This document shows, one piece after another, positions 1 through 38,716 of a DNA stretch of 38,716 nucleotides (its first letter is position 1; every line of letters starts with the position of its first letter). The notes below the pieces were generated by a model. That model saw nothing but the letters and a program-made list of their open reading frames with translations, was not told the DNA's origin and searched no databases. The position numbers and the translations under genes are program-made. Location of the stretch: NCBI GenBank assembly GCA_018061325.1, contig JAGOUJ010000008.1, positions 1-38,716 of the forward strand, written 5' to 3'. This DNA is from Gammaproteobacteria bacterium. Its GTDB lineage: Bacteria; Pseudomonadota; Gammaproteobacteria; UBA6186; Azoamicaceae.

Positions 1-140
1 CCTGTTTAAGGATGTTAAATATCTGGCTTTCTGTAAACCTTGACTGCTTCATCAACGAGCTCCTCTTTTGCCTATCTTTTCACAAAAGCTCTACTTTTGA
101 ATGGACTAATTATACAGGGGGATTACCAGGCCTTGGAAGT

Positions 141-1055
141 TTAAATTTTTTGGGTAAAATACACGATAAAAAAAAGAAGCGTTATAGAAAAAAAAGAACT
201 GAGAGCCAAAACCATTTTAGACAAATGCTGATCGGTTGAAAATTGTTTTGCTATAAAATAAACCATCAATGCAGTCGGCGCTGAAGTGGAAATCACTAAG
301 GAACTCAACCAGTAACCCTTTAAATGGAATATTTTATAGCCTATAAAAAATGCCAGGATGGGATGCATAATATTTTTCATAAACACCAAGAACCATACTT
401 TTTTATCTTTGAGACTCTTATTAAGCCTAATGCTACCCAAGTTTAAACCAAAAACAAATAAAGCCATACTCGAGACCCCCATCCCAAGGTTTTCTAGGAC
501 GTTCATTATCACAGCTGCAGGTCTATAATGAAGATGATTGCACAACATCCCAAGGATGGGTATAAAAATCAAAGGCGTACACAGAGGCGTTAACAATCGA
601 CGAAGCATGGTTTTTTCTTTATGTTTATTGAAACTAAGCATGATAATAAAAAAAGGTTGAATCATAATAACTTGCAAGAGACTTCCTAGTATGGGCGCTT
701 TGGGATCTCCAAATAAAAAGCCAATCACAGGCAATGTATAAATAGAAGAGCTTACATAACTTGCTGACAACGTCCTGATACACTTCTCTGATAGTGTGTT
801 ACCCCAATAACAGACAAAAACGATCGTGCACATCAGTAAAAAAGTCGCAAGATAGCTAAAGATGTAGGCGGGGTTCAATAATACAGAAAAATCATAGTTT
901 AAAGTCGAGCCAAATAAATAACAGGGCATCGATATCTTAAACAAAAAAACTTCAAAACCTTCTATCTTAGCATCATCAAATAATTTTATGCGCGCGCACA
1001 AACAACCTATTAATACAATTAAAAAAATGATAAGCAAGGATTCAAAAAGAGTCAT
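141..1055 (-). CDS. AEC (auxin efflux carrier) family transporter
   Basis: A 304-residue, almost entirely hydrophobic protein with about ten predicted membrane segments in two halves, joined by a short basic loop near residues 142-152 (NKHKEKTMLRR). The length and the second half, with a conserved Asn/Pro-rich segment and the closing STSAPTALMVYF region, fit the AEC family of inner-membrane carriers, often annotated as malonate or organic-acid permeases. The substrate cannot be read from the sequence. It is the last gene of a minus-strand run, 38 bases after the iron-sulfur photolyase, so it may be cotranscribed with it. Family assignment is fairly firm; function within the family is open. 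Confidence 0.8.
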   Translation of the reverse strand: MTLFESLLIIFLIVLIGCLCARIKLFDDAKIEGFEVFLFKISMPCYLFGSTLNYDFSVLLNPAYIFSYLATFLLMCTIVFVCYWGNTLSEKCIRTLSASYVSSSIYTLPVIGFLFGDPKAPILGSLLQVIMIQPFFIIMLSFNKHKEKTMLRRLLTPLCTPLIFIPILGMLCNHLHYRPAAVIMNVLENLGMGVSSMALFVFGLNLGSIRLNKSLKDKKVWFLVFMKNIMHPILAFFIGYKIFHLKGYWLSSLVISTSAPTALMVYFIAKQFSTDQHLSKMVLALSSFFSITLLFFIVYFTQKI

Positions 1056-1093
1056 AGCTTTTACCTTTTCAGTATTTTCTCATTTTAGTTTTT

Positions 1094-2632
1094 TTACAAA
1101 CAACCTTCTTCCATAGTTCTGATTGTTTTTTGAGCTTGATTTTGAAGAGCTTTTTGTTTCTCATCACTAAAACGATTCCAATTAGAAAGCATGTAGGTAA
1201 CACGAGGGTTCGCTTGGAGTTTTTTCTGGTTGCGAGCCATAAAATCCCAATACAGTGCATTGAAAGGACAGGCCTTTTCGCCCAAGGCTATGCTAGGATC
1301 ATAGTAACATTGTTCACAAAAATCACTCATGCGATGAATATAAGCACCGCTGGCTGCATAAGGTTTGCTGGCCATCACCCCCCCATCCCCAAACAAAGCC
1401 ATCCCTAAGGTGTTAGGCATTTCCACCCATTCATGGGCATCCGAATACACGGCCAAATACCAAGCCTGGACCTCTTTGACATCCAGTCCTGCCAATAGTG
1501 CAAAGTTACCTGTCACCATAAGTCGTTGAATATGATGGGAATAGGCATGCTCACGGGTATGCGCTATAGACTCAGCCATACAAAACATCTTCGTATGCCC
1601 GCTCCAATAGAATGCTGGCAGGGGTCTTTTAGCCTCAAAATAATTAAGTTCGGCATAGCCGGGCATAGACCAGTGGTAGATCCCACGTACATATTCTCTC
1701 CAGCCTAAAATTTGTCGTATGAACCCCTCCACGGCATTCAAGGGGGCTTGCCCCGAACGATAGGCGGCCTCAGCCATTCGACAGATTTCAAGGGGTTCTA
1801 AAAGCCCCACATTTAAATAGGATGACAGGAGAGAATGATTTAAATAGGGCTCCCCTGCTACCATCGCATCCTGATAATCCCCAAAACAGGGCAAAATCTT
1901 TTCCATAAAATGCTGTAGTTCTATAAGGGCTTCTTTGCGTGTGACCGCATAATGGAAAAGCTCTAAGGTCCCAAAATGATCTGAAAATCTTTGGGCCACC
2001 AACTTTAAGACCGATAGAGTGATATCGGATTTTGGATGACTTATCCTTCGTAAAAAGGTCATACCCTTTTTAGGGGGCTTTCGATTATCGGTATCGTAAT
2101 TCCAACGCCCACCAGAAGGTTGGTTGTTCTCTTCCATCAACAAATGATGCTTCTTTCGCATCATGCGATAGAAAAATTCCATCCGAAGCTGCTTTTTATC
2201 CTGTGCCCAGGTTCTAAAATCCTCGTGGCTTGCCAAAAACCTTTGATCTTCCAGCATCATCACAGGTATTGCTAGACGCTGCTCTAAACCTCTAAAAAAG
2301 GCTATCAAAGACCATTGACTGGGTTCAGTAAGAATCAAGTGATCCGGCTGAAGTTCAGCCAAGGCTCTTAAAATCTCCTGTTCCAGGCTACCTGAGTTGT
2401 TTGGATCATCGAGGTATAAATAGCGTATTTTAAAACCTTGCAGCGCTAAGTCTTTTGCAAAATGCCGCATGGTTGACCATAAAAAAGCTAGCTTTTTTTG
2501 GTGATGCTTCACAAAAGTTGCGTCCTCCATCAGCTCACAGAACATCAAAATATCGGAGGATTTATCCACGTTCTTAAGCGTAGCAATACTGGAAGATAGC
2601 TGATCGTTTAGAATGAGCCTAAGCTTAGTCAT
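1094..2632 (-). CDS. Iron-sulfur cryptochrome/photolyase (FeS-BCP, prokaryotic (6-4) photolyase type)
   Basis: A 512-residue protein of the deoxyribodipyrimidine photolyase-related family, whose characterised members bind FAD, a lumazine-type antenna and a 4Fe-4S cluster, and repair (6-4) photoproducts with light. The N-terminal Rossmann domain begins MTKLRLILNDQLSS and the C-terminal half is the helical FAD domain. Four cysteines fall at residues 351, 439, 442 and 455 (FCEQC, then ACPF). By recall this is the spacing of the cluster ligands in Agrobacterium PhrB (350, 438, 441, 454), shifted by one. Length matches the family (about 510). The gene starts 19 bases after the SDR gene, so the two are probably an operon. 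Repair rather than signalling is inferred. Confidence 0.93.
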   Translation of the reverse strand: MTKLRLILNDQLSSSIATLKNVDKSSDILMFCELMEDATFVKHHQKKLAFLWSTMRHFAKDLALQGFKIRYLYLDDPNNSGSLEQEILRALAELQPDHLILTEPSQWSLIAFFRGLEQRLAIPVMMLEDQRFLASHEDFRTWAQDKKQLRMEFFYRMMRKKHHLLMEENNQPSGGRWNYDTDNRKPPKKGMTFLRRISHPKSDITLSVLKLVAQRFSDHFGTLELFHYAVTRKEALIELQHFMEKILPCFGDYQDAMVAGEPYLNHSLLSSYLNVGLLEPLEICRMAEAAYRSGQAPLNAVEGFIRQILGWREYVRGIYHWSMPGYAELNYFEAKRPLPAFYWSGHTKMFCMAESIAHTREHAYSHHIQRLMVTGNFALLAGLDVKEVQAWYLAVYSDAHEWVEMPNTLGMALFGDGGVMASKPYAASGAYIHRMSDFCEQCYYDPSIALGEKACPFNALYWDFMARNQKKLQANPRVTYMLSNWNRFSDEKQKALQNQAQKTIRTMEEGCL

Positions 2633-2651
2633 GATGAAATCTCTTTAAAAT

Positions 2652-3353
2652 TTATGGTTTTTTAGGCTTGGAAAGGATACTGCCCAAACCACCATCCACG
2701 CCAAGTACTTGTCCAGTCATCCAGCTATTCTGAGGATCTAAGAGAAAAACAATGGCATTGGCCACATCGATAGGTTTTCCTAATCGACCCAAAGCATGCA
2801 TCGATTCAGAAGCTTTGCGTAATAAAGGATTAGTCGTGATAGAAGCCGTTAAAGGGCTTTCGATGAGACCCGGAGCCACTACGTTGAATCTTAAATTCAT
2901 ACCCGCATAAGTTGCAGCACCCGATAACATAAGACCTATGATACCCGCCTTGGCAGCCGCAATCGCCTCATGATGGGGTAGTCCTATCCTAGCGGCGGCA
3001 GAGGCCATCAGTACTACTGATCCCCCTTGAGTCATATATTTTCCTGAGGATCGAACCGTTGCAAAAGCCGTACTTAGGGAAGACTGAATGACTGAATGGT
3101 ATTCGGCCTCTGTGGTAGTATGAGCTGACTTTAGAAGCAAAGAACCACTGCAGTTTAGAACGCCGTCTAATTCACCGACTTTTGAAAAAACTTCATCAAC
3201 AGCCTGAAAATCAGAAGCCTCTAAATAATAATCGGGCTTTATTTTAGAATCATTGCGGGCGGTGGTAATCACAGTATGCCCCACATTGACAAGCTGTTCT
3301 ACAACACTTTGTCCTATAGCACTAGAAGCCGCGATGATTAAAAAACGAGCCAT
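2652..3353 (-). CDS. SDR-fold protein lacking the catalytic tyrosine
   Basis: A 233-residue Rossmann-fold protein of the short-chain dehydrogenase/reductase type. The N-terminus (MARFLIIAASSAIGQS) has the fold but replaces most glycines of the usual TGxxxGIG cofactor loop. The NAG-like segment is NCSGS and the catalytic serine lies in MASAAA. At the YxxxK site the sequence is IAAAK, so tyrosine is replaced by isoleucine; I confirmed this in the nucleotide sequence near 2960. The C-terminal VVAPGLIESPL and VLGVDGG motifs are normal. It sits directly upstream of the iron-sulfur photolyase gene. Family is certain; ordinary dehydrogenase activity is doubtful, and a cofactor-binding or modified-catalysis role is possible. 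Confidence 0.88.
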   Translation of the reverse strand: MARFLIIAASSAIGQSVVEQLVNVGHTVITTARNDSKIKPDYYLEASDFQAVDEVFSKVGELDGVLNCSGSLLLKSAHTTTEAEYHSVIQSSLSTAFATVRSSGKYMTQGGSVVLMASAAARIGLPHHEAIAAAKAGIIGLMLSGAATYAGMNLRFNVVAPGLIESPLTASITTNPLLRKASESMHALGRLGKPIDVANAIVFLLDPQNSWMTGQVLGVDGGLGSILSKPKKP

Positions 3354-3413
3354 AGTCTACCCTAGAAAACTTGGGATGATGGTACAAAAAATATTGGTTC
3401 AAGAAAATCTTTA

Positions 3414-3453
3414 TAAGAAAAGAGGAGACATTCCTTTAGGATGGCTCCTCTTT
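3414..3453 (-). terminator. Bidirectional-looking hairpin terminator after the DUF378 gene
   Basis: The arms AAGAGGAG (3420-3427) and CTCCTCTT (3445-3452) pair perfectly and enclose a partly paired inner stem (ATTCC/GGATG). Reading the minus strand, the hairpin is followed by a T-rich run (TTTTCTTAT), as expected of an intrinsic terminator for the DUF378 gene 17 bases upstream. A shorter T run lies on the other side. It separates DUF378 from the SDR-photolyase unit. Confidence 0.65.
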
Positions 3454-3469
3454 AATTCAAACAAAGTCC

Positions 3470-3691
3470 TTAAGAACGTTCACACCAAGCAGAACAACCA
3501 AAAAAGAGACTGTACCCTGCATAGCAACCAGATATTCCTACCAGCGCATAAACGATTCTTTCAAGCGTTTGATAGCCTTTAAAGAGATAAGCTACTAAGT
3601 TAAAATCTAAGAACCCAACCAATCCCCAATTCAAAGCCCCAACAATACAAAGCATGCTCGCGATAAGAGCCGGTGTTGATAGTTTTTTCAT
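3470..3691 (-). CDS. DUF378 family small membrane protein
   Basis: A 73-residue protein with two hydrophobic segments (about residues 8-32 and 45-65) and the typical DUF378 core GALNWGLVGF followed by NLV and a short loop. Members are small inner-membrane proteins of unknown function. The gene stands alone: a hairpin terminator lies downstream, and there is a perfect TATAAT-type -10 element upstream on the minus strand (3724-3729) with a weak -35. The C-terminus carries two extra cysteines (GCSAWCERS). Confidence 0.8.
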   Translation of the reverse strand: MKKLSTPALIASMLCIVGALNWGLVGFLDFNLVAYLFKGYQTLERIVYALVGISGCYAGYSLFFGCSAWCERS

Positions 3692-3723
3692 GTCAATGAC
3701 CCCTTTTTTAATTTCTTGAGCTC

Positions 3724-3754
3724 ATTATACATACATTCAAAACTATCGCCACAA
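3724..3754 (-). promoter_or_regulatory. Candidate promoter for the DUF378 gene
   Basis: On the minus strand a perfect TATAAT (3724-3729) is preceded by TTGTGG (3749-3754) with a 19-base spacer. The spacer is long and the -35 is weak, so this is only a candidate. It lies about 35 bases upstream of the start codon. Confidence 0.35.
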
Positions 3755-3885
3755 CCTTTTTTTAGTTAAAAACTAAAAAATTCTTTTGTTCAAAGTTTCG
3801 CATAAGGATTTATCTTGAATCTTGGATAATCACTCAGATACTGATTTCAAATGATAGGCAATTAAGCTTATACAAAAATTGAACT

Positions 3886-4872
3886 TTATTTTTCAGGCAC
3901 AAACCAACATTCTCCTACCTGTAGAGGTTTAAAGACATTCAAATCAATCGACTGTTTCTGGGCTTCTTCTTGAAAAATATGCAGTGCTTCATCATAGCCA
4001 TCATCCGCCAAAGGAAAAACCGAATAATGCATCGGAATGCTATAGGGTTGTTCGAGATCCCTGAAGGCTTTAATGGCCTCTACAGGGCTCATATGGCTAT
4101 AGGCCATAAACCATTCCGGCTTAAACGCTCCGATAGGAAGCAATGCCAAACGAAATGGATGGTATTTTTGTAATGCTTGCCTAAAATAATCCCCCTGACC
4201 ATAACCCGAATCACCCACAAAATAAATATTACCGTTGGGTGTTGTGATTACAAAAGAAGCCCATAAGGCTTTGTTTCTATCAAAAATACCTCTGGCAGAC
4301 CAATGCTGCATGGGTTCCAAATGGATATTCATGTATGGGCTAATCTTAAGGGTATCACCCCAATCATAGACTTCAACGCCTATCTTCGAGTCAAAAGCAT
4401 GAATGATGGCATCATTACCGAGTGGTGTAATAATCCGAGGTTTATCACGTTCCCAGAGTTTTTTGAGCGTTGTTAAATCTAAATGATCATAGTGGTTATG
4501 ACTGAGCAATATGATATCAATACAGGGTAAATATTCGAATCGAATACCCGGTGGATGCACCCGCTTAGGTCCTAGCCAAGTAAAGGGGCTTGCACGATCA
4601 GACCATACGGGATCCGTTAACACATTGATGCCTTGGCTTTGAATTAAAAAAGTGACATGGCCTACAGAGGTAACCCTTAAATCGGAACCTTCGACCCGAG
4701 AGGGTGGTTTATCCTCCAAACTATTTTTCATCGATAAAGGCCATGGCTTCGGTTTGGCAGTGATCCGCCATTTTAGCAACTCAAAAAAACCTTGATTCTG
4801 AGGCTTACCAGGATTGTAAAATCGCTTCCCATTAAAATGATCCGAAACGGGGCCTTTATAATAAGATGTCAT
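3886..4872 (-). CDS. MBL-fold metallo-hydrolase, NAPE-PLD/UlaG-like
   Basis: A 328-residue metallo-beta-lactamase-fold protein. The metal-binding motif HNHYDH (HxHxDH) lies in LLSHNHYDHLD near residue 130, followed by a later histidine (QHWSARG) and aspartate (FVGDSGYG), the other usual metal ligands. The opening segment (YYKGPVSDHFNGKRFYNP) and the PFTWLGPKR region are typical of the NAPE-hydrolysing phospholipase D-like branch, whose bacterial members are mostly uncharacterised. No signal peptide is visible. SD-like AGGAT precedes the ATG. It is divergent from the CPD photolyase across 160 bases. Metal-dependent hydrolysis is well supported; the substrate, possibly a phospholipid-derived ester, is a guess. 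Confidence 0.88.
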   Translation of the reverse strand: MTSYYKGPVSDHFNGKRFYNPGKPQNQGFFELLKWRITAKPKPWPLSMKNSLEDKPPSRVEGSDLRVTSVGHVTFLIQSQGINVLTDPVWSDRASPFTWLGPKRVHPPGIRFEYLPCIDIILLSHNHYDHLDLTTLKKLWERDKPRIITPLGNDAIIHAFDSKIGVEVYDWGDTLKISPYMNIHLEPMQHWSARGIFDRNKALWASFVITTPNGNIYFVGDSGYGQGDYFRQALQKYHPFRLALLPIGAFKPEWFMAYSHMSPVEAIKAFRDLEQPYSIPMHYSVFPLADDGYDEALHIFQEEAQKQSIDLNVFKPLQVGECWFVPEK

Positions 4873-4950
4873 CGCGTCATCCTAACATAAGTCTTATTTT
4901 ATCGCTAAGCTCTTATAAAAAATCCGTTTTCCCTTGGATCCTTATTGCCA

Positions 4951-4979
4951 TTGACAACGCACTGGATGTATTGAATGAT
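4951..4979 (+). promoter_or_regulatory. Candidate sigma70 promoter for the CPD photolyase gene
   Basis: A perfect TTGACA (4951-4956), 17 bases, then AATGAT (4974-4979; four of six consensus positions). It lies 54 bases upstream of the start codon in the divergent intergenic region. Confidence 0.5.
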
Positions 4980-5032
4980 AGGAACTTGTAAAATACAGTT
5001 TATTATCAAAATATTTTCTCGGTGCGATAATC

Positions 5033-6460
5033 ATGAAAAAGACCCTTGTTTGGTTTCGTCAAGATTTACGCTTGGTTGATAACCCGGCTTTACATGCTGC
5101 ACTTGAACAGGGATCTATTCTGGCCATCTATATTTTAGAGGAAAAGAAGCAAGATTATTTTAGCATGGGATCTGCCAGCCGTTGGTGGTTGCATCATTCC
5201 CTTTCAAAACTTCATCAAAGCCTAAATAATCAATTGAATGTTTATATCGGCAATGCCCAAACCATTATTTTAAAGCTTATAGAAGCCTATAAAATAGAGG
5301 CTGTTTATTGGAATCGTTGCTATGAACCTTGGCGAATTTCTGAAGACACTTCTATTAAATCATGTCTTAAAAAAATAAACATCGATTGCAAAAGTTTTAA
5401 TGCCTCTTTACTATTTGAGCCTTGGGAAATCCTCAAAAGTGATGGAATGCCCTATAAGGTTTTTACACCCTTTTATCAGAGAGGATGTCTCAATGCCCCT
5501 TCACCCCGAACACCCCTAGGAAAACCTAAAAAATTAGACTGTATAGTCGATCGCTGCAACACCTTGTCTATCGAAACTTTAAATCTATTACCCACAATAC
5601 CCTGGCATGAATCCTTAGAAGCACATTGGACCGTTGGAGAAAAAGCCGCACACAAAAGATTCAAAGACTTTCTTCAAAAGGGTTTGAACCACTATCAAGA
5701 AGGCAGAAATTTTCCGGCCAGGTCCAATGTTTCTCGCTTGTCACCCCATCTGCATTTTGGAGAGATTTCCCCCCATGTACTGTGGCATACAGCCCAGATG
5801 GAAAAAATGAATGCCAAAACACCCTTGCACGATATTGAACACTTTGTCAGGCAACTGGTCTGGCGCGAATTCTCCTATTACCTTCTTTACCATTTTCCTG
5901 AACTACCTTACAAAAATTTTCAACGAAAATTCGATCGCTTCCCATGGCAAAATGATACGAGCCTTTTAAAAAGCTGGCAGAAGGGACAAACAGGCTATCC
6001 CATCGTAGATGCAGGCATGCGAGAGCTTTGGCAAACAGGCACTATGCACAACCGTGTGCGCATGATCGTAGGTTCATTTTTAGTCAAAAACTTAAATCTT
6101 GATTGGCGTCATGGTGCTGCCTGGTTTTGGGATTGCTTGGTCGATGCAGATCTGGCCAACAACAGTGCTGGCTGGCAATGGATCGCCGGATCGGGTGCTG
6201 ACGCAGCCCCCTACTTCAGGATTTTTAATCCCATTACCCAAGGTGAAAAATTTGATCTGGAGGGTATTTACACCAAAAGATTTGTGCCTGAATTAGCTAA
6301 GCTGCCCATCAAATATCTCTTCGAACCTTGGTCGGCCCCTTCTACTGTCTTAAAGGAAGCAGGCATTATTTTAGGAGAAACCTATCCCAAACCTATAGTC
6401 GATCTCCAACGTTCTCGAAAAAGCGCTTTGGAAGCTTTTGCAAGCTTAAGAGAAAGCTAA
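5033..6460 (+). CDS. phrB: Deoxyribodipyrimidine photolyase (CPD photolyase, class I)
   Basis: A 475-residue photolyase that uses light to split cyclobutane pyrimidine dimers. The N-terminal antenna domain starts MKKTLVWFRQDLRLVDNPAL, the classic photolyase opening. The C-terminal FAD domain has GYPIVDAGMRELWQTG, MHNRVRM, WFWDCLVDADLANN and GWQWIAGSG, including the tryptophans of the electron-transfer chain. Length equals the E. coli enzyme (472). It is distinct from the iron-sulfur photolyase encoded 2.4 kb away. There is no strong SD before the ATG. A short AT-rich hairpin covers the stop codon. Function is nearly certain. Confidence 0.96.
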   Translation: MKKTLVWFRQDLRLVDNPALHAALEQGSILAIYILEEKKQDYFSMGSASRWWLHHSLSKLHQSLNNQLNVYIGNAQTIILKLIEAYKIEAVYWNRCYEPWRISEDTSIKSCLKKINIDCKSFNASLLFEPWEILKSDGMPYKVFTPFYQRGCLNAPSPRTPLGKPKKLDCIVDRCNTLSIETLNLLPTIPWHESLEAHWTVGEKAAHKRFKDFLQKGLNHYQEGRNFPARSNVSRLSPHLHFGEISPHVLWHTAQMEKMNAKTPLHDIEHFVRQLVWREFSYYLLYHFPELPYKNFQRKFDRFPWQNDTSLLKSWQKGQTGYPIVDAGMRELWQTGTMHNRVRMIVGSFLVKNLNLDWRHGAAWFWDCLVDADLANNSAGWQWIAGSGADAAPYFRIFNPITQGEKFDLEGIYTKRFVPELAKLPIKYLFEPWSAPSTVLKEAGIILGETYPKPIVDLQRSRKSALEAFASLRES

Positions 6461-6475
6461 AAGGCTTTAGCTTTT
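6453..6475 (+). terminator. AT-rich hairpin over the phrB stop codon
   Basis: AAAGCTAAA (6453-6461), loop AGGC, TTTAGCTTT (6466-6474), then further T. The TAA stop lies in the left arm. The stem is perfect but AT-rich, so termination may be weak. Confidence 0.45.
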
Positions 6476-6507
6476 AATACCTATTCCCTCATGTATCCCC
6501 TTGTATC

Positions 6508-6537
6508 TTGCCTTTGACTACTGAAAAGTAGTTAAAT
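6508..6537 (+). promoter_or_regulatory. Candidate promoter of the IS110 bridge RNA
   Basis: TTGCCT (6508-6513), 18 bases, TTAAAT (6532-6537). The predicted start of transcription falls at the first hairpin of the structured leader (6541 onward). A perfect 6-bp hairpin ACTACT-GAAA-AGTAGT (6517-6532) occupies the spacer and could be a left-end feature of the element. Confidence 0.35.
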
Positions 6538-6716
6538 CGTCCAGGGGCACCTGGGCGAAGGGACAAGAAATGCCGTGTATCCCCTAAGGACTAAGATCCT
6601 GTAAATGAGATCCTGCAACTTGTCCCACTCTTATTCTATAAGACTGGACGGTATCTTCGGCCTCGAATATCGATGAGCCTGTATTCACAAGGTTAGTCTT
6701 GAATAAGCTGTCCAAG
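6538..6716 (+). ncRNA. Putative IS110 bridge RNA (remnant)
   Basis: Between the end of phrB and the transposase start is a noncoding leader that can fold into three successive modules. The first is a 5' hairpin CCAGG-GGCA-CCTGG (6541-6554). The second is a long loop closed by GGGACAAG (6560-6567) with CTTGTCCC (6619-6626). The third is a loop closed by TGGAC (6645-6649) with GTCCA (6710-6714). A 5' stem-loop plus two internal-loop modules of about 178 nt total is the architecture described for IS621 bridge RNA, where the loops guide target and donor recognition. The position upstream of the transposase suits the IS110 group. The fold was read by eye, without energy calculation or covariation, and the donor guide cannot be tested because the right end is missing. 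Confidence 0.55.
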
Positions 6717-6746
6717 TACTCGATGCTAGCACAAAAGGAGGATTTT

Positions 6747-7041
6747 ATGTCAAACACAAGCGTAGGAATTGATATTAGCAAGGCCAAATTTGATGCTGCT
6801 ATTTTTTGTTTTCAAACAACAAGGTAAAAACTAAAAAATTTGACAATAAACTCAGTGGTTTTGTAGAGCTAATAGAGTGGTTAAAAAAACATGAAGCTTT
6901 AGAACCACATGTTTGCTTGGAGGCAACAGGGGTTTATGGTGAAGCTTTGGCTACCTATTTGTTTGAAAATAGCTACAAGGTGAGCGTCGTTAATCCTACA
7001 CAAGTAAAGGGTTTTGCACAATCCGAATTAGCACGCACCAA
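6747..7041 (+). pseudogene. IS110-family transposase, N-terminal fragment, frameshifted
   Basis: The gene starts at ATG 6747 after AGGAGG with MSNTSVGIDISKAKFDAA, the RuvC-like (DEDD) domain opening with its first catalytic aspartate. In the poly-T tract at 6802-6807 the frame breaks. The remainder (SNNKVKTKKFDNKL, CLEATGVYGEAL, VNPTQVKGFAQSELART) continues in another frame and includes the conserved glutamate. One added T would restore the frame. Homology ends at 7041; the open frame runs on to 7132 through unrelated sequence. The later aspartates and the C-terminal serine domain are absent, so it cannot be active. Confidence 0.85.
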
Positions 7042-8381
7042 CAGGCTTGTACCGAAGGACTCTGTTCCAAAACGTGTTGCACTGCTTGTTGTAAAGCCGG
7101 CAAGGCGCTTGTCAGCGCTAGGATCTGCTTAGCACTAAAACGTTTGCTAAAAGCCAAAAAGACAGAACTTCTAATAAGACTGTCCGGTTTCCCCCTTACT
7201 TCATCATGCATAGCCTGTGTAAAATATAACTTGGGATGTAGCACCTCAAGCCCTTGTTTATTCAGCAAAGACACATAATAGATTAAGGGTGTTGTGGGCA
7301 GGCTTATAGAGCCCTTCCCCGCTAAAACATTTCCACCACTGTAATAGTCTGCATTAAACGTTGTGTTTATAGTTTTAAGTTCAAACTGACCCCTAAGTTG
7401 ACAGTCTCCATCTACAGAAGCAGTCCCTGCTTCCCATATTGATGAGCTAGAGCTTGAATCAATTTTTAAGGCGCCTGTTCCTAAATGACCCTGGTTATGA
7501 AAGGGTCCAATAATTTCCGTTGAATTTTTAATCTCAAAAAAAGCTACCATTAGACACAGCTATTGGCATCATTAATAAATGATCACTCACATAGACTGAT
7601 GGAACATCACGACCTAAAAATGTATAACCCGATTGGCAGCAATATCGACTTGATGGCCACGGATTTCACCCTTTTGATTTAAAACAGTGCCATGATTTAT
7701 CCTGAGCTTACACACAGGCTCTTCCTCAGACCCAATCTCCTCTTTATATACAATATAACCCTCTTCATTATCTAAAGTGAGGTCCTTTGCCTGTCCAGAA
7801 GCGCGTTCTAAAACCATCTCTTCTGCGTATAAGCGACCTCGATTGATAAGAGTACCTTGCGTCTTTAAGGTTTTTGCCTCTATCTCAACGTTTTTATCAA
7901 TTGAAAGGTTGGGTACCTGCAAGTGAAGATCACCCCCTATTTTTAAAGGCTTGCGCAAAACCACAGGTACGGTTGAAAACAACTTGATATTAAAACCAAG
8001 ATTGTCCAATTGTAGTGAAAATCCATGATCAGCGTACAAAGAGACAACGAAAGCATCTGCAAATGCCCCTAATTCAACAACCGAACGTTCTGCCGAGAAT
8101 TGCAGCTGTGTTGCAAAAAGTCTCTGAAGATTCTGACCCACTTGTTTTTCTATAACGAGCTTGTCGGCTGTTAAGCGAAAGATAAGGGACGGTAGCGCAT
8201 AGCTTTGTTGGGTTGCTGAATCGGCAGATAGCACCTGTCTGTTGCTATAGCCTACCTCGTCTAACCCACCCAATAGTTCATCCAGGGGATTTCCGAATTC
8301 ATCAAAAAGCTCTAGCTTTTCGTATTGGTCATCTGCGAATAGTTCGAAAGGCTCTAGGGTATCATCAGGTACAGTATGCAT
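7042..8381 (-). pseudogene. Large beta-helix/adhesin-like gene, frameshifted and 3'-truncated
   Basis: Two consecutive minus-strand open frames (8381-7614 and 7550-7042) are one broken gene. The first ends in the repeat-like text NHGTVLNQKGEIRGHQVDIA, which resembles filamentous-haemagglutinin-type beta-helix repeats, as do GTLINRGRLYAEEM and GNVLAGKGSISL. Between the frames, a third frame reads GRDVPSVYVSDHLLMM. Adding one T at the poly-T near 7616 and removing one at the poly-T near 7540 gives a continuous protein. The 3' end is cut by the IS110 remnant at about 7041, leaving roughly 446 codons. The acidic N-terminus (about residues 5-45) has no signal peptide or two-partner-secretion domain. 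I do not recognise a named protein; the repeat assignment is by pattern only. Confidence 0.6.
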
Positions 8382-8429
8382 AGCTTTAGCCCCTGACGCA
8401 GGCTACTTTATGTAGCTTACCTTATGCTC

Positions 8430-8459
8430 ATAATATCCAATAGGCTAAGAGCTTGTAAA
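8430..8459 (-). promoter_or_regulatory. Candidate promoter of the adhesin-like gene
   Basis: On the minus strand: TTTACA (8454-8459), 18 bases, TATTAT (8430-8435), about 48 bases upstream of the ATG at 8381. Confidence 0.4.
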
Positions 8460-8574
8460 GAATTTATTTAAAACCCAGCATTATCCATGACCCATCAGCA
8501 ACAGACCTGCACACTGCGCCAACCCTAGAACACAAAAATTACGCAACCCGCTTTAGCGACAATCTCAAGACAGG

Positions 8575-9822
8575 CTATCTTCTGGGTTTTTTTGAGGGCC
8601 TAAGAAACAATGCAGCACACTTCTTCGCAGCCTCCTCATGTTGCTGCTCCGCAGCTTTTTGAAACCACTCTCCAGCCTTTTCAATATTTTTCTCACAACC
8701 AAAACCTTCTTCATACAATAAACCTAATCGGTATTGAGCATCGGGATGATTTTCTTTAGCTGCTGTTTCAAACCAACATTTCGCGACTATACATAATTCT
8801 TTGGCTTCTTGATCATTGTTTGCATGACGCACACTCACTTCATACATAAGACCCAGCTGATACATAGATTCCACATGCCCATGGTCTACCGCATGTTCTA
8901 AAAAATGTCGAGCATTATTATAATCTGCTTCAGGCTCTATATCATTTCTTAAAAAAACTATTTTCAAAATAGCAGGCGACAATGGTTCTATATCGTCCAA
9001 GCTTAAAGAATCACTGGATAGTTCGTCTAACTCAGGCAATTCTAAAAAATTAATGACGCCCTCTTTAGGTTTGTCAGAAAAAAAGCTAAGCGCCTTATAG
9101 TTAAGATCTAATCCATCATACTCAACATAGATTGTCCCTGGTTTTAAGTCTTGATTAGGCGATAAAAAATCAATTGTGTAACCGTCTGGAAGGAGTACCC
9201 CGTGTAGATATAATAAACCCAAGCAGTAAGATGATTCAGCATGATTTTTTTGACTCGCTTCTAAAAAATAATTTTTAGCTGTTTCGTGGTCTTGTATGAC
9301 ACCCCATCCTTTTGCATACATACATCCCAACTCGTGTAATGCTGCTGGATACTTATCCTTAGCGGCACCTTTAAACCACTCTCTAGCTATTTTATAGTTT
9401 TGTGCAACCCCATGCCCCCTAAGATAAAGCAGGCCCATTTTATATTGCGCGTCTACATGACCTGCATTGGCTGCAGCCTCATATAGCGCGATAGCCGTCG
9501 GATAATTTTTCTGATCCATTTCAATCAATGCTAAACAACACATGGCTTCTGTATGCTTCTTGAGACCTGCTCGCTGAAACCACCTTTTTGCAGTCTCATC
9601 ATTTTGCGTACACCCAAAGCCGTTTAGATAAAGCATCCCAAGCTGATATTGTGCTTCGACATGTTCTTTGTCCGCAGCCAATTCAAAAAAAGTAATGGCT
9701 CTTGAAACATCTTTTTCTATGGATTGGCTTTCATCACCTTCTAAATATTGTAAGGCCAGCTGATAATTTTCTTCAGGGGTTTGTTCTTGACCTCTCAGTG
9801 TATCTTGATTATCTGTGCGCAT
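8575..9822 (-). CDS. Sel1-repeat protein with an acidic central insertion
   Basis: A 415-residue protein built of about eight Sel1-like helical repeats (for example HVEAQYQLGMLYLNGFGC, HVDAQYKMGLLYLRGHGV and HPDAQYRLGLLYEEGFGC). Sel1 repeats form solenoids for protein-protein contacts and are frequent in host-interacting bacteria. Residues about 209-299 interrupt the repeats with a non-helical segment that begins LPDGYTIDFLSP, includes PGTIYVEYDG, and ends in a very acidic run (ELDELSSDSLSLDDIEP). No signal peptide is present, so it is cytosolic or secreted by a leaderless route. It neighbours the broken adhesin-like gene in the same orientation. Repeat class is certain; role is unknown. Confidence 0.88.
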   Translation of the reverse strand: MRTDNQDTLRGQEQTPEENYQLALQYLEGDESQSIEKDVSRAITFFELAADKEHVEAQYQLGMLYLNGFGCTQNDETAKRWFQRAGLKKHTEAMCCLALIEMDQKNYPTAIALYEAAANAGHVDAQYKMGLLYLRGHGVAQNYKIAREWFKGAAKDKYPAALHELGCMYAKGWGVIQDHETAKNYFLEASQKNHAESSYCLGLLYLHGVLLPDGYTIDFLSPNQDLKPGTIYVEYDGLDLNYKALSFFSDKPKEGVINFLELPELDELSSDSLSLDDIEPLSPAILKIVFLRNDIEPEADYNNARHFLEHAVDHGHVESMYQLGLMYEVSVRHANNDQEAKELCIVAKCWFETAAKENHPDAQYRLGLLYEEGFGCEKNIEKAGEWFQKAAEQQHEEAAKKCAALFLRPSKKPRR

Positions 9823-9947
9823 GATCGGCCCTCCAAACCCAGAAATTCATCGTTTTATTAAGTTAACTTAGTCTATATGCTGGCACTATTCAAATAAAAG
9901 CAAAGACCTTGGCAAAAAACTCACAAAAGCTGTATATATAAATAGTA

Positions 9948-9975
9948 TTGAATATTATTTTCAACTTCGTATAAT
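9948..9975 (+). promoter_or_regulatory. Candidate promoter/operator of the TetR gene
   Basis: TTGAAT (9948-9953), 16 bases, perfect TATAAT (9970-9975). The -35 element forms an inverted repeat with TTCAA (9960-9964), a plausible autoregulatory operator half-site pair. The operator idea is inference. Confidence 0.5.
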
Positions 9976-10031
9976 GACTTACTTTAGTTATCTTATTAAA
10001 AATAAACATGATAGGTCGTAGGGGATTAGAA

Positions 10032-10580
10032 ATGCATAAAAAGACTGATAAACGAACACGTTTGGTAGAAGCTGCCGATAAACTCTTTTACGAGCAAGGC
10101 GTTAATATCACCACCCTGGCCAATATCGCAGCCCTGGCTGAGGTACCCCTCGGTAATGTGTATTATTACTTTAAATCCAAAGAATCCATCATCTTGGCTG
10201 TGATTGAGCAACGCCAGCGTATGTTGCGCCATCAATTCGAACAGTGGTCTACCTTAAGTCCTGCCGAGCAGCTCAAAGCGCTTATTCAACAGCATCTGAC
10301 ACAAAGTGGCCAAGCCATGGCTTTTGGGGATTGGTTTGGTAGCCTATGCCAGGAACTCTGCAAAGGTCAGGGTCCTATTGCCCATAGTGCTGCTGAATTG
10401 CTGAGCAACATCCTTAGTTGGTCTGAAAAACAGTTCCAGGCGATGGGTAAGGGTGAACAATCTAAAGCCTTGAGCGTAGCGCTCATCGCTAGCTTGCAAG
10501 GTCTTAGTCTCTTAACTTTAACCTTAAAGGATGAAAATCTAAGTGCTGCACAAGCGCAACGCTTGATGAACGCACTGTAA
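10032..10580 (+). CDS. TetR/AcrR family transcriptional regulator
   Basis: A TetR-type repressor of 182 residues. The N-terminal helix-turn-helix domain (about residues 5-55) contains RTRLVEAADKLFYEQGV, then TTLANIAALAEVPLGNVYYY and FKSKESIILAVIE, the standard TetR signature. The C-terminal ligand/dimer domain is divergent, so the ligand is unknown. I chose ATG 10032 because AGGGG sits seven bases upstream; an in-frame ATG at 10008 would add eight residues but has a poor SD. A good promoter lies upstream and an intrinsic terminator follows, so the gene is monocistronic. The divergent Sel1 gene is a possible target. Confidence 0.9.
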   Translation: MHKKTDKRTRLVEAADKLFYEQGVNITTLANIAALAEVPLGNVYYYFKSKESIILAVIEQRQRMLRHQFEQWSTLSPAEQLKALIQQHLTQSGQAMAFGDWFGSLCQELCKGQGPIAHSAAELLSNILSWSEKQFQAMGKGEQSKALSVALIASLQGLSLLTLTLKDENLSAAQAQRLMNAL

Positions 10581-10602
10581 GATCGCACCATTCAAAACCT
10601 CC

Positions 10603-10634
10603 AAAGCCCTTTCCAATTGAGAGAGGGCTTTTTT
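10603..10634 (+). terminator. Intrinsic terminator after the TetR gene
   Basis: AAAGCCCT (10603-10610) pairs with AGGGCTTT (10624-10631) around a 13-base loop, and the right arm runs into six T's. A clear Rho-independent terminator 23 bases after the stop codon. Confidence 0.8.
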
Positions 10635-10733
10635 ATAGATTTAAAAATAGTTCAGACATAGACCTAGCACTCTGGCTTAGAAACACCTACGAAAAATTTA
10701 GGCTTTCACTGTAAAATTTTCTTAAGTTATGCC

Positions 10734-10762
10734 TTGACGTTATCAATGCCTTATCCCAGAAT
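10734..10762 (+). promoter_or_regulatory. Candidate nrdAB promoter
   Basis: TTGACG (10734-10739), 17 bases, CAGAAT (10757-10762). The NrdR boxes start 12 bases after the -10, where they would cover the transcription start. Confidence 0.4.
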
Positions 10763-10774
10763 ACAGAGGTACCA

Positions 10775-10823
10775 ACACATCATGTTGTGTTTGATATTGG
10801 GTAAGTGCCACAACATATTGTGG
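10775..10823 (+). promoter_or_regulatory. Tandem NrdR boxes upstream of nrdA
   Basis: Two 16-bp palindromes, ACACATCATGTTGTGT (10775-10790) and CCACAACATATTGTGG (10808-10823), match the NrdR-box pattern (acaCwAtATaTwGtgt). Their centres are 33 bases apart, about three helical turns, which is the usual tandem arrangement on one DNA face. NrdR is the ATP/dATP-sensing repressor of ribonucleotide reductase genes. The pair sits 63 bases before the nrdA start. The nrdR gene itself is not in this window. Confidence 0.85.
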
Positions 10824-10885
10824 TTAGCTGTCCTGTAATCGTAAAACTAAAGTTTGGTAACTATTATTTATTTTTGGAGATCTGC

Positions 10886-13738
10886 ATGTCCGCACCCATC
10901 ACAGAACCTCAAACATCGCTCGATCATGACATGATTGAAAACCTGCCACCTCATAGTCCCAGCCCTGGTAGCTTAACGATTGTTCGACGTAATGGTCATG
11001 CCATGCCTTTTGATCATACCCGTATTTCGCTGGCGATTACCAAAGCCTTTTGGGATGTAGAAGGTGACGATAGTACCCACTCCACACGTGTAAGCGAAAT
11101 TGTACATAAATTAACCGAGGAAATCGCAGGCATTCTTGTGCGCCGCCTGCCTATTAATGGCGGGACGGTCCATGTCGAGGAAATCCAAGATCAGGTTGAG
11201 CTAGCCTTAATGCGCCATGAGTTTCAACAAGTGGCGCGATCCTATGTGCTCTACCGCGAAGAACGTCGTAAATTAAGAGAGGCCAAACTGCCAAAAACCA
11301 GCGAAGTGGCTAAAACCTCGATGCATGTTACCTTGCAAGATGGCACAACTGCGCGCTTAGATAGCGAACGGCTTTACCATCGTGTAGAAGAAGCGTGTGC
11401 AGGTTTGGAAGAAGTCAAAGCCGATTTTATTGTAACCGATGCCCTTCGCAATATTTTTGAAGGCATTCCCTTGGAACAGGTTCATCAAGCGCTTATTATG
11501 AGCACGCGTACCTTGATCGAACAAGAACCTAATTATAGCTATGTAGCTGCCCGTTTATTGCTGAATGATTTACAACATGAAGCTTGCCATCTTCTGAATG
11601 TACCCGTCCCAAAGAGTACGGCACAAATGGCTAAACAATATGCTAAGACACTGGCCTTAACCCTTAAAAAAGGGGTACAGGTCGAGCTTTTAGATGCTAC
11701 GCTTTTATCGTTCGATCTGGACAAATTGGGTAAGGCTCTGAAACCCGAACGCGACTTGCAATTTACCTATTTAGGCTTGCAAACCTTGTATGATCGTTAC
11801 TTCTTACACCATCAAGACAAACGTTTTGAATTGCCCCAAATTTTCTTTATGCGGGTTGCCATGGGCCTTGCCATTGCCGAAACAGAGCGAGAAAGACGTG
11901 CCATTGAATTTTATGAGCTTTTATCGTCTTTTGATTATATGAGCTCCACACCCACCCTCTTTAATGCAGGCACCTTAAGATCTCAATTATCCAGTTGTTT
12001 TCTGACGACCGTACCCGACGATTTATCCGGTATTTATAATGCCATTCGAGATAATGCCCTGCTGTCTAAATTTTCAGGCGGTTTAGGCAATGATTGGACC
12101 TCGGTACGTGCCATGGGTTCTCGTATTAAGGGCACCAATGGTAAATCTCAAGGGATTGTACCCTTCTTAAAGGTTGCCAATGATACGGCTGTTGCTGTGA
12201 ATCAAGGTGGTAAACGTAAGGGGGCTGTCTGTGCCTATCTTGAAACGTGGCATTTGGATATCGAAGAATTTCTAGAACTGCGTAAAAATACCGGGGATGA
12301 TAGACGTAGAACGCACGATATGAATACGGCCAATTGGATTCCGGATTTATTTATGAAACGTGTGCTTGAAAATAAAGAATGGACGCTTTTTTCACCCGAA
12401 GATGTACCCGATCTGCATGAGATCTATGGCGATGCTTTTGAACAAGCCTATACCACCTATGAAGATCGAGCCGATCAAGGCAAAATTAAAAATTTCAAAC
12501 GCCTAAAAGCCATCACCTTGTGGCGTAAAATGTTAGGTATGATCTATGAAACGGGACATCCCTGGATTACCTTTAAGGATGCCTGTAATCTTCGATCGCC
12601 ACAATCCCATGTAGGGGTGATCCATAGTTCTAATCTATGCACCGAGATCACACTCAATACCTCGGCTGATGAAATTGCCGTGTGTAACCTGGGTAGTATT
12701 AATTTGGCACAACATATTACCAACGGTGCTTTCGATACCGAAAAAATCAAACGCACGGTGAAAACAGCAGTCCGTATGTTGGACAATGTGATTGATATTA
12801 ATTATTACGTGGTCCCACAAGCCAGACGTTCTAATTTACAACATCGTCCCGTAGGGATGGGTATTATGGGCTTCCAAGATGCCCTCTACCAGTTAGATAT
12901 CTCTTATGAATCGGAAGAAGCCATTAACTTTGCCGATCGCTCGATGGAGCATATTAGTTATGCCGCCATTAGCGCCTCCTGTGACCTAGCCACTGAACGT
13001 GGGGCCTACCCTACTTTTGAAGGCTCTTTATGGAGCCAAGGTATTTTGCCTATTGATTCCATTGAACGCTTGCAAAAAAATCGTGGTATTTACTTGGATC
13101 AAGACCGATCCAAGACTTTAGACTGGGATGCTTTAAGAAAGCGGGTACAAACCTCTGGGCTTCGTAATTCTAATCTTTTAGCGATTGCACCCACGGCCAC
13201 TATTTCGAATATTTGTGGGGTTTCACAATCCATTGAACCCACCTACCAAAACTTGTTTGTAAAATCAAACCTCTCAGGTGAATTTACGGTCATTAACCCC
13301 TATTTGGTAAAAGACTTGAAGGCACTAGGGTTCTGGGATTCGACCATGGTCAAAGATTTGAAATACTTTAATGGCAGTGTTCGAAATATTACCCGTATCC
13401 CTGCGCATCTAAAGACTAAATATGTCACGGTCTTTGAAATGGAGGCACAATGGCTTATTGAAGCTGCCTCTCGCAGACAGAAATGGATCGATCAAGGCCA
13501 ATCCCTTAATCTTTATCTCAGTGCACCCTCGGGTAAGAAATTGGATGTGCTCTATCGCACAGCCTGGCTACGGGGTCTTAAGACGACCTACTATTTACGC
13601 ACCCTTGGGGCAAGCGATGCAGAGAAGTCGACCATTCATGATGGAGCCCTGAATGCCGTGCAGCAGTCCAACCAAATGTCGGATACCACAGCACAAGCCT
13701 GTTCGATTGATGATCCCGATTGTGAGGCATGTCAGTAA
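10886..13738 (+). CDS. nrdA: Class Ia ribonucleotide reductase, alpha subunit
   Basis: The catalytic subunit reduces ribonucleoside diphosphates to deoxyribonucleotides. The start is ATG 10886 (MSAPITEPQ) after GGAG, giving 950 residues; the open frame extends upstream from a GTG at 10805 without support. Two ATP-cone domains lie at about residues 25-120 and 145-240, as in Pseudomonas-type NrdA. The active site has N583, C585 and E587 (NLCTEI); the reducible pair is C371 and C600; the C-terminal tail ends CSIDDPDCEACQ with the thioredoxin-accessible cysteines. The tyrosine pair of the radical path is in TTYYLRT. It is followed 44 bases later by nrdB and preceded by tandem NrdR boxes. Confidence 0.97.
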   Translation: MSAPITEPQTSLDHDMIENLPPHSPSPGSLTIVRRNGHAMPFDHTRISLAITKAFWDVEGDDSTHSTRVSEIVHKLTEEIAGILVRRLPINGGTVHVEEIQDQVELALMRHEFQQVARSYVLYREERRKLREAKLPKTSEVAKTSMHVTLQDGTTARLDSERLYHRVEEACAGLEEVKADFIVTDALRNIFEGIPLEQVHQALIMSTRTLIEQEPNYSYVAARLLLNDLQHEACHLLNVPVPKSTAQMAKQYAKTLALTLKKGVQVELLDATLLSFDLDKLGKALKPERDLQFTYLGLQTLYDRYFLHHQDKRFELPQIFFMRVAMGLAIAETERERRAIEFYELLSSFDYMSSTPTLFNAGTLRSQLSSCFLTTVPDDLSGIYNAIRDNALLSKFSGGLGNDWTSVRAMGSRIKGTNGKSQGIVPFLKVANDTAVAVNQGGKRKGAVCAYLETWHLDIEEFLELRKNTGDDRRRTHDMNTANWIPDLFMKRVLENKEWTLFSPEDVPDLHEIYGDAFEQAYTTYEDRADQGKIKNFKRLKAITLWRKMLGMIYETGHPWITFKDACNLRSPQSHVGVIHSSNLCTEITLNTSADEIAVCNLGSINLAQHITNGAFDTEKIKRTVKTAVRMLDNVIDINYYVVPQARRSNLQHRPVGMGIMGFQDALYQLDISYESEEAINFADRSMEHISYAAISASCDLATERGAYPTFEGSLWSQGILPIDSIERLQKNRGIYLDQDRSKTLDWDALRKRVQTSGLRNSNLLAIAPTATISNICGVSQSIEPTYQNLFVKSNLSGEFTVINPYLVKDLKALGFWDSTMVKDLKYFNGSVRNITRIPAHLKTKYVTVFEMEAQWLIEAASRRQKWIDQGQSLNLYLSAPSGKKLDVLYRTAWLRGLKTTYYLRTLGASDAEKSTIHDGALNAVQQSNQMSDTTAQACSIDDPDCEACQ

Positions 13739-13782
13739 ATTTTAAGGATTTATTAACCCATTTAACCATAGGAAAATAGCAT

Positions 13783-14850
13783 ATGCTCGTAGAAAATACT
13801 GGTTTGGAGTCACTTGAATTTGGTGCTGCCAGAATTAGAGTAGACGATAAGAAAATTATTAATTGCCATGCCGATCTCAACCAATTAGTGCCCTTTGCCT
13901 ACCCTTGGGCGTGGGACAAATATTTAAGTTCTTTAAATAATAATTGGACGCCCAATGAAATTAATATGTCTGCGGATATTGCGCTCTACCCCAATGGGCT
14001 AACAGAAGATGAGCGAATGATTATTGAACGTAATTTAGGCTTTTTTGCCACCGCCGATTCTTTGGTAGCCAATAATCTGGTGTTGGCTGTGTATAGACAT
14101 ATTACTAATCCAGAATGTAGACAATATTTATTGCGTCAGGCTTTTGAAGAAGCCCTGCATACGCATTCTTATCAGCATATTATTCAAAGCCTAGGGATGG
14201 ATGAAGCCAAAATATTCAACATGTATCGCGAAATACCTGCTGTCTCTACCAAGGCTATTTGGGCCTTACAATACACACAAAGTCTATCGGATCCCACCTT
14301 TAAAACCGGCACCCCAGAAAATGATCAACGCTTATTGCGCGATCTGATTGCCTTTTATGTGATATTCGAAGGCATTTTCTTTTATGTGGGCTTTACCCAA
14401 ATTTTATCCATGGGACGACGCCAAAAAATGACAGGTACTGCTGAGCAGTTTCAGTATATTTTGCGTGATGAATCCATGCATCTTAACTTTGGTATTGATG
14501 TGATTAACCAAATAAAAATTGAAAACCCGCATCTATGGACAGACTCTTTCAAAAAAGAAATTATTGAAATGATTAAAAAGGGTGTCGATTTAGAGTATCA
14601 ATACGCGATTGATACCATGCCTCGGGGTGTTTTAGGACTGAATGCAGCCATGTTTTTAGATTATCTACAATTTATTGCCAATAGACGCTGCATACAAATT
14701 GGTTTACCCGAACAATATCCAGGAGCGACGAATCCCTTTCCCTGGATGAGTGAGATGATGGATCTAAAGAAAGAAAAGAACTTTTTTGAAACCCGTGTTA
14801 CAGAATATCAAGCTGGTGGTGCCTTAAGTTGGGATGAAGAAACTGTGTAG
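13783..14850 (+). CDS. nrdB: Class Ia ribonucleotide reductase, beta subunit
   Basis: The 355-residue radical-generating partner of NrdA. Iron ligands are visible: D92 (ATADSL), E123 and H126 (EALHTHSY), a later glutamate in [10 protein letters not shown], and Glu and His in RDESMHLNF. The radical tyrosine is Y130, seven residues after E123, matching the E. coli spacing (E115 to Y122). No N-terminal ATP-cone is present, consistent with regulation through the two cones of NrdA. AGGA precedes the ATG. It forms an operon with nrdA. The presence of the tyrosine argues for a conventional tyrosyl-radical enzyme. Confidence 0.97.
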
Positions 14851-14868
14851 GGTATTGATATTGCCATT

Positions 14869-14889
14869 GCCCCCTTTCTAAAAGGGGGC
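14869..14889 (+). repeat. Perfect short palindrome between nrdB and the ABC permease
   Basis: GCCCCCTTT-CTA-AAAGGGGGC is a perfect 9-bp stem with a 3-base loop, placed between the nrdB stop and the permease SD. It has no T tract. It could be an mRNA processing or stabilising hairpin, or partial attenuation between the two modules. A degraded relative, GCCCCTTTTCTAAAAGAG, lies upstream of mutS (26329-26346). Confidence 0.6.
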
Positions 14890-14908
14890 ACTCAAGGAGA
14901 AGAAAAAA

Positions 14909-16639
14909 GTGTTTCACTATCAGATCCCTCACAAAGCATGGCTTAAACCCAATCTTTGGGATCTGATAGCTTTTGTGGTTATTCTGGGCATTCTAGGGGG
15001 CTTGGGTTTTGCAGCCACCCAAATGCATGCCCCTTACCAGGCTGGCACCCCGCTGACCCTCTCTCTCTCGCCCTGGATGCTGCCGCACTATGCAGCCCAT
15101 ACCGTTCTACGCATGTTGATTGCTTTTATCTGTTCTTTGGTGGTGACTTTTACCCTTGCACCTTTGGCCGCTAAAAATAAACAAGCTGAAAAATGTTTAA
15201 TCCCTCTTATCGATATTTTACAAAGCGTGCCTATTTTAGGTGTCTTATCGATGACCTTTGTCTTTTTTATTAATCTGTTCCCCAATCAGCGCTTAGGCCC
15301 CGAGTGTGCTGCTATTTTTGCTATTTTCACCTCCCAAGTGTGGAATATGATTTTAAGTTTTTATCAATCCCTAAAAACAGTACCCAAAACTTTTTATGAT
15401 ATCAGTGCTATTTTTCACCTATCGGCCTGGCAACGTTTTTGGCGTGTAGAGGTTCCTTATGCGATCCCTGGATTATTATGGAATAGCATGATTTCGACCT
15501 CTGCGGGTTGGTTTTTTTTGGTAGCAGCCGAAGCGATTTCGGTTAATAATCAACAAATTATGCTACCCGGGATTGGATCGTATATTAGCCTCGCGATTAG
15601 CCATAGGGATCTCAGCGCCCTTTTTTATGCAACCTTTAGCATGTTTATCGTGATTCTTTGCTACGACCAACTCTTTTTCAGACCTTTGCTTAGCTGGGCT
15701 GCCCGCTTTCAAGATAACGATGCCCTAGAAAATAACTCTACAAGCCGATCATGGGTGTATCAATTACTGTTGAAGACACGATGGATTAAAAAGATCCATG
15801 CTCTGTTTAAAAAACTATCACAACAATGCCTAAATCCCTCTGATAAACGACCCTGCAAGCCCTTCAAAGCTATTCAACACGCTGCGACTTCAAGACAGAT
15901 AGTCATTTACGCTTGGAATACGATTGTGATCGGGCTGATAGGGGTTGCCGTGTTTATGCTTTGGCGTTGTATGCGGGATAGCATTCGATTGGATGAAATC
16001 CCACACGTTTTTTATTTGGGCGCTATCACGACTTGCAAGGTTGGGATCTTAGTCATGCTATGTTCCCTACTCTGGATACCCGTCGGCGTATGGATAGGCT
16101 TTAGACCTAAACTCACCCATAGGATTCTGCCTATTATACAATTCCTCGCGGCCTTTCCGGCTAATTTAGTGTATCCACTGTTTGTAACGCTCATTTTACG
16201 CTTTCATTTAAATGTAAACCTATGGACATCCCCTTTAATGATTTTAGGAACCCAATGGTACATATTGTTTAATGTCATTGCAGGCACGATGCAAATTCCA
16301 AAAGATTTACAATGGGCCGCTAAAAGCCTTCGATTAAAAGGCTGGTTATGGTGGAAAAAAATGCTATTGCCCGCTATTTTTCCCTACTATATTACCGGCA
16401 GCATGACTGCCGCAGCAGGCTGTTGGAACGCCAGTATTGTATCAGATGTCTTGAGCTGGGGTGATCACACCTTGATTGCAACCGGTCTTGGCAGTTATAT
16501 CGCCCTACATAGTCATACAGGCGATTTTTCACGCGTAACCTTAGGCATTGTTGTTATGTGTTTTTATGTTTTAGTCATTAATCGCTTACTATGGCGTCCA
16601 TTATATACTTTTTCTAGTGCTCGTTTTGTATTGGAGTAA
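14909..16639 (+). CDS. ABC transporter permease, two fused NitT/TauT-type permease domains
   Basis: A 576-residue inner-membrane protein with two binding-protein-dependent permease domains in one chain (about residues 60-265 and 330-570). Each carries an EAA-type loop that contacts the ATPase: DISAIFHLSAWQRFW and AAKSLRLKGWLWWKKM. About twelve membrane segments are apparent, with a basic linker (residues about 285-325). The start is GTG 14909 after AAGGAGA. The stop is five bases before the ATPase gene, so the two are one unit. Relatives are annotated as nitrate/sulfonate/bicarbonate transporters, but no substrate-binding protein is encoded here, so the substrate is unknown. Confidence 0.88.
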   Translation: MFHYQIPHKAWLKPNLWDLIAFVVILGILGGLGFAATQMHAPYQAGTPLTLSLSPWMLPHYAAHTVLRMLIAFICSLVVTFTLAPLAAKNKQAEKCLIPLIDILQSVPILGVLSMTFVFFINLFPNQRLGPECAAIFAIFTSQVWNMILSFYQSLKTVPKTFYDISAIFHLSAWQRFWRVEVPYAIPGLLWNSMISTSAGWFFLVAAEAISVNNQQIMLPGIGSYISLAISHRDLSALFYATFSMFIVILCYDQLFFRPLLSWAARFQDNDALENNSTSRSWVYQLLLKTRWIKKIHALFKKLSQQCLNPSDKRPCKPFKAIQHAATSRQIVIYAWNTIVIGLIGVAVFMLWRCMRDSIRLDEIPHVFYLGAITTCKVGILVMLCSLLWIPVGVWIGFRPKLTHRILPIIQFLAAFPANLVYPLFVTLILRFHLNVNLWTSPLMILGTQWYILFNVIAGTMQIPKDLQWAAKSLRLKGWLWWKKMLLPAIFPYYITGSMTAAAGCWNASIVSDVLSWGDHTLIATGLGSYIALHSHTGDFSRVTLGIVVMCFYVLVINRLLWRPLYTFSSARFVLE

Positions 16640-16644
16640 AAAAG

Positions 16645-17961
16645 ATGTCCGCTGGCCCTTTACTGCGTGTCGATCACATTCAAAAATCCTTCACCAATGC
16701 TGAAGGGAAGCAATTATTAGTGTTAGATCATATTAACTTTCAACAGGAAGAACAGGAAATTATTGCTTTATTGGGCAAATCAGGATCGGGAAAATCAACC
16801 TTACTCCGTATTATTGCCGGTCTTTCCAAACCCTCAGGTGGCCAGGTTTTTTATAAAGGCAATCCCGTAGAAACACCCTCTTTAGGTATTTCCATGGTCT
16901 TTCAGCATTTTGCCTTATTTCCCTGGTTAACCGTTCTTGAAAATGTCGCATTGGGGCTTGAAGCACTCGGGGTCCCTGCAAAACGCAGGCACCACCAAGC
17001 CCTAGAAGCCGTGGACATGATTGGTTTAGATGGTTTTGAATCAGCCTATCCCAAAGAATTATCGGGTGGTATGCGACAACGGGTGGGGTTTGCCAGAGCT
17101 TTAGTGGTAGAACCTGAATTGCTCCTTATGGATGAACCCTTTTCAGCACTCGACCTATTAACGGCCGAAAAATTAAGAACCGATCTGTTGAATATATGGC
17201 ATAACCAAAGAACCGGTCTGAAGGGTATTTTGCTGGTCACCCATAATATTGAAGAAGCGCTGTTGATGGCCCACCGTATCTTTATTTTCTCTTCCGACCC
17301 AGGTTATATTCAAGCAGAAATACCGGTTACATTACCCTTTCCGCGTGATACCGAATCGCCTGCTTTTCGCGGGTTGTTGGATGATATTTATAGGCTTATG
17401 ACAACCAGTGAGCGCGAACGCTTAGCCCGTGCTAAGACCAAGACAAAAATGCAGCCTATCAAACATTCAGAATATGCCTATCGTTTACCGGAAGTGGATA
17501 TCTATGAATTGGCAGGCTTATTGGATGCCATGAAGTTTCATGAAAAAGACGGAAAAGTTAATTTGCCACAGTTGGCCGATGAATTACATTTGGGCGTGGA
17601 TGGTCTTTTTCCACTCACGGAAGTGCTGGATATGCTTCATTTTACCCGCATTAGCCAGGGGGCTTTGGAATATTTACCCGCAGGCAGAGCTTTTGCATCG
17701 GCCGATATTTTAGAACGTAAACGTTTATTTGCCGAACATTTATTAGCGACGATTCCACTGGCTAAACATATACGCGAAGTACTCGACACCCGCCCTTCGC
17801 ATCGCGTTCCGCGCTCACTTTTTCTGGAAGAATTGGAAGTCTTTTTAAGCAAGTCTGAAGCAGAACGTCTACTGCGTATTATGATCGATTGGGGACGCTA
17901 TGCTGAAATATTTGCCTATAACTATGATACCGATACTTTAAGCTTAGAGAATCCACAGTAA
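16645..17961 (+). CDS. ABC transporter ATP-binding protein with C-terminal AAA-associated domain
   Basis: A 438-residue ATPase. The nucleotide-binding domain (about 1-265) has Walker A LLGKSGSGKST (residues 43-52), the signature LSGGMRQR (about 139-146) and Walker B LLMDEPFSALD (about 160-170), close to the SsuB/TauB/NrtD branch. Residues about 275-435 are a separate, mostly helical domain of the kind annotated as AAA-associated C-terminal, which could sense a ligand or regulate the ATPase. It is the partner of the fused permease immediately upstream. A truncated family A palindrome follows the stop codon. Confidence 0.9.
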   Translation: MSAGPLLRVDHIQKSFTNAEGKQLLVLDHINFQQEEQEIIALLGKSGSGKSTLLRIIAGLSKPSGGQVFYKGNPVETPSLGISMVFQHFALFPWLTVLENVALGLEALGVPAKRRHHQALEAVDMIGLDGFESAYPKELSGGMRQRVGFARALVVEPELLLMDEPFSALDLLTAEKLRTDLLNIWHNQRTGLKGILLVTHNIEEALLMAHRIFIFSSDPGYIQAEIPVTLPFPRDTESPAFRGLLDDIYRLMTTSERERLARAKTKTKMQPIKHSEYAYRLPEVDIYELAGLLDAMKFHEKDGKVNLPQLADELHLGVDGLFPLTEVLDMLHFTRISQGALEYLPAGRAFASADILERKRLFAEHLLATIPLAKHIREVLDTRPSHRVPRSLFLEELEVFLSKSEAERLLRIMIDWGRYAEIFAYNYDTDTLSLENPQ

Positions 17962-17965
17962 ACAT

Positions 17966-18005
17966 GCCCCCACCCCAACCCTCCCCCGCCAAGCGAGGGA
18001 GGGAG
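17966..18005. repeat. Family A GC-rich palindrome, truncated copy
   Basis: Begins GCCCCCACCCCAACCC; the core stem CCCTCCCCCGC / GCGAGGGAGGG has loop CAA and one mismatch. The outer right arm present in the copy at 30424-30477 is missing. It lies between the ABC ATPase stop and the convergent membrane-protein pseudogene, where it may act as a terminator stem. Confidence 0.8.
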
Positions 18006-18015
18006 TAATGAATGG

Positions 18016-18871
18016 TTAAGCCGCCTGAGCCTTTCTTAAGCACAAATCATATAAAACTGCCAATATCAATGCGTTCACTAAAGGATTAAAGAAAGCTGTG
18101 AATGTCCATGTGAACAAGTCTTTTATGTGCTGGGGTTCTCGTATAGAGGTCGTGAATGGCGGTGTCAGCATCCATAATCGCATCCAATAGTTTGTCTCGG
18201 TCACAACACTCGGCTCTGTTCCCGTGCCCCAAAAAAAGCACCAAACTGCCAGTATAGAAATTGTTATAAGATAAATTCCAAGTAAACATAAACCAGTAAT
18301 GATAGCAAACTACAAGAAGACGAATAGCCGTAAACCACCAACGCTTTGAAACCAATGCAAAACCGGCTCGAATAGAACTCCAAATACCCCGATCATCAAT
18401 GATAGCTATAGAAGAAGCAAAAACAAGATATACTGTCAGTATTACAAAAGGTATTGCAACAAATGTCATACTAAAAATTACCTTTAAATATGAAGGAATG
18501 GCAAGGTATGACCCTAGTTTTATATAGGGCATTAGAAACAATAGAGCACTGCCCATAACCATGGCTGTTGTTAAGAGAATAATGACCATCGAAAATACCC
18601 AGGTTTTTTTAACAAGGGCTTTACATGCTACAAGCTTATATGTCATCTGCCCTCTGCTACGATGAATACAATCGATAATTAAAGTATGGGTTAAACAACT
18701 AAATAACCACATCAAAATGAATATTATGCCGATAAACACCCATGCACTATAAGGTTCATACATCGCATAATAGTCGGACAACCTTGTTAATCTAAGAAAT
18801 TTCGCAGCGAATCTACCGATATCTATATAATTTATATGCTGAAATAATACGCTGAGGGTTGCAAAAACCAT
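18016..18871 (-). pseudogene. Multi-pass membrane protein (paralogue of 19569-20294), frameshifted
   Basis: The upstream open frame (18871-18086) encodes membrane segments similar to the neighbouring paralogue (shared IDCIHRSRGQ/IDAIHRGRGQ, IAIIDDRGIWSSIR/LAIIDDSGIVQSIR), then runs into unrelated sequence. The proper C-terminus (NALILAVLYDLCLRKAQ, matching HALMLETLYDLRLRKAG) lies in another frame down to 18016. Removing one T from the TTT at about 18307-18309 restores VVAIITGLCLLGIYLITI and joins the two. The first 25 or so residues of the paralogue are also absent in frame. The family resembles UPF0259/YciC-type membrane proteins of unknown function; that label is tentative. Confidence 0.75.
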
Positions 18872-18922
18872 AGAAAAGGGCCATACAAATATTTCTCAAG
18901 CAATCTTACTATACTCGCAATA

Positions 18923-18966
18923 ATTCTCGCAAGAATCTTGAGATGTATCGAATATTGATATAAGAT
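18923..18966 (+). promoter_or_regulatory. Candidate higBA promoter and operator
   Basis: TTGAGA (18938-18943), 17 bases, TAAGAT (18961-18966). Just upstream is the inverted repeat ATTCT-CGCA-AGAAT (18923-18936), a plausible HigA operator. The -10 ends five bases before the higB ATG, so the transcript would be leaderless or nearly so. Confidence 0.4.
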
Positions 18967-18971
18967 ATACC

Positions 18972-19262
18972 ATGATTGTTGGTTTTAAGACCCAAACAGC
19001 TCAAGATATATTTGATGGGATTCTCAGTCGCCATGCGAGGAAAGTGCCCATGAATATACACGCTAAGGCGACGAAGTTGTTTGACCAGATAAATTCAGCG
19101 CATGTTATAGACGATTTGAAATCACCGCCTGGTAATCGTTTAGAACGTTTAAAAGGTCATTTATCAGGCAAATGGAGTATGCGTATTAATAATCAATGGA
19201 GAATTATATTCGAATGGAAGGAAAATCAGGCATTCAATGTCGATATAGTCGATTACCATTAA
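18972..19262 (+). CDS. higB: HigB-type toxin (RelE/ParE superfamily mRNA interferase)
   Basis: A 96-residue protein with the HigB core: RLERLKGHLSGKWSMRINNQ followed by WRIIFEW and ending VDIVDYH. The family cleaves ribosome-bound mRNA. It is followed ten bases later by a HigA-type antitoxin, the usual toxin-first order of higBA. The start at 18972 gives full family length, although no clear SD precedes it. An internal ATG (M27) has an AGGAAAG upstream but would remove a conserved N-terminal strand. Confidence 0.92.
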   Translation: MIVGFKTQTAQDIFDGILSRHARKVPMNIHAKATKLFDQINSAHVIDDLKSPPGNRLERLKGHLSGKWSMRINNQWRIIFEWKENQAFNVDIVDYH

Positions 19263-19271
19263 ACGAGGTGA

Positions 19272-19565
19272 ATGATGCTACCTAAAAAACGTCCCCCTAC
19301 ACATCCCGGTGAAATGTTAAAAACCGAGTTTCTGGAACCTTATGGTTTTTCACAAAGTGAATTTGCCAAAAACTTGCGTTGGAGCTATGCACGACTCAAT
19401 GAAATTGTCCATGGTAAACGTGGTGTTTCGGCAGATTCAGCATTGGCATTTTCTGAAGCACTGGGTACTACACCAGAATTCTGGTTGAATCTACAAAGAA
19501 ACTGGGATCTATGGCATGCCATGAAAAAACATAACCATGTACCTTTAATGAAGAAAGCGTCTTAA
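19272..19565 (+). CDS. higA: HigA-type antitoxin (XRE-family HTH)
   Basis: A 97-residue DNA-binding antitoxin. The opening KKRPPTHPGEMLKTEFLEP is the HigA-family signature (PTHPGE). The helix-turn-helix lies at about residues 28-52 (SQSEFAKNLRWSYARLNEIV), followed by the family's TTPEFWLNLQ. Two adjacent ATG codons are preceded by GAGGTGA; the second may be used. It should neutralise HigB and autoregulate the operon. The pair sits between two paralogous membrane-protein genes. Confidence 0.93.
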   Translation: MMLPKKRPPTHPGEMLKTEFLEPYGFSQSEFAKNLRWSYARLNEIVHGKRGVSADSALAFSEALGTTPEFWLNLQRNWDLWHAMKKHNHVPLMKKAS

Positions 19566-19568
19566 GCG

Positions 19569-20294
19569 TCAGAGCCCTGCTTTTCTTAAACGTAGATCGT
19601 AAAGTGTTTCTAACATTAATGCGTGCAGTAGTGGGTAAAGAAAAGCATTCAAGAACCATAACACGGGGATAGTCACTATTTTAATCTGTTCTTCCACATT
19701 CATAACGCTTTTATCGCTAAAAAGAAAGCAAGCACCCAAGACTACCAAGAGTATTCCAAGCACCAAGATAAAAAGAATCAGGGCAATCATGCTAAGGCGA
19801 TTACTTAAAAACCACCCATATTTGTCACTGATTGCAAAACTATTCCGAATGGACTGCACTATACCGCTATCATCAATAATCGCTAAGTAGGGTGCAAAGG
19901 CAAGGTAAATAGACAAAATAATACCCGGAATAATCAAACATAAGGTTCCAGCCAATATCATTAAAAGGGTTAAAATAATAACCACTAAAAACATAGCGCT
20001 TTTCTTGAGGCTATTGGGCCAGGCCAGGTAATGATAAATCGGCTGCCCTCGGCCCCGATGTATTGCATCAATGATCGACGCATGAATCCACACGCTTAGC
20101 ATACCCATCATGAATACGCTTGGCGTGAGTGAATGATTATCAACAACGCTTAGAGTGTAGTAGTCATGCCCTGCGTTTATCGTGGCGAAGCCTATTGAAA
20201 AAGGCCCTACAAATCGAAAGGTCGATTGCCACAGAGCAAAACCGGATCGTACAACTTGCCAAGCTGTTTGGGGCTGGGTTGGCACAATAAACAT
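19569..20294 (-). CDS. Multi-pass membrane protein, UPF0259/YciC-like
   Basis: A 241-residue inner-membrane protein with five or six hydrophobic segments and the motif set IIDAIHRGRGQP, LIIPGIILSIYLAFAPYLA, IIDDSGIVQSIRNSF. The IPG-x-A-x-D/S-I-R-S arrangement resembles YciC/UPF0259 and related membrane families of unknown function. It is the intact paralogue of the frameshifted gene at 18016-18871. Its stop lies three bases beyond that of the convergent higA. Family label is tentative; a membrane protein is certain. Confidence 0.75.
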   Translation of the reverse strand: MFIVPTQPQTAWQVVRSGFALWQSTFRFVGPFSIGFATINAGHDYYTLSVVDNHSLTPSVFMMGMLSVWIHASIIDAIHRGRGQPIYHYLAWPNSLKKSAMFLVVIILTLLMILAGTLCLIIPGIILSIYLAFAPYLAIIDDSGIVQSIRNSFAISDKYGWFLSNRLSMIALILFILVLGILLVVLGACFLFSDKSVMNVEEQIKIVTIPVLWFLNAFLYPLLHALMLETLYDLRLRKAGL

Positions 20295-20363
20295 TTACAC
20301 GCCTCTATAGGCTTATATAGTCTAGGAAGCCTTTGTATGCCACGGGGCTTAGATTCTGACATA

Positions 20364-22145
20364 ATGAGCCCTATGCGACGAATCATCCTACTATGCTGCA
20401 TTTGCCTCTACCCTTGGTCGGTTATGGCCGAAAGCAAGGCGTGGACACTGAAAATAGAGGGCTTAAAGCCTAGTGATAAAAAGGCTTTACTAGATAGTTT
20501 GGATTTCAAACTAAAAATAACAGATGATCGTTTAAAACAGCGGGTTTCTACCGATATCGCAAGCTATTTGGCGATTATGGGCTATTATGAACCCACTATC
20601 GAATGTCATAGCACTATGCCCAAACAAACAACATCGGGCATCTTGTCTATCTTTCGATCGGATAAGCAGCAAATCAGCTGTACGCTGGCCTACGGTCCCT
20701 CCCTACGCATTCAGGATCTCAAAGTAACGCTAGAAGGACCCGGCCGACAAGACCCTGCATTAAAGACTTTGCTAACCAATGGTCCGCTAAAACCTGGACT
20801 GCGTTTTGAAGAAAAAAGCTATGAGGCTTACAAACAGCTACTATTAACAAAAGCCCTAGAACAGGGTTATTTAGAAGCTACTTTTATAGAAAACCAAGTC
20901 CGTGTCGATCTGGTACGGCAAGAAGCAACGATTAGACTCACACTGGCAACAGGCAAACCTTTTACCTTTGGCCCCATCTCTTTTCCACACGCACCCTATC
21001 CAACACCCTTTTTAACACAATACCTTTCCTTTAAACCCGGTGATCCTTATCGTACGGAAACCGTGTTTAAACTACAAAAAGACTTGTTGGATAGTGAATT
21101 ATTTAAACATGTGCGTGTAGAACCAGAGCCCGATGCGCATGGATCCACGCGTGTTCCTTTAAAAGTACACTTAGATCCCAAAGCGCGTAACCATTATACC
21201 TTTGGCCTTGGATTTGGCACCGATACAGGTTTACGAGAACGTATACACTGGGAACGTAGACGTTCTGCACTGCCAGGACACCGTATTCAACTAAGCGCCA
21301 AAACATCACAACGGGCCAATCAAGCCCGCATGCTTTATAGTATGCCGCTTAACAATCCCAAGACCGATCGTGTGGATTTTGACACACAGATCGTTGAAGA
21401 AAAATCTGTCGATAAAAAATACAGTCTACGCCATGAAACCATCTTAAGTGCTACAAAGAAAGCCGATCGCTTAGAACGCACACTCTCCACACGTTTTCTG
21501 TCTGAATCCTTTCGAGATCTGCCGAATACATCCAAACAGAATGCTCATTTTCTGCTTCCTCAAATAGGCTATACGTGGACACAGCAAGATGCAATCTTTA
21601 ATCCTGGATCACACAATCAGGGTGTGCGTCTAGGTCTAAAAATACAAGGGGGATTAGCCTCTTTGGGATCCAGTACCAATATTATTCGTACCGATCTCCG
21701 ATTAAAAAGTATTCAAAAACTCACCGAAAAAACACGCGTGATTATACGCGGCAATTTAGGGGCTATGGATGCTAAAAATAAAGGTAAAATACCGCTGAGT
21801 TTACGTTTTTTCACAGGTGGCGATCAAAGCGTACGCGGCTTTGCTTACCAATCGCTAGGCCCTACAGAAAAAGATCCCTTGGGTAATCTAATCGTGATCG
21901 GTGGTCGCTATCTGGTCGTGGGTAGCATCGAATGCGAAAGAACACTCTATAAAAAAATGGGCATGGCTGTTTTTTCGGATGCGGGTAATGCCATGAATCA
22001 TTTCGGTCAAAAGCTTTTTTACAGTGCCGGTTTTGGTCTGCGCTTTGCAACAGCCCTCGGTTCGCTTCGTATCGATCTAGCACAAGCACTACCGACCAAT
22101 CAACGAAAACCCAGGCTACACTTAAATTTTGGCATGGATTTTTAA
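20364..22145 (+). CDS. tamA: TamA, Omp85-family outer-membrane assembly protein
   Basis: The outer-membrane half of the translocation and assembly module. I start it at ATG 20364 (MSPMRRIILLCCICLYPWSV), which places a signal peptide at the N-terminus with cleavage near VMA-ES; the open frame extends upstream to 20226 antisense to the neighbouring gene. POTRA-like domains span about residues 25-260, then a 16-strand barrel. Late motifs include FFTGGDQSVRGFAYQSLGP (the VRG/Y loop of Omp85 proteins) and a C-terminal strand ending in Phe (LHLNFGMDF). 593 residues compares with 577 in E. coli. It is followed directly by tamB, one base after the stop. Confidence 0.93.
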   Translation: MSPMRRIILLCCICLYPWSVMAESKAWTLKIEGLKPSDKKALLDSLDFKLKITDDRLKQRVSTDIASYLAIMGYYEPTIECHSTMPKQTTSGILSIFRSDKQQISCTLAYGPSLRIQDLKVTLEGPGRQDPALKTLLTNGPLKPGLRFEEKSYEAYKQLLLTKALEQGYLEATFIENQVRVDLVRQEATIRLTLATGKPFTFGPISFPHAPYPTPFLTQYLSFKPGDPYRTETVFKLQKDLLDSELFKHVRVEPEPDAHGSTRVPLKVHLDPKARNHYTFGLGFGTDTGLRERIHWERRRSALPGHRIQLSAKTSQRANQARMLYSMPLNNPKTDRVDFDTQIVEEKSVDKKYSLRHETILSATKKADRLERTLSTRFLSESFRDLPNTSKQNAHFLLPQIGYTWTQQDAIFNPGSHNQGVRLGLKIQGGLASLGSSTNIIRTDLRLKSIQKLTEKTRVIIRGNLGAMDAKNKGKIPLSLRFFTGGDQSVRGFAYQSLGPTEKDPLGNLIVIGGRYLVVGSIECERTLYKKMGMAVFSDAGNAMNHFGQKLFYSAGFGLRFATALGSLRIDLAQALPTNQRKPRLHLNFGMDF

Positions 22146-22146
22146 A

Positions 22147-23784
22147 ATGGATTTTTGGGTGCGGGCTTTCTTTTATGGTCTGACTTTAATACCTCTTTTC
22201 CTGATTCTAGGTATTACAACAGAAAGTGGCACCCAGCTTGGCGCAGGTTTGATACGTGATTATTTTATCAAAGATTTAGACTATCAAACCTTAAAGGGTC
22301 GATTCATCGATAAAATCGTTCTTGAAACCATTCGCTTTGAAACAGCAACGTACACTTTTTCGGCACAGCAGGCTGAATTAAACATTGATTTGCTATCCTT
22401 GCTTAAGGGTCCATTATATCTGCCCGCCTTTTCGATAAAAGAGGTCCTTATTACATCAAAAACGCTCTCCAGCGATCCGATAAAAATTGCAATGTTCAGT
22501 TTAGCCTCAATCCCAACACCGAAAAAAATACCCTCTGCTTTTCACTGGCATCTTCAGACAGACTTTAAAGAATCATCCTTAACACTGCAAGGCATGCTCG
22601 ATTTTGTAAGCCAAAAAGACAGATCTTGGCAAGCAACACTCCGCCTAAAAACGCGTATACCCTTAGAAAAACAAGGTATTAGCCTCGATGATTTATATCT
22701 TAGCCTGAGCCCTCAAACACCCAGCCTGCTAGCATTTGTCGGAGGCGGCCGGATTGGAAAAGCGCCATTTAGCCTAGAAGGCAGCACAGACATGCATAAA
22801 GCCTTTGAAAGCACATTCAAACTAAAAAGTTCATTAATTCCGCTTTACCAGACTGCGCAAACGTCTATCAAAGCTATCGCCGATCTAAATATGCATTATA
22901 TTGATAAGATCTTAAGTGTTCAGGGCACCCTACGTATTCCAGAAGCTTTGATTCTGCTGGATAATAATGAATTAGCCCTTCAACGTTCACGCGACGTGAT
23001 GATCCTTCATACAAAGGCCCAAACACCTTCGTTATTTAAAATAATACCTCGTATAAAGCTTATTTTAGGGGATAAACTGCGTATTAAAAGTTCTAAGCTC
23101 GAAGCGAATCTAAGTGGTCATCTTACAATATCTGAACGATCGGATGGACTTTTAGCAGCCTTTGGTCGTCTTTCTATCCAACAAGGTACCTACCGTCTAC
23201 AAGGCCGTAGACAGTTTATTCGCCAAGGTTCTTTATTATTTCCTTTTGGTACACTCTTGAACAATCCCTTGCTCGATATACAACTCTATACGAAACGTTT
23301 TTCTCAAACTGATGCTGAAGACGGTGGTATTTATATACAAGGAAGTTTACAAAAACCGTTGATCCAAATTTATGCAAAAGATGAATATCGACAATCAGCC
23401 CTCTTGTCGGGCTTGGGCCTCGGGGATCCGGAAAAAGAAAACAGTGATAATCAACAAAAAACGATGGCTCAAACAGCGCTATTACTCTCGGGCCAGAATA
23501 ATCCCTTCACACACATTTTAGAATCGGGTTTTGGTATTGATGAATTTAAACTGGAATCGCGTAGCCTTCAAAATAGTTTAAATAATCATGCAACAACCGA
23601 TACAGCTGTGGTTTTAGGAAGACCTTTATCACCCAAACTCTATCTACAATATGTACAAACGATTATGGAACCCTTAAGTACCGTGCGTTTAAAATATGCG
23701 CTCACGCCCAAGTTTAGTACCAGCCTCGAAAGTAGTACCGAAGGTTTTGGCGGCGATCTGACCTTTAGTATCGAGAAGGATTAA
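22147..23784 (+). CDS. tamB: TamB-like inner-membrane-anchored protein, unusually short
   Basis: The TamA partner. The start at 22147 (MDFWVRAFFYGLTLIPLF) gives a single membrane anchor; an in-frame ATG at 22129 overlaps tamA. The N-terminal TamB signature is present (LKGRFIDKIVLETIRFETAT) and so is the C-terminal DUF490 domain (RQFIRQGSLLFPFGTLLNNP, AQTALLLSGQ, VLGRPLSPKLYLQY, then a terminal strand-rich end). The total is only 545 residues, against 1259 in E. coli, so the long middle of the beta-taco groove is missing. The frame is intact, so this looks like a genuinely short form rather than a truncation. Confidence 0.88.
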   Translation: MDFWVRAFFYGLTLIPLFLILGITTESGTQLGAGLIRDYFIKDLDYQTLKGRFIDKIVLETIRFETATYTFSAQQAELNIDLLSLLKGPLYLPAFSIKEVLITSKTLSSDPIKIAMFSLASIPTPKKIPSAFHWHLQTDFKESSLTLQGMLDFVSQKDRSWQATLRLKTRIPLEKQGISLDDLYLSLSPQTPSLLAFVGGGRIGKAPFSLEGSTDMHKAFESTFKLKSSLIPLYQTAQTSIKAIADLNMHYIDKILSVQGTLRIPEALILLDNNELALQRSRDVMILHTKAQTPSLFKIIPRIKLILGDKLRIKSSKLEANLSGHLTISERSDGLLAAFGRLSIQQGTYRLQGRRQFIRQGSLLFPFGTLLNNPLLDIQLYTKRFSQTDAEDGGIYIQGSLQKPLIQIYAKDEYRQSALLSGLGLGDPEKENSDNQQKTMAQTALLLSGQNNPFTHILESGFGIDEFKLESRSLQNSLNNHATTDTAVVLGRPLSPKLYLQYVQTIMEPLSTVRLKYALTPKFSTSLESSTEGFGGDLTFSIEKD

Positions 23785-23787
23785 ACT

Positions 23788-23840
23788 TTTTTTTCCCTCA
23801 CCCCCCGGCCCTAGACGGGCCGGGGGGTGAGGGAAAAAAA
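23788..23840. terminator. Bidirectional terminator between tamB and mutS (family B palindrome)
   Basis: A perfect 24-bp stem (23788-23811 with 23817-23840) around the loop TAGAC. The GC core is CCCTCACCCCCCGGCCC, flanked by seven T's on the left and seven A's on the right, so each strand sees a GC stem followed by a T run. It lies between the convergent tamB and mutS genes. A second, less symmetric family B copy occurs after gatB. Confidence 0.9.
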
Positions 23841-23885
23841 GGCTGCGCAGCTATCAAGGCATTAGAAACAAAGGGCGGCGAGCAG

Positions 23886-26318
23886 TTAAACTTTTTCTTT
23901 CTCTAGCATCATTAATTTTTGCTTCGCGTCTGTAATGACTGCGGCTGGCAGTCCTGCCAGTTCGGCCACCTGGATCCCATAGCTTTTACTGGCGGGACCT
24001 TCTTGAACTGTATAAAGAAAAACAAGCTTGTCGCAATGCTCAGCCACCGCCAAATGAATATTCGCAACCGTGCCATAGAGCTCGGCTAATGCCGTCATCT
24101 CGAAATAATGTGTGGCAAATAAGGTCTTTGCCTTCAAAGATTGTACCAAATACTGTGCAATCGCAAAGGCCAATGATAAGCCATCAAAGGTACCTGTACC
24201 ACGCCCAATTTCATCAATAAAAATTAAACTATGCGAGGTTGCTTCTTTTAAGATATGCGCCATTTCAGTCATTTCAACCATAAAAGTCGAACGCCCACTG
24301 CTTAAATCATCCGATGCGCCAAGACGCGTAAAAATCTGATCGAAATCGCCAATTTCAGCACGCGTAGCCGGTACAAAACACCCTATATGCGCCAGAATAA
24401 CAATCAGTGCATTTTGGCGCATATAGGTCGATTTACCACCCATATTCGGGCCGGTCACAATTAATAACTGTCGTGTGGCATCTAAAGAAAGATCATTCGG
24501 TACAAAGCGTTTACAAAGCGCTTCTTCCACAACCGGATGCCGCCCACCTTCAATATGTAGTTCTGTACCCTCTAACAAATGAGGCTGTGTCCAACCCAGG
24601 CAATCGGATCGTTCGGCTAAACAAGCCAATACATCGACTTCTGCGAGTATTTGGGCTGTTGCTTGTAAAGCCGGCAGTGATGCTTTCATTGTGAGGAGTA
24701 AATCTTGATAGAGCTGTTTTTCTAAAATCAGTGCACGATCACGACTCGCTAAAATCTGATCTTCAAAGGTTTTTAGTGCAGGCGTAATATAGCGTTCTGC
24801 GTTCTTAAGCGTCTGACGACGTTGATAGTCTTGTGGTGCAGCCTCTGCTTGTCCACGGCTTATCTCGATATAATAACCATGGATCTGATTAAACCCCACT
24901 TTTAAAGTAGAAAGACCGGTGCGTCTGCGTTCCTCTTTTTCCAGATCGGCTAGAAAGTCACCCGCATGATCTCCCTGTTGCCGGATGGCATCTAAGGTTG
25001 GATCGAATCCATCAGCAATCACGCCCCCTTCACGAATGAAGTTGGCTGGCGATTCGAGTAAGGCCTTTTCCAGTGTTTGACGAAGAAGCGGAAAGGTTTC
25101 TAAACCTGCCTGATACGTGGCAAGCAAGGGATCGTCTATCTTTGATAATAAGACTTGAAGAGGCTCTAAGTGTTGTAAGGCACGCCTTAAACGCACTAAA
25201 TCTTGAGGCCTGGCTGAAAGAAGTGCAATCCGCCCTAGAATACGTTCCATATCTCCGATGGGTTTGAGCGCTGCTTGCAAGGCTGTATAGGATTGATCGT
25301 TGATTAAAGCAGCCAGGGCTTTTAAGCGCGCGGTTAAACGTGATCGATTGCGTAAAGGCCTAGCAATGATCCTTGCTAAGCATCGACTTCCCATCGACGT
25401 GCTGCAAGTGTTCAGCAATGAAAAAAGTGTGGGCGATGTTTCATTTTGTAGGGTGCGTGTTAATTCAAGGTTGCGCCGGGTCTGCACATCCATTTGAATG
25501 GCCGCTTGCGTTTCATCAATATGCCATTGATAGGCTATAGGTATGGCGAGTTTTTGTGTTTCTGCCACATAATCTAACAAGGCACCGGCTGCAAAAAATG
25601 CCTCCCTTAGCATTTCTTTCAAATCCCCTCCCTCGCTTAGCGGGGGAGGGTTAGGGTGGGGGTGAGCAGTTTCCAAATGTTCTTTAAATGCCGTGTACGC
25701 TTTATCAAAATGAAAAGATGTTGGTGATCGTAACAAAACATTTTTGCGCCCTACAGAGGCCATCGTAAACAGATCGGCGCTATTCACTAAAATTTCTACA
25801 GGGTTTAAGCGTGCAAGTTGTTGGCCGAGTTCGGTGTTGCTATGCACGATGAGAAGCTCTACAACACCACGGCTTAAATCTAAAGAAGCCATGCCATAGG
25901 CCTGAGTGTTAGGATCCTTATACAGCGCCAACAAAAGATTATCGGTACAAGCTTCTAATAAAGCTTCATCGGTAATCGTACCAGGGGTTAAGATCCTAAC
26001 CACTTCGCGCTGCATGGGTCCTTTGACCGGACCGGGTTCCCCTATTTGCTCACAAATGGCAATGGTTTGACCCAATTGCATGAGTTTTGCAATATAACCT
26101 TCGGCGGCATGGTAAGGGATCCCTGCCATGGGCACAGGAACGCCTGCGCTTTGTCCACGATGGGTCAGGGTAATATGAATAAGCCCGCTTATCTTAAGGG
26201 CATCTTCAAAGAATAATTCATAAAAATCCCCCATGCGGTAAAATAATAAATGATGGGGATAGTGCTTTTTAATCCCTAAATATTGTTGAATCATGGGGGT
26301 ATGATCTTGAAGGTTCAT
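23886..26318 (-). CDS. mutS: DNA mismatch repair protein MutS
   Basis: An 810-residue mismatch sensor. The mismatch-binding Phe-x-Glu is in [10 protein letters not shown] (F32, E34). Connector, lever and clamp domains follow, then the ATPase with Walker [10 protein letters not shown] (about residue 620) and Walker B/signature [14 protein letters not shown] (about 700). The protein stops at [11 protein letters not shown], so it lacks the C-terminal 50 or so residues that in E. coli carry the tetramerisation domain and a beta-clamp motif. At about residues 217-230 the text [15 protein letters not shown] comes from an in-frame family A palindrome inserted in the connector domain. SD AAGGGG precedes the ATG. 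Confidence 0.97.
25624..25666 (-). repeat. Family A palindrome inserted in frame within mutS
   Basis: The stem CCCTCCCTCGC / GCGGGGGAGGG with loop TTA and the outer arm TTAGGGTGGGGG lies wholly inside mutS. It is translated on the minus strand as [13 protein letters not shown] without disturbing the frame. It matches the core of the copies at 17966, 30424 and, more weakly, 38184. Confidence 0.88.
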
Positions 26319-26355
26319 TTAACGGCCCCTTTTCTAAAAGAGAGCAAATAGCTAT

Positions 26356-26778
26356 CTAGGGTTGATGCTTAGAAAATGTAGGATCCCAGGCAATATGCTT
26401 ATTAGGCTTGCCTGCCTCATCCAGTGCTACAAAGGTAAAGGTTCCTTCAGTCACCTGCTCACAGGCACCATAACGCATACGATGGGCAAAAACTTTAATT
26501 TTAATACTAATAGAGGACTGGCCCGTTTTAAGGATCGTTGCATAACAACCCACTAAATCGCCCACATACACAGGCTTTAAAAAAACCATGGCATCAATGG
26601 CTACTGTGCTTACGCGATTTTTGGCACACTGCTGCGCAAAAACCGATCCGCCTAGATCCATTTGAGACACCAGCCATCCCCCAAAAATATCTCCCGAAGC
26701 ATTCGCATCTTTAGGCATGGCCACTGTCTGTAAAACCAAATGGCCTTTATCACTTTCGCTTCTACGCGGGTTAGTCAT
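26356..26778 (-). CDS. Acyl-CoA thioesterase, YciA-type hotdog fold
   Basis: A 140-residue single hotdog-domain enzyme that hydrolyses acyl-CoA to free acid and CoA. The conserved segment MPKDANASGDIFGGWLVSQM carries the Asn and Asp typical of the YciA/BACH group, followed by VAIDAMVFLKPVYVGDLVGC. Length is close to E. coli YciA (132). It lies between mutS and the OPT transporter on the same strand, with 17 bases to the transporter stop, so cotranscription with the OPT gene is likely. Confidence 0.9.
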   Translation of the reverse strand: MTNPRRSESDKGHLVLQTVAMPKDANASGDIFGGWLVSQMDLGGSVFAQQCAKNRVSTVAIDAMVFLKPVYVGDLVGCYATILKTGQSSISIKIKVFAHRMRYGACEQVTEGTFTFVALDEAGKPNKHIAWDPTFSKHQP

Positions 26779-26795
26779 AGCATTTTCAACTTTTC

Positions 26796-28802
26796 TTAGC
26801 GCCTAGCCTGTTTGTACAAAAAGAGACAAATACCCATATACAACACAAGCCCAAAACCTGTTTCAACATTCGGTGTTAACCAATCAAACTTGAGCGCAAA
26901 AACATCGGTTGTTTGATAATACGCAAAAGGAATGGTTAAGAGCGCACCCAATATGGCTTCTCCTGCGATAATGCCCGAGGCACATAAAACACCCCCATCA
27001 CTGTCTTCGCAAACACCGGCTTTTTTAGGCGCGCCCCTTTTAGCGATGGCACGTAGAACGCCCCCTACGACAAAACCCATCACATAGCCAAAGGGTAGGT
27101 AGACACCCGCTGCAAAAAGTAAGGGTGAAAAACCAGAGGTACTGCCTTTACGCTTTAAAAAGGTATCCAGCATAATAGCCATCATCGCTAAAAGCCCCCC
27201 CGCCACGATCATCTGTATGGGTAAACGACCCACAAAGAAACCTTGCGCAACCATGGCCATCAGTGTTGCCTGTGGTGCAGGCAATGCTTGGGCAGGATCC
27301 ATACCTGCTCGGGGCAAAATATCACTGATACCATAGGCTTCAAAGGTTGTTTGTAAAATAAAGGGAATTACTAAAGCAGAGACAATGGCACCCACTAACA
27401 ACATTAACTGCTGCTTCCAGGGCGTAGCACCGACTAATTGTCCAGCCTTCAGATCTTGCATATTATCGCCACTCAGTGCTGCTGCAATACAAACAATGGC
27501 CGCAAACATAATAACAAGGGCTGCTATTTTTAAAGCAAGCGCTGGTTGAGCGATAAAGTCTACCGAATATAAAATACCCAGTATCCCTGCCGAAAAAATG
27601 ATAATCGATGCAATCGTAATACCCGATGTTGGCAAAGAAGTCGTACCCACCATACCCACAATATAGGCTGCTGCTGCTGCTGCCATAAAACTTAAAACCA
27701 ACACTGCTATCAAGATAAAAGCCACAAGCGCCCAAGCGATGCCCATACTCAAACCTAGATTGGCCTGCATCAGCCAATACGCAAAGAAAGCCGTTGTTAA
27801 TAATGCAATAGCACCTGTACCCATGAGCACATATTTGAAGGGTATATCACGCTCTGTTCTTGGCGTATTCGCATAGACTTGTTTATGATTCTTCATGCTC
27901 GCAAAAGACAAGCGTAGGGCACTCACAATTTGCTGCGTAAGGCATATGACGCTCCATAAACCACCCACTGCAAAAACACCAATACCCACATATTTAAAGT
28001 GCATTTTGTGAACAACCGACAAAGCCGCACCGATATTGGCAGCCTCGGGTAAACCCCCTTGTGCAGCCACAAACACAGGAATCGCTAAACCCCAGGTGAG
28101 TAATCCTGCCACTGCAAAAGGAATCAAACCACGAGTGCCTACAATGTATCCTGCGGCGACTAAGATAGGAGACAAGAATAAATTGCCACCCATGGCCGTA
28201 CCACCGATTCTCGTCCAATATTGTATTTGCTCGCCGGCCACCTTAAAACCCGCTTGTAAAAAAGAAACCGCAGCGGACAATAAACTAGCCGTTAATAAAA
28301 GTTTACTCGATCCTTCGGTACTTTCTCCTGCTTTAAGAATTTCGCCCGTCGCAACACCTTCGGGATAAGGCAAAGGATCTTTCACCAACATACTTGATCG
28401 TATCGGTATAGAAAATAATACCCCAAGACTACCGCCAATGACGGTAATAATCGCAACCTGGGTATAATCAAATGCTTGCCAATAGCCCATAATGATCAAT
28501 GCAGGCAAGGTAAAAATAGCCCCCGCTGCGACGGTTTCACCGGCAGAGGCAATGGTCTGCACCATGTTGTTCTCGAGGATATTGGACTTTTTAAAACGCC
28601 TTAAAACCAACATAGATATCAGGGCCGCTGGAATAGATCCTGAAATGGTTCGCGCAATTTTTAAGCCTGCAAAAGTGCTAGAAGCTGCTAAAACGACGGC
28701 TAATATAATACCCAAAATAACGGCCTTTACAGTAATTTCTGGCAGTTGGGTTGAAGCAGGTATAAAAGGTTGAACCTGAACTGTAGATGCTTTTTTAGAC
28801 AT
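26796..28802 (-). CDS. OPT-family oligopeptide transporter
   Basis: A 668-residue integral membrane protein with about 14-16 hydrophobic segments. Family motifs include the TFAGLKIARTISGSIPAAL region early on, DPLPYPEGVATGEILKAG at about residue 140, and GDNMQDLKAGQLVGATPW near the middle, all characteristic of bacterial OPT/YSL-type carriers thought to move small peptides or metal chelates by proton symport. The cytosolic loop near residues 600-612 contains CEDSDGG. It is preceded by a small gene 42 bases upstream and followed by the thioesterase. The exact substrate is unknown. Confidence 0.93.
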   Translation of the reverse strand: MSKKASTVQVQPFIPASTQLPEITVKAVILGIILAVVLAASSTFAGLKIARTISGSIPAALISMLVLRRFKKSNILENNMVQTIASAGETVAAGAIFTLPALIIMGYWQAFDYTQVAIITVIGGSLGVLFSIPIRSSMLVKDPLPYPEGVATGEILKAGESTEGSSKLLLTASLLSAAVSFLQAGFKVAGEQIQYWTRIGGTAMGGNLFLSPILVAAGYIVGTRGLIPFAVAGLLTWGLAIPVFVAAQGGLPEAANIGAALSVVHKMHFKYVGIGVFAVGGLWSVICLTQQIVSALRLSFASMKNHKQVYANTPRTERDIPFKYVLMGTGAIALLTTAFFAYWLMQANLGLSMGIAWALVAFILIAVLVLSFMAAAAAAYIVGMVGTTSLPTSGITIASIIIFSAGILGILYSVDFIAQPALALKIAALVIMFAAIVCIAAALSGDNMQDLKAGQLVGATPWKQQLMLLVGAIVSALVIPFILQTTFEAYGISDILPRAGMDPAQALPAPQATLMAMVAQGFFVGRLPIQMIVAGGLLAMMAIMLDTFLKRKGSTSGFSPLLFAAGVYLPFGYVMGFVVGGVLRAIAKRGAPKKAGVCEDSDGGVLCASGIIAGEAILGALLTIPFAYYQTTDVFALKFDWLTPNVETGFGLVLYMGICLFLYKQARR

Positions 28803-28844
28803 GATTATCCATTCCTTTATGAATAAGTGATAAAACGTGTAAGA

Positions 28845-29054
28845 TTAGTGATAAATCGACCGATCGGCTAAGACAGCCGTGGCCGCAAGACTAGCATTAA
28901 AGACGACAAAAGGATCTTCGTTAGACAGGGCTTCTTGCACATGCAGTACGCTGAGATCGACCGTGCCCGTTCTTTCTCGATACTCGGCTAAATTCGCAAT
29001 ATTCTCTCGTAAATATCCGATGTATTCTTCAAAACCGTAGTCTATGTTATTCAC
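28845..29054 (-). CDS. Small protein upstream of the OPT transporter gene, unknown function
   Basis: A 69-residue frame starting with GTG (MNNIDYGFEEYIGYLRENIA), preceded by AAAGGTG at suitable spacing and followed 42 bases later by the OPT transporter on the same strand. The composition is soluble, acidic and probably helical (two helices, about residues 8-25 and 35-60), with no signal or membrane segment. I do not recognise a family. The SD, spacing and lack of an overlapping gene favour a real gene, but the evidence is modest. Confidence 0.5.
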   Translation of the reverse strand: MNNIDYGFEEYIGYLRENIANLAEYRERTGTVDLSVLHVQEALSNEDPFVVFNASLAATAVLADRSIYH

Positions 29055-29227
29055 CGTAGCACCTTTTTAAGTTAAATAACCATCAAAATTGCCAATGGAC
29101 CTTCTTAAAGAGCACTCTAACACACTATTTATACAGGATGCTATTCACTGATAAACTTTCGAGCACTAGGCATACAAGGAGACGCTGTAGTAACATGCGC
29201 GGTGATACGTCAAAAGAGCAGAGGATT

Positions 29228-29488
29228 ATGAGCACACAAGAAAAGATAGCAGCAGCAGACGCCGGTGGTGTTTTTAAGTTCGAGCAAGCCTTACAAGCGC
29301 TGGAATCCCTGGTCGAGAAGCTTGGCCGAGGCCAGCTTAGCCTGGAAGAGGCCTTAACCTCTTTTGAACAAGGCATTACACTGGCGCGCCAATGCCAAGA
29401 CGTCCTTAAAGAAGCCGAACAAAAAGTTAGAATGCTTGTTGATTATCAAAACCCAGACAAAACCATACCCTTTGGAGGGGATGCTTAG
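29228..29488 (+). CDS. xseB: Exodeoxyribonuclease VII small subunit
   Basis: An 86-residue helical subunit that binds XseA to form exonuclease VII. The family core FEQALQALESLVEKLGRGQL followed by SLEEALTSFEQGITLARQCQ is unmistakable. I chose ATG 29228 because AGAGG lies just upstream; the open frame extends to 29138 but the added residues are basic and unlike the family. The stop TAG is directly abutted by the ispA GTG, the common xseB-ispA arrangement. The xseA gene is not in the window. Confidence 0.93.
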   Translation: MSTQEKIAAADAGGVFKFEQALQALESLVEKLGRGQLSLEEALTSFEQGITLARQCQDVLKEAEQKVRMLVDYQNPDKTIPFGGDA

Positions 29489-30439
29489 GTGCTAGACTTT
29501 GAGCACTATGCCAAAACGCGCTGCGACCGTTTAGAAGATTTTTTAGAACAATGCTTGCCACAGCCAGCAGACCACCCCCGATCCACCCGACTCTATGAAG
29601 CACTGCGCTATACCGTACTCGGAGGGGGTAAACGACTACGTCCTCTACTGGTCTATGCTGCAGGCGAGGCCATGGGCGTTTCGCTGGATAAACTAGATGC
29701 CCCTGCGGCGGCTATCGAGCTTATTCATTGCTATTCTTTAATCCACGATGATCTACCTGCCATGGATGACGATGCCATACGCCGTGGTAAAGCGAGTTGT
29801 CATAAAGCTTTTGATGAAGCAACGGCCATTCTTGCTGGAGATGCCTTACAAAGCTTGGCCTTTGAAATTCTTTCGAATCCACGCCTGAATCCCGCAGAAC
29901 CTTTGCAACAAGTGGCCATGATCCAAATCGTCGCGAAAAACAGTGGCATGCACGGCATGGTGCAAGGACAAATCTTAGACATGGCTTATCAAGACCGATT
30001 GGAACCGCTGGCTTACCCCGATCTCTGCGAGGTTCACTTAAAAAAAACGGCTGCACTGATTGAAGCCTCCGTCATGTGTGGTATTTTAAATACCCAGAAA
30101 CCCTTAGAAAATAAGCATATCGTACAGTTAAAAAGCTATGCGCGCTGTCTAGGGCTCTGCTTTCAAATCCAAGATGATATTTTAGATGCTATCGGGGATG
30201 AAAAAACACTGCGCAAAAAAACGGGTCAGGATCAAGCAAAAAACAAAGCCACCTTTCCAGGCTATTTAGGCCTCGAAGAAGCGGGTATTCAATTGCTAAA
30301 ACTCCATCAAAAAGCCCTGGATTATCTGGCTTGGATGGGTCCCGAAGCAGAAGCTTTATTAGCCCTTTCAAAAACGTTCATTCGCCCCTTTCATTTTTGT
30401 CCAAGCTCTACCACGCTTCAGTACCCCCCCCCACCCTAG
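29489..30439 (+). CDS. ispA: Farnesyl diphosphate synthase (short-chain polyprenyl synthase)
   Basis: A 316-residue isoprenoid chain-elongation enzyme. The first Asp-rich motif is DDLPAMDDD (residues 87-95), preceded by the GGGKRLRP substrate motif (45-52); the second is FQIQDDILD (about 227-235). It starts with GTG immediately after the xseB stop, with GGAGGGG upstream. The normal protein should end near LSKTFIR; the last 16 or so residues (PFHFCPSSTTLQYPPPP) run into a family A palindrome that supplies the stop codon. The usual downstream dxs is absent. Chain length (C15 or C20) is not certain from sequence. Confidence 0.93.
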   Translation: MLDFEHYAKTRCDRLEDFLEQCLPQPADHPRSTRLYEALRYTVLGGGKRLRPLLVYAAGEAMGVSLDKLDAPAAAIELIHCYSLIHDDLPAMDDDAIRRGKASCHKAFDEATAILAGDALQSLAFEILSNPRLNPAEPLQQVAMIQIVAKNSGMHGMVQGQILDMAYQDRLEPLAYPDLCEVHLKKTAALIEASVMCGILNTQKPLENKHIVQLKSYARCLGLCFQIQDDILDAIGDEKTLRKKTGQDQAKNKATFPGYLGLEEAGIQLLKLHQKALDYLAWMGPEAEALLALSKTFIRPFHFCPSSTTLQYPPPP

Positions 30440-30477
30440 CCCTCCCTCGCTTAGTGGGGGAGGGTTGGGGTGGGGGC
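30424..30477. repeat. Family A palindrome, most complete copy, between convergent ispA and yhdP
   Basis: The left arm (CCCACCCTAGCCCTCCCTCGC) and right arm (GGGGGAGGGTTGGGGTGGGG) pair over about 22 bases with a few mismatches, around a TTAGT loop. The ispA stop TAG (30437-30439) lies in the left arm and the yhdP stop TAA (30453-30451) in the loop, so both genes end inside the element. It probably serves as a shared terminator, though no T runs follow the stems. Confidence 0.88.
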
Positions 30478-32940
30478 AATAGAGGATCCACTTTGTATAC
30501 TGGGCTCATCCCAGGTGCCACCCACTTGATAATCATGCTGGGTAATGCGGTTCATTTTCAAAAAGGATCCTGAACCCGTTAATTTATTCACCAGCCAAAG
30601 ACCCGCACCCACGGCTGGATGACCTGCAACAACAGCGGCTGCCAGTGGTAGACCCGAACTCAAATGAGGCTGCACACGCACGCTCAGATCAATAGCCTTG
30701 GTATTTAAATAAGCCTTTCCTTGTAGATGCATTTTTGCAGAAGGCCCATCAATCACCAGTGATTCTGTGCTTAAAATACCTTTTTCGCAATTAAACTTGC
30801 CTTGTAATACATCGAACACAAAACCTTTTTTAAATAAATCACTAAAATCTAATTGTAAACGACGTTTAATACTCTCCAGATTTAAAAGCCCCATCACACG
30901 CCCTAAACCGGGATCAACGCCTAAAATTCTGCCTTGATCGAGTTTGAGATCAAAAAATCCTTTCACCTGATTGCGATCGAACTGCCAAGGATTCCCAGGC
31001 CAGGTCCCTTCATACTGTGCACGGCCACTGGCCTCACGAATGACAGACACATAACCCAAATCAGATAATCCTTTGTCAATATGAACCCCTACCACCGTTC
31101 CTTGTAGGGTTGTGGTCGGCTTTTGATCTTTCATAGACCATAGCCCTTCTGCCATTAAAGAGAAATAGGTATTCTCCAAGGATAAGTTCTGAATCGCATA
31201 GGCATTGTTCTTCGGTAATAATTCAAAGGATAATTCACCGAGCAATCGATCTTGATAGTGAAAGTGCTTACAATAAAAAGATACGGCAGGTTTATCGCTA
31301 GCCTCTAAGAACTCGTAAGACATTGCTTGATCGCTCATCGATGCATTGACGGTACAATCATCGAAAGTACCGATCAGGCGATTATCTTTTTGTGTGGGTA
31401 GCGTGAAGGTGCCTCGCCAATGGGGACTATCGATAAACCACTGTTGCAGGGTACGACGATCGGCTTGAAGGGTTGCTTGAAAAAGCTGATCCGTCTTAAT
31501 ATTCACGGCTATTTGCGCAGGTAAAATACGTAATCCTACGGTTGCGATCACAGGCTTTTCAAAAAGTCTAAGCTGTATATCTTGTGCTTCTAAGGTTGAT
31601 TCACTAAAGTGGAAGGCACCTGCAATATGATCGAGGTTGACCCCCTTCAAACCTTCCAGCATACCCCCCTGTGTATGGATAAGACCCTCGACACCCACCT
31701 TTGAATCATCGAGCGGTATGTGTAAGCCTAAACGTAAATGCATGGGCCCCTTCGGTGACAACACCTTTAAAGAATTTGCCAGATCCGATCGCAAAGGGCT
31801 ATTCTCTAAAAAAGCCAATCCTGCTTCAAAGGTGCTTTCCAAGGATCCTTGCACCTCTACCAAAGCTGTCTTTAGCTTTCCACCCCATTGAATCAATGCC
31901 GTTGTTTTTTGCAAAGGCAAATCACCGATGCGTCCTTTTAATAAATCGACCGACACACTGTTTTTATCGATATGAATACTACCGCAGGCCTCTGTCATCG
32001 CAGGCCAAGGCTTATGGTAATTAAAATATACGTGCTGATAATCAATTTGCCCTTGCAGTTCAGGGGCCGTCATAGGTCCTTCAAAGGTTAAATCTATTTT
32101 TTTAAGGGTGCCTGTTTGAAAAGCCTCTGAAAACCAGCGCACAAGGGCTGGATCGGTCGATCGTGCCGTGTAATAGGACTGGATATTTTGAATCAAGACA
32201 TCCGGTCCCTGCAAGAAGCCCTTTGCAAACCATTGGGTTTCGTTTTGATAGAAATCACCTTGCAAGTCTAGGTTTCCTGCCAGGATCTGTAGAGACACTG
32301 TCTGATTGGACTGAACCTGACCCTTCAGTTTCACAGTAGGTAAGACAAGACCTGTGGCTAAAGTGATTGTCTGTTTGCCTGTCAATAACCAATCGTGGGT
32401 TGCTGAACCCACCCATTGAATATCAGCGCTACCGTGCTGCCTTAAGACTTGATCAGGCAATTCCCAAGTAATGTTAGCATCAACAAAAGATATTTTTTTT
32501 TGTTGTGCTAATAATTGCTTTAATAAAGGGTAATCGATACTGGCAGGTATGGAATCACCATTCAAGGCTAATAAGGTTGGACCTTTGCCAGACTGCCAGC
32601 GCACACGCAGGGCTAGCTGCTTTAAAACCATTTTACGGGGTATTATCTTGCCTTCGCGTAATAAAGGGATCCATTGAGGGAAAAAGTGGATCTTCGCAAC
32701 CTCTATAAAAACAAGGGGTTTTTCAATCTCTAAAACTTTTACCCCGGTTAAAGATACACCGCGCACCCCCAAGGTTATTTGTTCAATGCTGACAGGAAAC
32801 CCCAGTTCCTTCTGAAGGTAGTCTTGTACCAAGGAGGGGTGACTGGCAAGATACTGGTTAGCCTTGTATTGTAGCCCTACAAGCCCCAGTACAAGCATTC
32901 CAAAAAAAAGCCCCAGTAACCGTTTTTTAGAAAAGATCAT
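30451..32940 (-). CDS. yhdP: YhdP-type AsmA-like envelope protein, short form
   Basis: A periplasm-spanning AsmA-like protein implicated in E. coli in phospholipid traffic to the outer membrane. I start it at ATG 32940 (MIFSKKRLLGLFFGMLVLGL), one base after the mreD stop and at the membrane anchor; an in-frame ATG at 32967 would overlap mreD. The typical YhdP C-terminal region is present (FDLKLDQGRILGVDPG, RVMGLLNLESIKRRL, LDFSDLFKKGFVFD, then VGGTWDEP). Total 829 residues against about 1266 in E. coli. The final residues SIAPTPTLPH derive from the family A palindrome. It follows mreBCD directly; the maf and rng genes often found between are missing. Confidence 0.85.
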   Translation of the reverse strand: MIFSKKRLLGLFFGMLVLGLVGLQYKANQYLASHPSLVQDYLQKELGFPVSIEQITLGVRGVSLTGVKVLEIEKPLVFIEVAKIHFFPQWIPLLREGKIIPRKMVLKQLALRVRWQSGKGPTLLALNGDSIPASIDYPLLKQLLAQQKKISFVDANITWELPDQVLRQHGSADIQWVGSATHDWLLTGKQTITLATGLVLPTVKLKGQVQSNQTVSLQILAGNLDLQGDFYQNETQWFAKGFLQGPDVLIQNIQSYYTARSTDPALVRWFSEAFQTGTLKKIDLTFEGPMTAPELQGQIDYQHVYFNYHKPWPAMTEACGSIHIDKNSVSVDLLKGRIGDLPLQKTTALIQWGGKLKTALVEVQGSLESTFEAGLAFLENSPLRSDLANSLKVLSPKGPMHLRLGLHIPLDDSKVGVEGLIHTQGGMLEGLKGVNLDHIAGAFHFSESTLEAQDIQLRLFEKPVIATVGLRILPAQIAVNIKTDQLFQATLQADRRTLQQWFIDSPHWRGTFTLPTQKDNRLIGTFDDCTVNASMSDQAMSYEFLEASDKPAVSFYCKHFHYQDRLLGELSFELLPKNNAYAIQNLSLENTYFSLMAEGLWSMKDQKPTTTLQGTVVGVHIDKGLSDLGYVSVIREASGRAQYEGTWPGNPWQFDRNQVKGFFDLKLDQGRILGVDPGLGRVMGLLNLESIKRRLQLDFSDLFKKGFVFDVLQGKFNCEKGILSTESLVIDGPSAKMHLQGKAYLNTKAIDLSVRVQPHLSSGLPLAAAVVAGHPAVGAGLWLVNKLTGSGSFLKMNRITQHDYQVGGTWDEPSIQSGSSIAPTPTLPH

Positions 32941-32941
32941 C

Positions 32942-33403
32942 TTAGAAACCCAAAGCTTTTTGTTCATAGCCCTTTAGCATTTTATAAACCAAAGGCCACA
33001 GTAATGCACTCGATAAGACAGCAGTGCCATAATGATAAAAGCTCTGTGGCTGTCCTAATAAACGGTAAAGCGCATACAGCGGGCAGGTGCTCAGCGCCAA
33101 TAACATAAAAATAACTATCCCTTGCCCACCCATCGAATAGAGTTTAAGCCTATTACCAAACAAAGCGATGGAATAACGCAATAAAGCGAGTAGCGTCGCA
33201 TACTGCCCTATTAAAGCCCCCGTCAGCAGATCGAAGATTAAACCAATACACCAACAATGCAATAAGTCTAGACTTCTCTTAGAATAGAAGCTCCAATAAA
33301 TCACCACCAACAATGCCCATTGAGGGCTTAACCAGGCCCAATGCTCAGAAAAGGGTATCAGGCTTAAGATCCCAGCCAGGGCAAAACTACCGAGGATTAT
33401 CAT
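32942..33403 (-). CDS. mreD: Rod shape-determining protein MreD
   Basis: A 153-residue inner-membrane protein of the elongasome with five or so hydrophobic segments. The position after mreC (17-base overlap), the length (E. coli 162) and the segment LLHCWCIGLIFDLLTGALIG, matching the MreD core G-x-x-x-D-x-x-x-G, identify it. It works with MreB and MreC to organise lateral wall synthesis. Confidence 0.92.
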   Translation of the reverse strand: MIILGSFALAGILSLIPFSEHWAWLSPQWALLVVIYWSFYSKRSLDLLHCWCIGLIFDLLTGALIGQYATLLALLRYSIALFGNRLKLYSMGGQGIVIFMLLALSTCPLYALYRLLGQPQSFYHYGTAVLSSALLWPLVYKMLKGYEQKALGF

Positions 33404-34217
33404 ACAATATTAATACATGCCGACTACGCTGGTGATTCGCGCTGGCTTTGACTTGAACCTGTGCAAAAGACTCTCCCGGTACTTGCTGAAGCGCTATGAC
33501 ACGACCCACAGGGTATCCAGGCGGATAATGACCTTCTAAACCAGAGGTCACCAACAGATCACCGACCTCTAAGTCGATGGTATTGGGTACATGTTGCAAA
33601 GCCAAAGGTTGATTCAAGCCATTCCCCGTAACAATCCCGCGTATACCCGATCGGATATTTTCAACGGGGATCCCATAACCGACATCACTCAGGAGTATAG
33701 CCTTGCTTTCATGGGCTGAGACTTCGATAATTTCACCTAAAACACCTTCCGCATCAATGACAGGTTGTCCTATTACAACACCCTGTTGAGAGCCTCGATT
33801 CAGCACCAGCCTTTGCATAAACGGATCGGTATGTACTTGTACAATTTCGGCCATTAAAAAATGTTGCTGTGCTTGGGGGTCGACTTTTAGCAAGGCACGT
33901 AATTGGGTGTTTTCTGCTTCTACGGCTTCCAATCGTTGTAAATGAGCCTGTTGTACCCGTTGCTCGGCTTGCAAGGCTTGATGGGCTTCCAATAAACGGC
34001 TAAAGCCTTGGGTATAGTCTTGCACGCTCTCTACCCAACGAAAAGGTGCATCCACCCATGCATGCATAGGGTACACCATAAAGGAAAGAGCGGATCGCAC
34101 CCTATTAAAAGACTGATAGCGATAATCGACGATCATGAAAAGTACCGACAAGCTGAGCAAAAAAGAAATTCTCAAACCCAGCTGCGGTTTCCGACTAAAT
34201 AAGCGTTTGATAACAAT
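33387..34217 (-). CDS. mreC: Rod shape-determining protein MreC, with a non-canonical start codon
   Basis: A bitopic elongasome protein: N-terminal anchor, coiled coil (about residues 65-110, ending AVEAENTQLRALLKV) and a beta-rich periplasmic domain (LNRGSQQGVVIGQPVID, GVLGEIIEVS). No ATG lies in frame at the 5' end. A TTG at 34175 would remove conserved residues. The frame continues upstream as IVIKRLFSRKPQLGLRISFL, matching the common MreC start (M-I-K-x-L-F-x-R), to an ATT at 34215-34217 and a GTT at 34212-34214, directly behind GGGAGGGAG and the mreB stop. I annotate from ATT, giving 276 residues. Identity is certain; the start codon is inferred. Confidence 0.9.
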   Translation of the reverse strand: MVIKRLFSRKPQLGLRISFLLSLSVLFMIVDYRYQSFNRVRSALSFMVYPMHAWVDAPFRWVESVQDYTQGFSRLLEAHQALQAEQRVQQAHLQRLEAVEAENTQLRALLKVDPQAQQHFLMAEIVQVHTDPFMQRLVLNRGSQQGVVIGQPVIDAEGVLGEIIEVSAHESKAILLSDVGYGIPVENIRSGIRGIVTGNGLNQPLALQHVPNTIDLEVGDLLVTSGLEGHYPPGYPVGRVIALQQVPGESFAQVQVKASANHQRSRHVLILYDNPR

Positions 34218-34226
34218 CTCCCTCCC

Positions 34227-35393
<1,167 letters not shown>

Positions 35394-35414
35394 CTAAGGT
35401 TCTTAAAAAACACT

Positions 35415-35696
35415 ATGAAACTTGATCAAAAAAGCATTGAACATCTAGCTCATTTGGCACGTTTGTCGCTGGATAAGGAACACAGCCTGCAAGAAGATCT
35501 GGTTCGAATCACCAATATGATCGAACAGATCGCCCTGGTGAATACCGAAGGGGTGGAACCCATAGCGCATCCTTCACAGAGCGTACAACGCTTACGCGCC
35601 GATGTTGTGACAGAATCGGATCAATCAGCGCTTCTGGCTGCCCTTGCACCTTCTGTAGAAGCGGGCTTATTTTTAGTGCCTACTGTGTTGGAGTAA
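35415..35696 (+). CDS. gatC: Aspartyl/glutamyl-tRNA amidotransferase subunit C
   Basis: The 93-residue helical clamp that holds GatA and GatB together. It opens IEHLAHLARLSLDKEHS and has the EPIAHPSQSVQRLRADVVTE segment typical of GatC. It is the first gene of gatCAB, seven bases before gatA. Presence of the complex implies indirect synthesis of Gln-tRNA and/or Asn-tRNA. Confidence 0.95.
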   Translation: MKLDQKSIEHLAHLARLSLDKEHSLQEDLVRITNMIEQIALVNTEGVEPIAHPSQSVQRLRADVVTESDQSALLAALAPSVEAGLFLVPTVLE

Positions 35697-35703
35697 TTAA
35701 AGC

Positions 35704-37167
35704 ATGCATACCAAAACGCTCGCCGAACAATCGGATGATCTAAACCACAAACGCTATTCTAGCGAAGAACTCACCCAACATTATTTGAAGCGCATTAAGC
35801 GTCTGGACCCGCAAATAAACAGCTTTATTAGCCTGGATGAAGAAGGGGCTTTAACGACAGCCCGTTTGGCTGACCAAAAACGTGCAGCGGGTGAAACAGG
35901 TCCACTCCTTGGGATCCCACTGGCACACAAAGATATTTTCTGTACACAGGGTCTTAAAACCAGCTGTGGTTCAAAAATGCTGGATAACTTTATCGCACCC
36001 TATGATGCGACCTTGGTACAAAAACTCAAAAAAGCCGGTACCGTACTGCTGGGCAAAACCAATATGGATGAATTTGCCATGGGTTCTAGTACCGAAAATA
36101 GTTTTTATGGTCCTACCAAAAACCCTTGGGATCTCAGCACGGTACCTGGCGGCTCTTCCGGCGGCTCTTCCGCTGCGGTGGCAGCCTGTTTAACCCCGGC
36201 AAGCACAGGGACTGATACGGGCGGTTCCATCCGACAGCCCGCCGCACTGTGTGGTGTGACAGGGCTTAAACCCACTTATGGTCGCGTGTCTCGCTATGGC
36301 ATGATTGCCTTTGCCTCAAGCCTCGATCAAGCCGGTCCTATTGCCCGAACCGCCAAAGACTGTGCTCTGCTTCTACAAGCCATGGCGGGTTTTGATACCT
36401 TCGATTCCACCAGTACCGATCTGCCTGTACCCGATTACCTCGCCACGCTTGAACAATCTATTCGAGGGCTTAAAATTGGACTACCCACTGCTTTTTTTAA
36501 GGATCAGCCCCATCCGGGTGTTGCAGCCGCGACAGAAGAAACTTTAACGCTTTTAAAAAGCCTGGGCGCTACGGTGCAAAGCATCGAGTTGCCACATATC
36601 GCTTACTCCATACCCACTTATTATGTGATCGCACCCGCTGAATGTTCTTCGAATCTCTCACGTTATGATGGCGTGCGTTTTGGCTATCGTTGCAAAGATC
36701 CCGTGAATCTTGAGGATCTGTATAAGCGTTCCCGTACCGAGGGCTTTGGAACAGAGGTTAAACGGCGTATTCTGATTGGCACCCATGTGCTTTCCAGTGG
36801 ATACTATGACGCTTATTATCGTCAAGCCCAACAGCTTCGCGCGCTTATTGCACAGGATTTTGCTGCAGCTTTTGGCAAAGTTGATGTAATTTTAAGCCCC
36901 ACAACCCCTACGCCTGCTTTTGCGCTGGGTGATAAAGCCAAAGACCCCTTAAGCATGTACCTCTGTGACATTTATACGGTTGGGGTTAATTTGGCAGGTT
37001 TACCGGCCCTTTCCATGCCCGGTGGTTTTGTGGATCAACGTCCTGTGGGTATTCAGCTGATTGCCAATCATTTTGAGGAAGCACGTCTATTAAATGTCGC
37101 CCATCAATTTCAACAAAATACGGTTTGGCATCAAGCCATCCCTACGCTTTTTGGAGCAACCCTTTGA
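35704..37167 (+). CDS. gatA: Aspartyl/glutamyl-tRNA amidotransferase subunit A
   Basis: The 487-residue glutaminase of the amidase-signature family that releases ammonia for GatB. The catalytic triad is visible: K76 (AHKDIF), S151 (GGSSGGSS) and S175 ([12 protein letters not shown]), with the same spacing as S. aureus GatA (79, 154, 178, by recall). The glutamine-specific region around residues 300-420 is intact. The stop TGA overlaps the gatB ATG (TGATG), giving translational coupling. Confidence 0.97.
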
Positions 37168-38654
37168 TGAAAACAACCTGGGAAGTCGTGATTGGCCTTG
37201 AAGTACACGTACAACTGGCAACAAAATCTAAACTTTTTTCCGGTGCCTCAACAGCCTATGGGGCTGCGCCTAATACACAGGCCTGTGGCATCGATATAGC
37301 CTTGCCGGGTGTTTTACCCGTGCTCAATGAAGCAGCTTTAACCATGGCCATCCGTTTTGGTCTGGCGGTGCAATCGACCATTGCCTTACAATCGGTTTTT
37401 GCACGCAAAAATTATTTCTACCCTGATCTGCCCAAAGGCTATCAGATTAGCCAATTTGATCACCCCATTGTGCAAGGCGGGCATCTCTGCTTTAGTCTGG
37501 AGGATGGTACGACAAAGACGATTCATCTAACCCGTGCCCATTTAGAAGAAGATGCAGGTAAATCGTTGCACGAAGATTTTCATGGTTGCTCAGGGATCGA
37601 TCTTAACCGTGCAGGGGTCCCCCTCTTAGAAATCGTCTCTGAACCCGAATTACGATCTGCCGAAGAGGCGGTGGCCTATCTCAAGGCTTTACATAGCCTA
37701 GTGCGCTATCTAGGGATCTGCGATGGTAATATGCAAGAAGGATCCTTTCGTTGCGATGCCAATGTCTCGGTCAGACCGCTAGGACAATCAACGCTTGGTA
37801 CCCGTGCAGAAATTAAGAATGTGAATTCTTTTCGTTTTGTAGAAAAAGCCATACGCTATGAAATGGCCCGTCAAATTGAAATCTTAGAAAGCGATGGCAC
37901 CGTGATACAGGAAACACGCCTCTACGATTCCCAAAAAGATCAAACCCGTAGTATGCGTGCCAAAGAAGAAGCCAATGATTATCGTTATTTCCCAGATCCG
38001 GATCTATTACCCGTGGTAATTGATAAGCACTTTATTGATTCTATCGCCCAAACATTGCCCGAATTACCCGCACAAAAAGCGGAACGTTTTAGAACGCAGT
38101 ATGGCTTAAGCCCTTATGACGCTGCCGTGCTTACGGCAGAGAAAGCTTTGGCTGATTTCTTTGAAGCAGCGTTGAAGGCAAGCCACACCTACCCTAGCCC
38201 TTCCCCGCATAGCGAGAGAGAGAACCAGAATAGCGCAAAATTATGTGCGAATTGGGTCATGGGTGAATTATTAGGTGCTTTAAATAAACATCATTTAGAT
38301 ATTACACAAAGCCCTATCACGCCGCTGCGTCTTGGACAATTACTCAAGCGGATCCAGGATCAAACTATTTCTGGTAAAACCGCTAAAGTGCTTTTTGAAG
38401 CCTTATGGCAGAGCGATGAAGACATCGATAGCCTGATTGAAAAACGCGGTTTTAAGCAGGTAAGCGATGCAAGCGTGATCGCAGCCATGGTCGATACCGT
38501 TTTGGCGGCACACCCTAGCCAATGCGAGGAATATCGTAAGGGTAATGAACGCTTGTTTGGGTTTTTTGTGGGCCAATTGATGAAAATAGGCGGTGGTAAC
38601 CTTCATCCAGAAATGGCTAATCAGATTTTAAGGGATAAACTCGCTCAGCACTAA
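37167..38654 (+). CDS. gatB: Aspartyl/glutamyl-tRNA amidotransferase subunit B
   Basis: The 495-residue subunit that phosphorylates and amidates misacylated Glu-tRNA-Gln or Asp-tRNA-Asn. I start it at ATG 37167 ([17 protein letters not shown]), overlapping the gatA stop; the frame extends to 37125 inside gatA. The kinase/amidase core ([43 protein letters not shown], then [11 protein letters not shown]) and C-terminal YqeY-like tail (ending [10 protein letters not shown]) are complete. Residues about 340-354 ([15 protein letters not shown]) come from a degraded family A palindrome inserted between the helical and tail domains, just before [13 protein letters not shown]. Confidence 0.97.
38184..38226 (+). 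repeat. Family A palindrome, degraded copy within gatB
   Basis: CACACCTACCCTAGCCC then TTCCCCGCATAGCGAGAGAG corresponds to the left arm, loop and partial right arm of family A. The stem is now weak through mutation, as expected for an old insertion in an essential gene. It is read in the same frame as the mutS copy (compare PNPPPLSE with PSPSPHSE). Confidence 0.75.
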
Positions 38655-38681
38655 CATACCCCTATGCCTGTACCCATTTTG

Positions 38682-38716
38682 CCCTCACCCCCCGGCCCTG
38701 GACGGGCCGGACCCCT
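38682..38716. repeat. Family B palindrome after gatB, cut by the window end
   Basis: CCCTCACCCCCCGGCCC with loop TGGAC and right arm GGGCCGG repeats the tamB/mutS terminator core (23795-23833). The right flank then diverges (ACCCCT), so it is either asymmetric or a compound element continuing past the window. Likely a terminator for gatCAB. Confidence 0.75.

What the first reader, a model, noticed from the sequence alone, without database searches (positions are those of the whole stretch)
6538..6716. Remnant bridge-RNA locus upstream of a dead IS110 transposase
The leader folds by eye into a 5' hairpin and two closed internal loops over about 178 nt, starting just after a promoter-like sequence. 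This is the architecture of IS110-group bridge RNAs, which guide DNA recombination. The transposase is dead but the RNA part appears intact, so it could still be transcribed and might act in trans with a related active transposase elsewhere.
Basis: partly seen in the sequence, partly recalled or inferred. Interest (0 to 1): 0.65.

Follow-up and report, generated by a model that had tools for sequence, protein, structure and literature searches.

The report
Leftover IS110 bridge-RNA gene
This is the left end of a truncated IS110 insertion sequence that still carries a complete, recognisable gene for the 'bridge RNA' which once guided the element to the very spot where it now sits; it is a clear but ordinary fossil of a known kind of mobile element, with no sign that it still works.

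Summary
Window 6500-6702 is the left end of an IS110-group element and contains a complete bridge-RNA gene: 5' stem-loop 6538-6557, target-binding loop closed by 6560-6567/6619-6626, donor-binding loop closed by 6640-6645/6695-6700. Homologous leaders precede intact IS110 recombinases in the same genus and across the class. Stems covary (25 of 33 pairs change on both sides; 0/500 shuffles). The guides match DNA as the bridge-RNA model predicts: in 16 elements the left target guide copies that element's own left flank (0/100,000 permutations as good), and in the window ten bases match exactly (6576-6585 = 6492-6501). The complete relative L015 also matches its right flank, 12 of 12 bases. The recombinase is dead: a frameshift near its start, truncation after about 99 of 319 residues, right end gone. 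The speculation about continued activity is not supported. In most intact copies the RNA's -35 box lies in the right end and meets the -10 box only in the excised circle; this copy has lost the right end, its flank has no substitute -35 (1 of 6 bases), and it cannot excise. Similar decayed loci occur in relatives. New member of a known kind; low to moderate interest.

The parts
6492..6501 (+). Left target (LT) with core CT (6500-6501): flanking DNA at the insertion point, TGTATCCCCT
   Evidence: Identical to the left target guide 6576-6585; 8 of 9 positions before the core match, against 1-4 for other elements' guides on this flank
6500..6509 (+). Left end of the element: core CT, right donor (TTGTA..), and -10-like box TATCTT at 6504-6509
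   Evidence: Conserved CTTGTATCTT start in relatives; 17 nt from TTGACA of the right end in the circles of L015, L018, L023
6517..6532 (+). Short hairpin in the leader (ACTACT/AGTAGT)
   Evidence: Sequence and helix; a similar hairpin is visible in close relatives, covariation not tested
6538..6557 (+). Bridge RNA 5' stem-loop
   Evidence: 8 of 8 pairs covary in alignment A2, 89.6% of cells paired
6560..6626 (+). Target-binding loop, outer stem GGGACAAG/CTTGTCCC, inner hairpin 6587-6600
   Evidence: Outer stem tested with different sequence in 16 elements
6576..6585 (+). Left target guide TGTATCCCCT
   Evidence: Exact copy of left flank 6492-6501
6602..6609 (+). Right target guide TAAATGAG; predicts original right target CTCATTTA
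   Evidence: By position in the alignment; the right flank of this copy is lost, so untested here
6640..6700 (+). Donor-binding loop, outer stem AAGACT/AGTCTT, inner hairpin 6659-6679
   Evidence: Covariation and, without a supplied structure, in RNAalifold on 16 sequences for the inner hairpin
6647..6656 (+). Left donor guide GACGGTATCT
   Evidence: Identical to the last ten bases of the right end of intact relatives such as L015 and L018
6684..6692 (+). Right donor guide TTCACAAGG
   Evidence: ACAAG is the reverse complement of the element's own left end CTTGT at 6500-6504 (read from the sequence)
6747..6827 (+). First 26 codons of the recombinase frame (MSNTSVGIDISKAKFDAAIF...), then frameshift and stop
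   Evidence: Sequence compared with L015
6806..7045 (+). Rest of the N-terminal DEDD domain in a second frame, truncated at about residue 99 of 319
   Evidence: 59% identity to L015 residues 20-99, E 6.7e-26; Pfam PF01548

Best explanation
The feature is the left end of an IS110-group insertion sequence, carrying a complete bridge-RNA gene in front of a destroyed recombinase gene. When the element was active (inferred from the family), excision would have made a circle in which the right end placed a -35 box 17 nt upstream of the -10 box at 6504-6509. The bridge RNA (about 6516 to 6702) would then be made and bound by the recombinase. Its target loop would pair with TGTATCCC-CT-CATTTA and its donor loop with the element's own joined ends, and strand exchange at the CT core would insert the element at 6500. 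A later deletion or rearrangement removed everything after about residue 99 of the recombinase, including the right end, and a frameshift hit the start of the gene. What remains is probably silent and immobile, and the RNA part looks intact because decay is recent. Shown here: homology, structure, the guide-flank match, the loss of recombinase and right end, the lack of a -35. Inferred: transcription in the circle, the mechanism of exchange, the recency of decay.
For: Intact relative L015 in the same genus matches leader plus ORF at 66% DNA identity with a full recombinase bearing PF01548 and PF02371. Covariation. Guide-flank test: left guide in 16 elements 114 matches against permuted mean 53, 0/100,000; right guide in 14 elements 49 against 32, 12/100,000; L015 12/12 on the right. 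Left donor guide equals relatives' right ends. A covariance model from 9 leaders finds the same RNA just upstream of recombinases not used to build it, such as L055, L071-L076, L080, L081, L083. Promoter split. Family definition: PMC11208160.
Against: No transcript data. The right target of this copy cannot be checked because the right end is lost, and no empty site was found in congeners. Rfam 15 has no match. The donor-loop outer stem is the weakest helix in the 16-element test with fixed search windows, in which nothing was found for seven elements, although it is well supported in the 9-sequence alignment.
Confidence: 0.95

Rival explanations
1. The bridge RNA is still expressed and supplies a second target specificity in trans to a recombinase from sibling elements in the same genome.
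For: Six contigs of the same genome end about 93-127 nt inside left ends of related elements (about 74% DNA identity to the window), four of them with the same left end after the same REP-like palindrome; this suggests a multi-copy, possibly active sibling. The donor guide of the window RNA fits the conserved CTTGT left end. Trans expression of a bridge RNA works for IS621 from a synthetic promoter (PMC11208160).
Against: No -35 in the flank (1/6), no promoter-like site in 6440-6900. No sibling recombinase is present in the assembly. The leaders differ by about a quarter, so recognition by the sibling recombinase is not assured.
Confidence: 0.05
2. The leader is kept by selection for a host function (for example a regulatory RNA or an RNA that represses sibling elements).
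For: All 33 pairs are canonical while the recombinase is destroyed.
Against: A young remnant explains this: the guide-flank match is still ten of ten, no worse than in intact copies. Other decayed copies in the genus and family have lost parts of the structure or of the gene (L052, L057, L058).
Confidence: 0.03
3. A chance fold of an ordinary 5' leader, with the resemblance to bridge RNA in the eye of the reader.
For: Single-sequence fold z only -1.43.
Against: Covariation, guide-flank match and model searches.
Confidence: 0.01
4. The recombinase is not dead: frameshift and truncation are assembly errors.
For: The assembly is fragmented (67 contigs) and breaks at sibling elements.
Against: This copy lies inside a 38.7-kb contig, and the sequence after 7045 continues as an antisense, itself broken, reading frame.
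Confidence: 0.04

Closest known systems
IS621 and the IS110 group of the IS110 family (bridge RNA, PMC11208160; structure PMC11208158)
   Same: Left-end RNA, 5' stem-loop, target loop then donor loop, left guides copying the left sides and right guides complementary to the top strand, CT core, short right end, promoter split across the circle junction, recombinase with PF01548 and PF02371 in intact relatives.
   Different: Different guides and host; this copy lacks most of the recombinase and the whole right end. A direct alignment with IS621 itself was not made.
IS1111 group of the IS110 family
   Same: Same recombinase superfamily and bridge-RNA principle (PMC11208160).
   Different: There the bridge RNA lies in the right end; here it lies in the left end.

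Membership tests
IS110-group bridge RNA | Encoded in the left non-coding end, upstream of an IS110 recombinase gene | tested here: met
   Window leader before the PF01548 remnant; same position in intact relatives
[quoted passage not shown]
   33 pairs in five helices with covariation
IS110-group bridge RNA | Left target guide equals the left flank | tested here: met
   10/10 in the window; 0/100,000 permutations over 16 elements
IS110-group bridge RNA | Right target guide complementary to the right flank | tested here: inconclusive
   Met in relatives (49 against 32, 12/100,000; L015 12/12); this copy has no right flank left
IS110-group bridge RNA | Donor guides match the element's own ends | tested here: met
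   Left donor guide equals relatives' right end; right donor guide ACAAG fits the window's left end CTTGT. The window's own right end is lost
IS110-group bridge RNA | Sigma-70 promoter formed across the joined right and left ends | tested here: met
   In 9 of 14 relatives a hexamer with 4-6 of 6 matches to TTGACA stands 17 nt before the -10 box in the circle; absent in this truncated copy
IS110-group bridge RNA | RNA of about 177 nt bound by the recombinase | not testable with these tools
   Needs expression and binding assays
Functional IS110 element | Intact DEDD recombinase with C-terminal serine domain and both ends | tested here: not met
   Frameshift, truncation at residue 99, no PF02371 region, no right end

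The most novel reading that the evidence does not exclude
An orphan bridge RNA, read from a chance host promoter or by read-through, is used in trans by the recombinase of sibling elements and gives them an additional insertion site.
Probability: 0.04. Interest if true: 0.6.

Novelty: new member of a known kind. Interest (0 to 1): 0.22.

Why it matters
The locus and its relatives are a clean natural record of RNA-guided insertion: the guide in the RNA still spells the DNA sequence where the element landed, even though the enzyme is gone. Such fossils let the target specificity of extinct copies be read directly. The elements are also further natural guide sets for the IS110 group. As a biological novelty it is modest: bridge RNAs and decayed insertion sequences are both known.

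Tried and rejected
Rfam (gathering, and permissive on 6450-6760) gave nothing. The DNA search of plasmids was empty. The genome-wide search for GACGGTATCT suggested right ends on contigs C5, C44 and C45, but these belong to another repeat whose copies share both sides of the motif; rejected as chance. A search for the sibling's right end with the sequence predicted from its right guide found nothing. No empty site of the window insertion was found in congeners; the match to the G001 photolyase stops before the intergenic part. One protein alignment failed because of stops in L016 and was not needed. The papers held mention no natural orphan bridge RNA: the two hits for 'orphan' are reviews of other subjects, which is no proof of absence.

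Full report
Observation. Window 6538-6716 was said to fold into a 5' hairpin and two closed internal loops in front of a dead IS110 transposase. The helices are there, and all 33 pairs are canonical, but the single-sequence fold is only slightly better than shuffles (z -1.43, 12/200). Evidence had to come from relatives.

Relatives. A search of the window's own genome and its relatives found the leader together with an intact recombinase in a congener (L015, 66% DNA identity over leader and ORF). Searching the class with that recombinase gave 19 further loci at 37-59% identity, nearly all with an open frame. The DNA upstream of those that could be read shares fixed landmarks: CTTGTATCTT at the element's start, CT and AG cores in the first loop, GACGGTATCT, and ACAAGG.

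Structure. In a MAFFT alignment of nine leaders the window's helices keep 81.6% of cells paired; 25 of 33 pairs show a change on both sides, 0 of 500 shuffles do as well, and slid versions fall to 34-47%. RNAalifold on 16 leaders, given no structure, returned the donor-loop inner hairpin with 7 of 8 pairs doubly substituted. MAFFT misaligns the fast-evolving target-loop outer stem, so I tested it by permutation: each leader's two arms fit each other far better than other leaders' arms (377 against 240, 0/20,000). A covariance model of the nine leaders then found the same RNA directly upstream of recombinases that had been found by protein search and were not used in the model.

Guides. In the bridge-RNA model (PMC11208160, read) the left target guide copies the left flank plus core, and the right target guide is the reverse complement of core plus right flank. 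I compared each element's guides with its own and with all others' flanks. Left: 114 matched bases of 144 against 53 on permutation, 0/100,000 as high. Right: 49 of 70 against 32, 12/100,000. L015 matches nine contiguous bases on the left and 12 of 12 on the right. In the window TGTATCCCCT at 6576-6585 equals 6492-6501, the DNA immediately before and including the core. Other elements' guides match that flank at only 1-4 of 9 positions. The left donor guide GACGGTATCT (6647-6656) equals the right end of intact relatives, and the right donor guide complements the element's left end. This is a bridge RNA by every feature that can be tested on sequence, apart from those that need the lost right end.

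State of the element. The ORF from ATG 6747 stops at 6825; homology continues in another frame from about 6806 to 7045, residue 99 of 319. Nothing of the C-terminal domain or right end remains, and no other IS110 recombinase is assembled in this genome. After 7045 the sequence belongs to an antisense, itself interrupted, reading frame without a Pfam match. A deletion or rearrangement therefore probably joined two broken genes (inference).

Transcription. In 9 of 14 intact relatives a hexamer with 4-6 of 6 matches to TTGACA stands in the right end exactly 17 nt before the left end's -10 box in the circle, as published for IS621. In the window that hexamer is CTATTC (1 of 6) and a scan finds no promoter in 6440-6900.

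Context. Six other contigs of the genome end 93-127 nt inside related left ends. Five carry the same left end (L003-L007); four of these follow the same REP-like palindrome, a usual kind of IS110 target (PMC11208160). The sixth (L002) has its own guide, which matches its own flank at nine of ten bases. The genome thus probably holds several IS110 copies that the assembler collapsed. Decayed leaders also occur in G001 (L052, L058), G008 (L057) and elsewhere (L070, L077). The window copy is an ordinary fossil, unusual only in its completeness.

Verdict. Interpretation right in substance, over-stretched on function. New member of a known kind, interest 0.22.

Noticed in passing
L003, L005, L006, L007 (G000 contig ends): Four IS110 left ends of identical sequence follow the same REP-like palindrome (CTCACCCCCGAC[CT]GCTAAAGCGGTCGACCC), with the contigs breaking inside the element: a multi-copy sibling missing from the assembly.
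   Followed up: partly
L038, L043, L044 (G000 contigs C5, C44, C45): Another dispersed repeat (TGACTTCCGAGACGGTATCTC..., with a palindrome, apparently followed by a short ORF) happens to contain the IS110 donor motif GACGGTATCT and lies at contig ends.
   Followed up: partly
window 6996-8381 (-): Antisense reading frame interrupted by a cluster of stops at about 7550-7616, without Pfam match, running into the truncated end of the IS remnant: probably a second pseudogene at the rearrangement junction.
   Followed up: partly
L059 (G001 contig C124) 147-1603: A divergent IS110 recombinase (about 25% identity) is followed directly by another bridge-RNA left end, as in a tandem or nested insertion.
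   Followed up: no
right ends of L019, L023, L024, L025, L027, L028: The recombinase stop codon TGA falls at the TTGAC -35 box of the circle promoter in many relatives, so the right end is barely longer than the donor sequence.
   Followed up: no
window 8575-9822 (-): Sel1-repeat protein next to the remnant (Pfam Sel1, E 6.6e-46).
   Followed up: no
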